A stretch of 64,000 bases of DNA, taken from the NCBI GenBank assembly GCA_017792465.1, contig CP051234.1:1118606-1182605 (forward strand). Direction: 5' to 3'. Shown piece by piece: positions 1 through 64,000 of this stretch. How positions within the stretch are numbered: the first letter of the stretch is position 1; each line of letters starts with the position of its first letter. The notes below the pieces were generated by a model, which worked only from the letters and a program-made list of their open reading frames with translations, was not told the DNA's origin and made no database searches. The DNA comes from Filomicrobium sp. Its GTDB lineage: Bacteria; Pseudomonadota; Alphaproteobacteria; Rhizobiales; Hyphomicrobiaceae. The translations under genes and the position numbers were made by a program.

Positions 1-3000
1 GGCTAAGCCATCCGCTACAGGCATGGCTAAACCTTGGCGCGTGTGGGTAAACGCGGCGACCTGCTCCTTGGTGTAGTCGAAATCCCAATCGTCGAAATTA
101 ACGCTGATCCAGCGCACGCCGCCCGGCATCGGATCGGCGGCGACGGTGGCGTCGAGGTAGCGGTTTGCGGCGGCATAACCCGTCATTCCCAGGCCGCCGA
201 GGATCGAGGCGAGGGATGAAAACATCATGACGAAGTTTGGCCGGATGGCGCGTTCCTCGCCGATGCGGTGAAGCGCGTTTCGCAGGTTGTCGGTGCCGGT
301 AATTTTGGAAGCGGCCTCAGCGGCAATTGTCTCCGCGGTAGTGTCTTGCAGATAGCGCAGATCGGCGAGACCGGCACAGTGAAAGATGCCACCGAGGCCG
401 TTGTGCTCATCGGTAATGGAACTGAGGGTTTGAAGCAGGGCCGTTTCGTCGCTGACGTCGCACTGTCGGTAGGTGATCTGATTGGCGCGGTCACCGAACA
501 GCTCTTCGCTTTCGGTCTGGTTCGGCGATTGGCGGCGCCCTAGCAGAATAGCTTTGCATCCAGTCACCGCCAGATGGCGCGCGAGAGCCAGCCCGATCCG
601 GCCAAGCCCTCCGGTGATGACGTGCGGTGCAGATGACTTTGTGAGGATTTCGGCACCGCGCTGGCGAGAGCCATCATCTAGTGGCGCCTGCTCGAAACGC
701 TCAACCCAGCGATGGCGGCCTCGGAGAGCCACGATCGGTTCGGAGCGCGGTCCGCTAGCAGCGACCTCTTCGCCGAGCATTGCAGCAGTGTTGCTGGTTG
801 CGGCAGCGGATGCGACTTCGGGTGAAGCGTTGTCAATGTCGATGAGGCGCGTGCGCAAGCGCGGATCTTCCTGCGCAGTAACCAGTAACGGCCCGATGAG
901 CGGGGCGAGGTTTGGTGAGATGTTTTCGCCGGCGACTTCGACTGCACCGGACGTCACCAGCCAATAATCGAGCCCGCTTCGCAACGGCCAGGACCGCAAG
1001 TTGGCGAATGTCTCTGCCAGCATCGCAGCCGAAGCGACTGGAGCAGGGTCGGCTTGTCCCATGAAGCTCAGGTCGACAACGCGCAGCGGGCCTTGCCCTT
1101 CGCTTAGTAGGGAAATGAGTTCGGTCGCAGCGGCAAGATAAGATTGCCGGTCGACGGTGCAGCCGATTTCGATGACCTCGCAGCCGCGCGTGTCCAGCAG
1201 GCCTGCGAGGCTTTGGCTGATATCGCCTCCCAGGCCGTCCGTCGGGGCGAGAATGGCGATGCGTCCATGCCAGCCTTCTCCTGCGTCGGGCGGCAGGCTC
1301 CTTGCCCAAGACGGCAAATAGAACATGTCAGTCCAGGCAACCCGCGTTTCGCGCTCGGGTACCGGTTTCAATGCGGTCGTTTCGGAATGCGCCAGATCGT
1401 CGGATGGCCAGCAACGATGGCGCTCGAAAGCATAGCCGGGTAATGCGACGCGCCGAAAAGGCCGATGTTCGCGCAGGCTCTCCCAATCGATCTCGATGCC
1501 CGACTGCCAGAGGCTCGCCAAAGACGCTGCCAATGCACCTGGTTCGTTGGAGGGATCGTTCTCGGCTCCACCCAGCAACGAGATGACCGCCGGCGATGCG
1601 GCTGATGAATTTGCGCCGTCGGTTGCGCGATCTTGAGTTTCGTTGCCCGCCCGAACGACACAGCTGTGCAAGGCGCGGCAGAGGCTGCGGCCGGGGCCGA
1701 CTTCGATGATGGCGGTGGGGGCCAGGTCCTGCAACGCGCGCACGCAGTCGGCGAACAAAACCGGAGACAGCATGGCACGCGCCCAATAGCCGGGATCGTT
1801 CGTCTCGTCGTCGGTCCACCAACGGCCTGTCGCGTTGGCAGCCATCGGGATTGACGGCGACTGCATCACGAGACCGTTGCAAGCCCGTTCCAGATCGTCG
1901 GCCGCTGGCGTCATCAATGGAGAGTGGAAGGCGTGGTCGACCGGGACGCGGCGGGCGGCAATTGACGCGCGTGCAGCTTCTTGTTCAGCAGTTGCGATGT
2001 CTTCCATTGCTCCCGAGACGACGCAATCGCTTGGAGAGTTCACGCCGGCCAGCGCCAACTCCGGATGAGCAAGCAGGAACTCTTCGACCGTCTCGCGATT
2101 TGCCTTGAGCGCGAGCATGGCTCCGGGTTTGGCTTTGTCGGTGCCTTGCGCGCGGACAGCGACCAATCGTACGGCGTCTTCAAGTTTCAGAATGCCTGCA
2201 ATGGTCGCGGCGGCATATTCGCCCAAGCTGTGTCCGCAAACGGCAGCAGGCTTGATCCCGAGATCGATCAGGGTTCTGGCGAGCGCGACTTCGATGGAGA
2301 AGATCGAGGCCTGCAGTGTGAGGGGCGTCTTCAATCCAACGTCTCGCGCTGGACCGGCGCCGGGGCGGATCGCACATTTGAGCGCTCCATCGAGACCCGC
2401 GAACGCTGCAGCGCAATCGTCGAAGTGGCGGCGGTACTGCGGGCAGCCCGTATAGAGTTCCGAGCCCATCTTCGGATAACTGCTGCCGTGGCCGGGGAAT
2501 ACAAAAATGGTCGACGCGGGCTGGGCTACGGCTTGGCGTTTCCAGTGTTCTGAAGTTGAGCCCGCAATCGACATCGCCGCGCGGCTCAGAGCGTCGGCGG
2601 CTTCGTCATGGGTTGAAGCGGCGACAGCAAGACGCTCAGGGAAGACTTTGCGACCTGACTGCAAGGTCGCGGCAACGTCTGACAGGGGGACATCGTGTCG
2701 GGCGCGCAGATAATCGGCTAGGCTTTCGGCCATATGCTGCAGCGACGCGGCGCTCTTTGCCGACAATGGAAGTATGACAGGTATCTCGGTCTCGGCCGCA
2801 GCACGGTCCTGTCGCTGCCGCGCGCTATGCTCTTGCGCGGGGGATTCTTCGATGACGATATGTGCGTTGGTGCCACCGATGCCGAAGCTAGAGATGCCGG
2901 CGCGCCGTGGGACCTCACATTCGGCACTGGAGGCCGCCGCTTGTGGCCAAGCGCAAGCGTGGGTTGGGATAAAGAACGGGGTCGCGGCGAGATTGAGTTC

Positions 3001-6000
3001 GGGGTTTTTCTTCTCAAAGTTGGCAAGCGGCGGGATCGTCGCCTCGCGCACGCACATGACCGCCTTGATGAAGCCTGCAACGCCAGCGGCGATATTGGAG
3101 TGGCCGATGTTCGGTTTGATCGAGCCCAGCGCGCAGCTTGCTTTCTCGTGCGCTTGCGGGGCGAAGGCTTGCGCCAGTCCACGCACTTCGATCGGATCGC
3201 CGAGCCGGGTTCCTGTGCCATGGGCTTCGACGTAGCCAACCGTCTTAGCGCCAACACCTGCCATCTCAAACGCCTTGAAAATCACAGCGGCCTGGCCTGA
3301 CGCGCTTGGGGCGGAGTATCCAGCCTTTGCGGCGCCGTCGTTATTCACGGCGTAGCCTTTGATGACGGCCTGAATGTCATCGCCGTCGGCCAGCGCGTCT
3401 TCGAGCCGCCGCAGCACGACGGCGGCAACGCCATCGCCTAAGATGGTGCCGTCGGAGTTGGCGTCGAAGGCGCGGCAGATGCCGTTGCGGGTGCCGATAT
3501 GTCCGTCGACCGACATGAAGCCGCCTTGCGGGAAGGTGATCGAGGCAGCGCCGGCAAGTGCCATATCGCATTGGCCGTCGCGCAAGGCGGCTGCGGCCTG
3601 GGCGATCGCGACGAGCCCGGTCGAGCAGGAGGTTTGAACGCCGATGGCCGGACCGGTGAGGTTCATCAGATAGGCGGTGCGGCTTGCCAGATAATCCTTG
3701 TCGTTGCCGATTTCCGCGAGGTGGAACCGGGTCGGGTCAGCGGGATCGAAATGGGCCTCGGCGCCGAGGTGATGCAGCAGGTATCCGGGCAGGTAGCAGC
3801 CGGCGAAAACGCCGATGTTTCCCCTCGCGTCTTCAGGGCGGTGTCCGGCAGCTTCGAGCGCATGCCAGCAGACTTCCAGGAAGAGCCGCTGCTGCGGATC
3901 CATGATGGTTGCTTCGGCTTCGCTCAGCCCCCAGAAACGCGGATCGAAGTCCGCAACGTTTTCAAGGATCGCGCCGGTTTTGATGTAGTCCGGGTTGTCG
4001 ATGAGGCCTTGAGGCACGCCGAAGGCGCGCAGTTCGTCATCGCTGAACGTGCGTAGCGTTGAGCGGCCTTCGCGGATCAGCTGCCAAAGTTCGTTGAGGT
4101 TTGCCGCCCCTGGGAAGCGACCGGCCATGCCGATGACGGCGATATCATCGGCGCGTGTTTGGCTATGCGGGCGAAGGGATTTGCGCACGTGCAGCTGAGC
4201 GGGCTTGCCATTCAGTTTTGACGCCACATGAGTTGCATAGCTCGACAAGGTTGGGTGGTCGAAGACGTCGATGACGGCAAGCTCGAGGTTGAAATGAGCT
4301 TCGGCGGCGCGCGTCATTTCGGCGGCGAGAAGCGAATGGCCGCCGAGGTCGAAGAAGTTGTCGTCCCGATTGACCGCGGGGATCTTCAAGACGTCAGCCC
4401 AGATGCGGGACAATTGGGTTTCGAGAGCTGGCTGGTTCAGCGCTGCGGCGGTCTCACTCTCACACGAGGGGGCAAGTTTTTCGACAGAATTTGCGCTGAC
4501 TTCAGGCAAGCGGCGGCGATCGACCTTACCGGTTCGCGCATCTATCGGCAGCGCTTCCAAAGGTTCGAAGTACGATGGTATAGCGTATTGCGGCAGGCGG
4601 CTCTTGAGGTGTTGGCGCAGAGCTTCGATGTCTTCTCGCGTCGGCTTACCGGCGGTTCCCGCGACGTAGGCGACGAGGTGAATTGGCTGGCCGGTTTTCG
4701 GATCATTGATTGGTGTGACGAGTGCGGTGCTGATCCCGGGGCTGGCGCAAATTTCTGATTCAACCGCCGAAGGCACAACCGAATACCCGCGCAGCTTGAC
4801 CATGAATTGCGACCGGCCAGAAATCTCGATCAAGCCACCGGGTGTCAACCGCCCGACATCTCCAGTGCGGAACATGCGCGGCTGGCGTCCATCGGCAGAA
4901 GGCGGTATCGCAGCGAAGGGATCGTCGAGAAACCTTGCCGCTGTCAGATCTGGCTGTTTGAGATAACCGCGCGCGATGCTTTCACCGCCGACATAAATTT
5001 CGCCCGACGCTCCATGCGGTATGGGCTGCAAGTCTTCGTCCAGGACGTAGACGTTGACGTTGCTCATTGGGCGACCGACGGGAAGGTAACGGCTGTTGCC
5101 CAAGTCCGTTTCGGCGGTCAGATCAAGCGTTGCCACGTCATGGCATTCGGAAATGGAGTAATCGTTGATCAGGGCGACGCCGGGCAGCAGCTTCTTGAAG
5201 CGCTCGGCCAAAGCTGCGGTGACAACCTCGCCGTTCAGGATGACCGTGCGCAGGTGGGGCAATCGCGTCGAGATATTCTCACCACCAGCGGCGAGCACCT
5301 GATCGAGCAGGGAAGGTGTGAAGAGCACGCGGGTCGATTGGCGCTCGGCGAGGAAATCGATCAGCCGACGTGGATCGAAGATGACATCGTCAGGGATGAC
5401 CTGTGCGGTTTTCCCCTGCAGCAGAGGCCGCAGCACCTCCCAGACGAAGAAGACGTTGCAGGCTTCTTTTTCATCCGACGAATAAGGCAGGTGCTGATAG
5501 CGCCACCAGTAGGAGTTCACCGCGCCACGATGCGGACAGACGATGCCCTTGGGTTTGCCGGTCGTGCCGGATGTCATGACGCAATAGGCGAGATTGTCGG
5601 CGTTCGGCTGGGGGGCTTCTTCGAGGCGGCCAAGCGGCATGGTCGCCAATTCGCCTTCCCAGCCCTTGTTCATCACAACAAGCCGGTCGTCGTTTTGCCA
5701 AACCTTGGGCAGCCTGTCCTTTTGCGATCTGGTGGCGATGACACCAACCGGTTCGGCGAATTCCAGGATGTCGGCGATGGCGCCTTCAGGCGTGGCGACT
5801 GGGATCGGCAGGTAGGCGCCACCTGATTTGAGGATCGCCAGATAGGCGACGACGAATTCAGCGCTCGTTTCCATCAGGATCGTGACGAGCTTATCGGGGC
5901 CGCTCCCCAGCGCGAGGCATCTGCGCGCCAGGAGATCGGATTGCCGGTCGAGTTCGGCGTAGGTTATTTCGCGCCCGTCAATGTCGACGAGGGCGGTGTG

Positions 6001-6858
6001 CTCGGGGGACTTGGCGGCCTGCTCGCGGAAGAGGTCGTGCAGGCATGTCTCTAACGGATACGCCTCGCGGCCACCGAATACGAGCGACTTCGGCTGGCGG
6101 TCCAAATCGGTTTGCAGCGTGGTGGCGATATAGCCCGACAGCTCATCCAGGTTGGTTTCGGGATAGAAATGGCCGCCCGGTAACAGCTGCACATCTGGCG
6201 CGGATGCAATGAAAGCCGTCCAGGATTGAAGCGCCGATGGTGGAACGGTGCTGTCGGCCATTCCACCGAGCAGAGAAACCGGAGCGTTGAGCTTGGGCGT
6301 TTCAGGTAGTTGATGGGTTGCGGCGAGCTTGAAGTCTGCCCGAACCGAGGCGAGAACCATGTCTCTCAGCTCATCGGGCATTTCGGAATTGACGGCAGAT
6401 TGTCCAAGATTTCCTAGAAATGAGAACAGTTCGTCGTCCGAGGCCAGATGGGGTCCAGCGCGATCGGCCTCGTCGTGCGCAGCCGGGCCTGCATAGCCGG
6501 AAAGAAAGACCCGAATCGGATCAGGCAATCCGCGTGCAGAGAGCTCCCGCGCGACTTCGAAGGCAATAAGCGCGCCGACGCTATGGCCGAAAATGGCATA
6601 CGGGCCATCGATTTCCGCCTGGATTGCCTCGGCTGCCTCCCGGACCATGGCCGTCATATCGGTGATGGCCGGTTCGCGCAGCCTGGTGCCGCGCCCTGGG
6701 GGCTGGATGGCGACGACCTCGATGCAGTCAGGCAGGACGTCCGACCAAGCTCGATAGGCCTGAGCGCCTCCGCCGCCATGCGGGAAGCAGAACAGTCGCA
6801 CGGACGCGCGCGCACGCGGGGTGCTGGTTTGCAACCACCTCGAACCGGATTCCATCAT
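1..6858 (-). CDS. Hybrid NRPS-PKS megasynthase with N-terminal thioesterase (3' end outside window)
   Basis: One open frame of 2286 codons runs from ATG at 6858 to the left edge with no stop, so the C terminus is missing. Domains in order are: thioesterase (about 1-245, GHSVG with Ser93); adenylation (about 260-770, TSGTTGKPKG, RTGD and a GKVDR core Lys); carrier domain (GGHSLL, phosphopantetheine Ser842); ketosynthase (about 903-1330, Cys1078, His1213, His1253); acyltransferase (about 1450-1740, GHSLGEY Ser1544, with HAFH pointing to malonyl-CoA); and ketoreductase (TGGLGRIG, then FSSLAS and YAAAN) at the cut end. It should load an amino acid, extend it with one malonate and reduce the beta-keto group. 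A TGA lies in frame 27 bases upstream, so the thioesterase really is the N terminus. It is divergent from the betaine genes. The product is unknown. Confidence 0.93.
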   Translation of the reverse strand, partial: MMESGSRWLQTSTPRARASVRLFCFPHGGGGAQAYRAWSDVLPDCIEVVAIQPPGRGTRLREPAITDMTAMVREAAEAIQAEIDGPYAIFGHSVGALIAFEVARELSARGLPDPIRVFLSGYAGPAAHDEADRAGPHLASDDELFSFLGNLGQSAVNSEMPDELRDMVLASVRADFKLAATHQLPETPKLNAPVSLLGGMADSTVPPSALQSWTAFIASAPDVQLLPGGHFYPETNLDELSGYIATTLQTDLDRQPKSLVFGGREAYPLETCLHDLFREQAAKSPEHTALVDIDGREITYAELDRQSDLLARRCLALGSGPDKLVTILMETSAEFVVAYLAILKSGGAYLPIPVATPEGAIADILEFAEPVGVIATRSQKDRLPKVWQNDDRLVVMNKGWEGELATMPLGRLEEAPQPNADNLAYCVMTSGTTGKPKGIVCPHRGAVNSYWWRYQHLPYSSDEKEACNVFFVWEVLRPLLQGKTAQVIPDDVIFDPRRLIDFLAERQSTRVLFTPSLLDQVLAAGGENISTRLPHLRTVILNGEVVTAALAERFKKLLPGVALINDYSISECHDVATLDLTAETDLGNSRYLPVGRPMSNVNVYVLDEDLQPIPHGASGEIYVGGESIARGYLKQPDLTAARFLDDPFAAIPPSADGRQPRMFRTGDVGRLTPGGLIEISGRSQFMVKLRGYSVVPSAVESEICASPGISTALVTPINDPKTGQPIHLVAYVAGTAGKPTREDIEALRQHLKSRLPQYAIPSYFEPLEALPIDARTGKVDRRRLPEVSANSVEKLAPSCESETAAALNQPALETQLSRIWADVLKIPAVNRDDNFFDLGGHSLLAAEMTRAAEAHFNLELAVIDVFDHPTLSSYATHVASKLNGKPAQLHVRKSLRPHSQTRADDIAVIGMAGRFPGAANLNELWQLIREGRSTLRTFSDDELRAFGVPQGLIDNPDYIKTGAILENVADFDPRFWGLSEAEATIMDPQQRLFLEVCWHALEAAGHRPEDARGNIGVFAGCYLPGYLLHHLGAEAHFDPADPTRFHLAEIGNDKDYLASRTAYLMNLTGPAIGVQTSCSTGLVAIAQAAAALRDGQCDMALAGAASITFPQGGFMSVDGHIGTRNGICRAFDANSDGTILGDGVAAVVLRRLEDALADGDDIQAVIKGYAVNNDGAAKAGYSAPSASGQAAVIFKAFEMAGVGAKTVGYVEAHGTGTRLGDPIEVRGLAQAFAPQAHEKASCALGSIKPNIGHSNIAAGVAGFIKAVMCVREATIPPLANFEKKNPELNLAATPFFIPTHACAWPQAAASSAECEVPRRAGISSFGIGGTNAHIVIEESPAQEHSARQRQDRAAAETEIPVILPLSAKSAASLQHMAESLADYLRARHDVPLSDVAATLQSGRKVFPERLAVAASTHDEAADALSRAAMSIAGSTSEHWKRQAVAQPASTIFVFPGHGSSYPKMGSELYTGCPQYRRHFDDCAAAFAGLDGALKCAIRPGAGPARDVGLKTPLTLQASIFSIEVALARTLIDLGIKPAAVCGHSLGEYAAATIAGILKLEDAVRLVAVRAQGTDKAKPGAMLALKANRETVEEFLLAHPELALAGVNSPSDCVVSGAMEDIATAEQEAARASIAARRVPVDHAFHSPLMTPAADDLERACNGLVMQSPSIPMAANATGRWWTDDETNDPGYWARAMLSPVLFADCVRALQDLAPTAIIEVGPGRSLCRALHSCVVRAGNETQDRATDGANSSAASPAVISLLGGAENDPSNEPGALAASLASLWQSGIEIDWESLREHRPFRRVALPGYAFERHRCWPSDDLAHSETTALKPVPERETRVAWTDMFYLPSWARSLPPDAGEGWHGRIAILAPTDGLGGDISQSLAGLLDTRGCEVIEIGCTVDRQSYLAAATELISLLSEGQGPLRVVDLSFMGQADPAPVASAAMLAETFANLRSWPLRSGLDYWLVTSGAVEVAGENISPNLAPLIGPLLVTAQEDPRLRTRLIDIDNASPEVASAAATSNTAAMLGEEVAASGPRSEPIVALRGRHRWVERFEQAPLDDGSRQRGAEILTKSSAPHVITGGLGRIGLALARHLAVTGCKAILLGRRQSPNQTESEELFGDRANQITYRQCDVSDETALLQTLSSITDEHNGLGGIFHCAGLADLRYLQDTTAETIAAEAASKITGTDNLRNALHRIGEERAIRPNFVMMFSSLASILGGLGMTGYAAANRYLDATVAADPMPGGVRWISVNFDDWDFDYTKEQVAAFTHTRQGLAMPVADGLA

Positions 6859-7261
6859 GAGCTTTTCTTGGTCTTGGCCTCTTCAGAGACCTTAGCGCTT
6901 TCACCTCCTATGGGCAGCTGGACAATGGGTTATGTGGCCCGAGACCATCGTACCCGTGCGGATCTGCCTCGTAAGTGTCACATAGTTTTTCGGCACAAAA
7001 GGTTGAGCATTCACCGCATATCGGTATATATGCCACGACTGAACCCGAGAATTGCTCCTGACAAAATCGAGCTCTTCAAAGCATGCGACCAATTTATGAC
7101 GCCTGCACAACTATGGCGATGCATGCCAAATCCTACTCACCAGCGGCAACTCCTGCTGCGCAATACTGAAGAAATACTTCAATGTTCGAAGGTCATGGCG
7201 TTTTATTGCCTATGAATTCCTTGGAACTTTATCGAGTGAAGCAAAGACACGAGGCTAACAA
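6859..7261. other. 403-bp divergent intergenic region between NRPS-PKS and betaine genes
   Basis: No convincing gene is present. It must carry the start signals of both the leftward megasynthase and the rightward methyltransferase operon. The middle is AT-richer than its surroundings. The only promoter-like element I can point to is at 7003-7030. A GAGG motif at about 7251 precedes the GTG start of the methyltransferase. Confidence 0.5.
7003..7030 (+). promoter_or_regulatory. Possible sigma70-type promoter for betaine synthesis operon
   Basis: TTGAGC at 7003-7008 and TATATA at 7025-7030 are 16 bases apart and sit in an AT-richer patch upstream of the glycine methyltransferase. This is motif matching only. 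Transcription from here would leave a leader of about 225 bases. Confidence 0.3.
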
Positions 7262-8074
7262 GTGAAAACCAAGCAGGACTTTGGCAATGACCCGTTGGCG
7301 GTGCGGGAAACGAGCCATTACCAGAAGGAATACATCGAAGCGTTCGTCGATAAGTGGGACGCTTTGATCGATTGGGAGAAGCGCGCAAAATCTGAGGGCG
7401 AGTTCTTCATCGAGACACTGAAAGCGCACGGCGCGAAGAAGGTGCTCGACGTCGCGACGGGCACCGGATTCCATTCCGTCATGCTGAAAAAGGCCGGCTT
7501 TGAAGTCACAAGCGTCGACGGAAGCGATGAAATGCTTGCGAAGGCCTTTGAGAACGCGCGCGGCAAAGACGAAATGCTCCGGACGATCCACTCGGACTGG
7601 CGCTGGCTGAACAAGCACGTTCACGACCTCTACGACGCCGTCATCTGCTTAGGGAATTCGTTCACCCACCTGCACAACGACAATGACCGCCGCAAATCAC
7701 TTGCCGAGTTCTACGCCACGCTGCGCCACGACGGCATTCTCATTCTCGACCAGCGCAACTACGACGCGCTCCTCGATCATCAGGTCAAGCCGACGCACAA
7801 TTACTATTATTGCGGCGAAGACGTGCGCGCCTATCCCGAGCATATCGATGATACGCTGGCCCGCTTTTGTTACGAGTTCAATGACGGTACAAAATACCAC
7901 CTCAACATGTTCCCTTTGCGCAAGGGCTATGTGAAACGGCTCATGACGGAAGTCGGTTTTCAGAACGTGACGACCTTCGGAGATTTCCAGGAGACCTTCC
8001 GCGAGAAGGAGCCTGACTTCTTTATTCACGTTGCTGAGAAGTCGTATGTCGAAAAAGAGGACAACCCGTCGTGA
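7262..8074 (+). CDS. Glycine/sarcosine N-methyltransferase
   Basis: This 270-residue SAM-dependent methyltransferase is expected to convert glycine to sarcosine and then dimethylglycine in the cytoplasm, the first two steps of betaine synthesis from glycine. The SAM-binding motif VLDVATGTGFHS lies at about residue 60. The blocks DWRWLN, CLGNSFTHL, LDQRNYD and NMFPLRK match what I remember of the GSMT enzymes of halophilic Ectothiorhodospira. Length is normal for the family (about 265-270). The start is GTG at 7262, with GAGG seven bases upstream. Its stop overlaps the start of the next gene by four bases (GTGA), so the two are translationally coupled. Confidence 0.92.
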   Translation: MKTKQDFGNDPLAVRETSHYQKEYIEAFVDKWDALIDWEKRAKSEGEFFIETLKAHGAKKVLDVATGTGFHSVMLKKAGFEVTSVDGSDEMLAKAFENARGKDEMLRTIHSDWRWLNKHVHDLYDAVICLGNSFTHLHNDNDRRKSLAEFYATLRHDGILILDQRNYDALLDHQVKPTHNYYYCGEDVRAYPEHIDDTLARFCYEFNDGTKYHLNMFPLRKGYVKRLMTEVGFQNVTTFGDFQETFREKEPDFFIHVAEKSYVEKEDNPS

Positions 8075-8910
8075 GTGAAAGCTACTCTGACGTCGTGCAA
8101 ACGGCGCGCGACTATTACAACAGCGAAGATGCCGACAATTTCTACTTCCTGATCTGGGGTGGGGAAGACATTCATATCGGCCTCTATCAAAGCGAAAGCG
8201 AAGCCATTGCGACGGCGAGCCGGCGAACGGTCGAGAAACTCGCCGATTTGTTGCCGGCCATGGGTCCGGAGGCGCGCATTCTCGATATCGGTTCGGGATA
8301 CGGCGGCGCTTCGCGATACCTTGCCAAGCGCTTTGGTTGCAAGGTGACGGCGCTCAACCTTTCTGAAAAAGAAAACGCCCGCAACCGCGAGATGAGCGCT
8401 GAGGCCGGCGTCGGCGAACTCGTCGATGTCGTTGATGGATCGTTCGAAGCCATCCCGCTCGAAGATGCCAGTTGCGATGCCGTCTGGTCGCAGGACGCAA
8501 TCCTGCATTCGGGCAAGCGCGAACAGGTGATCGCCGAGGTGGCTCGCGTCCTGAAACCTGGCGGCCATTTTGTCTTCACCGACCCGATGGAGAGCGGCCA
8601 CTGCGGCCGCGACGATCTGGAGCCGGTGCTGGCGCGCATCCATTTGTCGACGCTTGGCTCGCCGCAGTTCTACGAAAAGGCGGCCAAAGCTAACGGGCTT
8701 GAATTCGTTGAGTGGCAGGAAAAGACACCTCAGCTCATCCGCCATTATTCGCGCGTCGCTGAGGAGCTATCCGGTCAGCGGTCGACGCTTTCCGGCAAGG
8801 TCAGTGAGGGCTATATCGACCGCATGCTGACTGGCCTTGAGAACTGGGTCAAAGCTGGAGAAAAAGGCTGTCTGGCCTGGGGCTTCCTGCACTTCAAGAA
8901 GCCCGAGTGA
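8071..8910 (+). CDS. Sarcosine/dimethylglycine N-methyltransferase
   Basis: This 279-residue methyltransferase should complete the pathway by methylating sarcosine and dimethylglycine to glycine betaine, a compatible solute. It has the SAM motif ILDIGSGYGG at about residue 70, an N-terminal WGGEDIHIGLY block and SQDAILHSG, as in SDMT proteins. It starts with GTG inside the stop of the upstream GSMT gene, which makes a tight two-gene operon. A separate GSMT and SDMT is the typical bacterial arrangement in salt-adapted species. The neighbouring channel genes at 26-31.5 kb fit an osmotic-stress lifestyle, but that link is inference. Confidence 0.92.
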   Translation: MSESYSDVVQTARDYYNSEDADNFYFLIWGGEDIHIGLYQSESEAIATASRRTVEKLADLLPAMGPEARILDIGSGYGGASRYLAKRFGCKVTALNLSEKENARNREMSAEAGVGELVDVVDGSFEAIPLEDASCDAVWSQDAILHSGKREQVIAEVARVLKPGGHFVFTDPMESGHCGRDDLEPVLARIHLSTLGSPQFYEKAAKANGLEFVEWQEKTPQLIRHYSRVAEELSGQRSTLSGKVSEGYIDRMLTGLENWVKAGEKGCLAWGFLHFKKPE

Positions 8911-8938
8911 TGGGATCGCCGAACCAGTAGAAAATCTT

Positions 8939-8968
8939 GCGGCCGCGATCCCAAACGTTCGCGGTCGC
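8939..8968 (+). terminator. Hairpin downstream of betaine operon
   Basis: Arms GCGGCCGCGA (8939-8948) and TCGCGGTCGC (8959-8968) pair with one G-U around a 10-base loop, 28 bases after the SDMT stop. Only a weak T-rich tail follows, so termination is plausible but not certain. Confidence 0.4.
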
Positions 8969-9028
8969 TGCTTCTTGCAGCAATTCCATAAGTCTTCGTA
9001 CTTCGTGCGTTAGCTAAGCCGGCTCGGA

Positions 9029-9253
9029 TTACTTCAAAGCTTTTCTGGCCTTACCGATACTGTCCCGCGACACTGATATCAAACGCTCGAGCTTGCCACC
9101 GCTTCGGTTGCTTGAGTTAAGTTGTTGATGTAACTGGCTGGCGGCAGCCGCTCTTTCCTTGCGGGTCCATTTCGGCAATTCTTTATTGCGATGCTCTTCT
9201 GCGAGCACCTCCAAGCGACGTAGCATTACACGCACTTCGCGCGCGATACTCAA
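9029..9253 (-). CDS. Small basic protein of unknown function
   Basis: A 74-residue, highly charged, Arg/Lys-rich and probably helical protein that I do not recognise. I chose the TTG start at 9253 because a good GGAGG motif (complement of 9262-9266) lies eight bases upstream. An earlier TTG at 9274 is possible. The gene is alone in an AT-richer stretch between the betaine operon and tRNA-Lys, which may be acquired DNA. Low-complexity basic composition makes a chance ORF possible, but the ribosome-binding site argues for a gene. Confidence 0.45.
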   Translation of the reverse strand: MSIAREVRVMLRRLEVLAEEHRNKELPKWTRKERAAAASQLHQQLNSSNRSGGKLERLISVSRDSIGKARKALK

Positions 9254-9581
9254 AGCCGATACCTCCGAAATCAAAGCAAATGATCAACAGGTCTTCCGCT
9301 TTTATTCGGAGATCGTACCTCAAAACTTATTCACAAAAAAGAAGCTATTTGAGATGGTTGTCATTTCGGCAAAGAAATATTTCCAACTCCATGAGACAAC
9401 TTCCAACTTTCAGACTCTATAGTTTTTTTGAGCCGGGCACTTCCAATTCTTATCGAAAGACATTTATCCGTTTCAACGTTTCTTTCCTGTGTCCGCGCCG
9501 TGAATTCGAACGCCGATTGAAGAGCGATCTCAAAGCTGTCAAAGGCGGACCGAATCTCCGGATGCAATTAAGAGGTGGCCG

Positions 9582-9962
9582 GTGGCGTCAAGGTTTCGAA
9601 TAGTTTCTTCGCTTCCGATCGGGGGAGCTGGTTGTCAAAACTACGACCTCGTCGTCAGGGGTTTGGAGTGTGTCGTCTCCGTCTGGGAAACAATGAGAGA
9701 GGGGCCGGCGGACTGGCGCGGAGTTTTTAACGGCGTTGTCGCCTACAGATTCCGGGCCGAAATATATGGTCGAGGTTTTTTTCCAGAAAGCTACGACACG
9801 CTCTGTGAGTTTCTGGAATCTGACTGGATCGAAGAACTAAAGAGTATCCGACCGCAGGGATTGAGGTACTGGGAGTTCCGGCATTACGCGCTGTTCATGA
9901 GCAATATCGGATACCTCGAAGTCGCAGCCGAAACCTTTTCCGAAGAGAGACCTCCGAGCTAG
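9582..9962 (+). CDS. Hypothetical protein, 126 aa
   Basis: I do not recognise this protein. It is aromatic-rich and acidic, with a WEFRHYALFMSN segment near the C terminus and no signal peptide or membrane helix, so it should be soluble and cytoplasmic. The GTG start at 9582 is preceded by AGAGGTGG at a suitable distance. The sequence has the balanced composition of a real folded protein. It lies alone between an AT-rich stretch and tRNA-Lys, a setting typical of accessory genes such as immunity-like or orphan proteins. No function is assigned. Confidence 0.6.
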   Translation: MASRFRIVSSLPIGGAGCQNYDLVVRGLECVVSVWETMREGPADWRGVFNGVVAYRFRAEIYGRGFFPESYDTLCEFLESDWIEELKSIRPQGLRYWEFRHYALFMSNIGYLEVAAETFSEERPPS

Positions 9963-10043
9963 GCCCTTCTGGTGATAAGGGAATGACAGCTGTTGGCGGA
10001 ATGCTTCCAATTCCGCGAGCAAAATTGAGAACCAAAAGGAAAA

Positions 10044-10118
10044 TGGTAGGCGGGGAGAGGATCGAACTCTCGACCATTCGATTAAAAGTCGAATGCTCTA
10101 CCACTGAGCTACCCGCCC
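10044..10118 (-). tRNA. tRNA-Lys(TTT)
   Basis: A complete cloverleaf reads leftward from 10118. The acceptor GGGCGGG pairs with CCCGCCT, with a G-U at the end. The D stem is GCTC/GAGC and the anticodon stem TTCGA/TCGAA, with loop CTTTTAA and anticodon TTT. The T arm is GAGAG/CTCTC with loop TTCGATC. The discriminator is A and CCA is encoded at 10046-10044. Confidence 0.97.
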
Positions 10119-10251
10119 ACTCAGGGACTGCAATCGACCGGGTCAACCGGGCACAGCCGTCCGTGTTCTTCGCACCGGTAGCGCGAAGCGAGGCGGCTTT
10201 CTAACGCGGTCGCGCCGGGGTTGCAAGCCGGGATGTGAGGTTTTTTTGAGT

Positions 10252-10450
10252 CCACATTTCCTAAAGTCATGTGGAGCGGTTTTCGTCCACACTCGGCAAG
10301 CCGGTGTTGAGCGGTTTTGGGCCACAATCCCTAAAGTCGTGTGGAGCAGGTTTCGCCCACACTTCCTTAAGTCGTGTGGAGCGGTTTGGGACCACACTCG
10401 GCAAGCTGGTGTTGAGCGGTTTTTGGGCCACGCTTCCTGAAATCGTGTGG
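10252..10450. repeat. Array of six hairpin repeats with a 35-bp period
   Basis: Six 23-base imperfect palindromes start at 10252, 10287, 10322, 10357, 10392 and 10428, so the period is 35, 35, 35, 35, 36. Outer arms are CCACAC and GTGTGG. The centre is of two types, TTCCTAAAGTC (units 1, 3, 4, 6) or TCGGCAAGCCG (units 2, 5). Linkers resemble AGCGGTTTTGGG. In unit 1 both arms change together (CCACAT/ATGTGG), which points to selection on pairing. Single copies or a second array of the same family lie at 11566, 22608 and 41426. The array sits between tRNA-Lys and the EamA gene. Confidence 0.9.
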
Positions 10451-10623
10451 AGCGCGGTATGCCGTGACGACATACGAGGTAGGTGTGACGGTATACCTCT
10501 GGGCATCGCAATCGTCCGTGAAGAATGCTATTTGCAGCGCTCTTGGAGCAGCCTGCGCGGCCCAGCGCATTCCGTTCCGCCTGATTTTGCCGACCTTCGC
10601 AAAAACACCTCCTGCAGGACACG

Positions 10624-11553
10624 ATGTCACAGCCCCCGACGCCCGTCGTGGTGCCTTCCACGCGCCCGATCAATCACGATGTTTCACGCGCAATCGTTTT
10701 GATGATTATCGCGGTGACGCTGTTTTCGTGTCTCGATACGGCCGCGAAATATCTGACGACAGTGGGTAAGCTGCCCGTGACTCAGGTGATATGGACCCGA
10801 TTTGCCGTGCAGTTCGTGTTGCTATTGGTCCTTGTTCCTGCGTCTGGGGTCGTCAGCCTGGGCGGGATGTTTCGTGTTAAGCGGTATGGCTGGCAGACCC
10901 TGCGTTCGGTGATGATGGCGCTGACAACCGCGTTCAACTTCCTCGCCTTGCAGTATCTGCGGCTCGACCAGACCATCACCATCATGTTCCTTGCGCCGCT
11001 GACGGTCGCGCTGCTGGCCGGGCCGTTGCTCGGCGAATGGGTCGGTTGGCGGCGGCTGGTCGCCATCCTCGTTGGCTTTGGCGGTATTGTAGTCGTCGTC
11101 CGGCCGGGCTTCGCCGTTGTGAACCCGGCGTTGCTGTTCTCATTTGCGTCGATGGCGGCCTACGTCATCTTTGCGCTCGTGACCCGGCATATTGCGGCCG
11201 ACGACCCGCCGCTGGTGACGCTATTCTTTTCGATGTTCGCTGGGCTTATTCTCGGACTGCCGTTTGCGGCAGCCGACTGGCAGTCGGAGATTGCGTGGCC
11301 TTATCTGGCACTCTTGTTGTCGCTTGGCCTGCTCGGCGGTGCCGGACACTACCTTTTCATCCTGGCTTATCGGGCAGCGCCCGCAGGTAGCATCACGCCG
11401 TTCATCTATCTGCAAATCGTGAGCATGACGGCACTTGGCTATTTCGTGTTCGGCGACCTTCCCGATTTCTGGACGGTGTTGGGTTCGGCCATCGTCGTCG
11501 GCTCGGGCGTCTACTTGTTCCATCGCGAGCAGGTCGTGAAGGACGGTGGCTAG
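10624..11553 (+). CDS. EamA/DMT-family transporter
   Basis: This 309-residue inner-membrane protein has about ten hydrophobic helices in two halves, the usual layout of drug/metabolite (EamA) transporters. The first half ends with a GGIVVVVRPGF segment typical of the first EamA repeat, and the second half ends with a GVYLFHRE tail. The start at 10624 has AGGA upstream. The substrate cannot be told from sequence. It stands alone, with the hairpin array upstream and another family member just after its stop. Confidence 0.88.
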   Translation: MSQPPTPVVVPSTRPINHDVSRAIVLMIIAVTLFSCLDTAAKYLTTVGKLPVTQVIWTRFAVQFVLLLVLVPASGVVSLGGMFRVKRYGWQTLRSVMMALTTAFNFLALQYLRLDQTITIMFLAPLTVALLAGPLLGEWVGWRRLVAILVGFGGIVVVVRPGFAVVNPALLFSFASMAAYVIFALVTRHIAADDPPLVTLFFSMFAGLILGLPFAAADWQSEIAWPYLALLLSLGLLGGAGHYLFILAYRAAPAGSITPFIYLQIVSMTALGYFVFGDLPDFWTVLGSAIVVGSGVYLFHREQVVKDGG

Positions 11554-11565
11554 AGTTCTTGTTGC

Positions 11566-11590
11566 TCAACACTCGGCAAGCCGGTGTTGA
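11566..11590. repeat. Palindromic repeat between convergent genes
   Basis: Arms TCAACAC and GTGTTGA flank a TCGGCAAGCCG centre, the same type as units 2 and 5 of the array at 10.25 kb but with perfect outer arms. It lies between the convergent EamA and tgt genes and could terminate transcription from either side. Confidence 0.75.
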
Positions 11591-11644
11591 AGGGTGCCGC
11601 AGTCGCGGCCTCCCCCTTCGCCCGTTGAAGCTACGCGAAGACCG

Positions 11645-12838
11645 TTACTTGCCGCCGGCGGCCATCCGCGCCTTTGTGGTGGCTGCCCAATCGGCGAAGC
11701 GGCCTTCTGCGATGGCTTGGCGCATGGCGGCCATCAGGTCCTGATAGAATGTCACGTTGATCCAGGAGACCATCATCGAGCCCAGCATTTCGCCGGACTT
11801 GATCAGGTGATGGAGATAGGCGCGCGAATAATCGCGGGCGGCCGGACAGGAGCTTTGCGGATCAAGCGGCGCGGTATCTTCCGCATGGCAGGCGTTCTTC
11901 AGATTGATGCGACCGTCCCAAGTGAAAGCCAGGCCGTGGCGGCCGTTGCGGGTCGGCATGACGCAATCGAACATGTCGATACCGCGGGCCACTGCTTCGA
12001 TGAGATCATCCGGCGTGCCAACGCCCATGAGGTAATGCGGTTTTTGCGCAGGCAATAGCGGGACGGTGGCTTCCAGGGTTCTGAGCATCGCCTCCTGGCC
12101 TTCGCCGACAGCCAGGCCGCCAACGGCATAGCCGGGGAAATTCATGGCGACGAGGGCTTCGGCCGACAGCCGGCGCAGCTCTTCATCGGTGCCGCCTTGG
12201 ACAATGGCGAAGAGCGCCTGTCCCGGCCCGGCGCTGCCTGCAGACCGTTGGTCTTCGAACGCCGCTTGAGAACGTTCGGCCCAGCGCAGCGACAGCTCCA
12301 TGGCGCGGCGAACTTCGTCACGCGAAGCTGGCAGTTCGATGCACTCATCGAGTTGCATCTGAATGTCGGCTCCCAGCAGGCACTGGATTTCGATCGAGCG
12401 CTCGGGGCTCAGCATGTGGTGCGAGCCGTCGATGTGCGAGGAGAACGCTGCGCCTTCTTCGGTGATCTTGCGTTTGGCAGCCAGGCTCATGACCTGGAAA
12501 CCGCCAGAGTCGGTCAGGATCGGCCCGTCCCAGCGCATGAATTTGTGCAGCCCGCCGAGACGCGCCACGCGTTCGGCGCCGGGTCGCAGCATCAGGTGGT
12601 AGGTGTTGCCGAGAATGATGTCGGCTCCGGCCTGGCGCACCTGTTCGGGGTAGAGCGCCTTGACGGTCGCCGCAGTGCCGACGGGCATGAAGGCCGGCGT
12701 GCGGATCTTGCCGCGCGGTGTTGAGATCTCGCCTAGGCGTGCCGCGCCGTCAGTCGCTTTCAGCGTGAAGCTGAAGGCGTCGTCGGCCGGAGCGTCTTGC
12801 GCGCCTTGGGAATTTTGATTGGTCGTGTCATCGGTCAT
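11645..12838 (-). CDS. tgt: tRNA-guanine transglycosylase
   Basis: This 397-residue enzyme exchanges the wobble guanine of GUN-anticodon tRNAs for preQ1 in queuosine synthesis. Clear signatures are DSGGFQVMS with the general-base Asp, the GGLAVGEG block and [13 protein letters not shown] with the nucleophilic Asp. Oddly, the usual zinc site (CxCxxC plus a later His) is largely gone: the region reads [16 protein letters not shown] and the expected His is an Ile in SWINVTFYQ. One of four ligands remains. The extra N-terminal 20 residues are polar and probably disordered. It is the only queuosine gene in the window. Confidence 0.95.
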
Positions 12839-12917
12839 GGCCGCCGCTTATCGGGTGAGCCTGAGCGAGTGTCAATCGCCGATCCCGCCACTGAAGCCGC
12901 GCGACGCCCTGGCAGCC

Positions 12918-14507
12918 TTATCGGCGCAAGCGCAGTCCGACGCGGATTTCATCGGATTCGTAGTTGCTTCCGGCAAAGTCGGAGCGGAATACGGTGTGCT
13001 CGTATTTGGTGAAGGCGACGGCTTCGCGGTTGAAGAAATATTCCAGACCTAGCGACGTCACGAATTCGGTCTCATCGACGTCGATCCCTGCATAATCGCG
13101 GCGAGTTCCTTCGATACCGACGCTGCCGATCAGGTAGTTGCGGAAGGCGTGGCGGGCCTCAATTCCTGCGCGGTGTTCGAGGACCGCACCGGAGTTTGCC
13201 GTCTGCGTTACGGAGGCGATATCGGTCGATGCAGTGAGCAGGAACGACGTCAGACCGTTGAAGCGATAGGCGAGATTGGCATCGATGGTGACACCGTCAG
13301 CATCTTCCAGGCGCGCGTCTTCAAGGTCCTGGCTTGCATATCCGAGCGCGACTTCGCCGCGCAGACGTTCGCTGGTATCGCCGAAGTTGATGCCACCGCG
13401 CAGGCGGAGCCCGGTTGAATCGCGGCGGCGGTTGTCGGCGCTTGAGGCGGCTTCAAAATTGCGGTCGTTGCCTTCGTATTCCGCGAAGACCTGGAACGTC
13501 GGCTTGAATTCCCAAGTCGCCCGGATGGCCGCTTTATGTTCGGTCTCATCGCGGTCGTCGAAGCTGGTTGAACCGTTCACGCTGCCGTTCGTGTCTGAGG
13601 TGCTATCGGAATAATTGGTGTCGGTGACACCTCCGCGAAGCTGCAACGACAGGCGATTGAAGCGATGGTTCAGGGATCCCGCAAACTCATCGGTTTTGAC
13701 GGTGGCGCGCGGCCCCAGCTGGGTGGCGTCAACCGCTGAGCGGCTTTCCTGTGCGCTCTGACGGCCGATCTGGGCTTGCAGGTTGGTCCTGCGGGTGATG
13801 TCTAACCGGCCACGCGACTCGACCAGATAGCCGCGGTCATTTTCCGAGCCGAACTTGCGATAGTTCTGGAAGTCGCCTTCGGCGCGGAATTCGAGCGCAT
13901 GGTTCGACCAGTTGGATACGAGCCTGAAACTTGGTTTGAGCTGGCCCGCAATATCGGCTTCGCCGTCAGGGCTGGCAAAGACGTTCGAATAACGCGCGAG
14001 GGAAAGCTCAACTTCGGGAAACAGCACAAACGTACCGATTCGGATGCCGACCGGGTCATAAGGTTCGAGTGTTGCAAAACGCGACGGGCGGCGGTTGCTT
14101 GTCGGATCGAGTGGAGCAATTTCTTCGACCTGAAACAACAGCGCATCGCCGTCGGGAGGTGCCCCGGGGTTTGCTTCGTACGCGAACGCACTGCGCTCGG
14201 CTTCGCTGCGGCTATCGACCTGGGCCGCATCGAGGCCATCCTCGGGCGGAGCAGGGGGAGCGACGCGGTCGAAAACGCCATCGCGGAGTTGTTGAGGTGT
14301 ATCGACGACGGTCAGGTCACCATCTGATGGGACTGGTGGGGCCTGGGAAGCTTCGGCTGCCAGTGCCTCGTAGCTCCCCTGGCGCAACGCGACTGGCGGT
14401 TCGGCCTGGCCGGGCTGTTGGGCAAGCGCCGTCGCGGCCGGCGCGCACGCCAGGGTCAACGCCAGAAAAGCGCTTCTGACCTGCCGGATGGGGCTCAAGA
14501 AAGCCAC
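12918..14507 (-). CDS. Outer-membrane beta-barrel protein (BBP2-like)
   Basis: This 529-residue protein has a signal peptide ending near ATALAQQ, a Pro/Ala/Asp-rich linker (about 30-130) and then alternating hydrophobic/aromatic strands with GLRLRG, NHRFNRLSLQLRG and YFFNREAVAF blocks. It ends in a strand typical of barrels, GLRLRR. This resembles the putative beta-barrel porin 2 family, often linked to exopolysaccharide export, but I assign that family only by overall appearance. It probably forms a barrel of about 16-18 strands in the outer membrane. Confidence 0.7.
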   Translation of the reverse strand: MAFLSPIRQVRSAFLALTLACAPAATALAQQPGQAEPPVALRQGSYEALAAEASQAPPVPSDGDLTVVDTPQQLRDGVFDRVAPPAPPEDGLDAAQVDSRSEAERSAFAYEANPGAPPDGDALLFQVEEIAPLDPTSNRRPSRFATLEPYDPVGIRIGTFVLFPEVELSLARYSNVFASPDGEADIAGQLKPSFRLVSNWSNHALEFRAEGDFQNYRKFGSENDRGYLVESRGRLDITRRTNLQAQIGRQSAQESRSAVDATQLGPRATVKTDEFAGSLNHRFNRLSLQLRGGVTDTNYSDSTSDTNGSVNGSTSFDDRDETEHKAAIRATWEFKPTFQVFAEYEGNDRNFEAASSADNRRRDSTGLRLRGGINFGDTSERLRGEVALGYASQDLEDARLEDADGVTIDANLAYRFNGLTSFLLTASTDIASVTQTANSGAVLEHRAGIEARHAFRNYLIGSVGIEGTRRDYAGIDVDETEFVTSLGLEYFFNREAVAFTKYEHTVFRSDFAGSNYESDEIRVGLRLRR

Positions 14508-14707
14508 GACTTATGTGCCTCCGATAACGTGCCGATTGGCGCAATTCGGGCGCAAACCGGCTAACGGAGGCTAGGTGAACCGGGTTAACCAGTCCTTTAC
14601 GCCTGCTTCAGCGTGTGACAGGGCCTAAAACGAGCGTTAAGCAGGATGGTGCGCGAAACAAAAAGCCCAATTTCCCAAAGAGTTCGCATTTGCTAGAAGG
14701 AGCAAGG

Positions 14708-15949
14708 ATGCAGCTTAGGGCGCCTTCGATTGGCGACCGCATTCGCGATGGGGCAGGGCTAAAAGGGGGCCAGATGGCTGACCGCAGGGCAAACGTCAAA
14801 GCAACCGGCAAGCGCAAATCGCGCACGGCAGAGACGGACAAAGCGCCGGTAAAGGCTGCCAAGAAGGTCGCGCGGGCGGGCGCTAGGGTCGAAAAAGCCA
14901 AATCCAAGGCCAAAACCAAGACTGCTGCGCTCAAGAAATCGGCCGCGGCGACCAAAACCGCGAGATCTCCCCGCAATAATGCCAAGCCGACCCCTATCGA
15001 GTCGGCGGAACGCACGTTGCAGCTGGAAAATTCCGGGCTGTCGGAACTGTGCGCAGTCCTCCGGAACGGTCTGCGCGCGCCGTTTGTCGCTGCCGTCGAG
15101 ACGATCGGCAAGGCGCGCGGGCGGATTATCGTCTCCGGGATCGGCAAGAGCGGGCACATCGGCCAGAAGATTGCCGCCACCTTTGCTTCGACGGGAACGC
15201 CGGCGTTCTTCGTGCACCCGAGTGAAGCCTCGCACGGTGACTTAGGCATGATCACCCGGGACGACGTTATTCTCGCGATTTCTTGGTCCGGTGAATCGGT
15301 CGAGCTCTCCAACATCATCTCGTATTCGCGGCGCTTCTCGGTCCCGCTCATCGCCATCACGTCGCGCCGCAAGTCGACGCTTGGCTCGCAGGCCGATGTT
15401 TGTCTTGAGCTGCCGCGCGCGAAGGAAGCCTGCCCGCATGGCCTGGCGCCGACGACCTCAACGACGATGCAGCTGGCGATCGGCGACTGTCTGGCGATTG
15501 CGCTGCTTGAGAGCAAGAGCTTCACCGCGCACGATTTCAAGGTCTTCCATCCGGGTGGTTCGCTTGGTGCGTCGCTTAAATACGTCGATGATCTGATGCA
15601 TACCGGCGACGACATGCCGATTGCGAGTGACGACGAGGATATGAGCCTGGCGCTTGTGACGATGACGCAGAAAGCCTTCGGGTGTCTGGGGATCGTCGAC
15701 AAGAAAGGCCGGCTCGTCGGGGTCATCACCGATGGCGACTTGCGTCGCAACATGGGCGATCAGTTGTTGCGCGCCACGACCGGCGAAGTGATGACGAAAA
15801 AACCCAAATCGGTCTCGTCCAAGACGTTGGCTTCGGCGGCGCTTGAGACGATGAATGCGAGCCGCATTACGGCTCTGTTCGTCGTCGACAAAGGCAAGCC
15901 TGTCGGCATCGTGCATGTCCATGACATGTTGCGGGCGGGAGTCGCCTAG
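14708..15949 (+). CDS. kdsD: Arabinose-5-phosphate isomerase with basic N-terminal tail
   Basis: This KpsF/GutQ-family enzyme interconverts ribulose-5-phosphate and arabinose-5-phosphate for Kdo and lipopolysaccharide synthesis. It has a SIS domain (GIGKSGHIGQK, SWSGESVELSN, LAPTTSTTMQLAIGD, FHPGGSLG) followed by two CBS repeats (VITDGDLRR and PVGIVHVHDML). Family members are about 325 residues. This one is about 414, the excess being a Lys/Ala-rich tail like histone H1. ATG at 14708 (AGAAGGAG upstream) and ATG at 14774 (AAAGGGGG upstream) are both credible starts, and the second still keeps about 65 residues of the tail. Confidence 0.92.
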   Translation: MQLRAPSIGDRIRDGAGLKGGQMADRRANVKATGKRKSRTAETDKAPVKAAKKVARAGARVEKAKSKAKTKTAALKKSAAATKTARSPRNNAKPTPIESAERTLQLENSGLSELCAVLRNGLRAPFVAAVETIGKARGRIIVSGIGKSGHIGQKIAATFASTGTPAFFVHPSEASHGDLGMITRDDVILAISWSGESVELSNIISYSRRFSVPLIAITSRRKSTLGSQADVCLELPRAKEACPHGLAPTTSTTMQLAIGDCLAIALLESKSFTAHDFKVFHPGGSLGASLKYVDDLMHTGDDMPIASDDEDMSLALVTMTQKAFGCLGIVDKKGRLVGVITDGDLRRNMGDQLLRATTGEVMTKKPKSVSSKTLASAALETMNASRITALFVVDKGKPVGIVHVHDMLRAGVA

Positions 15950-16025
15950 GTCTTCACCTTCTGAAGCCTCGCTTTGATTGGATCGGACGCCACATGCTCG
16001 GCCGATCCAGCGCGTGCGTTCGCAA

Positions 16026-16060
16026 CGAAAAACGGCCCGCTTTGCAGCGAACCGTTTTCG
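16026..16060 (-). terminator. Terminator of first tiny secreted-peptide gene
   Basis: On the minus strand CGAAAACGG (16060-16052) pairs with CCGTTTTTCG (16035-16026). An inner CGCT/AGCG stem extends it, and the 3' arm carries the T run. It lies 33 bases after the stop codon at 16093. Confidence 0.75.
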
Positions 16061-16092
16061 GGAGGGGAGAGAGGGTTGTAGGCGGGTGCTGA

Positions 16093-16227
16093 TTAGTCGC
16101 CTTTGAAGACGTCTGCAGTGTTGCAGGAATCTTTGACGTCGTAGCCGGCCTGTGCCGAGACTGCGCTACCTGCAGCGATACCTGCAACGACGACGGAAAG
16201 GGCGATGGTTTTGAGGATGTTTTTCAT
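16093..16227 (-). CDS. Tiny secreted peptide, paralogue 1 (44 aa)
   Basis: A 44-codon gene with a clear Sec signal peptide: MKNILK, a hydrophobic core and AxA cleavage at VSAQA. The predicted mature peptide is GYDVKDSCNTADVFKGD, with a single Cys. GGAG lies upstream of the ATG and a strong terminator follows. A second gene 330 bases away encodes a signal peptide of the same kind and the same C-terminal DVFKGD, so both are real genes and paralogues. I know no family with this tail. No processing or export gene lies nearby. Roles such as a periplasmic chaperone-like peptide, a signal or a bacteriocin-like peptide are all open. Confidence 0.75.
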   Translation of the reverse strand: MKNILKTIALSVVVAGIAAGSAVSAQAGYDVKDSCNTADVFKGD

Positions 16228-16493
16228 GTCTTCACTAGCTCCTGTTCGTGAGTGACTGTTGTGTTTCGTTGATGTTCAGAAGCTAGCCCGGTCGATGATG
16301 CTGCTCTGTTCCGAAGGGAACCCAACGGCGCTTCTGACGCTTTCGTGATCGCTTTCGTTAACCTGAAGGCTGCCCTCGAAAACTCGCCAATCATTTCAGT
16401 GGCACAGCGACTCGTTTTGCCGACGCTTCGGCCTTGTCGAAATCGGATGGCTGATCTTGGTCTCGGGCGGTTTTCCTGTGCCGACAACGAAAA

Positions 16494-16515
16494 CGGCCCG
16501 CCGATGGGCGGGCCG
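16494..16515 (-). terminator. Terminator of second tiny secreted-peptide gene
   Basis: Perfect nine-base arms CGGCCCGCC (16494-16502) and GGCGGGCCG (16507-16515) enclose a four-base loop. On the minus strand the hairpin is followed by TTTTCGTTG. It lies 38 bases after the stop at 16554. Confidence 0.8.
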
Positions 16516-16553
16516 TGTCGCAAGAAGGCAGGAGAACGTCGTCGGCTCGTTGA

Positions 16554-16694
16554 TTAGTCGCCTTTGAAGACGTCCGAGTGGATGGTCGTGCCGCCCCAGC
16601 CGCTTCCTTGACCGGCATGCGCCGAGAGCGTACCACCGGATGCGAGACCTGCGACGATTGCCGAAAACGCGATTGTCTTGAGGATGAATTTCAT
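16554..16694 (-). CDS. Tiny secreted peptide, paralogue 2 (46 aa)
   Basis: A 46-residue product with signal sequence MKFILKTIAFSAIVAG and an AxA site at LSAHA. The predicted mature peptide is GQGSGWGGTTIHSDVFKGD. It shares the signal peptide pattern and the terminal DVFKGD with the gene at 16093, while the middle differs completely: Gly/Trp-rich here, acidic with a Cys there. GGAG precedes the ATG and the gene has its own terminator, so each peptide is probably transcribed alone. The conserved six-residue tail looks like the functional or recognition part. Function unknown. Confidence 0.75.
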   Translation of the reverse strand: MKFILKTIAFSAIVAGLASGGTLSAHAGQGSGWGGTTIHSDVFKGD

Positions 16695-16909
16695 GATTTC
16701 TCAGTCTCCAAAGTTTTGTTGTTCAGCGTCTTGCTGATGACCGGAGGCTACGTGTGCGGCGCTCTTCGGCATGTTCCCAATGGAACTTTTTGATCCGCAT
16801 GACGCGTCTGTGATCGCGGTGTTATTTTCCGTCACCAGGAAGACAACGTTGCGTGCGAACTAACGAATGAAAAAGGGTGCTTGGAACATCTCTTCTGGGA
16901 GGCCGTAGG

Positions 16910-17455
16910 GTGCTGAAGAAAATCCTCATTGTGATCGGCGCCATCGTGGCGTTTTTTCTTGCCTACGTTGGGACGCTGCCGGGATCGTATTCCGTGTCGC
17001 GCTCGGCGACGATTGCGGCTCCGCCTGAAGCGATATTCACCCACGTCAACGACCTGCATAAGTGGGATGACTGGTCGCCGTGGGCGAAACGCGATCCCAA
17101 TGCGAAGGCCACTTTCGAGGGCCCTGAACAGGGTAAGGGTGCCATCTTCAAATGGGACGGCAATGCTGAGGTCGGCACAGGCCAAATGACGATCGAGAAA
17201 AGCGAGCCGCCGAAGATGATCGAGATCCGGCTCGATTTCCATGAGCCGTTTCCTGGCACCAGCTACGCGAGCTTTCAGTTCGAGCCCAAAGGGGCCGATG
17301 CGACGGAGGTGACCTGGACGCTTTCAGGCAACCAGGACTATTTCGAGCGTCTCATTTGCACCGTTATGGGGCTCAACATGGATGAAATGATCGGCAACGA
17401 CTACGAGACGGGACTGGCGAACCTCAAGCGCGTCGTCGAAGCGAAGCCGAGCTGA
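16910..17455 (+). CDS. SRPBCC-family protein (polyketide cyclase/START-like)
   Basis: This 181-residue protein has an N-terminal membrane helix (ILIVIGAIVAFFLAYVGTLPG) and then an SRPBCC/Bet v1-like fold. Recognisable parts are the early SRSATIAAPPEAIFTHVNDLHKW segment, the WSPWAKRDP turn and a C-terminal helix with a DYETGLANLK pattern. The fold makes a hydrophobic ligand pocket, but the ligand is unknown. I chose GTG at 16910 because GGGAGG lies six bases upstream; a GTG at 16877 is also in frame. It would sit in the inner membrane facing the periplasm. It is divergent from the tiny-peptide genes. Confidence 0.8.
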   Translation: MLKKILIVIGAIVAFFLAYVGTLPGSYSVSRSATIAAPPEAIFTHVNDLHKWDDWSPWAKRDPNAKATFEGPEQGKGAIFKWDGNAEVGTGQMTIEKSEPPKMIEIRLDFHEPFPGTSYASFQFEPKGADATEVTWTLSGNQDYFERLICTVMGLNMDEMIGNDYETGLANLKRVVEAKPS

Positions 17456-17581
17456 ACTGGTACCGATCGCTGAATGGCCTCTTGCCTTGGACTAGCGCGC
17501 GGACGTATTTCGCTGCAAGCTAGTTTCGCCGAGATATGAGCCGTCGCCTAATTCAGCCATCGCCTACGGGACACCTGCTCC

Positions 17582-17998
17582 ATGAAATTCGCCGTTGCAA
17601 CCGGTCTGATCGCTTTCCTCATTTCGGCATCCGTCGCCGTCGCTGATGACGTTCCAAACCTCGTCGGGACATGGGTCGGCGACAACCACACGATCTCGGA
17701 CAAGAAGGGCTTGCGGACCTGGAAGAAGACGATCCACATCACCGAGCAGGTCGACCGGCGCTTCCGCGGACACTTCACCTATTCGGCCGGCACGAAGAAA
17801 TTCTTCGGCGTCGTCTATCCCGACAACATCTCATTCACCTGGGTCGCGTCCGACTCCAAAGGCTATAACCATGGCCGCATCCTGGGCACCGATCACATCG
17901 CGGCTTGCTATGTGGAATCCTGGGAAGAAGCGACGGCGGGCTGCACGGATCTGAAGCGCACCAGCAAGGAGCCGCTCGTCAAGAAAGCGCCGGATTGA
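17582..17998 (+). CDS. Secreted hypothetical protein, 138 aa
   Basis: A signal peptide of about 22 residues (MKFAVATGLIAFLISASVAVAD) precedes a compact domain with many beta-type segments: LVGTWVGD, HITEQ, FRGHFTY and ISFTWVASD. Two Cys residues (CYVE and CTDL) could form a disulphide in the periplasm. The NLVGTWVG opening resembles lipocalin-like or avidin-like beta folds, but I would not assign a family. It ends four bases before the VWA gene, so the two are probably co-transcribed. Confidence 0.7.
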   Translation: MKFAVATGLIAFLISASVAVADDVPNLVGTWVGDNHTISDKKGLRTWKKTIHITEQVDRRFRGHFTYSAGTKKFFGVVYPDNISFTWVASDSKGYNHGRILGTDHIAACYVESWEEATAGCTDLKRTSKEPLVKKAPD

Positions 17999-18002
17999 GC
18001 CG

Positions 18003-18731
18003 ATGACGCTGGTGTCGAGCGTGCGCAACTTCACAAGTTTTCTGCTGGTTTTGCTGCCTGCTCTTTTTGGCGGCGCGGGGTTGGCAATGGCCGGCAGTGG
18101 GCCGTCGTGCACCGACGACGCAATGATCGTATTCGATGCTTCGGGTTCGATGTCGGGAATGCTCAGGACGGGCGTTCGCGAATCGCGCATCGACCGGGTT
18201 CGCAAAGCACTCGAGATCGTTCTCCCGCAGATCGAGCGGCATCGGAAATTGGGGCTGATGGTCTATGGGCCGGAGATCGGCGTCACATATCAAAGCAAGG
18301 CGCAGTGCGACAATATCAATTTGCGGTTTGCTCCCGTTCCTCGCGCGGCCAAGCGCATCATCAAGGAAGTGAACGAACTGGTGCCGTCGGGCGTGACGCC
18401 GTTGACGGCGGCGATCAGCCAGGCCGCCGAGGTTTTGCATTATCGCGAGAAGCCATCCGTCATCCTGCTTTTCACCGACGGGCAGGAGACCTGCGGTGGC
18501 GCGCCTTGCGCTGTTGTCGATGACCTGTTGCGGCAAGCGAGCGGACTTCGCATTCACGTTATCAACTATGCGATCCGCGATCCGTTCGGAATTCGCGCAA
18601 CGTTTGGCGCCAGCTGTATCGCGGAGCGCACGGGCGGGATCTACGTTCCTGTAGAGACGCTGGAGGAACTGGTCGAAGCTTTCCGCAAAGCGCTTGGCTG
18701 CCCGCTGATGACGGATGCGAGTCCGCGCTGA
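18003..18731 (+). CDS. Periplasmic VWA-domain protein
   Basis: This 242-residue protein has a signal peptide (cleavage near GLAMAGS) and a single von Willebrand A domain. MIDAS residues are visible: DASGS at about 42-46, a Thr in GVTPLTAAI and the Asp of LLFTDGQE. Several Cys residues suggest a periplasmic, disulphide-bearing protein. VWA domains bind protein partners through a metal ion, but the partner is unknown. The gene follows the secreted 138-residue protein by four bases and may act with it. It converges with the NfeD gene. Confidence 0.8.
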   Translation: MTLVSSVRNFTSFLLVLLPALFGGAGLAMAGSGPSCTDDAMIVFDASGSMSGMLRTGVRESRIDRVRKALEIVLPQIERHRKLGLMVYGPEIGVTYQSKAQCDNINLRFAPVPRAAKRIIKEVNELVPSGVTPLTAAISQAAEVLHYREKPSVILLFTDGQETCGGAPCAVVDDLLRQASGLRIHVINYAIRDPFGIRATFGASCIAERTGGIYVPVETLEELVEAFRKALGCPLMTDASPR

Positions 18732-18780
18732 CGAGTCAGGTTAGCACTGCCGGTTCTGGTGCATTTGCACGTTCCCGCGC

Positions 18781-19263
18781 TTAAACCGCCTCGACCACGA
18801 GCACGGTTCCGTTTGCGCCGACGATGCGGACTTTCGCGCCTTCGGGCAGATCGGGGCCTTCGGCCTGCCACAAGCTGTCGCCGACCTTGATCTTGCCGCG
18901 GCCGCCCTGGATCGGGACGATCACAGTTGTCGTGCGGCCAATGTATTGCTGGGCGCGGACGTTCAATGATGGGGCATCAGTTGCATCGCCGTCATTGCTG
19001 GCGGCATAGCGGCGCACGAAGAACACCGTCACCATCGAAACCAGCGCAAACAGGATGAGCTGGAACTGCCAGACAAAAATGGCCGCTGCATCCGGGCTGA
19101 CGGCGTTGAGGACAAGGGCGACGATACCGACAAGAAAGGCTGCGAGACCGAACCACAGGAAATGCACGCCTGGTACGATGGTTTCGAGCAAGAACAGCGC
19201 GAACGCGAAGATCACCCAATTCCAGCCGCCAAGATGGCTGAGGAGATCATACAGGCTGGCCAT
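18781..19263 (-). CDS. NfeD-family membrane protein
   Basis: This 160-residue protein has hydrophobic helices in the first half (NWVIFAFALFLLETIVPG, FLVGIVALVLNAV, LILFALVSMVTVFFVRR) and a C-terminal OB-like beta domain (IGRTTTVIVPIQGGRGKIKVGDSLW). This is the short NfeD form that partners stomatin-like SPFH proteins in membrane microdomains. The start at 19263 has AGAGGTG upstream; a 12-codon longer frame lacks such a site. It lies 201 bases downstream of the stomatin gene on the same strand, the usual pairing. Confidence 0.85.
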   Translation of the reverse strand: MASLYDLLSHLGGWNWVIFAFALFLLETIVPGVHFLWFGLAAFLVGIVALVLNAVSPDAAAIFVWQFQLILFALVSMVTVFFVRRYAASNDGDATDAPSLNVRAQQYIGRTTTVIVPIQGGRGKIKVGDSLWQAEGPDLPEGAKVRIVGANGTVLVVEAV

Positions 19264-19464
19264 TGTGCACCTCTTTCGAACGCCGGCTGCGACGGACATT
19301 GCCTCGGATTAAATCTGGGACGAATTCTGGGACTAATCCTAGCGACAATTTCTGTTTCGCGCCTTGGCGATGGGTTGACTTGGCGCTCGCAACCCCGTTG
19401 CAAGCGTGATCACCATAGCCGCCGCCAGTCTCAACTTAGACCGCGGCGGCTTATGTTCTTCGGA

Positions 19465-20433
19465 TTAGACTTTGGGGACGGAGCCGCCACGGCGCGGCTT
19501 GTTGTCGTCGCCATCTTTGCTGAAAGTGTCTTTGGCAATCTCGGCGATGCCGGCCAGCGAACCGATGACCGAGGACGCCTCAAGCGGCATCATCAGAACC
19601 TTCTGGTTCGGTGACATGGCGATTTTTTCGAGCGCCTTCATGTAATTGTTTGCGACGAAGTAATTGATCGCCTGGACGTCGCCCTTGGAAATCGCTTCAG
19701 AGACCATCGAGGTCGCCTTGGCTTCAGCTTCAGCGGAACGCTCTCGGGCTTCGGCGTCCTTGAAGGCGGCTTCGCGGCGACCTTCGGCTTCGAGCACGAC
19801 GGCAGCCTTTTCACCTTCAGCTTCGAGGATGGCGGCCTGGCGGGAACCTTCGGCTTCGAGGATCTGAGCGCGCTTTTCACGCTCGGCCTTCATCTGGCGG
19901 GCCATGGAATCGACGAGGTCGCGCGGCGGATCGATATCCTTGATTTCGATGCGCGTCACCTTGATGCCCCAGCTTTCGGTTGCCGCATCGACGACGGTGA
20001 GCAGCTGGGCGTTGATGTGATCGCGGTTCGACAACAGTTCGTCGAGATCCATCGAGCCCATCACGGTACGGATGTTGGTCATCGTCAGGTTGACGATCGA
20101 ATCTTCCAGGAGATCGACCTCGTAGGCGGCCTTGGCGGCTGACAGGATCTGATAGAAGGTGACGCCGTTGACGCGAACCATGGCGTTGTCGCGGGTGATG
20201 ACGTCCTGGGAGGGAATGTCGAGGACGCGCTCTTTCATATTCATGCGCGCGCCGACGCGTTCGACGACGGGGACGAGAATGTGCAGGCCGGGCGTCAGTG
20301 TGCGCGTATAGCGGCCAAAATTTTCTACCGTGTAGTTATAACCCTGCGGCACGATTTTCACGGTGGACCACAGTGCGCCTGCGGCCAGCATGAGTAGCAC
20401 CAAACCGAGCACGCCAAAGGTATCGCCGATCAT
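19465..20433 (-). CDS. SPFH/stomatin-family membrane protein (QmcA-like)
   Basis: This 322-residue protein has one N-terminal membrane helix (FGVLGLVLLMLAAGALW), then an SPFH domain (PQGYNYTVENFGRYTRTLTPG, SQDVITRDNAMVRVNGV, DLDELLSNRDHINAQL). An Ala/Glu-rich helical coiled coil (about 185-250) and a conserved C-terminal helix (VQAINYFVANNYMKAL) follow. It should oligomerise on the inner membrane with the NfeD protein encoded next, in membrane quality control. The start at 20433 is preceded by GGAGA. Confidence 0.9.
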   Translation of the reverse strand: MIGDTFGVLGLVLLMLAAGALWSTVKIVPQGYNYTVENFGRYTRTLTPGLHILVPVVERVGARMNMKERVLDIPSQDVITRDNAMVRVNGVTFYQILSAAKAAYEVDLLEDSIVNLTMTNIRTVMGSMDLDELLSNRDHINAQLLTVVDAATESWGIKVTRIEIKDIDPPRDLVDSMARQMKAEREKRAQILEAEGSRQAAILEAEGEKAAVVLEAEGRREAAFKDAEARERSAEAEAKATSMVSEAISKGDVQAINYFVANNYMKALEKIAMSPNQKVLMMPLEASSVIGSLAGIAEIAKDTFSKDGDDNKPRRGGSVPKV

Positions 20434-20458
20434 CGTTTCTCTCCAGCAAAGGTGTATG

Positions 20459-20484
20459 AGCCCCCAATCCCTTATATGGGGGCT
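20459..20484. repeat. Short inverted repeat between hemH and stomatin gene
   Basis: Perfect arms AGCCCCC (20459-20465) and GGGGGCT (20478-20484) flank an AT-rich loop containing CTTATAT, in an AT-rich 197-bp gap between two leftward genes. It could end hemH transcripts or regulate the stomatin gene. No T run follows on the minus strand. Confidence 0.5.
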
Positions 20485-20630
20485 TTGGCACCTTATTTAG
20501 GTGGAAAGCGGAAAATGTTCGGTGAATTTATCGGAAACTATTGGTTAATTTCCGGATTTTGCGGACTTTTTTCGTGCTTTTGGTGTGGTTTCCCGAAAAG
20601 GATGAGCAATCAGGGAAACGGGGTATTGGA

Positions 20631-21692
20631 TCAAATCCAACCCATCAATTCGCGGCGCACAATAGCTTCGATGACGTCGAGGCCAAGCTCGCTGTCGTTC
20701 AATGCCGGGACGTAGGAGAACTGCTCGCCGCCGTTGTGTTCAAAGATCTCGCGGTTTTCGCCTTCGAGTTCTTCCAAGGTTTCAAGGCAGTCGGCAGAAA
20801 AGCCCGGAGCGACCAGCAAGAGCTTCTTGACGCCTTCCTTGCCGAGGCGTTCGACGGTCTCGTCGGTGTAAGGCTGCAGCCAGGGGTCGCTGCCGAAGCG
20901 CGACTGGAAGGTTGTCAGCCAATTTTCCGGCGGCCAGCCGAGGCGTTCGCGAACCAGACGTGATGTCTTCTGGCACTGACAGTGGTAGGGATCGCCGGCG
21001 GCCAAATATTTCTCCGGCATACCGTGGAAGGTGGCGATCAGTTTCTCGGGGCGGAAGTCGAGCTTTTCAAGATGCTGCTCGATCGATTTGGCAATCGATT
21101 CAATATAGACGGGATCGTCGTGATAGCGCGGGGCAACGCGGACGGCCGGCTGCCAGCGCATCTTCATCAGCGCGCGAAACGCCTGATCGCAGGCCGTCGC
21201 CGAGGTCGCGCCGGCGTACTGCGGATAAAGCGGTACGAGCAGGATCTTCTCGCAGCCTTGTTCCTGCAGATAGCGCAGCCGGCTTTCGGTCGTTGGGCTA
21301 GCGTAGCGCATGGCCCAATCGATCATGATTTCGGGATGTTCCGACAGACGCTCGGCCAGCGCGTTCGACTGATTGCGCGTAATAGTCTTGAGCGGGCCTT
21401 CATCGAGCTCCTTGTTCCAGATGGTGTCGTAGTCCTTGCCCTTGCGCGACGGTCTGGTCGTCAAGATGATAAGGTTAAGGATCGGCCACCACTTCCACTG
21501 CGGTTCTTCGATGACGCGGCGGTCGGACAGGAATTCGTGCAAGTAGCGGCGCATCGGCCAATAGCTGGTTCCATCCGGGGTGCCGAGGTTCAAAAGCAGG
21601 ACGCCGACGCGGCCGTAGTTGACACGCGGATGGTCCTTCGGCCAGGTCGACGTATCAGCTTTGAAGCCACCCTGCTTGGTCATCTCGTTCAT
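20631..21692 (-). CDS. hemH: Ferrochelatase
   Basis: This 353-residue enzyme inserts ferrous iron into protoporphyrin IX, the last step of heme synthesis. Family marks are [13 protein letters not shown] near the start, [15 protein letters not shown], the catalytic His in [22 protein letters not shown], and the FQSRFG and [16 protein letters not shown] blocks with the metal-binding Glu. I start at ATG 21692 because AAGGGCAG precedes it and the homology begins soon after. A longer in-frame start at 21863 would overlap the divergent rlmE start. A heme supply gene fits the heme-rich cluster at 44-49 kb. Confidence 0.95.
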
Positions 21693-21843
21693 TATCTGCC
21701 CTTGTATTCTGCGTAATCTGTTGCGACGTGCTAAAGCCTTACGGTCGACGCAACTTAGCGGATCATTAGGCGATGTGCGACCCTTGCGGGGCGCCGGTCT
21801 TGCCGCAGGGCGATCAGCGGACTTTGAAAGAGCGATAAGCAAA

Positions 21844-22584
21844 ATGGCGAAGAAAAGCGGCAACGGAGGCCGCGTTCAGGGCCCCGGTGGGGGACAACGG
21901 CAGCTGCATACGCGGGTCAAGACGGCGCGCAAGCGCTCGAACTCGTCGGCGCGCTGGCTGGAGCGGCAGTTGAACGATCCTTATGTCGCGGCGGCCAAGC
22001 GCGAAGGCATGCGCTCGCGCGCGGCCTATAAGCTGATGGAGATCGACGACAAGTACAAATTCCTCAAGCCCGGTCAGAGGGTGATCGACCTCGGTGCGGC
22101 GCCGGGTGGATGGTGCCAGATCGCAGCCGAACGCGTGAAGTCCATAGACGGAGCCGGTCCCGGCAAAGGTCAGGTCGTCGGGATCGACTATCTGGGTGTC
22201 GATCCGCTGCCGGGCGTTGAAATCCTCAAGCTCGATTTCACTGACGATAGCGCCGAAGACCGGTTGAAGGAGCTGATCCGCGATGGCAAGGCGGAAGTCG
22301 TGTTGTCGGATATGGCCGCCCCGACCGTCGGGCATACGCGCACCGATCACCTGCGCATCATGGGACTTGCGGAAATGGCGGCGCATTTCGCGCTCGACGT
22401 GCTCGTCGAAGGCGGCGTGTTCTTGTGCAAGGTCTTCCAGGGCGGGGCAGAGAAGGATCTGCTCGATCTCCTAAAGCGCAACTTCAAAACGGTGCGGCAC
22501 GTCAAACCACCTGCCAGCCGAGCGGACTCGGCTGAGCTTTACGTTCTAGCGACGGGGTTTCGGGGTGAAGCGCAAAAGGACTGA
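21844..22584 (+). CDS. rlmE: 23S rRNA 2'-O-methyltransferase RlmE (FtsJ)
   Basis: This 246-residue enzyme methylates the 2'-OH of a uridine in the A loop of 23S rRNA. It has the SAM motif [15 protein letters not shown] and the K-D-K-E catalytic set: Lys in RSRAAYKL, Asp in [12 protein letters not shown], Lys in FLCKVFQGG and a Glu near [10 protein letters not shown]. An N-terminal Arg/Lys/Gly-rich tail of about 30 residues probably contacts rRNA. I chose ATG 21844 over an upstream in-frame start because homology begins here. It is divergent from hemH and convergent with cckA. Confidence 0.93.
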
Positions 22585-22607
22585 TTGGCTTCGAGGATCT
22601 TAGGTTA

Positions 22608-22632
22608 CCAACACTTCCTAGAGTCGTGTTGG
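22608..22632. repeat. Palindromic repeat between convergent rlmE and cckA
   Basis: Arms CCAACAC and GTGTTGG enclose TTCCTAGAGTC, one base from the centre seen at 41.4 kb. It ends one base before the stop codon of cckA. The place between convergent genes suits a two-way terminator. Confidence 0.8.
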
Positions 22633-22633
22633 A

Positions 22634-25306
22634 TTAGTTCTCCAGCTGCTCTTTGACCTTGGCGGCGAGCTGCGGCAGAGAGAACGGCTTCGGAAGGAAC
22701 GCGAAAGTTTCTTCGCCCAGCGCCTGCTGGAAGGCTTCGTTGGGATAGCCCGAGACGAAGATGATTTTCAGGTCCGGATTGGTCTTGCGCAATTCCTTGA
22801 GCATCGTCGGGCCGTCCATGCCCGGCATGACAACGTCGGAGACGACGATATCGACCTGGCCGTCGACCTCTTTCATCACGTCCAAAGCATCCAGGCCATC
22901 TGAGGCTTCGAGGACTTCATAACCCTGGCGCTTCAGCGCGCGCACCGCGAACGAGCGAACGACATCTTCGTCCTCGACAAGCAGAACCCGGCCGGTTCCC
23001 GTCATGTCGACGGTGTTGACCTTTTCGGTTTCCTCGACGCGTTCCGCGATCATTGCGGTATCTTTTTCGTCGAGGTGGTGGCGCGGCAGATAGATGCGGA
23101 AGATGGTGCCTTCGCCCTCGGTCGATTCGGGATAGATGAAGCCGCCCGTCTGTTTGACGATGCCGTAGACGGTCGCCAAGCCGAGACCGGTTCCCTTGCC
23201 GGGGGCTTTGGTCGTGAAGAACGGCTCGAAGATTTTCTCAAGCACTTCCGGCGGCATGCCTGAGCCGGTATCGGACAGCTCGATCAGGACATACTCGCCC
23301 GGCCGCATGCCGGTGTTTGAGAGGCGCTGGGTTTCGCGCTCGGTGACGTTGCGGGTGCGGATCGTCAGGCGGCCGCCGTCGGGCATGGCGTCGCGTGCGT
23401 TGACGGCGAGATTGATGACTGCCTGTTCGAGCTGCAGCTTGTCGGTTTTAACGAACCAGAGATCGCGACCGGAATGGATCTTGAGTTCGATGCGTTCGCC
23501 GATCGAGCGCTTGAGCAGCGGCGCCAAGTCGGACATCACATCACCCAACTGCAACGGCTCGACGAGGAGCGTCTGCTGGCGGGCGAGTGCCAGAAGCTTG
23601 GCGACGAGCCCGGCCGCGCGATTGGCCGACGATTTGATGTTGATGATGTCGGAGTGGGCCGGATCGCCGGGGCGATGCGTCTGCAGGAGGAAATCCGAGA
23701 AGCCGATGATCGCCGTTAGCATGTTGTTGAAGTCGTGAGCGACAAAGCCTGCGAGCTTGCCGACGGCTTCCATCTTCTGGCTTTGCGCGTAGCGGGCTTC
23801 GAGCGCCTTTTGCTCGGTGACGTCGATGAGATAGACGATGGCCGCTTCCGGCGCATTGCGCGCGTGGGTCAGCGGGCTCATGTAGAGACGGCGGGTGTAT
23901 TCGTCCTTGGCGCCTGCGGTGATCTCGACCGGCTGGATGTTACCTTGACCGGCGGTGACCTTGGCGAGGCTTTCGGCGATCTCGGCGCGGACGTCGGCAT
24001 CGACCGAACGGGTCAGGATATCGAGGGCGGGTTTTGACTTGGCCGCATTGCCGTCGATGATCATGCGCGAGAAGGCCGTGTTGGCAGCGATGATGCTGCC
24101 ATCCCTGCCGATCGTCGCGATGCCGAGCGGGGCGGAGCGGAAGAAGCGCTGGAAGCGGGCGATGGCCCCTTCGGAATCGGCAAACTCGAATTCGTCGGTG
24201 TCGCGCTCGACAGCCGCGAGGATCATGCCGCCGGAACCATCGGGTGCAGGATGCGTGATGATGCGCATCGGCTCGACGCACCCATCTTCCCGGATGAGAT
24301 CAAGCTCGCAACCTTTGGAACTTGCCTCGTCGAGGGACTGCTCGCGACGCGCCATTGAGAAGAGGAGTTCGGCACCGTCGGAGGTCAAAAGGTCAGACAG
24401 TTTCAAGCCGCGGGCGAGCGTTGCCTCGACGTCGGCAAAACCAAGCCGTTCGGCCAGCGTCCGGTTCATGTGGCTGAGTGTGCCATCGGCGTTGACGTTG
24501 GCGAGACCGACAGGCACGCGATCGTAACCTTGCAACGTCGTGTGCAGGTTCGACATCGCCTGCTGCTGGGCGGCGCGTTCGGCCGTCACATCGCTGACGC
24601 GGAGCAACATGAGTGCGCCGTGGCCTGCAAACGTACCTGCCGGCGTCTTGAACTTTTTAACCGACAAGCGGACGAAGTGAACGCTCTCGGGGTTGCCCAG
24701 CGCATCACTGCTGAGTTTAGCGGGCACCATTTCGGAGTGAGAACTACCCAATTCGCCCGCGCGCATCAGGCGGAAGAGCGCTTCGGAGGCCTGCGGCGTC
24801 GCGCCCAAGGCGGCTTCAATATCGGAGATTTCCGTCAGCGGTCCGCCGCCAAGCAAGTTCTGACCGGTTTTGTTGGACCAGATCACCGTGCCGTCGCCAC
24901 GCATGATCAGCATGGCTTCCCCGGTTTGATCAGCAACCAGCCCGGCGATGTCGCGTGTTTCCAGGCGATCGGAGAGGCGTACGTTGCCGGCCGCCAACCC
25001 GAACAGAAAGAACACGCCAAGCATGGCCAAAACGGATAAAACCGTCAGCAGCAGCGGTTCGGCGGCCCCGGCTGCCAGCAGCGCGAACAGCGCAGCGCTT
25101 GCTGCTACAATTGCGCACAATAACGCCGTTAAGCCTCGCGTTTCATACAGCGAGACCAGCATTTCGCCCGAAGCGGTCTGAATGCTGTTGAATCTAAAGG
25201 CGTTCATGAAGCGGGACGCTACATGATTCTCGGTCCAAACGGGCGCCTGCTCGGACATAGAAATGGACTTTTTACTCATACTCTTACGCGGTTGAGCGAC
25301 GCTCAT
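22634..25306 (-). CDS. cckA: Cell-cycle hybrid histidine kinase CckA
   Basis: This 890-residue membrane kinase has two N-terminal helices ([22 protein letters not shown] and [20 protein letters not shown]), several PAS-like domains (about 130-500), a HisKA domain with His in [19 protein letters not shown], and an HATPase ([32 protein letters not shown]). A C-terminal receiver follows with Asp in [14 protein letters not shown]. This order and these motifs are those of CckA, which phosphorylates the CtrA pathway through ChpT in alphaproteobacteria. No clear ribosome-binding site marks the start; ATG codons at 25279 and 25258 are alternatives. The FliO-like gene is divergent. Confidence 0.93.
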
Positions 25307-25629
25307 GAGGCATGAGGGTGTCGCAGTCGTGCTGGGCCTTTCCTGATTTGTATCCCGCTCGCGAAACCTTGAACCGAGAACAACTCAGGAGCCGGGTTGA
25401 CTCCCTGGCTGCGTCAACTACTCGTCCATTGTGGTTAACATGACATGAAGTTCGCAGCCCGGAACCGACGTGAAGCGCGAAGAAAGACCTGGATTGAGTC
25501 AATACGACACAGATATTTAACGCGTCTCCACCCGGCAGCGCGTGTTTCCTTGCCGAACTATAGCGCGGCGTGCGCAGGCAATGTCGACGGGCCGAAAGGC
25601 CCAGGGACTGAACTCAGTGGAATAGGGCA
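25307..25629. other. 323-bp divergent intergenic region, no gene seen
   Basis: This gap separates the divergent cckA and FliO-like genes and must hold both promoters. I see no hairpin, no repeat-family member and no full TTAA-N7-TTAA CtrA-type box. Confidence 0.4.
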
Positions 25630-25989
25630 ATGTGGGAAATCATCTACTTGCTGTTGATGGCCGTCTTTGTGGCTGCGGCAATTGTTGCAGTGGCATTGAT
25701 CTGGCGAACGTATATCGAGCGTGGTGGGCCTGGTGCCAACATGTTCAAGCCGAAAGTCGAGAAGCGGCTGGAGGTTCTTGATCAGGCGATGCTCGACGGG
25801 CGACGTAAACTCGTCATCATCCGGCGCGATGACAAGGAACACCTGATCATGACCGGTGGTCCGGTCGATGTCGTCATTGAGACCGGCATCGAAAGCCGCA
25901 GAACTCCGCGCTCCGTTAGTGACGGGATGGCTCCGACCATGATGGGCGGCCGTCAGCGCACGACCCAAAGCGTTGATTCGGACGCATAA
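25630..25989 (+). CDS. FliO-like flagellar/membrane protein
   Basis: This 119-residue protein has an N-terminal membrane helix (WEIIYLLLMAVFVAAAIVAVALIW) and a small cytoplasmic beta domain (LEVLDQAMLDGRRKLVIIRRDDKEHLIMTGGPVDVVIE). That matches the FliO-type domain, in which an RKLVLIRRD..HLLL.GG pattern is typical. FliO helps assemble the flagellar export gate, but in alphaproteobacteria such genes sit near cckA away from flagellar operons and their role is not firm. No other flagellar gene is visible here. Confidence 0.75.
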   Translation: MWEIIYLLLMAVFVAAAIVAVALIWRTYIERGGPGANMFKPKVEKRLEVLDQAMLDGRRKLVIIRRDDKEHLIMTGGPVDVVIETGIESRRTPRSVSDGMAPTMMGGRQRTTQSVDSDA

Positions 25990-26100
25990 CGGCGGTGCTT
26001 GAATCGCCAACCTTTGACGCAATCTAAGAGCCGCACGACCTACTGCATGACTTTGGCCCTTCTCGTTCAACTTGCACTGCATCGACCCTTCGGAGCCTGG

Positions 26101-29010
26101 ATGCCATCATTCGAATTGCGCCGCGTTTTTCGTCTCTTCGCCTGTCTCTTCATGGCGCAGGTTCTTGTTTCAGCAGCCATCGCCCAGGAGGCTCCGCAAG
26201 CCGACAAGGCTCCGGCGGAAACACCGGCTGGTGATAGTTCCCCCGCAGCGAAAGATGCATCTGAACTGAACTGGCCATCGGCTTGGAAGTCGGAAGTCGA
26301 GCCAAGCGGACAGCCGGCTGCTGAAAAGCCCGCTCCGACCCCCGCCCCACCGCCGGCGACCGCACAGCAGGCGCAAGCCACACAGCCGCAAGCCACACAG
26401 GCGCCAGCCGCTCAGCCGGTGCAAGCTCCAGCCGCAGGCAATGGCACGACCGCGGCGCCAGCCAATGATCCAGCCACGGCGCCCGCGGCGAGTGAAAATG
26501 GTAATGCACCGGCGCCCAGCAATGGATCGCCAGAAGCGGCGCAACCCGCCGGAACACCTGCTGCCGCAACCGGCCCGGCAAACGGCACAGCAAAGCCGGC
26601 AGAGGCACAGACACCGCCCGCTTCGCCTCAGGCTCCCACCGTTCCCAAAACGCTTGAACTTGGCGCCACCGTTACAAAGCAGATCGAAGCAACCAAGGGT
26701 CTTGCAGATCGCTTGTCGCTCCTTGAAAAAACCGTCGAGCGGGTCAAAGAGCGTGACGAGGAGCTGACCCAACAGCTGCCGCTGGCCGATAAGATCATTT
26801 CTGAAGCCGTGGAGGCTTCGGCCCAGCTAAATCCGGCGCTTGCCGATATCAAATCGCAGATCGAAAAGCTCGGGCCCGCACCGGAAGCCGGAAAAACAGA
26901 ATCGGACGAAATTGCCGTCGAACGTGCCCGGCTCAACAAAGTCGCGAACGAAATCGATGGTGCGATCAAGTCTGCGGAATTGACGGCCATCAGGGCCCGG
27001 CAATTGACCGCCAAGATTCAAGTGCTGCGGCTCACGAACTTCCGCAAAAGCATCTTCAAGCGTTCGCCTACACTCATCACGCAAAGCCTTTGGACTGACG
27101 CCTTCAAGGAGGTGCCGCGCGCGTTCCAGCAGCTCTCGCGTATCGGTATCAACTGGTATGGCCGGCTGCAGCAAAACTTCCAGAACGTTCTCATAGTTTT
27201 CGGGACGGCCTTCGTCGTCGGGCTCCTCCTGCAATTCATCTCACGGCGGGCGCGGAGTCGCTTGCGCCAACAGACGAGCGATGCCTGGCCAACGTATTTT
27301 CAGCGCGTGCTGGTCGCCAGCCTCGAAGCGCCGTTGCGGATGATTCCGAAGATCGCAGCCGCGGCCGTGTTGTTCGCTGGCTTCGATCTGTTGAACCTGC
27401 TTTATCTGCAGATCGGGGGGCTGGCGGTCGCCGCCTATAAAGCCGTCGCCATCGTTGCCGCCGGCACCGCCTTCGCGACGGCTTATCTGCAGCCGGCGCG
27501 TCCAGCCTGGCGCGTGATCAATGTCGGTGACGATGCAGCCTGGAAGCTCAGAGGCATCATCCGCTGGACCGTCATATTGTTTGCGACCGACGTGATGGTC
27601 CGGTCGGCGATCAGCGAACTCTATCTACCATTGTCGGCCAATATCGTCTGGACCTCGCTTGTCAGTATCTTGTTTGCGATTCTGTTCTATAGGGCCGTCC
27701 ACGTCAAAATCAGCCTGGCGGAAGGGACCGGATCGCGTCTTTCGTATTTCGTCCAACATGCCCACAAGGCGCCGCTGATCATTGCGATCGCCGTCATCAT
27801 CGCTGCGTTGCTGACGGGCTTTGTCGCACTGGCGCATTACGTCGCCACGCGCATGCTGATCGTCGGCGCGGCGCTCTTCTTGTTGACCATATTCTACCTG
27901 TCGAACCGGGCCATTGCGGTCGAGCCAGATCAAAACAAAATGGCGGCATCGGCGGGGGAGGGAATGATCCCGCTCGACGTGCGACGCCGGTTGGCGCGCG
28001 GTCTGTCGATCCTTCTCGACATCTTGCTGTTCTTGGTCGCCGTACCGTTCCTGCTTCTGGCCGTCGGATTTGCACCTGCTGAAATCTCGACCTTGTCGAA
28101 CCGGGCGCTCTTTGGCTTCCAGGTCGGTGGCGTGGAAATTTCTCTCGCCAAAATCGGGATAGCAATCGGACTTGCCGCAGCTATTTTGTTTTTGTCGCGG
28201 ATGCTGCAGCGGTGGCTCGGCGAAACGATCCTGCATCCGAGCCGGACCGAACAAGGTCTTGGCAATTCGATCCGGACGGGTGTCGGCTATCTCGGCTTCA
28301 TCTTCGCCGTTCTAGCCGGACTATCTTACGCCGGATTGGATATCACCAACCTCGCGATTGTTGCCGGTGCCCTGTCGGTCGGTATCGGTTTTGGTCTGCA
28401 GTCGATCGTCAACAACTTCGTCTCCGGCCTTATCCTCTTGGTCGAGCGGCCGATCAACGTCGGAGACTGGATCAAGGTTGCCGATACGCAAGGTTACGTC
28501 CGGCGTATTTCGGTGCGTTCGACAGAAATCGAAACCTTCGATCGCGCCAGCGTCATCATCCCGAACTCGGAACTGATCAGCGGCACCGTGACCAACCTGA
28601 CGCTGCGCAACGCGCTGGGGCGGATCACCATCCCGGTAGGCGTCAGCTACGACAGCGATCCCGAACTCGTTCAACGTCTGCTGCTGGAAGCTGCCGATGA
28701 AAGCGATTTGATCGCCCGGCATCCAGCGCCTTTCGTGGTGTTCGAAAACTTCGGCAACAGCTCGCTCGATTTCACGGTGCGGATCTATGTGCCCGACGTC
28801 ACGTCGTCTTTGGGGGCGCAGACCGACGTGCGCAAGCGTATCTTACAGAAGTTCCGCGAGCACAATATCGAAATCCCGTTCCCGCAGCACGATGTGAACC
28901 TGCGCAGGGTGAAAACCGAGCACAGTGCGCAAGCGCATCTCTCGAGCGAAGCACCCGAGAACCTCCTGCTCGACAGCGATCAGGACGAACCCCCAGTGGC
29001 CGACGGCTGA
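26101..29010 (+). CDS. Large MscS-family mechanosensitive channel with DUF3772-like domain
   Basis: This inner-membrane channel of about 969 residues should open under membrane tension and release solutes on hypo-osmotic shock. A signal peptide (cleavage near SAAIAQ) is followed by a Pro/Ala/Gln-rich low-complexity stretch (about 50-185) and a helical periplasmic domain ending in LTNFRKSIFKRSPTLITQSLW, which is DUF3772-like. About ten helices follow, then the MscS core (LSVGIGFGLQSIVNNFVSG, VERPINVGDWI) and a C-terminal beta domain. I chose ATG 26101 because the signal peptide starts there; starts at 25999 and 26047 are in frame. The ligand-gated channel gene follows by 169 bases. Confidence 0.9.
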   Translation: MPSFELRRVFRLFACLFMAQVLVSAAIAQEAPQADKAPAETPAGDSSPAAKDASELNWPSAWKSEVEPSGQPAAEKPAPTPAPPPATAQQAQATQPQATQAPAAQPVQAPAAGNGTTAAPANDPATAPAASENGNAPAPSNGSPEAAQPAGTPAAATGPANGTAKPAEAQTPPASPQAPTVPKTLELGATVTKQIEATKGLADRLSLLEKTVERVKERDEELTQQLPLADKIISEAVEASAQLNPALADIKSQIEKLGPAPEAGKTESDEIAVERARLNKVANEIDGAIKSAELTAIRARQLTAKIQVLRLTNFRKSIFKRSPTLITQSLWTDAFKEVPRAFQQLSRIGINWYGRLQQNFQNVLIVFGTAFVVGLLLQFISRRARSRLRQQTSDAWPTYFQRVLVASLEAPLRMIPKIAAAAVLFAGFDLLNLLYLQIGGLAVAAYKAVAIVAAGTAFATAYLQPARPAWRVINVGDDAAWKLRGIIRWTVILFATDVMVRSAISELYLPLSANIVWTSLVSILFAILFYRAVHVKISLAEGTGSRLSYFVQHAHKAPLIIAIAVIIAALLTGFVALAHYVATRMLIVGAALFLLTIFYLSNRAIAVEPDQNKMAASAGEGMIPLDVRRRLARGLSILLDILLFLVAVPFLLLAVGFAPAEISTLSNRALFGFQVGGVEISLAKIGIAIGLAAAILFLSRMLQRWLGETILHPSRTEQGLGNSIRTGVGYLGFIFAVLAGLSYAGLDITNLAIVAGALSVGIGFGLQSIVNNFVSGLILLVERPINVGDWIKVADTQGYVRRISVRSTEIETFDRASVIIPNSELISGTVTNLTLRNALGRITIPVGVSYDSDPELVQRLLLEAADESDLIARHPAPFVVFENFGNSSLDFTVRIYVPDVTSSLGAQTDVRKRILQKFREHNIEIPFPQHDVNLRRVKTEHSAQAHLSSEAPENLLLDSDQDEPPVADG

Positions 29011-29179
29011 CCTTGAATGGCAGGGGTGTCGGCAGGCCGGGCGGTGGCCGAAGCGACACGCCACACGGGCTTTCAAGTCCGTGGCCGGTTCGTTGCTCGC
29101 CTCTTGTCATGTCAACTGGCATTGTGAAACTTGGCATTTTATAAGCGACGCTGGGTGACTATTGCTGGCGGGAGGGTTG

Positions 29180-31555
29180 ATGTTGCGTGCCGCTTTGCGC
29201 ATTTCGGGGCGTCATTGGTTCAAGACGGCGGCGGACTTTTGCGGATCATTCGCAGCGTCCGTGCGGCACTCGGTGCATTTTTTTTGCGCCCTCGCCTGCT
29301 TCCTCATTGGCGGATCCCTCATCTCGCCGGTCCTGGCCCAACAAGCCTCTGGGCCGAAGACTGAAAGCCCGCAGAACCTTTCCGCCGACGGGTCGCATTA
29401 CACGATTGCCGTTCACACAAGCTCTGATGGGTCGCGCCGTGAACCGCAGGCCATCCGCGAATTCGTTGAGCACCGCGTAGAGCGGATCAACGCGGCCGGT
29501 GGCATCCTCGGGCGGCGCCTCAAGGCGCGCTTCTTCGATGATCACGACGAAGAAAAAGAGACGGTCGCCAATGTCAAACAGACGCTGGAAGACCCCCGGC
29601 TTCTTGCTGTCCTTGGCATCTGGAGTTCCTCGCGCGGCTCGCACGTTGTTGACGCCATCGGTCGCGCCGGCGTGCCGTTTATTTCCGAAATGTCGGTGGA
29701 GACGCTTTTTGCCCAGTACCCCAGCGTCTATTCGATGGCGCATTCGGTGCGCGCCGAAGTGGATGTGTTTTTGGCGCTTGCCAAGCGGCGCAAAATCGAG
29801 CGGGTCACCTATGCCGGTTTCCGGGATGACCTGTTCACGAATTCCTACCTTGGCCACCTGATCAACGAGGCCGACGGGCCGGGGATCGTTTCGACATTCT
29901 GGGAAACCGACGCGACCCGCCATGAGGACTACGACAAGGCGATCGACGACATGATCGCTGCAAGATCCCAGGTCGTGGTCCTGGCTTTGGGTTCGAAGCT
30001 TGGCGCCCGGCTGTTGGCGCGCATGGCCCAGCGCCGCATCAGGCTGCCGGTCTTCGTATCTTATGGAAACATCCAAAGCGTTCTGTCGAGCGGCGAAGGT
30101 GCGGAAGCCTATCAGGGCGAGATCTATGAGTTATCGACGGGGGGCGTGGCGAACCTCAACAACGAACGGATCAAGAGGATTGCGCGCGAGCTTGGCATCG
30201 AGGTCAGCGAAGAGGGCGGAGACAGCAAGGCGTTCAACTCACGCGAGCTTGGATACGGGGCGCGCTATGGCGATCTCGTCGAGCTGATCGCACAGGCGGC
30301 GGCCGGGCGGTTGCATGCGGCTGGCGAAGCCGTGCCAACGACAAACGAACGGCTCGACGATTCCATACCGGCTGTCCGGGAGCGCGTGACGAAGGAACTG
30401 GGCCGGCTGCGCGAGGGCCACCGCTATTGGGAAGGCAGCGCGCAATACTGGACCTTTTCAAATGAGCGGGCGACGTCCGAGCGGGCCATGCTGTTATGGC
30501 GCGCGCCCGAGCAACAACGCCCGGTGCTTTTCCCGCGTCAGTTCCTGCGCATCGATGGCGCGATGAAGGAAGTGCCGGTGCTCTATCTGCACCTCGATAT
30601 GGTGCGGATGTTCGAGATCGACACAAACGAGCGACGCTTCGATGCCGAGTTCTATCTGACGCTTCGTTCGCAGGACGATCTGGGGCTTGAGGCCATCGAC
30701 TTCACGAACGCCTACCGCAGCAGCAACCAGGCTGCAGAGCCAATCCGCTGGAAGGAGGTGGCGCGCTATAACGATGACATCTCTGCCGGGCTTGGTCCGC
30801 GCCGGATCTATCATGTCAATGGCCGGTTTGCTTTCGAGCCGGATCTCTCGAAATACCCGTTCGACGAGCAGCTGGCGACCATTACGTTCCAGCCGGCTGA
30901 CAGCAAATCGAACTTCATCTTGCAGCCGCCGGGCGCCAACTTGCGCAACCGGCCGTTCCGCGTCGAGGACTGGCGTCTTATCAGCCATTACGTGGGGACG
31001 ACCGACCGGATCATCACGTCGATCAGGGGACAGCAGCTCGCAGAGCACGTCATCCCCTATTACAATTTCAACTATACCTGGGTCATGCGCCGCGAGGTTA
31101 TCGATTATCTGGTGCGGGTTTTGATCCCGCTCGCTTTCATCTTGATCGTCGCCTATCTGGCCGCATTCATTCCGCGACACGAATTCAACGCGACGGTGGC
31201 TATTCAGGTAACGGCGCTGTTGTCGGCGATTGCGCTCTACTTTGCGCTCAACCAACCCAATTCCGATGAAGTCACGCTCTCCGACAAGATCTTTGTCTGC
31301 GCCTATGCCATCGTCTCGATGATGATTGCGCTATCGATCTTCGAAGTTCGAGAAGGCAAAGGGACCACGGACGAAGGCCGCAGCGATGAGATGACCTTGC
31401 TGCGGACGGCACAGATCTACGTCGTGCCGGTCGTCACGTTGGCGGTGATCGGGTGGCTGATCGCGTCGGCGGCCACCGACCGGAGCATCGCTGAGGGTAT
31501 TCGCGAAGCGATCCGCTGGGGGCTGTTATCGTTTGCCGATATCTTCCGGCACTGA
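29180..31555 (+). CDS. Periplasmic binding domain fused to a pentameric ligand-gated ion channel
   Basis: This is a 791-residue protein. After a hydrophobic signal/anchor (about 40-56), residues 73-435 form a type 1 periplasmic-binding (branched-chain amino-acid-like) domain: NAAGGILGRRLKARFFDD, LAVLGIWSSS. Residues 440-640 look like the beta-sandwich of Cys-loop receptors, including the hallmark YPFD at 559-562. Four helices follow (M1 about 645-665, M2 NATVAIQVTALLSAIALYFA, M3 FVCAYAIVSMMIALSIFEV, M4 near the end). The helix spacing matches bacterial GLIC/ELIC. As usual in bacteria the disulphide loop is absent. GGGAGGG precedes the ATG. Ion and ligand are unknown. Confidence 0.88.
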   Translation: MLRAALRISGRHWFKTAADFCGSFAASVRHSVHFFCALACFLIGGSLISPVLAQQASGPKTESPQNLSADGSHYTIAVHTSSDGSRREPQAIREFVEHRVERINAAGGILGRRLKARFFDDHDEEKETVANVKQTLEDPRLLAVLGIWSSSRGSHVVDAIGRAGVPFISEMSVETLFAQYPSVYSMAHSVRAEVDVFLALAKRRKIERVTYAGFRDDLFTNSYLGHLINEADGPGIVSTFWETDATRHEDYDKAIDDMIAARSQVVVLALGSKLGARLLARMAQRRIRLPVFVSYGNIQSVLSSGEGAEAYQGEIYELSTGGVANLNNERIKRIARELGIEVSEEGGDSKAFNSRELGYGARYGDLVELIAQAAAGRLHAAGEAVPTTNERLDDSIPAVRERVTKELGRLREGHRYWEGSAQYWTFSNERATSERAMLLWRAPEQQRPVLFPRQFLRIDGAMKEVPVLYLHLDMVRMFEIDTNERRFDAEFYLTLRSQDDLGLEAIDFTNAYRSSNQAAEPIRWKEVARYNDDISAGLGPRRIYHVNGRFAFEPDLSKYPFDEQLATITFQPADSKSNFILQPPGANLRNRPFRVEDWRLISHYVGTTDRIITSIRGQQLAEHVIPYYNFNYTWVMRREVIDYLVRVLIPLAFILIVAYLAAFIPRHEFNATVAIQVTALLSAIALYFALNQPNSDEVTLSDKIFVCAYAIVSMMIALSIFEVREGKGTTDEGRSDEMTLLRTAQIYVVPVVTLAVIGWLIASAATDRSIAEGIREAIRWGLLSFADIFRH

Positions 31556-31643
31556 CACCAGTGGGCTGGCCGAGTGGCTGGATTGCGCGGACTTCGATGC
31601 GATTGGTCAGAATGAAACCGTTGAGGCCGTTGAAACCGGTCGC

Positions 31644-32009
31644 TTAGCGGCCTCCGCCAGCAGCCAGAACGGTATTGGCAGCCCAGGTCGATTTTTTGCG
31701 GCTGTCGGCGTCGGGCTCCAGTGCCGGACGCAGGACTGAGGTCTGTTGGCCCTCTTCGCGGCTCGCATCTGAATGCTGCTCGTTCGCAGAAATTACCATC
31801 GGCTGGCCCGCGACGCCTTCGCGTTGCATCGACCGCTCGACCAGCGTTTGCTGCGCAAAGATCGGATTTGGTTTTGAGGGTTCGCGCCCGGAAACGATCG
31901 CTAACGCGAGAGCAATCACGACGGAACAGCAGGCGGCAGCAGCTTGGACGACGCGGATCAGGGTGCGAGATGAACGGGTAAGCTGCCGAGCGATCTTACT
32001 GCTATTCAT
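31644..32009 (-). CDS. Membrane-anchored hypothetical protein, 121 aa
   Basis: It has one N-terminal hydrophobic segment (LIRVVQAAAACCSVVIALALAIV) after a basic lead, then a polar, probably disordered tail rich in Ser, Gln, Arg and Glu. AGGAAG stands before the ATG at 32009. I do not recognise the family. The tail would lie in the periplasm. It converges with the ligand-gated channel gene. Confidence 0.55.
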   Translation of the reverse strand: MNSSKIARQLTRSSRTLIRVVQAAAACCSVVIALALAIVSGREPSKPNPIFAQQTLVERSMQREGVAGQPMVISANEQHSDASREEGQQTSVLRPALEPDADSRKKSTWAANTVLAAGGGR

Positions 32010-32237
32010 TGATTCTACTTCCTAAGCATCCAGGCTAAGCCCTGGGTTCCTAGGAGGAATCGTTCAGTGATTCGGTTTAATCGATCCTTAAGCGTCGTTC
32101 GCGCTTGGGGTGTCGCGACTGACACCAGCGGCCAGCCAGAGCCAGACGTCTCAATTCGTCCAGCGCTGGGTCAATCTTATTGGGACGCCCGTTCGAAAAA
32201 GCGTTGCGAACGCCCTGGCTGCAGCCGCCCTTAGGGT

Positions 32238-32735
32238 TCAATCTTCCCGGTAGACTTTCTCGCGGCGCTCGTGACGTTCTTGCGCTTCGAGCGATAGCGT
32301 GGCGATTGGCCGGGCATCCAGACGCTTCAGCCCGATCGGCTCGCCGGTTTCTTCGCAATAGCCGTACGAACCATCGTCAATTCTGGCGATAGCGGCGTCG
32401 ATCTTGTTGATCAGCTTGCGCTGGCGATCACGGGCGCGCAGCTCCAGAGCGCGGTCGGTTTCTGACGTCGCTCGGTCGGCCAGGTCCGCGTGCTGCTGGG
32501 ACTGCTGGGTCAATTCCGCCAGCGTCATTTTCGTTTCTTCGATAATGTCTTCTTTCCAGCGCTTCAGCTTGGCGCGGAAATAAGTCTTCTGCCGCTCGTT
32601 CATGAACGGCTCGTCGTCGGACGGCCGATAATCATCATCAAGCTCGATCGCTGGCTCATCAAAGGCGCCTGTGGCTTTGCCGCCAGAGTTGCCTTTACGA
32701 CTGCCGGGACCATCCGGTCCGTTTCGCTTGCTCAT
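32238..32735 (-). CDS. dksA: DksA-family RNA polymerase regulator
   Basis: This 165-residue protein works with ppGpp at the RNA polymerase secondary channel in the stringent response. It has a coiled-coil arm (RQKTYFRAKLKRWKEDIIEETKMTLAEL) and a C-terminal globular part reading YGYCEETGEPIGLKRLDARP, then SLEAQERHERREK. Of the four Cys of a classic DksA finger only one is left, the common alphaproteobacterial form. The N-terminal 45 residues are polar and acidic. GGAGGG precedes the ATG. Confidence 0.93.
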   Translation of the reverse strand: MSKRNGPDGPGSRKGNSGGKATGAFDEPAIELDDDYRPSDDEPFMNERQKTYFRAKLKRWKEDIIEETKMTLAELTQQSQQHADLADRATSETDRALELRARDRQRKLINKIDAAIARIDDGSYGYCEETGEPIGLKRLDARPIATLSLEAQERHERREKVYRED

Positions 32736-33374
32736 CGATCCCTCCAGTGGGGGCGCGGTTGAACTTTAGTTGGATGCGTTAAACCAGTGGCTCGTCCAGC
32801 GCAATCGCTGTCGCCTGGTCGTCCCGTTCTTTTTTTATCTCCAAAGGGTTGGTCCCCCTGGAATTTGAAAGCAGAACACTCATACTCAGTCGACTGCGGG
32901 CTCTTTGGGCCATCCCGCAACTTCCGTGCGGCACTTCAGCGTCACCTCGCCGACGGCCAAGGATTCCGATTGCAACGGACTTTCCCTGCGTCTCGAGTGC
33001 TGCAGATCAGTCTTCGAACGCTTTCGAAGAAAAACAGATTCTCGATTTGTTGTGCACCGTATGTATGCGGGGCGGGGGTGGTGTCAAGGAACTCTCGCTG
33101 TTACGGAAAACTCGTTTATCGGTTGAAATCGTCGTGCAACTCATGGGGAGCGGGGGCATCGGCGGCTGAAGCGGGCGAGATGTCCGGCAATCTGGGGCTG
33201 TGAGGGCGTCAAAGCTCTTTCTGATCAACGCCTTAGCGGGCGCCTGGCGGCACAATGCTCGTCGTTGTTGCCAGCCAAATTTGCGTCGAGAGGCCCGTGC
33301 GCGACAAAATAATCATGGCGTTCGTCCGGCCGCACCCTAACTTTAAGCGAAACCCGTAAGGATCAAGGCACGCC
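32736..33374. other. 639-bp intergenic region upstream of dksA and the MoxR gene
   Basis: No convincing coding sequence is present. The short open frames lack ribosome-binding sites and have poor composition. The region holds the divergent start signals of dksA and the MoxR gene, and a perfect palindrome at 33011-33030. Confidence 0.4.
33011..33030. promoter_or_regulatory. Perfect 8-bp-arm palindrome, candidate operator or hairpin
   Basis: TCTTCGAA and TTCGAAGA are separated by CGCT and followed by five A residues on the plus strand. It lies 345 bases before the MoxR gene and 276 bases before dksA. Whether it acts as protein-binding DNA or as an RNA hairpin cannot be told. Confidence 0.4.
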
Positions 33375-34226
33375 ATGAAATTCGAAGGTACTTCCCGTTA
33401 CATCGCGACCGACGACCTGCAGATCGCGGTGAATGCGGCCATCACGCTGCAGCGACCGCTGCTCGTCAAAGGCGAGCCGGGCACCGGTAAATCGGTGCTG
33501 GCAGCCGAAGTGGCGCAAGCGCTCGGGGTTCCGCTGATCGAGTGGCACATCAAATCGACGACCAAAGCCCAGCAAGGCCTTTATGAATATGACGCGGTTT
33601 CCCGCCTGCGCGACAGCCAGCTGGGAGATGAACGGGTCAAGGACATCAAGAACTACATCAAGAAGGGACGGTTGTGGGAAGCCTTCGAGATGGGTGAGCG
33701 GCCGGTGCTGCTGATCGATGAAATCGACAAGGCCGACATCGAGTTTCCAAATGACCTTCTGCAGGAACTCGACCGCATGGAGTTCCATGTCTACGAGACC
33801 GGGGAAACCATCAAGGCGCACAACCGGCCAATCGTGATCATTACCTCGAACAATGAAAAAGAGCTGCCGGATGCCTTTTTGCGCCGCTGCTTCTTTCACT
33901 TCATCAAGTTTCCCGATCCCGACACCATGGCCGACATCGTAGAGGTGCACTTTCCAGGCCTGAAGCAACGTCTGGTCGCGCAATCGCTGCGGGTGTTCTA
34001 CGAATTGCGTGACGTTCCAGGGCTTAAGAAACGCCCGTCGACGTCGGAGCTGCTGGACTGGATCAAGCTTCTGCTCAACGAAGACATTGATGAAGCCACA
34101 CTTCGCGAAACCGATCCCAGGAAGCTGATCCCGCCGCTGCACGGGGCTCTCCTCAAAAACGAGCAGGATGTGCAATTGTTCGAGCGGCTTGCATTTCTAT
34201 CCAGGCGGCGGTCGGAACAAAGCTGA
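33375..34226 (+). CDS. MoxR-family AAA+ ATPase
   Basis: This 283-residue ATPase has Walker A GEPGTGKS (about 35-42), Walker B VLLIDEIDKAD, and sensor/arginine-finger segments IVIITSNNEKELPDAFLRRCFFHFIKFP. MoxR proteins act as chaperones that help load metals or activate enzyme complexes, usually with a VWA-domain partner coded next door. The expected CoxE-type partner is in this window but about 7.4 kb away at 41653. In between stand a YcjX/YcjF pair and two porins. Confidence 0.9.
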   Translation: MKFEGTSRYIATDDLQIAVNAAITLQRPLLVKGEPGTGKSVLAAEVAQALGVPLIEWHIKSTTKAQQGLYEYDAVSRLRDSQLGDERVKDIKNYIKKGRLWEAFEMGERPVLLIDEIDKADIEFPNDLLQELDRMEFHVYETGETIKAHNRPIVIITSNNEKELPDAFLRRCFFHFIKFPDPDTMADIVEVHFPGLKQRLVAQSLRVFYELRDVPGLKKRPSTSELLDWIKLLLNEDIDEATLRETDPRKLIPPLHGALLKNEQDVQLFERLAFLSRRRSEQS

Positions 34227-34301
34227 AGTCAACTTGACGCCAATCGGCGCTCTTAGGCTACTGGCGTTCGAACGGCGCGGTGCGAGCCTTCTGCGAGGCC
34301 A

Positions 34302-35774
34302 TTGTTGAAACTTTCCACGCTCACTCAGGATCCAGCGGCCTTCATGTCCGAAGTCGGACTGTCGGTCAGCGACCTTTTCACACCTGTCGTCAGGCTGGGC
34401 GTGACGGGGCTGTCGCGCTCGGGCAAGACGGTGTTTATCACCGGGCTGGTCAAAACCCTTTGCGATGGGGTTGCCGATCCTCAGTTTGCGCGGCTCAAGG
34501 GACTGAAGGGCTTTCGTGCCTATCTTGAACCGCAGCCTGACGATGATATTCCGCGTTTTGCCTATGAGGACCATCTTGCAGCTTTGAGCGATACACCACC
34601 GCGTTGGCCGGAGAGCACGCGGCGGATCAGCCAATTACGGCTGACGCTGGAGTGGGACGCCGTTGACGCCATCCGGGACGTCTTCGGCCTAAAGCAAAGG
34701 TTGCATATCGACATCATCGACTATCCGGGCGAGTGGCTGATTGACCTGGGGCTTTTGGGGCAATCGTTCTCGGAGTGGTCGGCGGATGCGCTCTTTTATG
34801 CCGAAAGCGATGGCCTGAAGCCTTTTGCGCGGGAATTCCTGAGTTTTGCCGAAAAGCTCGATGCCGGGCAGGCTCTTGATGAGCAAATCGCCATTGAGGG
34901 TGCGCGGCTTTATACCGATTACATCTCAAATGCGCGCCGATCGGATCCCTCGCGCGCGGCGCTGGGGCCCGGACGCTTCTTGCTGCCCGGCGATCTTGAA
35001 GGGTCCCCGCAACTGACGTTCTTCCCGATGCCAGGCTCCAAGGAGGCTCTTGCTGCCGCCGGATCGCAAACTCTGGGCGGCCTGCTGGCTCGGCGTTATG
35101 AATCTTATAAGGATAATGTCGTCCGGCCGTTCTTTGAGACCCACTTCAGCCGGATCGACAAGCAGATCGTGCTGATTGACGCCTTGTCGGCCCTGAACGG
35201 TGGGGCGGATGCGCTCGCCAACCTTGAACAGGGCCTCGACGGGGTGATGAAAGCCTTCCGACCCGGGACAAACAGCTGGCTGTCTTATTTCTTGCAGCGC
35301 CGGATCGATCGCATCGTATTTGCTGCGACCAAGGCTGATCACATCCACGCCACGTCGCACGACCGGCTCGAAGCGGTTCTCGAAAAGGCCGTTCAGCGGG
35401 CGGCTACGCGTGCAAGCGCGGCCGGTGCAGAATTCCGCTGTCTGGCCTTGGCTGCCCTCAGGGCAACTGACGATGTCGATAAGTCGGCCGGCAATGAGAC
35501 CTTTCACTGTATCCGCGGAATTCCCGTAGCCGGCGAAAAGGTAGGCGGCAAGACCTTCGATGGCCTGCGTCAGGCCGTTGTTTTTCCAGGCGATCTTCCA
35601 ACAGATCCGCTGGACGCGTTTGAGCCGTCGAAGGCTTCACCGGAGAACTACCAGTTCATTCGCTTTAGGCCTCCGGAAGTTGTAGGTGCCGATGGGTCAC
35701 AGCGTGTCGCGCGTTGGCCCCACATTGGTCTCGGCAAGGCTTTCTCCTTTTTGTTCGAGGATCAGCTGCCATGA
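34302..35774 (+). CDS. YcjX-family P-loop protein (DUF463)
   Basis: This 490-residue member of the YcjX family is a predicted GTPase. The P-loop GLSRSGKTVFITGLV is near residue 40, and IIDYPGEWLIDL serves as the Walker B-type segment. The block RIDRIVFAATKADHIH, a GTPase-like TKAD specificity motif, lies in the second half. In many proteobacteria it pairs with a YcjF/DUF697 membrane protein in envelope-stress loci, and the same pair occurs here. The frame begins with two TTG codons; GAGG fits the second (34305), and ATG at 34344 is another option. The stop overlaps the next start (ATGA). Confidence 0.88.
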   Translation: MLKLSTLTQDPAAFMSEVGLSVSDLFTPVVRLGVTGLSRSGKTVFITGLVKTLCDGVADPQFARLKGLKGFRAYLEPQPDDDIPRFAYEDHLAALSDTPPRWPESTRRISQLRLTLEWDAVDAIRDVFGLKQRLHIDIIDYPGEWLIDLGLLGQSFSEWSADALFYAESDGLKPFAREFLSFAEKLDAGQALDEQIAIEGARLYTDYISNARRSDPSRAALGPGRFLLPGDLEGSPQLTFFPMPGSKEALAAAGSQTLGGLLARRYESYKDNVVRPFFETHFSRIDKQIVLIDALSALNGGADALANLEQGLDGVMKAFRPGTNSWLSYFLQRRIDRIVFAATKADHIHATSHDRLEAVLEKAVQRAATRASAAGAEFRCLALAALRATDDVDKSAGNETFHCIRGIPVAGEKVGGKTFDGLRQAVVFPGDLPTDPLDAFEPSKASPENYQFIRFRPPEVVGADGSQRVARWPHIGLGKAFSFLFEDQLP

Positions 35775-36862
35775 GCTCAGACGGCAAAGTACGGCGCCCT
35801 CGGGCGTTTGAGGCCGATGACCCGTCGATCAAGGTCTCCGAACCCGCCCCCGAGGCGCCGGAGGAACCTGAGACCACTCCTGACGAAGCAGCCTTCGAGG
35901 CTGAAGCCGATACGAGCCTCGGCGATGCGGCTCAGGATGTCGCCGCCAAACCGCCTTCGGGACAGGGCGGATTTGGATGGCTCAGCTTGTTCTTCTCGGC
36001 CGTTTTCGGGTTGGCGGGGCTGGCTTTTTCACTGTGGTACGCGAATTTCGTCTCGGTTGCGCTGATGCGCGAGGACTGGCTGGGCTGGATCGCCCGGAGC
36101 CTGGCCGCAATCATCGTCGTCATGATTGCCGTCATGGTGCTGCGCGAAGTCTTCGGCATGATGCGGCTGTCGCGGCTTGGTCGTGTGCGCGGGGATGCCA
36201 ACAAGGCCCAGACGGCGGGTGATTTCAAGCTCGCCAAGAAGACCGTCGGCAGGCTGAAGGCTCTGATGTCGGGACGCCGCGACGCACGCTGGGCGCTTGA
36301 CCGCTTCCGCGATGAGGAGCGGCACATGCGTGATGCATCCTCGCTGTTGGGGCTCGCCGACCGGGTATTGCTGCAGGACGCCGATAAGCAGGCGCGGGAA
36401 TTGATCTACCAGTCGTCCCGCCGGGTCGGCGTTGTGGCCGCCGTCGTTCCGATTGCCTTCATCGTTGTGTTGTTCGTCACCTTCGAGAACCTGCGCATGG
36501 TGCGGCGGCTGGCAGGGGTTTATGGCGGAAAGCCAGGATTTTTCGGCGGATTGCGCCTGTTTTCCTGGATCATCGGGCATGTGGCAGCGACAGGGGCCAT
36601 CGCCTTGACCGACGACCTCTGGGGCCAATTCTTCGGCCAGGATCTTTTGCGGCGGGTTTCGGCAAAACTGGGTGAAGGCGCGTTCAACGGCGCCCTGACC
36701 GCCCGATTGGGGGTTGCAGCACTGGAAATCTGCCGGCCACTGCCCTTCATCGAGGCCAAACCACCGCGGGCACGGCACATTTTTTATCAAGCATTTCCTG
36801 ACCTTCGGCCCGACCTTGTGAAGCGGATGTTGAAAACACCTGAACAAGTCCGCTCGAAATGA
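35771..36862 (+). CDS. YcjF-like DUF697/TIGR01620 membrane protein
   Basis: This 363-residue inner-membrane protein has an acidic, Pro-rich N terminus (about 1-80), two close helices (WLSLFFSAVFGLAGLAFSLWYA and IARSLAAIIVVMIAVMVL), a charged helical middle part, another helix (VGVVAAVVPIAFIVVLFVTF) and a C-terminal DUF697-like domain. It is the usual partner of YcjX. The start ATG overlaps the ycjX stop by four bases, so they are translationally coupled. Its job is not established in any organism I know of. Confidence 0.87.
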   Translation: MSSDGKVRRPRAFEADDPSIKVSEPAPEAPEEPETTPDEAAFEAEADTSLGDAAQDVAAKPPSGQGGFGWLSLFFSAVFGLAGLAFSLWYANFVSVALMREDWLGWIARSLAAIIVVMIAVMVLREVFGMMRLSRLGRVRGDANKAQTAGDFKLAKKTVGRLKALMSGRRDARWALDRFRDEERHMRDASSLLGLADRVLLQDADKQARELIYQSSRRVGVVAAVVPIAFIVVLFVTFENLRMVRRLAGVYGGKPGFFGGLRLFSWIIGHVAATGAIALTDDLWGQFFGQDLLRRVSAKLGEGAFNGALTARLGVAALEICRPLPFIEAKPPRARHIFYQAFPDLRPDLVKRMLKTPEQVRSK

Positions 36863-37099
36863 TCTTTGGTACAAAGTCCGAATCGAATTCGTGACAATCA
36901 GGCAACAAGTAAACCCGATTGAGGCGAGTGCGGTGCCCAAAACGTATCCAAAGGTGAAAAATTCTGCATAGGTATGCTCGGCGATCGATGCTCTGCAGGG
37001 CCCTCCCTGCTGAACAGAGATCCGAAGTAAGATGGGGTTCGTGGGGCGTTAGCAATGTTGCGTGCTCCCAACCTGTCACCGTTAGACGGGAGTAGGGGA

Positions 37100-38485
37100 A
37101 TGAAAAAGAAAAACCTAAGCGCCCTTGCTGCAGCGGGCCTTTTGGCCAGCTGCTTTGCAGTTACAGGCGCGTCGGCCGCAGATCTTGGGGGTGACTGCTG
37201 CGCAGACCTCGAAGAGCGTGTGGCAGAACTGGAAGCGACCACAGCACGTAAGGGTAACCGCAAGGTCAGCCTGACAGTTTCCGGCTTCGTCGCTCAGCAG
37301 GTCTTGGCCTGGGACGACGGCCACGAAAGCAATGTTTATGTGACGGACACCGGCTCGGTTTCGATCGGTACGCACTTCGCATTCTCGGGAAAGGCTCAGA
37401 TTACGCCTGATACCGAAGCTGGCTTCATGATCAAGATCGAAGCCATGAACAATGACTCGCTGCTTATGAGCCAGAGCACGGACGAAGACGTGGTCGGCAC
37501 CGGCGGCAACGCCATGAGCACGCTTCAGGGCAGCGGCAGCGCACTCGCTCTGGAAAGCGCCTACTGGTACTTGAAGAGCGCCACGCTTGGCCGCGTCTCC
37601 ATCGGTCAGCAGTCCTCAGCAGCAGATAACCAGGCCATCCTGCCGGACGGTTCGGGTTCGCTGGTTCAGGCCAACTACGTTATGTATGACGTCAACGGCT
37701 TTGTGACGCGCTCGAACGGCGGTTACAACGGCTTCGTCTGGGGTCATCTCGCCAACTGTCATGCCTTCAACGCTTATGGCGGTGCAGGCGGCGACTGCGA
37801 CGGCTTCCCAAGCAACAACGTCCGTTACGACACTCCGACGTTTGCAGGCTTCTCGGCCTCGGCTTCGTGGGGTGAGGACGATATGTGGGCGGTTTCTGGC
37901 CGTTACGCTGGCGAATTCTCCGGCATCAAGCTTGCCGCAGCAGTTGCCTACAGTGAATCGACCGACGAAAACGGCATCGGCGTTCCTGTCGGTGGTGCTG
38001 GCAACGGCGGTCTTGACGTCGGCCACTTCCAGACGGGTGCTTATGTCGAGCATGTGCCAACCGGCCTGTTCGTCTACGGTGCCTACACCCAGTCCTACAA
38101 TGAAGTTACCGCTTCAGCTCGTGGTGCTGGTCTCACCAACCCAGACGGCGACATGTGGTACATCAAGGCCGGTATCAAAGGTAAGTGGACTTCACTCGGT
38201 GGCACGACCGTTTACGGTGAGTACGGTCAGCACAACGACATGTTCACGGCCGGAATGTACGACGCTGGCGTCAACAGCTCCGAACTTGAGCAGTACGGCG
38301 TTGGCATCGTCCAGAACATCGATGCCGCTGCTATGCAGATGTGGCTCGCATGGCGTCACTACGAAGGCGACGTAAGCTGCAGCAACGCAGTTGCCGGTGC
38401 CTGCGGTACGATTGGCCTCAACGGTGGCAACAACGACCTGGAAGAATTCGACCTCGTCAAGTTCGGTGCTCTCATCCCGTTCTAA
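37100..38485 (+). CDS. Alphaproteobacterial porin 1
   Basis: This 461-residue outer-membrane porin has a signal peptide (cleavage near GASAAD), then a short DLGGDCCADLEERVAELE helix that may trimerise or anchor to the envelope. A beta-barrel with many aromatic, Gly and Asn residues follows, ending in LVKFGALIPF with a terminal Phe typical of BAM recognition. This variant, with the CCADLEERVAELEATTARK opening, is common in Hyphomicrobium-like genera. ATG 37100 is chosen because AGGGG precedes it and the signal peptide begins there. It is a close paralogue of the porin at 40003. Confidence 0.92.
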   Translation: MKKKNLSALAAAGLLASCFAVTGASAADLGGDCCADLEERVAELEATTARKGNRKVSLTVSGFVAQQVLAWDDGHESNVYVTDTGSVSIGTHFAFSGKAQITPDTEAGFMIKIEAMNNDSLLMSQSTDEDVVGTGGNAMSTLQGSGSALALESAYWYLKSATLGRVSIGQQSSAADNQAILPDGSGSLVQANYVMYDVNGFVTRSNGGYNGFVWGHLANCHAFNAYGGAGGDCDGFPSNNVRYDTPTFAGFSASASWGEDDMWAVSGRYAGEFSGIKLAAAVAYSESTDENGIGVPVGGAGNGGLDVGHFQTGAYVEHVPTGLFVYGAYTQSYNEVTASARGAGLTNPDGDMWYIKAGIKGKWTSLGGTTVYGEYGQHNDMFTAGMYDAGVNSSELEQYGVGIVQNIDAAAMQMWLAWRHYEGDVSCSNAVAGACGTIGLNGGNNDLEEFDLVKFGALIPF

Positions 38486-38517
38486 GTCGAGCTTGAACTT
38501 TCAAGTCTGAAAATTGA

Positions 38518-38541
38518 ACCGCCCCGGGAAACCGGGGCGGT
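38518..38541 (+). terminator. Rho-independent terminator of porin 1
   Basis: Perfect ten-base arms ACCGCCCCGG and CCGGGGCGGT around a GAAA tetraloop, followed by TTTTC, 33 bases after the porin stop. Confidence 0.95.
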
Positions 38542-38556
38542 TTTTCTTTATTATTT

Positions 38557-39480
38557 GCGCCTTCAGATGCCCACTTGGCATCCGGCGCATGACAATTCTC
38601 CGCCGGGGATACGAAGGACCAGGGAGCAAGGCGACCCGGCGCAAGTGCGCCGCCCGTCGGAGCGGCCCGCGCTGGAAGCGCGGAACGGCCGCGTGAGACA
38701 TTTAGTGTTGCGCCTTCGGTTGCCCACTCTTTATTGGGCGCTTCGGGTGCCGACCTGCACCCGCGCCAGGCATCCGGCGCATTACACTTTTTTCTGGCCC
38801 TTCGGTTGCCCACTGTGCAACCGGGCCCGTACAATTCTCCGCAGCGGATTGGTGTTGCGCCTTCACATGCGCAATTTGTTGATGGCACTTCGGGTTCCGA
38901 CCTGCACCCGCGCCTGGGCGTCCGGCGCATTGCATTTTTTTTGGCCCTTCGGTTGCCGACTCTTTGTTGGGCGCTTCGGATGCCCACTTGGCATCCGCGC
39001 CCGTTCCATTCTCCGCCGGGGATCCGAAGTACAAGGGAGCAAGGAGACCCGGTGCAAGTGCGCCGCCCGTCGGAGCGGCCCGCGCTGGAAGCGCGGAACA
39101 TCCGCGTGAGAAATTCAATGTTGCGGCTTCGGATGCCTACTCCTTAGTGGGCGCTTCGGATGCCCACTTGGCATCCGCGCCCGTTCTATTCTCCGCCGGG
39201 GATCAGAAGGACCAGGGAGCAAGGCGACCCGGCGCAAGTGCGCCGCCTGTCGAAGCGGCCCGGGCTGGAAGCGCGGAACAGCCGCGTGAGACATTTAGTG
39301 TGGCGGCTTCGGATGCCCACTCCTTAGTGGCGCCTTCAGATGCCCACACGGCATCCGGCGCATGGCTTCTTTTTCTGGGCCTTCGGTTGCCCACTGCGCA
39401 ACCGGGCCATGACAATACTCCGCCCTCGATTGGAAGGACCGGGTTGTCTTGCTCCCCGGTCCTCCCGCACGCCTGACAAA
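38557..39480. repeat. Repeat and hairpin tract between the porins (three 155-bp copies)
   Basis: Three direct copies of about 155 bp lie at 38557-38712, 38971-39125 and 39151-39305. Each opens with a CTTC(A/G)GATGCC hairpin, runs through CTCCGCCGGGGAT and GAAGCGCGGAAC, and ends near CGCGTGAGA. Around them stand many short hairpins of the same design with different arms: CGGATGC/GCATCCG at 38977-38997, CGGTTGC/GCAACCG at 38803-38823 and 39384-39404, and CGGGTGC/GCACCCG at 38744-38763. The arms change in step. Open frames across the tract exist only because it is GC-rich; they lack start signals and conflict between copies. Confidence 0.85.
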
Positions 39481-40002
39481 GCTTCGTTTTTCGGCCGCCT
39501 GGCGCCCAGAGAAGCGCATGCATCAGAGGTGAATCCCCAGTCATATTCACCACCCAGGCAGGGCTGCGTGACGCGGCTGTCCTTGGAAATCGTGAGTTTC
39601 AGACAGGCCTTCCAGTGCGTTCCACAATCAATATCGGCAGCCGTCAATCGGACCCGCCGAATGCTATGTTAGGCACGAACTGCGCAACGATGCGCATAAA
39701 CCTCCCGATCCTGAAGCAAATTTTTCCCGCATCATAATTCACCAGGCAATATTTTTCCGAATAGGCCATCTGCTGGAAATGTGGTCAAGCTGCACAATAA
39801 GTGACATCCCGGTCACACACGCCCCTGTCCTTGCTGAATAAGTCAACGTGCAATTGTAGCGCTCCAGCGAATCGGAGACTTTCGCTGACCAAGCGGCATT
39901 GTTGTTCAAAGTACCTGCCGTGCTGAAGGAAGTGCGGCAACTCGTACAGCGTTGAGTGAAGCGTCCGCCAATAGAAAACCAACGCAGACTAGGAGATAGT
40001 CA
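39481..40002. other. AT-richer leader region of porin 2
   Basis: This 522-bp stretch has no credible gene. The part from about 39.7 kb is AT-rich and should hold the porin 2 promoter. A palindrome lies at 39801-39816. AGGAGA stands just before the porin start. Confidence 0.45.
39801..39816. promoter_or_regulatory. Candidate operator upstream of porin 2
   Basis: GTGAC and GTCAC flank a six-base ATCCCG centre, a perfect 5-bp-arm inverted repeat about 190 bases before the porin start. It does not match the CRP spacing. The binding protein is unknown. Confidence 0.35.
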
Positions 40003-41373
40003 ATGAACAAGTACAGCCTGAGCGCCTTGCTGGCGGCCGGCCTTTTGGCGGGCAGCTTGGCAACTTCGGCGCAAGCAGCTGACCTTGGTGGGGATTGTTG
40101 CGCCGACCTCGAGGAGCGCGTTGCTGAACTGGAAGCAACGACCGCTCGCAAGGGCAATCGTAAGGTTTCTCTCACCGTTTCGGGTTTTGTAGCCAAACAG
40201 CTTCTCATCTGGGACGACGGTCATGAAAGCAATGCTTACGTGACTGACACCGGCTCGGTTTCGATCGGTACTCACTTCGCATTTTCTGGTAAGGCCCAGA
40301 TCAACAGCGAGTGGTCGGCAGGCTTCTTGATCAAGATCGAAGCCATGAACGACGATTCCCTGACCGTCGGTCAGGCCAGCGACGAAGGCCCGAACGCCAT
40401 GAACATCCTCCAGGGTGGTGGCGGTGGTCCGCTGGCTCTGGAAAGCGCTTACTGGTATTTGCGCAGCGAGCGTCTCGGTCGCCTCAGCGTCGGTCAGCAG
40501 TCATCGGCTGCAGACAACCAAGCCATCCTGCCGGACGGTTCGGGTTCGCTGGTTCAGGCCAACTACGTTATGTATGACGTCAACGGCTTCACCACTCGCT
40601 CGAACGGCGGCTACAACGGCTTCGGTTGGGGCGCGCTTGCTAACTGTCAGGGCCTGAACGCCTACGGCGGTGCATTCGGTGACTGCGACGGCGTTCCGCA
40701 CAACAACGTTCGTTACGATACCCCAACTTTCGCCGGTTTCTCGGCGTCGGCATCCTGGGGTGAAGACGATATGTGGGCGATCTCCGGTCGCTATGCTGGT
40801 GAATTCCGTGGCATCAAGCTGGCTCTTGCTGCTGCTTACCACGAAACGACTGACGAAAACGGCACGGGCATCTTCGTCGGTGGCGCTAACAACGGCGGTC
40901 TCGACGTTGGTCACTTCCAGCTCGGCGGTTACGTTGAACACGTTCCTTCCGGTCTGTTCTTCTACGGTGCCTACGCCAAAGCCAACAACGAAACGACCGC
41001 TTCGGCTCGCGGCGCTGGCAAGACCAACCCTGACGGTGACATGTTCTACCTCAAGGCAGGTCTGAAGCGTAAAGTCTTCGCTGTCGGTTCGACCACCTTC
41101 TACGGTGAATACGGCCAGCATGACGATACCTTCACGGCTGGTATGTATGACGCTGGTGTCAACGAATCCGAGCTTGAGCAGTACGGTCTCGGTATCGTCC
41201 AGAACATCGACGCTGCAGCGATGCAGATGTGGGTTGCATGGCGTCACTATGACGGCGACGTAAGCTGCGACAACGCTGTCTCAGCTGGTTGCGGCGGTCT
41301 GGGTCTCCTCCAGGGCAGCAACGACCTGGAAGAATTCGACCTCGTCAAGTTCGGCGCTCTGATCAACTTCTGA
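40003..41373 (+). CDS. Alphaproteobacterial porin 2
   Basis: This 456-residue paralogue of the porin at 37100 shares the signal peptide type (cleavage near SAQAAD), the DLGGDCCADLEERVAELE helix, most barrel strands and the LVKFGALINF end. Differences cluster in loop regions such as SDEGPNAMNILQGGGG versus the longer loop of porin 1. This suggests different pores or surface faces. It has its own leader and terminator, so the two porins are separate transcription units that may be expressed under different conditions. A 68-base block (40522-40589) is identical to porin 1. Confidence 0.93.
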   Translation: MNKYSLSALLAAGLLAGSLATSAQAADLGGDCCADLEERVAELEATTARKGNRKVSLTVSGFVAKQLLIWDDGHESNAYVTDTGSVSIGTHFAFSGKAQINSEWSAGFLIKIEAMNDDSLTVGQASDEGPNAMNILQGGGGGPLALESAYWYLRSERLGRLSVGQQSSAADNQAILPDGSGSLVQANYVMYDVNGFTTRSNGGYNGFGWGALANCQGLNAYGGAFGDCDGVPHNNVRYDTPTFAGFSASASWGEDDMWAISGRYAGEFRGIKLALAAAYHETTDENGTGIFVGGANNGGLDVGHFQLGGYVEHVPSGLFFYGAYAKANNETTASARGAGKTNPDGDMFYLKAGLKRKVFAVGSTTFYGEYGQHDDTFTAGMYDAGVNESELEQYGLGIVQNIDAAAMQMWVAWRHYDGDVSCDNAVSAGCGGLGLLQGSNDLEEFDLVKFGALINF

Positions 41374-41385
41374 TCCAGAAACACT

Positions 41386-41411
41386 CCAGCACCCCTTCAT
41401 TGGGGTGCTGG
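41386..41411 (+). terminator. Terminator of porin 2
   Basis: Perfect ten-base arms CCAGCACCCC (41386-41395) and GGGGTGCTGG (41402-41411) with a six-base loop, 12 bases after the porin stop. The tail is TACTTTGAC, so the T run is weak. Confidence 0.8.
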
Positions 41412-41425
41412 TACTTTGACTACCG

Positions 41426-41532
41426 CCAACACTTCCTGAAGTCGTGTTGGGTACTCTCTGAATTACCGCCAACACTTTCTAAAGTCGTGTTGGACGCTTG
41501 ATCACTACCAACACTTCCTAAAGTCGTGTTGG
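41426..41532. repeat. Three-unit palindromic repeat array
   Basis: Three 25-base palindromes at 41426-41450, 41469-41493 and 41508-41532 share arms CCAACAC and GTGTTGG. Centres are TTCCTGAAGTC, TTTCTAAAGTC and TTCCTAAAGTC. They belong to the same family as the six-unit array at 10.25 kb, but with longer arms and 39-43-base spacing. Confidence 0.9.
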
Positions 41533-41556
41533 ACGCTAAGACCTCCATTTTCCAGG

Positions 41557-41580
41557 GAAGCTGGCCTTCGGGCCAGCTTC
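41557..41580 (+). terminator. Strong terminator after the repeat array
   Basis: Perfect ten-base arms GAAGCTGGCC and GGCCAGCTTC around a TTCG tetraloop, followed by TTTGTTTTT. It lies about 150 bases beyond the porin 2 hairpin and 70 bases before the CoxE gene, so it may end a read-through transcript or a small RNA carrying the array. Confidence 0.92.
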
Positions 41581-41652
41581 TTTGTTTTTGGGCTTCTGCC
41601 GGGTTATTTGATAGGCTCATCCGCCAGTCGTTTTCCTAACCCAGCGAACCTA

Positions 41653-42834
41653 ATGTTCATTTCGTTCTTCCACGAACTCAAAGCCGCGAAGGTCCCTGTC
41701 AGCCTTCTGGAATACCTGACGCTTCTCGAAGCTTTGGAGAAGGGCGTCAGCGGCGGCTCTGTCGAAGAATTCTATTATCTGTCGCGTGCGGCCTTGGTGA
41801 AGGACGAGCGGTTCCTGGACCGGTTCGACAGGGTTTTCGGCCAAGTTTTCAAAGGGCTGTCGGCACTTTCCGAGGCGGCCGACTTGCAGACAGAAATTCC
41901 CGAGGAGTGGTTACGCGTCATGTCAGAGCTCAATTTGAGCGATGAGGACAAGGCGCGGATCGAAGAACTCGGTGGGTGGGAGAAGATCATGGAGACGCTG
42001 AAGGAGCGTCTCAAAGAGCAAAAGGGCCGGCACGAGGGCGGCAGCAAATGGATCGGGACCGGCGGCAAATCGCCGTTTGGCGCTTATGGCTATAACCCTG
42101 CCGGCGTTCGGATTGGCCAAAAAGAAAGCCGTCACCGGCGCGCGATCAAGGTCTGGGATAAGCGCGAGTTTCGCGACCTCGATGACAATATCGAAGTCGG
42201 TACGCGCAACATCCGCGTCGCGCTTCGCAAGCTGCGCAAACTTGCCCGTGAAGGGGCGGCCGAAGAATTTGATCTCGACGGTACGATCCAATCGTCTGCC
42301 AATCGCGGCTTTATCGATATCAAGATGCGGCCTGAGCGCCGGAACGCTATTAAGATCTTGATGTTCTTCGATGTCGGCGGATCAATGGACTGGCACATCA
42401 AGACGGCTGAAGAACTCTTCTCGGCGGCTCGTAGCGAGTTCAAGCATCTTGAATACTACTACTTCCACAATTGCCTTTATGAGGGTGTCTGGCGCGACAA
42501 CGCGCGGCGGCGCTCGGAAGTTATCCCGACGCACGACGTCCTCAACACGTATCCGGCTGACTACAAGGTGCTGTTCGTCGGCGATGCCTCGATGAGCCCT
42601 TATGAGATCGTCATTCCAGGTGGGGCTGTCGAGCATATGAACCCTGAAGCGGGTTCGGTTTGGCTGCAGCGCATCACGGACATCTATTCGAGCTGTGTGT
42701 GGCTCAACCCTGTGCCGGAAGAGCAATGGGGCTGGACGCAGTCGATTGGGATGATCAACGAACTCATGCATGGGCGCATGTTCCCGTTAACCATAGAGGG
42801 GCTCGAGCGGGCCGTGCGTGAGCTGAAGAGATAG
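41653..42834 (+). CDS. CoxE-like VWA-domain protein
   Basis: This 393-residue protein opens with FISFFHELKAAKVPVSLLEYL, the standard start of CoxE-type VWA proteins, and carries a VWA domain near the middle (MFFDVGGSMDWHIKTAEELF). The MIDAS reads DxGxS rather than DxSxS, as often in this group. It is the normal partner of a MoxR ATPase, with which it would remodel or activate a target complex; the likely partner is at 33375. ATG 41653 is chosen because family homology starts there. The LFVGDASMSPYEI segment is also typical. Confidence 0.9.
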   Translation: MFISFFHELKAAKVPVSLLEYLTLLEALEKGVSGGSVEEFYYLSRAALVKDERFLDRFDRVFGQVFKGLSALSEAADLQTEIPEEWLRVMSELNLSDEDKARIEELGGWEKIMETLKERLKEQKGRHEGGSKWIGTGGKSPFGAYGYNPAGVRIGQKESRHRRAIKVWDKREFRDLDDNIEVGTRNIRVALRKLRKLAREGAAEEFDLDGTIQSSANRGFIDIKMRPERRNAIKILMFFDVGGSMDWHIKTAEELFSAARSEFKHLEYYYFHNCLYEGVWRDNARRRSEVIPTHDVLNTYPADYKVLFVGDASMSPYEIVIPGGAVEHMNPEAGSVWLQRITDIYSSCVWLNPVPEEQWGWTQSIGMINELMHGRMFPLTIEGLERAVRELKR

Positions 42835-43017
42835 CCCATTGGGCGCAAAATGCGCTGTTCTTGCATCAGCCTGCCGCCTGAGCTTGCCGCAACCGTGGAA
42901 AAGCCTTTGTTTTGACGGAATTGCCAAGCCTTTTCGCACTGCCTATGGATTGACCACGCGAACATGATCGGCGCAATGTCGGTGGTGCTCGCGCAATATG
43001 ATTCCGGGGATTGAGGG

Positions 43018-43578
43018 ATGAAATCGGCTTGCTGGCTTTTGAGATCCGCACTTTTGAGTTCGGCTGTGGTTTTGGTTGCTGGATGTTCGAGCGGGCCTAG
43101 CCTGACGACGGGCTCGTTGTTCGGCGGCGGTGAAAAACCTGCAGCGCCCTCTCCGACGGACAACAATACGCCGACGGGCCGCGCGCTACACGTGGGAACG
43201 GTTTCGGCGCGGGCAACCAAGTGCGGTTATAACTTCGACGCAGCATCGCTTCGCTCGAACTATCTGGCTGCCGAGGCCTCCAGCGGCATGCAGATTGCCG
43301 ATCTTTCAAAGATCGAGCAGATCTATGACACCGGGTATCGCGGTGTGCTGTCTGCCGCTTCACAAGACCCGAATTATTGCAGCTCCCAGCGCACGTCCGA
43401 AATCAAGACCGCACTCAACAAGGCGTTGGCTGGAGATTATTCGCCTCCTCCTAAGCAGATTGATCAGGGCGGCGGCGTATTTGGCGGCTTGTTCGATCAG
43501 GACGTCGTTGGCGATACCGGTCCGAAGTTCGGTAGCGGTGACTGGTGGGATGCCCAGCGCGACAATAAGAATCCTTAG
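43018..43578 (+). CDS. Lipoprotein of unknown function, 186 aa
   Basis: A lipoprotein signal with lipobox LVAGC puts the mature N-terminal Cys at about residue 23. A Gly/Pro/Ser linker and a domain with two Cys residues (TKCGYNF and NYCSSQ) follow. The middle segment (LRSNYLAAEASSGMQIADLSKIEQIYDTGYRGVL) looks helical. The tail is Gly/Asp-rich with WWDAQRDN at the end. I do not recognise the family. It follows the CoxE gene by 183 bases. Confidence 0.75.
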   Translation: MKSACWLLRSALLSSAVVLVAGCSSGPSLTTGSLFGGGEKPAAPSPTDNNTPTGRALHVGTVSARATKCGYNFDAASLRSNYLAAEASSGMQIADLSKIEQIYDTGYRGVLSAASQDPNYCSSQRTSEIKTALNKALAGDYSPPPKQIDQGGGVFGGLFDQDVVGDTGPKFGSGDWWDAQRDNKNP

Positions 43579-43702
43579 CGGCCTGGTGGTTGGTCCCCGC
43601 CTTCCGCCTCGTGGAGCCCGGACGGTGCTCGACATGCTTGGGTTTCTCAGGCTTGAGGTCATTTTTCGAGTTTCAGCGACATGACGGCCAGCCTGTAAGC
43701 GC

Positions 43703-44062
43703 GTGCAACAGCTCCTCTATATCGAAACGGTCTTGAAGCTTTCTGCAGGGCTAGTGCTGGTACTGCTGCCGCTGATGGCGTGCCGCGTTCTTGGTCTGCC
43801 GCGTCCGCAATCGGGACTTTGGCCGCGTCTTCTCGGGGCGGTGCTGATCGGCTTAGCGGGCGCCACCTATATCGAAGGCAGTACCAATCTGCACGGTCTG
43901 GGTATGGCCGGTTGCGCCATCATCAACCTGGTCTCTGTCGTCGTTGTTTTGACGCTGATGGCGCTCGGCGGCGTTGGTAATACGCGGCGCTCCAAATTCA
44001 GCATGGCGCTGTTGGCGCTCGCTTTGATGGTGCTTGGAATTCTCGAATTGGCGCAGCTGTAA
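43703..44062 (+). CDS. Small four-helix membrane protein
   Basis: This 119-residue hydrophobic protein has about four membrane helices and little outside the membrane. Recognisable stretches are LSAGLVLVLLPLMACRVLGLP, LLGAVLIGLAGATYIEG, GMAGCAIINLVSVVVVLTLMAL and MALLALALMVLGILEL. The start is GTG without a good ribosome-binding site. The family is unknown to me. It stands directly upstream of the FNR-box region but has its own reading unit. Confidence 0.65.
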   Translation: MQQLLYIETVLKLSAGLVLVLLPLMACRVLGLPRPQSGLWPRLLGAVLIGLAGATYIEGSTNLHGLGMAGCAIINLVSVVVVLTLMALGGVGNTRRSKFSMALLALALMVLGILELAQL

Positions 44063-44530
44063 TTGGGCTCCAATTCGCTCAGTTTGGGATTTGCATTATA
44101 AATCCTTTTGCGAAAGAATTGATCAAGATCAATTTCATTCTGCCAATTTATTTTGCGCTGCATCATCATGCGGCAGTTCTGTCAGCGCCACCAACATGCT
44201 GAATTCACTCACTTAATCTCTGAAATCTCTATCTGGCATGGATTTCGCTTTTTCTTTTCGCAAACGCGTGACGCGCGTTGAGCAGGTGATCCAACGGCGG
44301 GTCATCTCACGGCAGTGCAGCCAATCCTGAGCATTTCGAACTTCCGGTTTTATCCGGAGGATCGACCGGTGAATTAAACCGGCCGATTGCGAGTGCTCGA
44401 TCACGAATGCGTGGAGATTGGCAATGTCGGTGCGAGCGAGCTTCTTTCCAAGATTCAAATCATCAGTGACGCGCGAAGCCACCACGCAGCTTTGCCTGGG
44501 CGTTGCTGCGCGCGCTGGGGGGCAGCCGCA
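44063..44530. other. 468-bp control region of the heme/redox cluster
   Basis: No gene is evident. It holds an FNR-type box at 44119-44132 in an AT-rich patch and a GGAGG at about 44357 that leads only to a three-codon frame. The leader between the box and the first credible start is about 400 bases, long enough to hide a small RNA or a leader peptide. Confidence 0.45.
44119..44132. promoter_or_regulatory. FNR/FixK-type binding site
   Basis: TTGATCAAGATCAA is a perfect TTGAT-N4-ATCAA dyad, the consensus of the CRP-FNR superfamily (FNR, ANR, FixK, DNR/NnrR). It lies in the only AT-rich part upstream of the redox cluster, as expected for control by low oxygen or nitric oxide. Confidence 0.8.
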
Positions 44531-46576
44531 ATGAACGTCATGGTCGGCATGCGGTCGCTGTTGGCGAGCCGGAAGGCAGACGCTTCTGAGGACACCGGCG
44601 CTGGGGGCGATACCGTAGCAGGTGCGGGCAAGGATCAGGGCCCGGTCCTCGTTGTCGGCGGTGGACCGGCAGGCATTCGGGCGGCGCAAGAGCTCTGCAA
44701 ACTTGGCTGTTCGGTCATCCTTTTCAACGCCGAACGCTGGAAGCCCTACAACCGTGTGAAACTGACACCGCTGCTGTCCGGCGACGTTCAGCTTGGGCAG
44801 GTGTCGCAGCCTCTGGATTTTCCCGGCCCCGGCACCGTCTCGCTTTATTCGGACACGCGTGTCGTCGCGATCGATCGCGAGGCCAAGACGGTCGCGACCA
44901 ACCGCGGGCGCATCTTTCCTTATCGCAAGCTCATCTTGTGCACCGGCTCGCGCGCCTTCGTGCCACCGATCCCCGGGATCGACCTGGATGGCGTTTTCAC
45001 GTTCCGCGACTTCGACGATGTCGAGAAGCTTGTCGCGCGCTCGGTGCGGTCCCGGCGTTGCCTGGTTATCGGTGGCGGCCTGCTTGGGCTTGAAGCTGCG
45101 CGCGGAATGATGGACCGGGGAGTAGAGACCTGGGTCGTCGAACATGAAGCGCATTTGATGGCGCGCCAGCTTGACGCCAAGGCGGGCGAACTTCTTCACA
45201 AAGCCATCGAGGCCATGGGCCTTAAGGTACTGACCGGCACGCGGGTGGCGCAGATCACCGGCAACAGCCGCGTCGAGCGCGTTGAATTCGCCGGCGGTGA
45301 CGCCATCGACTGCGATACCGTGATTGTCTGCACCGGCATTCGCTCCAACATTGAGATGGCGCGCGATAGCGACCTGGCTGTTGGACGCGGCATCAAGGTT
45401 GGGCCGACGCTGCAAACGAGCGACCCTGACATTTATGCCGTCGGGGAATGTGCCGAATTCGACGGCAACGTGTATGGTCTCGTCGGCCCAGGGTTCGAGC
45501 AGGCGGTGACGGCCGTCCGGCATCTCAACGGGGACGCCGCCAGTTATCGCGGCTCGGTGCCGGCGACGAAGCTTAAAATTGTCGGGACCGATGTCTTCAG
45601 CATGGGGGACGTCGAGCAGCTCGACCAGCGCAACGATGTCAAAACCCTGTCCTTCCAGAATGAAGACGGCACAATCTATCGCCGCATCGTGCTGAAGCAC
45701 GGACATCTGGTCGGGGCTGTGGCACTGGGCGACTGGGCGGAATTCAGCCGCCTGCAGGAGGCCATCAAGGCGCGCGCTCTGATCCTGCCGTGGCAACAGG
45801 CGCGCTTCCGCAAGAGCGGTGTTGTATGGCCGGTTCAGGAGCCCAAGAGCGCGAGAGACTGGCCGCGCGCAGCGACCGTCTGCAACTGCACCGGCGTAAC
45901 GCGCGGACAAATCGGCGACTGCATTGCGCTGGGCGCAAACTCTTTGGAAGACGTGGCTCGCGAGACAGGGGCATCGACGGTCTGCGGCAGCTGCAAAATC
46001 CATATCGGCGAATTGCTGTCAGCTCCGCCGCCTCGAGAAGCGATCTGGGGCTGGAAGAGCCTCATCGGGTTTTCATTGGCGGCACTTGCTTTGTCGCTTC
46101 TCACGCTCGGGATGCCGATTTGGCCGACCGCCCACACCATTGAAGCACGCGGGTTCGCCGACATTCTGTTTCTCGATGGCATCACCAAGCAGATCACCGG
46201 CTATACGCTGCTCGCGATTTCGGTTCTGGCAGCCATTCTGTCGCTGAGGAAACGCATTTCCTGGCTTCGCCTTGGCGCGTTCGGCGGTTGGCGCATGTTC
46301 CATATCGTTATTGGGACGCTGGGGATGATTGCGCTTTTCGCGCACACCGGTTTCCGGCTCGGCTCAAACCTCAATTTCTGGCTGATGCTGACGTTTCTGG
46401 GCATTGCTGCGGCCGGCGCGATCGCCGGTCTTGCGTCCGCTCTTGAGCACCGCGTTTTCAGCACGCCACAGCCTGCTGCCCGAATGCGGTCGGCCTCGTT
46501 CTGGGTGCATCTCATCGCGTTCTGGCCGCTGCCTCTCCTGCTCGCCGTCCACATTCTCTCAGTCTATTTCTATTGA
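44531..46576 (+). CDS. Membrane FAD oxidoreductase with BFD [2Fe-2S] and diheme-b-type domain
   Basis: This 681-residue fusion begins like NirB-type nitrite reductases: FAD motif VLVVGGGPAGIRAAQ (about 37), second Rossmann motif CLVIGGGLLGLEAARG, and a BFD-like [2Fe-2S] domain with four Cys (CNC at about 450, CGSC at about 485). In place of the siroheme domains it has five helices (505-681). Helices 3 and 5 each hold His-x13-His pairs (FHIV..AHTG; VHLI..AVHIL), fit for two b hemes. It should take electrons from NAD(P)H to the membrane. I chose ATG 44531; a TTG at 44387 adds an unlikely N terminus. The cytochrome gene follows directly. Confidence 0.85.
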   Translation: MNVMVGMRSLLASRKADASEDTGAGGDTVAGAGKDQGPVLVVGGGPAGIRAAQELCKLGCSVILFNAERWKPYNRVKLTPLLSGDVQLGQVSQPLDFPGPGTVSLYSDTRVVAIDREAKTVATNRGRIFPYRKLILCTGSRAFVPPIPGIDLDGVFTFRDFDDVEKLVARSVRSRRCLVIGGGLLGLEAARGMMDRGVETWVVEHEAHLMARQLDAKAGELLHKAIEAMGLKVLTGTRVAQITGNSRVERVEFAGGDAIDCDTVIVCTGIRSNIEMARDSDLAVGRGIKVGPTLQTSDPDIYAVGECAEFDGNVYGLVGPGFEQAVTAVRHLNGDAASYRGSVPATKLKIVGTDVFSMGDVEQLDQRNDVKTLSFQNEDGTIYRRIVLKHGHLVGAVALGDWAEFSRLQEAIKARALILPWQQARFRKSGVVWPVQEPKSARDWPRAATVCNCTGVTRGQIGDCIALGANSLEDVARETGASTVCGSCKIHIGELLSAPPPREAIWGWKSLIGFSLAALALSLLTLGMPIWPTAHTIEARGFADILFLDGITKQITGYTLLAISVLAAILSLRKRISWLRLGAFGGWRMFHIVIGTLGMIALFAHTGFRLGSNLNFWLMLTFLGIAAAGAIAGLASALEHRVFSTPQPAARMRSASFWVHLIAFWPLPLLLAVHILSVYFY

Positions 46577-46584
46577 GGCCGGCG

Positions 46585-47997
46585 GTGAGCAAAACAACTA
46601 CGCTTTGGATCGTCTGGTTTCTCTTTACGCTTGCTGGCGCGGGCGTTCTGGTCGGCTCGATGTTTTATGGCGGACCGACGCGGGCCAACCTTTTGATCGG
46701 CGGCACGACAAGCGGGCATCACCAGATCGAGCTTGCCTGCGGGGCCTGCCACACGTCGGCATTCGGCGGGACTGAGGAAATCGAGAAGACCTGTCATGGC
46801 TGCCATGACGCGGAGCTTGAAAAGGCCAAAGACTCGCACCCGATGAAGAAGTTTCGCGACCCGCGGAACGCGGATCGTCTGGAGAAGCTTGCGGCCAACA
46901 AGTGCATCACCTGTCACACCGAACATAAGCCGGACATCACCAACCCGATGGGCGTGACGCTGCCGACCGACTACTGCGAGCTTTGCCACGACGATGTCGG
47001 CAAGAACCGCCCCAGCCACAAAGGTCTCGCGTTCAACACCTGCGCCAGTGCCGGCTGCCACAACTATCACGATAACAAAGCCCTCTATGAAGACTTCCTC
47101 GTCAAGCACGCCGGCGAGCCGAACGTCGCCGAAAAGCCGATCATCAAAGACTATACCGAGAAGATTGAGATCGAGGCTGCCGGAGACGCTCTAACGCTTG
47201 CCTCACAGGCCGATGCGCCGGCCGACAAAGTCACCGACAAATCGATGAAGGAATGGCTTGGGTCCTCGCATGCAAACGCGGGCGTGAACTGTTCGGGCTG
47301 TCATGCCGTCGACCAGAAGACGCCTGAAACGATCGCGGCCAACTGGGTGGATAAGCCGACGCACAAAGCGTGCGCCAGTTGCCACGGCCTTGAGACGACG
47401 ACCTGGCTATCGGGCAAGCACGGCATGCGGCTCGCGCCCAAGATGCTGGTCGAAACCGAGGCCATCTTCGGGCTTTTCCAGAACAAGACACTTGGGCCGA
47501 TGCGTCCGGAGCTGGCGCGGCTTCCCATGCATTCGAAGGTGGCTCACGCAGAACTTGGCTGTTCGAACTGCCACAGCCCTCACGCCTACAAGACCGAGCC
47601 CGCGCACGTCGAGGCCTGCACCAGCTGCCACAACGATGAGCACACGAAGAATTATGAAGCCTCAGCGCATGGGCGGCTTTGGCAGGACGAGGTCGCGGGT
47701 GTCGGCGCGAAGGGATCCGGGGTCAGCTGCGCGACCTGTCATCTGCCGCGCCGGTGGATGGAAGATGCCAGCGGCTATGAGGAATTCCTCGTCTCCGACC
47801 ACAACCAGAATTTCAATCTGCGACCCAATGAAAAGATGATCCGCAGCGTGTGCATGAACTGCCACGGCCTCGGGTTCTCGATCGATTCATTGGCCGACAA
47901 AGATCTCATACGGCGGAATTTCGGTGGGCTTCCTTCGGGCCATATCGAAAGCATCGACTGGGCCATGAAGCGTGTCCAGGAGAAGGGGAAGAAGTGA
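46585..47997 (+). CDS. Membrane-anchored multiheme cytochrome c (about 11 hemes)
   Basis: This 470-residue protein has one N-terminal helix (LWIVWFLFTLAGAGVLVGSMFYG) and then ten CxxCH motifs: CGACH, CHGCH, CITCH, CELCH, CSGCH, CASCH, CSNCH, CTSCH, CATCH and CMNCH. A CX4CH motif (CASAGCH) probably binds an eleventh heme c. Extra His residues can serve as second axial ligands. It should be a periplasmic electron wire tethered to the inner membrane. I chose GTG 46585 because GAGG lies six bases before; the frame opens at 46573 and overlaps the previous stop. It is co-transcribed with the FAD oxidoreductase, its likely electron donor. Confidence 0.9.
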   Translation: MSKTTTLWIVWFLFTLAGAGVLVGSMFYGGPTRANLLIGGTTSGHHQIELACGACHTSAFGGTEEIEKTCHGCHDAELEKAKDSHPMKKFRDPRNADRLEKLAANKCITCHTEHKPDITNPMGVTLPTDYCELCHDDVGKNRPSHKGLAFNTCASAGCHNYHDNKALYEDFLVKHAGEPNVAEKPIIKDYTEKIEIEAAGDALTLASQADAPADKVTDKSMKEWLGSSHANAGVNCSGCHAVDQKTPETIAANWVDKPTHKACASCHGLETTTWLSGKHGMRLAPKMLVETEAIFGLFQNKTLGPMRPELARLPMHSKVAHAELGCSNCHSPHAYKTEPAHVEACTSCHNDEHTKNYEASAHGRLWQDEVAGVGAKGSGVSCATCHLPRRWMEDASGYEEFLVSDHNQNFNLRPNEKMIRSVCMNCHGLGFSIDSLADKDLIRRNFGGLPSGHIESIDWAMKRVQEKGKK

Positions 47998-48045
47998 GTT
48001 TTTCGTGCAAACCGACTTGGCTTTTCTAGAAAAAGGAGAAAGCAG

Positions 48046-48627
48046 ATGATGAAACTTTCCAGGACGCTCGTCGCTACAGCGATCGCAGCCGGCAGCATCA
48101 TTTCGGCAGGTGCCGTTGCCAGCGTCAATGCGGCCGGTGTCGCCTATAAGGACGTCGCAGACATGCTGATCGCGGTCATGGTGGCTGATCGCTCGACCTA
48201 CACGAAAAAGGTCGTTCAGCGTCTGGCTGCGAAGGAAAAGGTCATCAAGGCTTCGGAACATTTCGAAGACGACAAGGCGCTGCCGCTGCCAGCACAGATG
48301 TTCCGTTTCGGCGCCGAAGCCGTGGCCGACAAGACCGATAAGTTCACCTATTCGCTGCTGTCGCTTTGGCCGATCAACAAGCAGAACGCGCCGCGCACCG
48401 AAATCGAAAAAGCAGGTCTCAAGTTCGTCGCCGAAAACAAAGGCGAAAACTACTACGGCGAAGAAACGCTCGGCGGCAAGAAATACTACACCGCCGTTTA
48501 TGCCGACGTCGCAGTCGCGAAGGTCTGTGCCAGCTGCCACAACGGCCACAAGGATACGCCGAAAAAAGATTTCAAAGTCGGCGACGTGATGGGTGGGGTC
48601 GTCATCCGCATCCCCATGACCGAATAA
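48046..48627 (+). CDS. Tll0287-like (DUF3365) periplasmic heme protein
   Basis: This 193-residue protein has a signal peptide (cleavage near SVNAAG) and a PAS-like Tll0287/DUF3365 domain ending in KVCASCHNGHKDTPKKDFKVGDVMGGVV, with one CxxCH heme c site. Such domains often act as periplasmic heme sensors or small electron carriers. No kinase or other output domain is attached, so here it probably carries electrons or binds a gas ligand. AAGGAG precedes the ATG. It lies 48 bases after the multiheme cytochrome and 94 bases before the globin. Confidence 0.85.
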   Translation: MMKLSRTLVATAIAAGSIISAGAVASVNAAGVAYKDVADMLIAVMVADRSTYTKKVVQRLAAKEKVIKASEHFEDDKALPLPAQMFRFGAEAVADKTDKFTYSLLSLWPINKQNAPRTEIEKAGLKFVAENKGENYYGEETLGGKKYYTAVYADVAVAKVCASCHNGHKDTPKKDFKVGDVMGGVVIRIPMTE

Positions 48628-48721
48628 GCGCGACAAGGACCAGGAGCGAGGCTGCTCAAAAGCCTCGCTTCCTCAGCCATCCGCCCGCTTGGGCGCAGAG
48701 CATTTTCAAAAGGATTGAAAG

Positions 48722-49183
48722 ATGACCCCGGAACAAGTCAAGCTCGTGCAAGACAGCTTCAAGAAAGTTGCGCCGATCGCAGATCAGGCCTCCGACATTT
48801 TCTACGCCAAACTGTTTGAGATCGCGCCGGAAGTTCGCTCGTTGTTTCCAGAAGACATGAGCGAGCAGAAGGGCAAGCTGATGGGGATGCTGGCGACAGC
48901 CGTCAACAACCTGCATCAGGTTGAAACCATCATACCGGCCGTTCAGGACCTCGGACGGCGCCATGTCAACTACGGCGTTACTGCCGACCAGTATAAGCCG
49001 GTTGGCGAAGCGTTGATCTACACGCTGGAAACCGGGCTCGGCGACGACTTCACGCCGGAAGTCAAGGAAGCGTGGGTGACGACTTATGTCACACTTCAGA
49101 AGGTCATGACGGACGCGGCTGCCGAAGTCGAAGCCAAGAAGCCTGCGGAAAAGAAGGGCTTTTTTGCCCGCATGTTCGGCTGA
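48722..49183 (+). CDS. Single-domain globin
   Basis: This 153-residue protein has the M-type (3/3) globin pattern. LVQDSFKKVAPIADQASDIFYAKLF forms helices A and B, the CD corner Phe is in RSLFPEDM, and the proximal His81 is in LGRRHVNYGV. The tail KKPAEKKGFFARMFG is basic and may dock at the membrane. There is no reductase domain, so it needs an outside electron donor to act as a nitric-oxide dioxygenase or oxygen carrier. AAAGGA precedes the ATG. Its place at the end of an FNR-boxed heme cluster supports a role against NO or in low oxygen. Confidence 0.9.
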   Translation: MTPEQVKLVQDSFKKVAPIADQASDIFYAKLFEIAPEVRSLFPEDMSEQKGKLMGMLATAVNNLHQVETIIPAVQDLGRRHVNYGVTADQYKPVGEALIYTLETGLGDDFTPEVKEAWVTTYVTLQKVMTDAAAEVEAKKPAEKKGFFARMFG

Positions 49184-49192
49184 GGCTTAGAT

Positions 49193-49218
49193 GGGCGCGG
49201 GCCAGCCCCTCCGCGCCC
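49193..49218 (+). terminator. Terminator at end of heme/redox cluster
   Basis: Arms GGGCGCGG (49193-49200) and CCGCGCCC (49211-49218) pair perfectly around a ten-base loop, followed by TCTATTCTCTC. It lies nine bases after the globin stop. Confidence 0.65.
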
Positions 49219-49852
49219 TCTATTCTCTCTTGCGGCATTTTGAGTGGTCTGAAGCGCCGCTTTTCTCGGGCGTACGTACTGGCGCGTCGCGACCTGCGCC
49301 GAGCCCGGGTTATTACGAAACGGTATCGGCGCCAATCGTTGCGGCACTTGTTGGCCGTCGCGCATAAGTCTTTGAAAAGCCCCCTCAAGAACTGCTGCCT
49401 ATTATTCCCAATCCTTTGGCCTTGTGGCCGCTCAGGCCCGTAACATGCCCGGGCCAAACAGCATGCTGGAGATTCTTCACCCCCCGCGCTTTGTTCGCGC
49501 CATTGACGGGGGGATAGCGATCGACTATCCGAACTTTCGACTTTGGTTCTCAGGCGCATTGCCACTTTGTCCTGTACTGCGGTCATGCCGTGCTGCGGTT
49601 TCTACGCGGTGCTGAAAGACTTCGCGAACGCCCGAGCGATTGCGCGCCCCGTTGGACGGGAGATTGCGCAAGTGGTTTTCCCGCAATCGACGGCGTTTCT
49701 TGAGGGATTTGGGGGCTGGCTGCAGCAGATCATTCTTCGTCTGCAGGATGCCAGGATCCGAAGATTGACGTGATCTAGATCGCTTTTGTTGGTGGGCTTT
49801 TAGAATTGCCACGCGACGCTAGCTTTCGGACTTGCCATGGAGTTCATCGACG
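49219..49852. other. 634-bp intergenic region, nothing recognised
   Basis: Small open frames exist on both strands but none has a ribosome-binding site or a recognisable product. It separates the redox cluster from the polysaccharide region and must hold the promoter of the glycosyltransferase. Confidence 0.4.
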
Positions 49853-51664
49853 ATGCCTAATCTCGAAGGCGCACAATCCGTCAAGCCGATTTGCATTGGA
49901 TTGTGGCTCCCGTTTGGGCCCACGACGACATGGCGAGGCGAAGGTATCGCGCGGACCATCGTTTTCCTGTTGAACGGCTTGGCAACGCAAGGGCTGGTTG
50001 GCAGCCGCGTCAAAATCAAGATCTACACGACGCCGTGGATGACAGAGGAAATCCGCGACTCCCTTCAGGAGCTTCTCGGCGCGCCGGCGGACACGATCGA
50101 ATTTTTCGAAATCCCTTCCGTATCGCGGAAGTTGATCAAGTACGAGAAGTTCGCCAGCAATGTTGGAACCGTCCTACTTTTTCCGATCTACTTGCCGATG
50201 TATCTGTGGCGCATGCTACGGCCGCGCAAGCGCAAGCCGGTCGGGCTCAACCGGCGCAACGCGAAATTCTGGTCTCTTGTGCGCTACCACAAGCGTGGTG
50301 GTTTTCAGCGCCCGGTTTCGCCCGGAGCTGAACCGCCTCCGCCTGCTCCGGTGACGAAAAAGGATTCTGTGGTTGTCAGAATTATCAGGCGGATCCCCTA
50401 TGTCCGGCGCGTTTTGACGTATAACGGCAGCATGGAAGAAGCCGGCTACGCGTTGGCAGCTGCGAAGCTCAAGGACGATACCGGCGTGGATGTCTGGTGG
50501 GCGATCAACCCGACGATCTTCGGGCTCGAATTCCTGCCCAAGCCGGTCGTTGTCAATTTCTGGGACTTTGCTTCCGGCGAGTTCGGCTTTCTTTGGCCGG
50601 TTGAAACGGTCGATACCTTGCAGCGGCGGATCAATGCTGCAACCAGCTCGGCAACGCATTTGATCACACAGTCACGCCACAACTACACTTTGAAGCTGGC
50701 GCCGTGTTTTGGTGTCGAACGCGATCGCGTCAGCGTCGTCTACCTTGCGCATCCCGACCACTACGCCAAATTCATCGAGACCTACGATCGCAGCCGCGTG
50801 CGTTCAAAAACATCTCGCGCAGAAGCCGATCAAATCATCAAAACATATCTCAATAAAAAGCTCGCAAACCTGAGCAGCGGCCATTTGGCGGCGCGCGGGA
50901 TCGACCTTGCCAAACTCCTGAAGTTTGACTTCGCAAATCAGCCTTTCGTTCTCATCTCGACGCAGAACCGTCCGTATAAAAATCTCATCTTTGCTGTGCG
51001 CGCATTTCTGAAAATGGTTTCGGAAAAATCAATTGATGCGAAGCTTATTCTCACCGCGCCGTTCGATCTTTCCAACGAGGACGACGAACTCGCAAACTTG
51101 ATCCGGTCGCACAACGCCTACGACCGCATCTACAGCATCCCCAGGGTGCCGGAAGACGTGCACGCAGCGCTCTACCATTGTGCCAGCGCGACCGTTCACC
51201 CGTCGCTGACAGAAGGCGGCGTCTGCGCCTATCCGTTCCTCGAAGGGATGGTTATGGGATGCCCTGGACTCATGGGCCGGGCGGACTACACGCTTGAAGG
51301 TGCGCAACTGCATCCTGCTGCCGACGACGTCCTGTTCGATGTCACCGACGATCGCGAATTGATCGAGAAATTGTCAGCTCTATTAGAGAATTCGGATGCC
51401 GGCTATCGGGCGCAGAAGGCCATCTTTGAACAGCACAGCCGCTGGAGCTGGAAATACGCCTCGGCTGAATATCTGCGTGTGATGTTGCGCGCGGCAGGTC
51501 ATGACGACGAATGGCTCTCGGAACTTGAGGCGTGCCCCGATCGCGACGCCTTCGTTGAGCATCCGCCGGAATGGGATAATCCACCCGAAGAAACCGAGAC
51601 GGCCGAGGAAGACGGGCAGCCAGTTCCGGCTGCCGAGGGCGTCGTTGGGGCAACTAGCCCCTAG
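49853..51664 (+). CDS. Family 4-like glycosyltransferase
   Basis: This 603-residue cytoplasmic enzyme probably transfers a sugar to a surface glycan. The C-terminal half has the GT-B donor domain: LISTQNRPYKNLIFAVRAF, then YSIPRVPEDVHAALYHCASATVHPSLTEGGVCAYPFLEGMVMGCP, with the E(x7)E-type motif. The N-terminal half has a basic insert (about 125-185) with a Pro-rich stretch that may be a linker. The acidic Glu/Pro-rich tail is disordered. ATG 49853 is preferred to a TTG at 49832. Donor and acceptor are unknown. Confidence 0.82.
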   Translation: MPNLEGAQSVKPICIGLWLPFGPTTTWRGEGIARTIVFLLNGLATQGLVGSRVKIKIYTTPWMTEEIRDSLQELLGAPADTIEFFEIPSVSRKLIKYEKFASNVGTVLLFPIYLPMYLWRMLRPRKRKPVGLNRRNAKFWSLVRYHKRGGFQRPVSPGAEPPPPAPVTKKDSVVVRIIRRIPYVRRVLTYNGSMEEAGYALAAAKLKDDTGVDVWWAINPTIFGLEFLPKPVVVNFWDFASGEFGFLWPVETVDTLQRRINAATSSATHLITQSRHNYTLKLAPCFGVERDRVSVVYLAHPDHYAKFIETYDRSRVRSKTSRAEADQIIKTYLNKKLANLSSGHLAARGIDLAKLLKFDFANQPFVLISTQNRPYKNLIFAVRAFLKMVSEKSIDAKLILTAPFDLSNEDDELANLIRSHNAYDRIYSIPRVPEDVHAALYHCASATVHPSLTEGGVCAYPFLEGMVMGCPGLMGRADYTLEGAQLHPAADDVLFDVTDDRELIEKLSALLENSDAGYRAQKAIFEQHSRWSWKYASAEYLRVMLRAAGHDDEWLSELEACPDRDAFVEHPPEWDNPPEETETAEEDGQPVPAAEGVVGATSP

Positions 51665-51750
51665 CGGGTCGAGGGAATGTGAGCTGAGCCGCTGCGACTT
51701 GGCTTAGGCCACAACGACCTCATCCTGCGCGTGCTTGAGTGGTCTTCGAA

Positions 51751-52449
51751 CTACTTTTGGACCGGTCTTGCCGGATTGCCGACGACCGTCGTGAAGGGCG
51801 CGACATCTTTGGTCACAACGGCCCCCATCCCGATGACAGCACCTTCTCCAATCACGAGCGGCTTTGATGGCGTTCCATCCTTCAGAACCGCGCCGGACCC
51901 GACATAGGCGTGGTCGTGGATGTGGACATTGCCGTTGCAGCGAACGCCAGGGGCGAACGTAACGTAATCGCCGATCACGCAGTCGTGCGACACGCTGGAA
52001 TAGTAGTTGGCGTGGAAAAACTTTCCGATCTTCGCATTGGGGTTGATGAGCGTATAGGCGCTGAGCATAGCCCCCTCGCCGATCTCACTAAGCGCATAGA
52101 TGATCGATTGCGATGACCGGAGCAGCATGGGCTTTGCGCCTTTTGCCGCGCAGTCCTCAGCGATGCGCTGGCGTACTTTCGAGTTGCGGATCGCCACGTT
52201 GAAGTAGCGCACACTGCAATCGAAACCGAAGAATTCGGCTTCCGAAATCAGCCCATATCCGTTCAACTCGGTCTTATTCGGTTCGGCTTCGACGAAAACG
52301 ATCCGGCAAGACGCTTCATCGATTTCAGGCTTCGCGCGGACGCTCTCGGCCACATACGGCATGACCTCGCGCCCATGACCGCCAGCCCCGAATAGTCCAA
52401 ATATGGTTTTTGGCTGCTGAGCGTTGTTTTCGTCAGAGTTGTTCGTCAT
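51751..52449 (-). CDS. NeuD/PerB-like sugar O/N-acyltransferase
   Basis: This 232-residue protein has an N-terminal FGAGGHGREVMPY nucleotide-sugar-binding domain and a C-terminal left-handed beta helix of hexapeptide repeats (INPNAKIGKFFHANYYSSVSHDCVIGDYVTFAPGV). It ends in the usual VVTKDVAPFTTVVGNPARPV. The SHDCVIGD His is the expected catalytic base. This family includes GDP-perosamine N-acetyltransferase (PerB) and NeuD. Given the perosamine-synthase-like gene at 57918 and gmd at 60501, acetylation of GDP-perosamine is the most attractive role, but that is inference. Confidence 0.85.
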   Translation of the reverse strand: MTNNSDENNAQQPKTIFGLFGAGGHGREVMPYVAESVRAKPEIDEASCRIVFVEAEPNKTELNGYGLISEAEFFGFDCSVRYFNVAIRNSKVRQRIAEDCAAKGAKPMLLRSSQSIIYALSEIGEGAMLSAYTLINPNAKIGKFFHANYYSSVSHDCVIGDYVTFAPGVRCNGNVHIHDHAYVGSGAVLKDGTPSKPLVIGEGAVIGMGAVVTKDVAPFTTVVGNPARPVQK

Positions 52450-52548
52450 CCCGATAGAACCTGGTTTGGAAGCTCAGCAACGAAGCTGCAACTGACTGGA
52501 GATCACGTTCTTAAGACCCAGCTCTCGTCCGGGCGGCCGACTCGCGTT

Positions 52549-53754
52549 TTAGCTGATCGTCAGGCCGAGCAGATGGCCGCGCCGTTTCGAGGCCGGGCGC
52601 TCCTTGAACGTGAGCCCGATGCGGATATAAGGCGGAGCGTTGTCGGGGGCTGGAGGTAATTTCGCGGTGTGGCGAATGACCCGGCCCAAGAATTTTGTGG
52701 CTGACGACTGCAGTTCGACACCATCGCAGCTGAGAACGGGCGGATTGGTGAAGCATTCTCCGCCAGACAGCCACATCGTCAGCTTCTGAGGATTTTCCGG
52801 ACGGCGGATGTCGATGAAAGCCGCGTCTTCGGCGAGTTCGACCATGCGTCGGGAGTTGATGAAGCTTGAGAGGCCGTAAGGGATTTTGCGACGGATCCCT
52901 AAGCCCTGGCTCTTATAGGGCGCGCCGAAATCGACCGTGACGCGTTTTTGCTGGGGACGTTTCTGCCACCATGCCGCGTATTGTTCCGGGCTTGTCGGTT
53001 CACCCAAAGCTGCCAACGTCTCGGCGGCGCGGCGCTCGGCTTCTTTGTAGACGTGCAAGTCCCAGGGGCAGAGGTGGTTGGCGATTTCGGCAAAGTCGAG
53101 GTCTTCGATCCATTGCTCCTTATTGGAAGCGGTATTGAGACGCTCGGTGCGCTCTACGGGGGGATCGTAGAACAATCCACCAAGTCTTCTTGAGAACTCG
53201 TCGAAAGATTCATCGGTGTAAACACACGCGCAGTTGCGCAGCGTCTCGCAGGCTTTCTCCAGAGCGCTATCTTCGAGTTGGAAGTCTTCTGTGAGATCAG
53301 CCTGGGCGTTTGGCAGCAGGTACATGATCTGTGACGTGTGGGAGAGGAAGTTGCGCCGTGCTTCCTCGGTCATGAGGAAGCTTTGGTCGTGCGTCTCAAA
53401 CAGCGGCGCCATCCATCCTCTGAAACGCACGCCGCGCGCGCCGTGCATGATGCTCGATTTTAGACGTTTGACGGGATCGCGCAGGCCGGTAATAGCCTGG
53501 GAGTTCGGCATAAATTTTCGTCGATAGGCCTCGGCATAATGTCCGCCCATATAGCGGGCCTGGGCGAACCGTTCAGCTGGAACATTGACCAATTCGTTAT
53601 GCGGAAAATCAGAAGCGCGGATAACGAGGCTCTCGTCGACCTGCTTGGCCAGGCGTTCCCCTAAAGACGTGCCTGCGCACTTGGGGATATGGACGAAGAA
53701 AATCTGGCCGTTGGGGTCAATCGGCGCCGGGCGGTCCAATTCGATCTGGTCCAT
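52549..53754 (-). CDS. Sulfotransferase-family protein A
   Basis: This 401-residue protein has the PAPS-binding 5' motif FFVHIPKCAGTS near the start and the 3' motif GLRDPVKRLKSSIMHG (about 95-110), as in carbohydrate sulfotransferases. The C-terminal 130 residues (after VDFGAPYK) form a second domain with beta-type patterns, shared with its paralogue at 56608 but not with ordinary sulfotransferases. I use the second ATG (53754), which has AGGA eight bases before and matches the paralogue's start. It probably sulfates a surface glycan using cytoplasmic PAPS. No PAPS-synthesis gene is in the window. Confidence 0.82.
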   Translation of the reverse strand: MDQIELDRPAPIDPNGQIFFVHIPKCAGTSLGERLAKQVDESLVIRASDFPHNELVNVPAERFAQARYMGGHYAEAYRRKFMPNSQAITGLRDPVKRLKSSIMHGARGVRFRGWMAPLFETHDQSFLMTEEARRNFLSHTSQIMYLLPNAQADLTEDFQLEDSALEKACETLRNCACVYTDESFDEFSRRLGGLFYDPPVERTERLNTASNKEQWIEDLDFAEIANHLCPWDLHVYKEAERRAAETLAALGEPTSPEQYAAWWQKRPQQKRVTVDFGAPYKSQGLGIRRKIPYGLSSFINSRRMVELAEDAAFIDIRRPENPQKLTMWLSGGECFTNPPVLSCDGVELQSSATKFLGRVIRHTAKLPPAPDNAPPYIRIGLTFKERPASKRRGHLLGLTIS

Positions 53755-54458
53755 GGTCGTCATCCTATCATTCGCGGCGCTTTCACCGGGCGGACACTGC
53801 GGCGCAACAGTTTCTGCAAGGCCGGAGGGACCTGCAGGACCGGTGGGCTAGAGTTGCATCGGCCGAGGCCGTGCCACAGTCTTAGCGAGTGGCGCATGAG
53901 TCCGCAAACAGGGCCATTGCGTCAAGGGCAAGATTCCACATGACTTTCTGGCTTCTGCACAGTTGAGAGAAGGCAGAGCCGTCCCGCCTTGCCCAAAACG
54001 GCGGGTGGGCGAATCGGGGTTGCAAGTCGTATTGGCGTGCTTCTGACCCCTGCGCAATCAGTGCGCGAATGGGTGCCCGATCTAAACCTGGGCGTGTTTG
54101 GTGAACGGCGAGCGCTGGCCTATCCAATGGCGCCGGATCAGGGTCACGGGGGGCGGATTGTTGCCGGCCATCCAAACTGGAGATTGCTGCGATGACATGA
54201 TTGCGACCGGATCGGCAGATATGCTACGCGTTCGGTCGATCAGGAAATAAGCCGCCATTCGAAAGTGGGGAAGAAAAACCGCTGGCGAAGACCCAGCATC
54301 TTGCAATAATACGGCCCACCACCGGTTCACTTTAAACACTTCAGTTTTTGCATTTCTTACTTCGGTTGTTGCGTTTGTTGGGCCTGTATCGGCTTGGCAA
54401 ATTCAGTGACTTCAACGTGCCAATTTCAGGCGCTTCTCTAGTGACAACGCCGGTGGAA
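53755..54458. other. 704-bp divergent intergenic region
   Basis: It separates the leftward sulfotransferase A from the rightward FkbM/sulfotransferase operon. No convincing gene is present. The right end is AT-richer and includes a Leu-rich open extension of the FkbM frame from TTG 54348 that might be translated. Confidence 0.4.
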
Positions 54459-55409
54459 ATGCAGCAACAGTTAGCGCCCAAACAATCGTACTGGAAACGG
54501 ATAATCTCAATGGCTCCCAACTCAGGAAGGCTTGAGCAGCTCGAACAGAAACTTCTGCAGATCGAGCAGCAGTTGCAAGCGCTCTCCAACAGGGTTCCGG
54601 TTCCTGGGAGCGAGCCGAAGGTCGTCATTTCGAACGACGAAATTACCGTCGTCCAGGTTGCGCAATTCTTTTTCGCTTTCCCGCCGTCGCAGCTCAATCA
54701 CGCACTGTCCTACCTCAATCCAAGTTTCGATCTGGGGATGCGGACGTTCATCGCCAAATTCGCCAAGCCGGGTGGGCACTTTGTGGATATTGGAGCCAAC
54801 TGCGGGACGTTGACAGCCATTGCTGCACGGGTTGTCGGGCCGCAGGGCAAAGTCGTTTCCGTCGAGCCGATTGGGGATCTCGGACCGTTTATTCGACGCA
54901 ACGCTGTCTTGAACGCTCCGCTAACGCCGTTCGAATTGCACACCTGTTGCGCGGGCGCTGAAGACGGCGATGTGTCGTTCCAGGTCTTCGAATTCGACAA
55001 CCGCATTTCGACGCAGTTCAGCTACGGCGACACCGGCATGGGGGATCTCGCCAAAACCATCGAAGCCAAAGTTCGCCCTGCGAAGGACCTTGTCCCAACC
55101 GGTGACAACCCGCTTTTCATCAAGATCGATGCCGAGGGCAACGAGATGTCCATTCTCAATTCCCTGGCAGGTCACGACAGCCCAATCGGTGAACGCGACA
55201 CCACGATCGTTTTCGAGTACGCCGAGGAACATTTCCGCCGCGCTGGGTCTGATCCGGCCGAACTCGTCACGCTTCTTGGCAAGATCGGGGGCGTTGCCCG
55301 CTATATGAACCCGTTGACCGGCGAACCTGAAAAGGAATTCGGCGAGAAGACTTTTGCCGATCCTGGAAACCTGATCGTATGGCTGCCGAACGGCCTGCCG
55401 ATCAGCTGA
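54459..55409 (+). CDS. FkbM-family methyltransferase
   Basis: An FkbM-type SAM methyltransferase: SAM motif GGHFVDIGANCGTLTAIAARVVGPQGKVVSVEP, then NPLFIKIDAEGNEMSIL and TTIVFEYAEEH, all family marks. A coiled coil (RLEQLEQKLLQIEQQLQAL) precedes the domain. The enzyme probably O-methylates a sugar of the surface polysaccharide. The start is uncertain: TTG 54348 (Leu-rich extension), ATG 54459 (GGTGGA just before) or ATG 54510. It lies 19 bases before a sulfotransferase gene, a clear operon. Confidence 0.85.
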   Translation: MQQQLAPKQSYWKRIISMAPNSGRLEQLEQKLLQIEQQLQALSNRVPVPGSEPKVVISNDEITVVQVAQFFFAFPPSQLNHALSYLNPSFDLGMRTFIAKFAKPGGHFVDIGANCGTLTAIAARVVGPQGKVVSVEPIGDLGPFIRRNAVLNAPLTPFELHTCCAGAEDGDVSFQVFEFDNRISTQFSYGDTGMGDLAKTIEAKVRPAKDLVPTGDNPLFIKIDAEGNEMSILNSLAGHDSPIGERDTTIVFEYAEEHFRRAGSDPAELVTLLGKIGGVARYMNPLTGEPEKEFGEKTFADPGNLIVWLPNGLPIS

Positions 55410-55428
55410 CGACAGAAAGGATCTGGTT

Positions 55429-56568
55429 TTGGGGCTTTCCAATCCTGCTGCGCCAATTTTTTTTACGCATGTTCCCAAATGCGCCGGCACGACGATCCAC
55501 ACGCTCTTGGATACAAAGTATCCGAGTGAGAAGTTCTTCCGCACCATTCGGGGTGCCACCAGAGAAGCGTTTCTTGCAACGCCATCGCGGTTCTTTGCCG
55601 ACTATGACTACCTGGGCGGCCACCTGTTTGATTTCGACTGCACGTATAAGGTTGGGCAGGCGGTCGGCGTTACGACGATGCGCGACCCGCTATCGCGCTT
55701 GCAGTCGTTGATGAACCACGTCTTGCGATCGGAGAAAGGCGACGGACTGGAAGCCTTCGCAGCCTTCCGAAATGGTGATCCGCAAGGCCTCTACGCGTAT
55801 CTGCGTTCCGAATATTATGCGCGCCATTCGATGCTGGCGTATTTTTCCGACGAGCCGGTTCTCGAAGGGTTCACGAATGACTCCTATTCGCCAGACCTCG
55901 TTGAGAAGCTCGCCCAGCGCATTGCCTCGTCCTATTGCGCGGTTATCAACCAGGATGAAATCGAAGAGTTCCTGAGCTGGTATGGCAGACCGAGCCGGTA
56001 CTCCATTAGCGGCCGGCGCATGGTCGGGTCGGACCTCGGCGAATACACGAATTTCAAGGACAAGTTCGACGCCAAGGTTTTGGAGTTGCTTGAGCCTGAA
56101 ATTCAGTTCCATAAACGGCTGTTGGAGCTGCGTGCGCCGCTCAACCGCGATGCCATGAAGAAGACCCGCAAGTCCTGGGTCTTGAACTGGGATGAGCCGG
56201 TTGACTGCTATGGGTTCAGGATGCGGGCTCCTGGAAAAATAGCGTCGTCAATCGTGCCGGAATTCACTTCAAGACCCACCGAGAAGGCTTCGGCGTCGAT
56301 CTTTGTCCCGCTTGAGAGTACGGCGCCGTGCCGTTTCTCAGGCCTACTGTGGCTGGTCGATCCTAAGGATATGAAGCATCTAAGATTGCAGCTAAACGGC
56401 GAGACGATTGCCTACAAGCAAACCAGGCTCGAACAGAAGCTTATCTTCATCTACGGCGAGCTTCCCGCGCATCCGGCCGATGCAGAATGGCTCTTCGAAT
56501 TTACCGGCGACATGAATTCCAGAGCCGTATGGCTCCACGATCTCTGCGTGCACGCCTTCGAAAGCTAA
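55429..56568 (+). CDS. Sulfotransferase-family protein C
   Basis: This 379-residue protein has the PAPS-binding motif FFTHVPKCAGTTIHTLL at about 11-27 and the second motif TMRDPLSRLQSLMNH (about 85-100). The start is TTG 55429 with AAAGGA upstream. It is less like the pair at 52549 and 56608 than those are to each other, but the same overall plan holds, with a C-terminal beta-type domain beginning near PVDCYGFRM. It is co-transcribed with the FkbM methyltransferase, which suggests that the same glycan is both methylated and sulfated. Confidence 0.82.
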   Translation: MGLSNPAAPIFFTHVPKCAGTTIHTLLDTKYPSEKFFRTIRGATREAFLATPSRFFADYDYLGGHLFDFDCTYKVGQAVGVTTMRDPLSRLQSLMNHVLRSEKGDGLEAFAAFRNGDPQGLYAYLRSEYYARHSMLAYFSDEPVLEGFTNDSYSPDLVEKLAQRIASSYCAVINQDEIEEFLSWYGRPSRYSISGRRMVGSDLGEYTNFKDKFDAKVLELLEPEIQFHKRLLELRAPLNRDAMKKTRKSWVLNWDEPVDCYGFRMRAPGKIASSIVPEFTSRPTEKASASIFVPLESTAPCRFSGLLWLVDPKDMKHLRLQLNGETIAYKQTRLEQKLIFIYGELPAHPADAEWLFEFTGDMNSRAVWLHDLCVHAFES

Positions 56569-56607
56569 CAGCGGAAGTCAGCGCGCCGATAATCAGCGCC
56601 GGCGTTT

Positions 56608-57816
56608 TCAAGAGAATGCGACACTCACCAAATGCCCGCGAATTGCCGATTGCGGCGGCTGCTTGAAGGTCAGCCCAACGCGCAGGTAGGGCGGCGCATT
56701 GTCTTTCGCTGGCGGCAACTTGGCGGCGTGGCGCATGACACCACCAAGGACGCGCGTGGCAGTTGATTTCAGCTCAATGCCGTCACACGAAATGACTGGC
56801 GGATTGGCGGTGCAGTCGCGTCCGGCCAGCAGGATCTCGATCTCAGTTGAATTCGCAGGGCGCCGGACATCGAGGTAGGCGCTGCTTTCAGCCAGTTCCA
56901 CCATGCGCCGGGCGTTCGTGACGTTCGCGAGGGCTGGCGGCAATTTCCGTCGAATGCCGAGGCCGTGGCTTTTATATGGCGCGCCAAAGTCGACCGTGAA
57001 TTGGTCTAGCTGCGGCTTGTCCTGCCACCACGCCGCGTATTCTTCCGCGTTTGTCGGCGAGCCCAACGCGGCCAGCGTTTCGGCGGCGCGGCGCTCGGCC
57101 TCTCGATAAACGTAAACGTCCCAAGGGCACAGGTGTGCCGCCAAGGCTTCAAAGTCTATGGCTTCGAGCCAGGGTTCTTTTTTCTTCGCCGTGTTCAGCC
57201 GTTCGGTCTTTTCCACCGGCGGATCGCAGAAGAGCCCGCCGAGGGCGCGAGAGAATTTGTCGAAGCTTTCGTCGGTGTAGACGCAGGCGCAATTTTGCAG
57301 CGTTGCGATGGCATCCTTGATGTCCTGATCGGTAACGAATTCGGAATCCATCGGGCGGATCGCCAGACTTTCAGGGGTCAGGTATGCGAGCTGCGAAGTT
57401 CGGAGCGTAAATTTGTATTGGGCTTCCTTGGTCTGGAGGAAACTGACATCGTGGTCGTCGTAGAATGGTGCCATCCAACCGCGGAACCGGATACCGCGGG
57501 CACCATGCGCGACCAGCGAGCGCAGGCGTTTGACGGGATCGCGCAGGCCGGTGATGGCCTGGGCTTCGGGCATATACATGCGCCGCACGACTTCGGGAAA
57601 GTGGCCGCTCATCAGCCGCGCCTTGGTGAAGAGTTCTTTGGGCTCTTCGGCCATCGTCGCGATTGGGTGTTCGGATGAGCGAATGACGAGATCCTCATCG
57701 ACCTGTTTGGCGAGACGCTCGTTCAAAGAAGTGCCTGCGCACTTGGGGATATGGATGAAGAATATCTGGCCATTGGGGTCAATCGGCGCTGGGCGGTCCA
57801 ATTGCATTTGTTCCAT
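56608..57816 (-). CDS. Sulfotransferase-family protein B (paralogue of A)
   Basis: This 402-residue paralogue of the protein at 52549 shares blocks throughout, e.g. RPAPIDPNGQIFFIHIPKCA, ITGLRDPVKRLRSLVAHG, CACVYTDESFD, CPWDVYVYREAERRAAETL and VDFGAPYKSHGLGIRRK. PAPS motifs are intact. A GAGAGG motif precedes the ATG. A and B point the same way and flank the FkbM/sulfotransferase C operon that runs opposite, so they probably arose by duplication. They may sulfate different positions or sugars. Confidence 0.82.
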   Translation of the reverse strand: MEQMQLDRPAPIDPNGQIFFIHIPKCAGTSLNERLAKQVDEDLVIRSSEHPIATMAEEPKELFTKARLMSGHFPEVVRRMYMPEAQAITGLRDPVKRLRSLVAHGARGIRFRGWMAPFYDDHDVSFLQTKEAQYKFTLRTSQLAYLTPESLAIRPMDSEFVTDQDIKDAIATLQNCACVYTDESFDKFSRALGGLFCDPPVEKTERLNTAKKKEPWLEAIDFEALAAHLCPWDVYVYREAERRAAETLAALGSPTNAEEYAAWWQDKPQLDQFTVDFGAPYKSHGLGIRRKLPPALANVTNARRMVELAESSAYLDVRRPANSTEIEILLAGRDCTANPPVISCDGIELKSTATRVLGGVMRHAAKLPPAKDNAPPYLRVGLTFKQPPQSAIRGHLVSVAFS

Positions 57817-57917
57817 GGTCGTTATCCTCTCATGCGCGACGATTGCGCCGGGCGCGCTTCACAGCAGCACTGTAGGCGGATCGACTCTCGTTCCGTGTCG
57901 CCTTGTATGACCCTATC

Positions 57918-59015
57918 TCAGCTCAAGGCGCGGCGCACGGCTGCCGCGACCCGGTCGATCTCGTCTGTCGTTAGACCCGGGAAGCTTGGCAGACTGAACC
58001 CGCGCTCGGCAATGTTTTCGGCGACCCGGAATGTCTCTTTGTTTTCGGCGTACATCGGCATCGTGTGAGCCGGGATGAAGACCGGCCGGTGCTCGATCTT
58101 CGCGTCATCCAAAGACATATAGATGCTTTCGCGCGCCTCTTTCGATGGCGCCAAGAGTGACACCAGCCAATAGGAACTCTCAAAGCGGCCGGCTGGAGCT
58201 TCCTGCCAGGATAGCGGCAGGCCTTCGAGCCGCTGGCGGTAGGCATCGTAGATCTCGCGCTTACGGCCAATGATGGTATCGGCCTGTTCGATCTGGGCAA
58301 GCCCGATGGCGGCCTGCATATTGGTCATGCGGTAGTTGAAACCGAGGCGGTCGTGCCAGTAGCGGCGCGTTGGCGACATGCCCTGGTTGCGCGTCACGCG
58401 GAAATGTTCGGCGAGATCCTTGTCCTTGACGGTCACCATACCGCCCTCGCCGCATGTGATCGTCTTGTTGCCGAAGAAGCTGAACGTCGAGGCATCCGAC
58501 TTCGTGCCGATATGCGTTCCGTCGATACGCACGCCGAAGCCTTCGGCAGCATCCTCGATGACTTTTAACCCGTGAGCATCGGCGAACTGTTGGACTTCGG
58601 CCATGTCGCAGGCGAAGCCATAAAGGTGCACAGGCATGATCGCGGTTGTGCGTTCGGTGACGCGCTTGGCAGCGTCGGCGACATCCATCAGCCAGGTGTC
58701 GGGCCGAGACTCGACGAAAACCGGAATTGCGCCTGCGGTGACGATGGCGTTGACGCTGGCGATATAAGTGAATGTGGGCACGAGAACTTCGTCGCCGGGG
58801 CGAACGCCAACGCAATGCAGAGCAAGATGCAGTGCGACCGATCCGTTGGTGACCGAGATGGCCTCTTCAGCGCCGGTATAATCTGCGAACGCGGCCTCGA
58901 AATCCTGAACGAAACGGCCGCCGGAAATCCATGCGGTGTCGATGCACTCGTTGAGGTACTTCTTCTCGTTGCCCTCCAAATAGGGCCGATAGATCGGTAT
59001 GGGCGTGTTCTGCAT
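57918..59015 (-). CDS. per: DegT/DnrJ/EryC1 aminotransferase, GDP-perosamine synthase-like
   Basis: This 365-residue PLP aminotransferase begins PIPIYRPYLEGNEKKYLNEC, like perosamine synthases (RfbE/Per). The PLP Lys lies in FGNKTITCGEGGM, and MPVHLYGFACDM and VIEDAAEGFG are further family marks. It would transfer an amino group to GDP-4-keto-6-deoxymannose, the product of Gmd encoded nearby, to give GDP-perosamine. ATG 59015 is preferred to TTG 59030 for its position and AGG motif. Other 4-keto-sugar aminotransferases look similar, so the substrate rests on context. Confidence 0.85.
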   Translation of the reverse strand: MQNTPIPIYRPYLEGNEKKYLNECIDTAWISGGRFVQDFEAAFADYTGAEEAISVTNGSVALHLALHCVGVRPGDEVLVPTFTYIASVNAIVTAGAIPVFVESRPDTWLMDVADAAKRVTERTTAIMPVHLYGFACDMAEVQQFADAHGLKVIEDAAEGFGVRIDGTHIGTKSDASTFSFFGNKTITCGEGGMVTVKDKDLAEHFRVTRNQGMSPTRRYWHDRLGFNYRMTNMQAAIGLAQIEQADTIIGRKREIYDAYRQRLEGLPLSWQEAPAGRFESSYWLVSLLAPSKEARESIYMSLDDAKIEHRPVFIPAHTMPMYAENKETFRVAENIAERGFSLPSFPGLTTDEIDRVAAAVRRALS

Positions 59016-59148
59016 AATCGGACCTGTCAAATCCCGCGCGGCTCGGCAACTGACGTCTTGCCGGATGGCGCATTCCTAATCGTTTGTTGCATTGGGGCCA
59101 AGGTCGTTTCCCCAGCCCTCAACAAAACTCTTTGAACCCGTTGCACTT

Positions 59149-60333
59149 TCAGCCTTTTAGCTGAGTGCCGACCCGGTCCGCGGTCTCGATGATACGCTTG
59201 ACCGCATCGTCGAGATCCGGGTCGGCCCAGCGCAAATGCGGATAGGTCGCAAACGGGCCGTCGGGGTCATCGACCGGGACGAGGTTATAGGAAACGGGGA
59301 CGGCCATCGGCCCGGTCATGAAGTCCTTGCTGCCGGACCAATCGGTGGCGACCACGAATTTATCGAGCAGGATGCCCTGCTTCAAAAGGAGCCCGAAGCC
59401 TTCGGCGCGGTGCAGGGAAAGGATGGCGTCGCTTGAAGCGACCAGCGACCACATGCGCTCATTGGACAGATCGTCGTTGATGAACTGGATGCGCGGGTGG
59501 TTATTGGCGTGCTCAAGAACCTGCTCGTGCTCCTCGGCGTGGATGTGGGCGTCATGAGTTTTCATGAGAAGATAGATGTCGTCGCGCTGCCTGGCTGCCT
59601 CAACAAACGCATCAATGGTGTTGAGCACGTTCTTGCGGGCGAGGCCTGAGCGGTAGTTGAACGCGACGAGGAAGACCTTCTTGTCTTCGGGAATTGCGAA
59701 GCCTTTGCGGTCTGGTGCAACGCCTTCGGGGATGGTGATCTCGTGGCTGATGACGCGCATCGGCTTGTCGAAGCCGCTATTGCGGAAGGCGTCGCGGACG
59801 AATGTCGAGGGGCACCAGATCTCATCGACGCAATCGAAGATTTCGCGCCAGTCTTCCGGGATTTCTTCAAGCTCCCAGACGAAATAACCGACGACGACGT
59901 GCTTCAGCCAGTCGATCTTGGGCAGGCCGGAAATGGCATAGGCGGTCTGGTTGGGATTGACGTGAATGACGAGGGTGCGCGCGTTATGGACTTCGTCCCA
60001 AGTGCCGTTGAGAACGTTGACGGTCCTGCGTTCGCCGACGCCGAAGATCGGCGCGACATCGACGAGGAGCGGATCGTCGCCCTCCTCGCGAAGCTGGCGG
60101 ACGGTCGCGCCAACGCCCCAGCCGAAGCTTGTCGAACTGGTGTGGAGGCCAATGACGGCGTAAGGCGGGCCAGAGGTGTCGCCTTCTGGGCGACGTGGCC
60201 GAGTCGGGAGGCGGCGGCTGATCAGGCGGACGAGTGGACGGCGGACGGCTCGCGGAATGGCCTGCCAGACGCGGAACAGGCCGGACCGGAAGAGAAGCGT
60301 CGGGATCAAATTGACCAGAAAGGACCGTGACAC
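59149..60333 (-). CDS. GT-B type glycosyltransferase
   Basis: This 394-residue enzyme has the GT-B donor half: VFLVAFNYRSGLARKNVLNTIDAF, then IQFINDDLSNERMWSLVASSDAILSLHRAEGFGLLLKQGILLDKFVVATDWSG, with EGFGL as the donor-binding motif. The N-terminal 50 residues are basic and may touch the membrane. The start is GTG 60333. It lies between the perosamine synthase and gmd, so it may transfer perosamine or N-acetylperosamine to the growing glycan. Confidence 0.83.
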   Translation of the reverse strand: MSRSFLVNLIPTLLFRSGLFRVWQAIPRAVRRPLVRLISRRLPTRPRRPEGDTSGPPYAVIGLHTSSTSFGWGVGATVRQLREEGDDPLLVDVAPIFGVGERRTVNVLNGTWDEVHNARTLVIHVNPNQTAYAISGLPKIDWLKHVVVGYFVWELEEIPEDWREIFDCVDEIWCPSTFVRDAFRNSGFDKPMRVISHEITIPEGVAPDRKGFAIPEDKKVFLVAFNYRSGLARKNVLNTIDAFVEAARQRDDIYLLMKTHDAHIHAEEHEQVLEHANNHPRIQFINDDLSNERMWSLVASSDAILSLHRAEGFGLLLKQGILLDKFVVATDWSGSKDFMTGPMAVPVSYNLVPVDDPDGPFATYPHLRWADPDLDDAVKRIIETADRVGTQLKG

Positions 60334-60500
60334 CAGAGCGTGCGCGCCTCTTATTATTGTTCACACCTGGACCGCTTCGGCCCTCGTTCCCACCTCTAGG
60401 TCGTTTGGCGGCTCGGCCCTGCAGAACAACACGAGGAGCGGAGACTGGGCTTCAGCCCCAACCCCGAGCCCCGCACTGTCAAGCCAAGCAGCCCGTCAAC

Positions 60501-61574
<1,074 letters not shown>

Positions 61575-62290
61575 CCTGCTGTCCTGTTTTGGTGGCGCGC
61601 GCATCCTTGCCGGTCTTATGCCAGCTCATGGTCCCGTTTGGACATACGGTGCGGCCCCGCGGCAGCCTTATGGGAATTCACCCAGCTTTGCCGTTCCGCC
61701 AGTGCCGAGGCAACCACAAATTGTACTTTGTCTCAGGCGTTGGGGTCGCTATAGGCATCTTGCGGGAGATTCACAAGCTCCAAAGTTCGATTTGGGCTGA
61801 GCGCGGCAGTTAAGTTTTGGACTTGATCCGAGCTACCCAACCTATTCACAAAAATCAAAGTTGGCGGTGCGCGCATCCCTTGAATTGTTGGGCTTGCAGC
61901 CGGCATTGCAGTTCCGTTGTCGAGCGTCCGAATTGGTGGAAACGGTGTTTTTCAGCGGCATCCCAACGGTTTGCTGGTAAATACCGGTTTTCCACGGGCT
62001 TTTTGTCATTTTTCGCACCGAAGATCTGATCAACAGCACATTCGGCGATCTTGCCGGGTTTCTGCGTCGCCGACCGTGCATTGCGGCGTGCACATCTCAG
62101 GGCCGTACCGCTGGTGGGCAGGCAATATCGTCTATTGATCCATGCCGCGGCGTTGATCGGGGCAGCAAGAGCCTTTATTGAAGCTCGCAGACGTCGGATT
62201 CGTCTGTTTTCCTGCCAGTCCGGCTAAATTTTTGGCTAGGCTGCCCAACGTCCGGCCCCACCAACGCAGCTTGAACTAGGACAGATCATC
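61575..62290. other. 716-bp divergent region between gmd and manC
   Basis: No gene is credible here; short frames lack ribosome-binding sites. It must hold the start signals for both gmd and manC. I see no long palindrome and no member of the hairpin family. Confidence 0.4.
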
Positions 62291-63748
62291 ATGCGGATTT
62301 TCCCGATCATTCTCTCAGGCGGCGCGGGCACCCGGCTGTGGCCATTGTCACGCTCGCTTTATCCAAAGCAGTTCCTGAACCTTGGGAATGAGGAAGAAAG
62401 CCTGCTTGAGGCGACGCTGAAACGGCTGCCGAAAGAGCAAGGTTTTGATGCTCCGGTCATCTTGTGCAACCACCACCATCGGTTCCTGGTGGCGCACGCG
62501 GCTGCCAGCGCCGGTGTCGAGCCGGCGGCGATGGTCCTGGAGCCGGTCGCACGCAATACCGCACCTGCAATTGCCGTTGCTGCGCTGGCGATGGTCAAAG
62601 AAGACCCGAACGCCATTCTCGTCGTGATGCCCAGCGATCACATCATTCAGGATGCGAAAGGCTTCCAACATGCGGTCCGGAAGGCGGCCGAGGTTGCCTC
62701 TGAGGGCCGGCTCGTGCTGTTCGGTATTCCGCCGGAAAGCCCGCACACAGGCTATGGCTATATTCATCGCGGCGGTGCGCTCAAAGGCTTTGATGAAATC
62801 GCCTTCAGCGTCGACAGTTTCCGCGAAAAACCAGACGAAGAGACCGCCAAAGGCTACCTGGCCGATGGCGGCTACTTCTGGAATAGCGGCATCTTCGTCT
62901 TGCATGCCAAGACGTTCCTCGATGAGCTCAAGGGCTTCAATCCAGAGGTTGTGACAGCAGCCGAAGCGGCGCTTGATGGCGCGACGCCGGACCTCGACTT
63001 CCTGCGACTGGGGGAAGAGGCGTTCGGTGAAAGCCCGTCGATCTCGATCGACTATGCGGTGATGGAGAAGACCTCGAAAGCTGCAGTTCTGCCGGTCGAT
63101 ATCGGGTGGAGCGATGTCGGCTCATGGTCGTCGCTTTGGGAAATCGGCAAGGGCGACGAGCAAGGCAACGTCACTGCAGGCCTTGCCGCACAGCCTGGGC
63201 AGGCGGTGATGGTCGATACGAAGAATACGTATGTGCATTCGACCCGCGGTCTGGTGGCAACGATCGGCCTCGACAATGTCGTGATCGTTGAGACGCCCGA
63301 CGCGCTTTTAGTCTCGGACAAGGCGCGCTCGCAGGACGTCGGCAAGATTGTCCAGCAACTGCGCGCCGACGGCAAAACGCAGCACGAGCAGCATCTGCGC
63401 AACCATCGCCCCTGGGGCTTTTTCGAGCAGCTCAACATCGGCGATCGTTTCCAGGTCAAGCTGCTGCACGTCAATCCGGGTGCGGAACTGTCGCTGCAAA
63501 TGCACCATCACCGCTCGGAGCACTGGGTCGTCGTGCGCGGCACGGCGCTTGTCACGATCGGGGAAGAGAAGAAATTCGTGCGCGAGAATGAGTCCGTCTA
63601 CATCGTCGCAACCCAGTGGCACCAGCTTGCCAACCCGGGCAAGGTGCCGATGGAGATCATCGAAGTGCAGCTCGGCTCGTATCTGGGCGAAGACGACATC
63701 ATGCGTAAGAACGACATCTATCAGCGCCGCGACGACGAGACGAAGTAA
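62291..63748 (+). CDS. manC: Mannose-1-phosphate guanylyltransferase / mannose-6-phosphate isomerase
   Basis: This 485-residue bifunctional enzyme makes GDP-mannose. The N-terminal nucleotidyltransferase has LSGGAGTRLWPLSRSLYPKQF and GYGYIHRG; EKTSKAAVLPVDIGWSDVGSW follows in the middle. The C-terminal cupin half (about 355-480) carries the type II isomerase pattern HRPWGFFEQL, QMHHHRSEHWVVVRGTA and ENESVYI. The metal-binding His and Glu residues of the cupin are present. AGGACAG stands before the ATG. It feeds gmd, and a further glycosyltransferase follows. Confidence 0.95.
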   Translation: MRIFPIILSGGAGTRLWPLSRSLYPKQFLNLGNEEESLLEATLKRLPKEQGFDAPVILCNHHHRFLVAHAAASAGVEPAAMVLEPVARNTAPAIAVAALAMVKEDPNAILVVMPSDHIIQDAKGFQHAVRKAAEVASEGRLVLFGIPPESPHTGYGYIHRGGALKGFDEIAFSVDSFREKPDEETAKGYLADGGYFWNSGIFVLHAKTFLDELKGFNPEVVTAAEAALDGATPDLDFLRLGEEAFGESPSISIDYAVMEKTSKAAVLPVDIGWSDVGSWSSLWEIGKGDEQGNVTAGLAAQPGQAVMVDTKNTYVHSTRGLVATIGLDNVVIVETPDALLVSDKARSQDVGKIVQQLRADGKTQHEQHLRNHRPWGFFEQLNIGDRFQVKLLHVNPGAELSLQMHHHRSEHWVVVRGTALVTIGEEKKFVRENESVYIVATQWHQLANPGKVPMEIIEVQLGSYLGEDDIMRKNDIYQRRDDETK

Positions 63749-63879
63749 GCGGGCTGCGTTTCGGCCTCAAGCGGCGACGCTGTTGGCATAAGCGTGCCTA
63801 GCCGGTTGCTGCGGAAACGGGCAGGGGCTTGTTGGCTATTCAAAGACAGAAGCGTGTCGTCGTGCGGAGTACTTGAGCC

Positions 63880-64000
63880 TTGGCAACCGGTTTGAAGTCC
63901 ATCAGCGTCATCATTCCGACCTACCGGCGGCAGGACTACCTCGAACGGGCGGTGGCTTCGGTTGTGGCGCAGAGAGATCTGTTGCCGCGCACGGATGTCG
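63880..64000 (+). CDS. Family 2-like glycosyltransferase (5' end only)
   Basis: The frame starts at TTG 63880, just after an in-frame TGA at 63874, and runs off the window. The visible 40 residues read SISVIIPTYRRQDYLERAVASV, the classic first strand and helix of a GT2 nucleotide-sugar-binding domain. TTG 63892 is an alternative start. It extends the polysaccharide cluster to the right. Confidence 0.8.
   Translation, partial: MATGLKSISVIIPTYRRQDYLERAVASVVAQRDLLPRTDV

Follow-up and report, generated by a model that had tools for sequence, protein, structure and literature searches.

A conserved, apparently undescribed bacterial four-gene set combining a candidate membrane heme relay and a globin, with links to nitrate assimilation

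The gene set and its conservation

In the window, that is, the whole stretch of 64,000 nucleotides of Filomicrobium sp. DNA analysed here, four genes (the cassette) lie on the forward strand between a leader with a dual hexaloop and a hairpin. The features are the following.

44119..44132, +: FNR/FixK-type palindrome TTGAT-N4-ATCAA, perfect, 398 nt 5' of the likely start codon
44287..44322, +: ANTAR/NasT-type dual hexaloop in the 5' leader
44531..46576, +: gene 1, 681 aa, NirB-type FAD/NAD(P)H part with BFD [2Fe-2S] domain and five-helix membrane domain
45875..46021, +: BFD-like [2Fe-2S] domain of gene 1; all 66 sequences compared have C451, C453, C485 and C488
46031..46573, +: membrane domain of gene 1, with two H-x13-H pairs
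46585..47997, +: gene 2, 470 aa, anchored 11-heme c-type cytochrome
46717..47109, +: N-terminal five-heme part of gene 2 (Cytochrom_c3_2 match; NrfH-like match under the cut-off)
47203..47931, +: C-terminal six-heme part of gene 2, similar to HAO, octaheme nitrite reductase and NrfA, with the catalytic heme apparently missing
48046..48627, +: gene 3, secreted protein with one heme, Tll0287-like (sCache_heme), axial Cys lacking
48722..49183, +: gene 4, single-domain globin
49193..49218, +: terminator-like hairpin 3' of gene 4, alone not above chance

The four-gene set is conserved, bacterial and apparently undescribed; a search of freely accessible text met no account of it, which does not in itself prove that it is unpublished. 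The original prediction had listed a box, these four genes and a terminator, every one of which exists in the window, and had proposed to check whether the genes stay together in other genomes. They do so: in each of the 14 other genomes fetched first, all four follow one another in an unchanged order, and genes 1, 2 and 3 were adjacent in 79 of 80 named loci from several phyla, the two sets overlapping by some genomes. The single-domain globin was present in 58 of the 80 loci and missing from 22, and seven loci, all without it, contained instead a truncated globin and a ferredoxin-reductase-type protein. Of six window genes next to the cassette that were looked for in the fetched loci, five gave no match, and a 456-aa gene at 40003 was matched only in L023 and L040, which are the same genome twice. 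PHROGs gave no match for P0002 and P0003, and PADLOC none for all four proteins.

The four proteins

Gene 1 is likely to start at ATG 44531 and not at the mechanically assigned TTG 44387, as judged from the alignment. Its product matched PF07992, PF18267 and PF04324, all above their cut-offs, and its best NCBIfam match was NirB (TIGR02374; 402 bits against a cut-off of 578), which covers model positions 2–467 of 794 and thus leaves out the siroheme/4Fe-4S reductase domain of NirB. The structure model contains five membrane helices, and the pairs H591-x13-H605 and H660-x13-H674, with all four His invariant in 66 of 66 sequences, fall in helices 584–606 and 646–679 of this model of the protein without heme. 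These four His are candidate ligands of two b hemes. For the membrane domain, we could find neither a sequence match in the PDB to E 1 nor a Pfam family over the cut-off.

Gene 2 encodes exactly 11 c-heme motifs (10 CX2CH and one CX4CH), which are invariant in 77 of 77 sequences, and 11 further invariant His lie outside these motifs. Its C-terminal half shares the common multiheme core of HAO, octaheme nitrite reductase and NrfA. In the alignment with 6h5l, the HAO catalytic motif CDMCH has no counterpart in gene 2, and residues 268–325 of the window protein contain no Cys. A weak segment (5.9 bits) pairs the octaheme catalytic CXXCK with the heme motif at 345–349, and the heme-by-heme match is uncertain for this reason. 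Gene 2 appears to be without a catalytic heme of the HAO/NrfA type and, because of this apparent loss from an HAO-like half, is probably an electron wire. Foldseek gave no match for gene 2 at E 0.001 or better, so the likeness in fold is based on a separate comparison and on sequence; a PF13447 search for HAO carries no information, as even the control genomes gave no match.

Gene 3 matched PF11845 at 75.3 bits (cut-off 24.1), and its CXXCH is present in 50 of 50 family members (L075, in which the matched stretch contains a stop, was excluded from the alignment). The axial Cys of Tll0287, which marks the subgroup with Cys/His ligation, is not conserved in these 50 sequences: 31 of them have no Cys outside CXXCH, and the only further column with a shared Cys among the others lies in the signal-peptide region (6 of 50). 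A profile search of the PDB with gene 3 gave no match. Signalling members of this Cache family bind NO, and the only stand-alone member tested in print, which has the Cys, behaved as a redox protein and not as a tight NO binder (PMC12889525).

Gene 4 matched PF00042 over the cut-off and has no reductase domain, and flavohemoglobins and bacterial single-domain globins were among its matches. The pocket residues Y28, Q49 and H81, which we take to be B10 Tyr, E7 Gln and F8 His, are invariant in 14 of 14 sequences. All four proteins are what they had been predicted to be, namely, a NirB-like FAD/BFD protein with five helices and two H-x13-H pairs, an anchored cytochrome of about 11 hemes, a one-heme Tll0287-like protein and a single-domain globin, here placed in the flavohemoglobin/single-domain group.

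The leader region and the link to nitrate assimilation

The palindrome TTGATCAAGATCAA at 44119–44132 was rightly predicted as a perfect TTGAT-N4-ATCAA box, and no other perfect match occurs in the window, where five matches were found with at most one mismatch against 1.72 expected. The accompanying claim, that FNR-type control is a feature of the system, did not survive: in 79 upstream regions of the cassette (at least six genomes being counted twice), the box was perfect in none and within one mismatch in three. On these counts, FNR control was rejected as a trait of the cassette in general. In this one genome the box could nevertheless be active, by analogy with Bradyrhizobium diazoefficiens, whose nas-linked globin operon is preceded by both a FixK box and NasT hairpins (PMC6759348). 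The hairpin at 49193–49218, predicted to be a terminator, exists but is by itself no better than chance, five terminator-like sites having been found by the scan against 7.0 in shuffles.

A dual hexaloop at 44287–44322, absent from the original prediction, lies between the box and gene 1. Stem P1 (TGATCC and GGGTCA, extendable to 44284) encloses the loop AACGGC and is followed by a linker and by P2, in which GGC and GCC enclose AGTGCA. Both loops carry A1 and G4, in agreement with the definition of the dual hexaloop in PMC8934654. A first scan, with at least 4 bp in both stems, detected hexaloops in 15 of 81 regions and missed the leader of the window. A relaxed rule with a 3-bp P2, which was fixed after this leader had been seen, detected them in 13 of 80 upstream regions of the cassette, compared with 3 of the 1475 control windows that these loci supplied. 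Folding of the whole leader gave a z of -1.6, with 3 of 100 shuffles folding equally well, and we build no claim on it for that reason. No intrinsic terminator was found by the scan on the forward strand of this leader (44323–44530), and Rfam gave no match to E 1 over 43500–49900.

An RNA model, R1, was built from ten cassette leaders, among them that of the window, which as a training member scored 41.1 bits (E 6e-07; runner-up in the window, 12.2 bits). Across 75 sources, R1 gave 42 further matches, of which 23 are on the right strand just 5' of gene 1, the globin, nrtA, nrtB or a nas-linked porin; one of these 23, a weak match of 14.1 bits, precedes nrtA of the window's own genome. Over 249 genomes it gave 23 matches: five at cassettes, all five of them training members, and 18 in cassette-free genomes, 14 of which are directly 5' of nrtA (10), a NarK-like transporter (3) or nirB (1). 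The leader, present here and in several relatives, is the same element as that preceding nitrate-assimilation genes.

Genes of the nas type flank 30 of the 80 cassettes, and 23 of the 53 in loci of at least 15 kb; the remaining 27 loci are shorter. A looser count of 36 had included L033, L037, L072, L079, L088 and L108; these six were dropped, their sole match being to a generic ABC-ATPase or a protein of the kinase/phosphatase type. The gene order is nasT-nasS-[4 genes]-nirB-nasA in L050 and nrtB-nrtC-nirB-nasA-[4 genes] in L054. In the window's own genome (G000, locus L131), nasT and nasS are both present, in the order nasT-nasS-nrtABC-nirB-nasA at about 599–611 kb, some 550 kb from the cassette. 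Because 14 of the 18 outside leader matches precede nitrate-assimilation genes and such genes flank 30 of 80 cassettes, the Filomicrobium operon is, judging from these sequences, most likely a member of the NasST nitrate regulon.

Control by NasT is not general. No nas gene was within reach of the cassette in 50 of the 80 loci (27 of the 80 being shorter than 15 kb), and 15 of 28 genomes sampled from these 50 had no ANTAR match. Four cassette genomes of Hyphomicrobiales without any ANTAR protein are also without the leader match, which speaks for the tie between leader and NasT; against it, F. insigne (G220) has an ANTAR protein and no leader match.

A tie to denitrification by copper nitrite reductase was also considered and rejected, since 49 of the order's 249 genomes have NirK over its cut-off, but none of the 12 cassette genomes does (G234 having a partial match).

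Proposed function and relation to known systems

Our preferred reading, to which we give slightly less than an even chance, is that the cassette forms a transmembrane heme relay that responds to nitrate and is driven by NAD(P)H and which, together with the globin, is an accessory of nitrate assimilation, most likely limiting NO (and related nitrogen oxides) in cytosol and periplasm alike; the NO chemistry is what we infer for the relay and globin. NasS-NasT would sense nitrate or nitrite, and NasT would bind the dual-hexaloop leader so that the operon is expressed, a step for which the window supplies sequence and structure and known ANTAR regulators the mechanism. From the domains, the invariant Cys and His and the structure model of gene 1, electrons of NAD(P)H are expected to reach FAD first, then [2Fe-2S], and to cross the membrane through two stacked b hemes. 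The 11 motifs and 11 further invariant His of gene 2 suggest that the periplasmic part of the path would then consist of 11 six-coordinate c hemes. Gene 3, with a sixth ligand other than Cys, would be a periplasmic heme-c Cache protein and a likely site of NO reaction or sensing, because its NO-binding relative is also without an axial Cys. The globin may clear cytosolic NO, as Bjgb does in Bradyrhizobium. Against this reading count the loci without a nas gene or without the single-domain globin, the low number of upstream regions with the leader (13 of 80), the six of 28 sampled genomes in which NirB is not over its cut-off, and the redox behaviour of the stand-alone Cache protein described in print. 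Much of the original interpretation is retained here: one conserved unit, the electron order NAD(P)H-FAD-[2Fe-2S]-(two b hemes)-c hemes, which is the natural reading of the domains, the globin group and the absence of a terminal reductase domain, none having been found and the HAO/NrfA-like catalytic heme being apparently missing from gene 2. Control by an FNR-type box is the part given up.

It is also possible, with less confidence, that the cassette is an energy-spending periplasmic defence, in which electrons of NAD(P)H would flow via FAD, [2Fe-2S], two b hemes and a catalytically disarmed, HAO-like wire of 11 hemes to a heme-c Cache protein that reduces or scavenges periplasmic NO, with the globin acting in the cytosol and nitrate riboregulation of the whole. 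Such a path would join NAD(P)H to periplasmic cytochromes independently of quinone, and it would occur in several phyla.

Four other explanations were weighed. Gene 1 might be a membrane-anchored counterpart of Flp, serving chiefly as NAD(P)H reductase for cytosolic NasA and the globin, with the heme b/c branch as an overflow or redox-poising side path. The Flp of B. japonicum is proposed to feed NasC and Bjgb alike (PMC4724949), and the cassette adjoins nirB/nasA in some loci, one of which (L050) encodes a NasA with a BFD domain of its own. However, genes 1, 2 and 3 stay together more strictly (79 of 80 loci) than they do with the globin (58 of 80), and none of the four membrane His varies in 66 sequences, so that the periplasmic branch looks like the main path, and we consider this explanation unlikely. 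It is improbable that the cassette is a second, periplasmic NAD(P)H-linked reductase of nitrite (or of hydroxylamine or NO) making ammonium, with gene 2 as a working member of the HAO/NrfA superfamily: the catalytic motif has no counterpart in the 6h5l alignment, residues 268–325 of the window protein are free of Cys, and the 11 extra His are enough to cap all 11 hemes. Moreover, 11 of the 13 cassette genomes tested in the order contain NirB, as do 22 of the 28 sampled genomes without a nas-flanked cassette, so that no replacement of NirB is needed, and the cassette was rejected as one.

A sensory or redox-reporting device, in which gene 3 would be a periplasmic NO or redox sensor reduced by genes 1 and 2 and acting on a partner outside the operon, would suit the Cache fold family, whose signalling members bind NO (PMC12889525). 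Gene 3 is, however, a free secreted protein without a signalling domain, and 11 hemes are a large outlay for sensing; we regard this as very improbable. Extracellular electron transfer to iron or minerals (ferric reduction), with an incidental nas link, would agree with the multiheme cytochrome and its weak MtrC/MtrF-like match, with the small c-type cytochrome that 30 of the 80 loci encode, and with the occurrence of the cassette in biocathode, Gallionellaceae and Thiobacillus records. However, no outer-membrane cytochrome or MtrB-type porin is among the gene families common to at least four loci, the 413-aa porin of the loci is Alginate_exp-like, and leader and neighbours indicate nitrate; we regard this as the most remote explanation of the four.

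Among known proteins, NirB (TIGR02374) has the same order of FAD domains, Rubredoxin_C and BFD [2Fe-2S] as gene 1, in which the siroheme/4Fe-4S half is exchanged for the five-helix domain with two H-x13-H pairs. Gene 1 would work like enzymes of the NADPH oxidase/ferric reductase type, in which electrons pass from NAD(P)H to FAD and through two stacked b hemes to the far side of the membrane, and may share their H-x13-H spacing; it differs in that its flavin domain is of another kind, a [2Fe-2S] step is added and the acceptor is a c heme, and no sequence relation between the two was detected in the PDB to E 1 or over Pfam cut-offs. If the relay with globin is the right reading, it would provide a direct path from NAD(P)H to the periplasm that bypasses quinone. 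The C-terminal half of gene 2 aligns with HAO, octaheme nitrite reductase and NrfA by profile and fold, and differs from that superfamily in the apparently missing catalytic heme and in its fusion behind an N-terminal membrane anchor and a five-heme domain; the same reading, if right, would show how an enzyme of HAO type can become a wire through loss of its catalytic heme. Gene 3 resembles Tll0287/sCache_heme (PF11845), as described in PMC12889525, in its single CXXCH heme c and free secreted form, and differs in having no conserved axial Cys and in that genes 1 and 2 were its neighbours in every locus examined. With the relay reading, if it is right, the many heme-c Cache proteins that stand alone would gain a function.

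The closest system as a whole is narK-bjgb-flp-nasC of Bradyrhizobium japonicum/diazoefficiens, for which NO detoxification is demonstrated (PMC4724949, PMC6759348) and which combines a single-domain hemoglobin and an NAD(P)H flavoprotein with nitrate assimilation, as the cassette does, and has NasT hairpins and a FixK box in its leader region, as in the window. This situation differs from that of the cassette in that the Bradyrhizobium system is wholly cytosolic, without the membrane domain, the multiheme cytochrome or the periplasmic heme protein. If our preferred reading is correct, the NO defence of nitrate assimilation goes beyond the cytosolic flavoprotein-globin pair of Bradyrhizobium and includes, in many marine and soil bacteria, a heme relay that crosses the membrane.

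Gene content and spread of the cassette

The window lies in a 4.47-Mb genome consisting of one contig. The 11-heme c-type cytochrome (gene 2) is present in 12 of the 249 genomes sampled from the Hyphomicrobiales and in six of the nine genomes of the genus. Conservation of the four genes as a set, the check called for by the original prediction, is borne out: they are adjacent and in the same order in all 14 other genomes, in some of which contig ends truncate gene 1.

Features of the cassette and its upstream region in the window
44119-44132: FNR-type box (palindrome)
44287-44322: dual hexaloop in the leader
44531-46576: gene 1, FAD/BFD membrane protein of 681 aa (start chosen from the alignment)
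48046-48627: gene 3, secreted PF11845 protein (75.3 bits)
48722-49183: gene 4, single-domain globin

A separate scan of named genomes, several of which overlap the earlier set, gave 457 confirmed stretches, of which the best 80 were used. These 80 loci come from alpha-, beta- and gammaproteobacteria, Verrucomicrobia, Nitrospirota, Dadabacteria and Poribacteria, the window's nearest named relatives among them being the Filomicrobium records L031, L033 and L070. Genes 1, 2 and 3 are adjacent in 79 of the 80, and a single-domain globin occurs in 58 (directly after gene 3 in 56, before gene 1 in two). In seven loci (namely, L060, L068, L075, L080, L096, L100 and L105) its place is taken by a truncated globin with a Fer2/FAD/NAD reductase, standing after a small cytochrome c. 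Such a small c-type cytochrome, possibly an onward electron carrier, was found in 30 of the 80 loci, in most cases separating gene 3 from the globin (for example L052, L060, L068 (Cytochrome_CBB3) and L103). Upstream of the window's operon lie a 119-aa hydrophobic protein with no Pfam match (43703-44062) and a VWA/CoxE-like protein under the Pfam cut-off (41608-42834); in the other loci no counterpart of either was detected next to the cassette.

The probable membrane relay and its partners

Gene 1 carries Pyr_redox_2, Rubredoxin_C and BFD domains, and scores 402 bits against the NirB model (cut-off, 578), the match ending at model position 467 of 794. For its C-terminal 180 residues the predicted structure shows five helices (mean pLDDT, 88.8), in agreement with the predicted NirB-like protein whose remainder is replaced by helices. 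The four BFD cysteines and H591, H605, H660 and H674 are invariant in 66 sequences; H640 was invariant in the first 11, but is His in only 50 of the 66. Because the membrane part has no PDB sequence match (E up to 1) and no Pfam family above cut-off, the two H-x13-H pairs are the basis for placing putative hemes there. The structural matches that Foldseek gives for gene 1 are FAD reductases, and the transmembrane relay matches no family tested. On one metagenome contig (L045:926-2886) gene 1 lies in two frames, which probably reflects an error in sequencing or else a damaged copy of the gene.

A 2026 preprint defines PF11845, the family of gene 3, as sCache_heme, and describes a stand-alone member with an axial Cys that acted as a redox protein and a signalling member without one that bound NO tightly (PMC12889525). 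Among 50 aligned gene 3 sequences, 31 have no Cys besides CXXCH, and no Cys column is shared outside the signal region. Gene 4 is nearest to bacterial single-domain globins, with flavohemoglobins also among the matches; Y28, Q49 and H81 are invariant (14/14).

Leader RNA and the link to nitrate assimilation

The predicted FNR-type box is perfect in the window but private to it, as none of 79 upstream regions, those of the genus included, has one. The leader holds two neighbouring hairpins, each with a loop of six bases that has A at position 1 and G at position 4, and such pairs are the motif bound by ANTAR antiterminators (PMC8934654). A rule-based scan found them in 13 of the 80 upstream regions of the best 80 loci (one genome twice) versus three of 1475 control windows. 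In ten aligned leaders 100% of the cells are paired; double changes number 10 versus 3.5 in shuffles, above every one of 500, and pairs with a double change number three versus 2.3, which is not special.

A covariance model built from these ten leaders, the window's included, gives 41.1 bits at 44287-44322 (a training sequence) and 12.2 bits at the window's next place. Over 75 sources it made 52 matches. Besides the ten training sites these comprise 42 further places, and in 23 of the 42 the match sits, in the correct orientation, immediately ahead of gene 1, the globin, nrtA, nrtB or a nas-linked porin. Over the 249 whole genomes it made 23 matches in 22 genomes: five at cassettes, each of them one of the training leaders, and 18 in cassette-free genomes (ten before nrtA, three before a NarK-like transporter, one before nirB, two beside nasT/nasS on the opposite strand, and two without any tested gene). 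Since matches precede nitrate-assimilation genes, the operon's element is the same element as before those genes. No intrinsic terminator was found after the dual hexaloop in the window. Strong matches in L159 and L160, with no tested nas gene within 1.5 kb, are possible other NasT targets.

By stricter scores, nas genes are nearby in 30 of the best 80 loci (36 by a loose count) and in 23 of the 53 of at least 15 kb, with orders such as nasT-nasS-[4 genes]-nirB-nasA (L050) and nrtBC-nirB-nasA-[4 genes] (L054). In the window's genome nasT-nasS-nrtABC-nirB-nasA lies about 550 kb from the cassette, and the operon very probably belongs to the NasST nitrate regulon there. Against a general NasT rule, no ANTAR match was found in 15 of 28 genomes from the 50 named loci without nas neighbours or in four Hyphomicrobiales cassette genomes, and G220 has an ANTAR match and no leader match.

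Replacement of NirB by the cassette was also considered. Of 13 cassette genomes, 11 have NirB above cut-off, as do three of five other genomes tested and 22 of the 28 nas-unlinked named genomes, and therefore the cassette is no stand-in for it. NirK is above cut-off in 49 of the 249 genomes and in none of the 12 with the cassette. Six genomes (G263, G266, G267, G275, G283 and G286) have NirB-type ORFs of about 424-475 aa, with the FAD part only, a few kb from full nirB; these are possibly Flp-like reductases. Near the cassette, L093:7480-8418 (close to an MFS transporter) and L103:12673-13515 encode helical proteins without Pfam match, possibly similar to nitrate-sensing NIT domains.

Proposed role and its known counterpart

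Electrons would pass from NAD(P)H to FAD, [2Fe-2S], two b hemes, 11 c hemes and gene 3, a relay that we consider likely. NO would be the most likely substrate or signal at gene 3, and the globin would act in the cytosol. That NO defence is the purpose of the cassette has about an even chance, and the whole explanation, a nitrate-responsive relay and globin limiting NO, is offered tentatively.

Full-text literature searches found no description of the four-gene set. In Bradyrhizobium japonicum, according to two papers, NasC produces NO from nitrite, Bjgb and Flp protect, and the operon is controlled by NasT and also has a FixK box (PMC4724949, PMC6759348). An NAD(P)H flavoprotein, a globin and nitrate control are common to both systems, whereas the membrane-crossing branch is added in the cassette only. 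In short, each component of the cassette belongs to a known kind, and a cytosolic counterpart of its role is already known.
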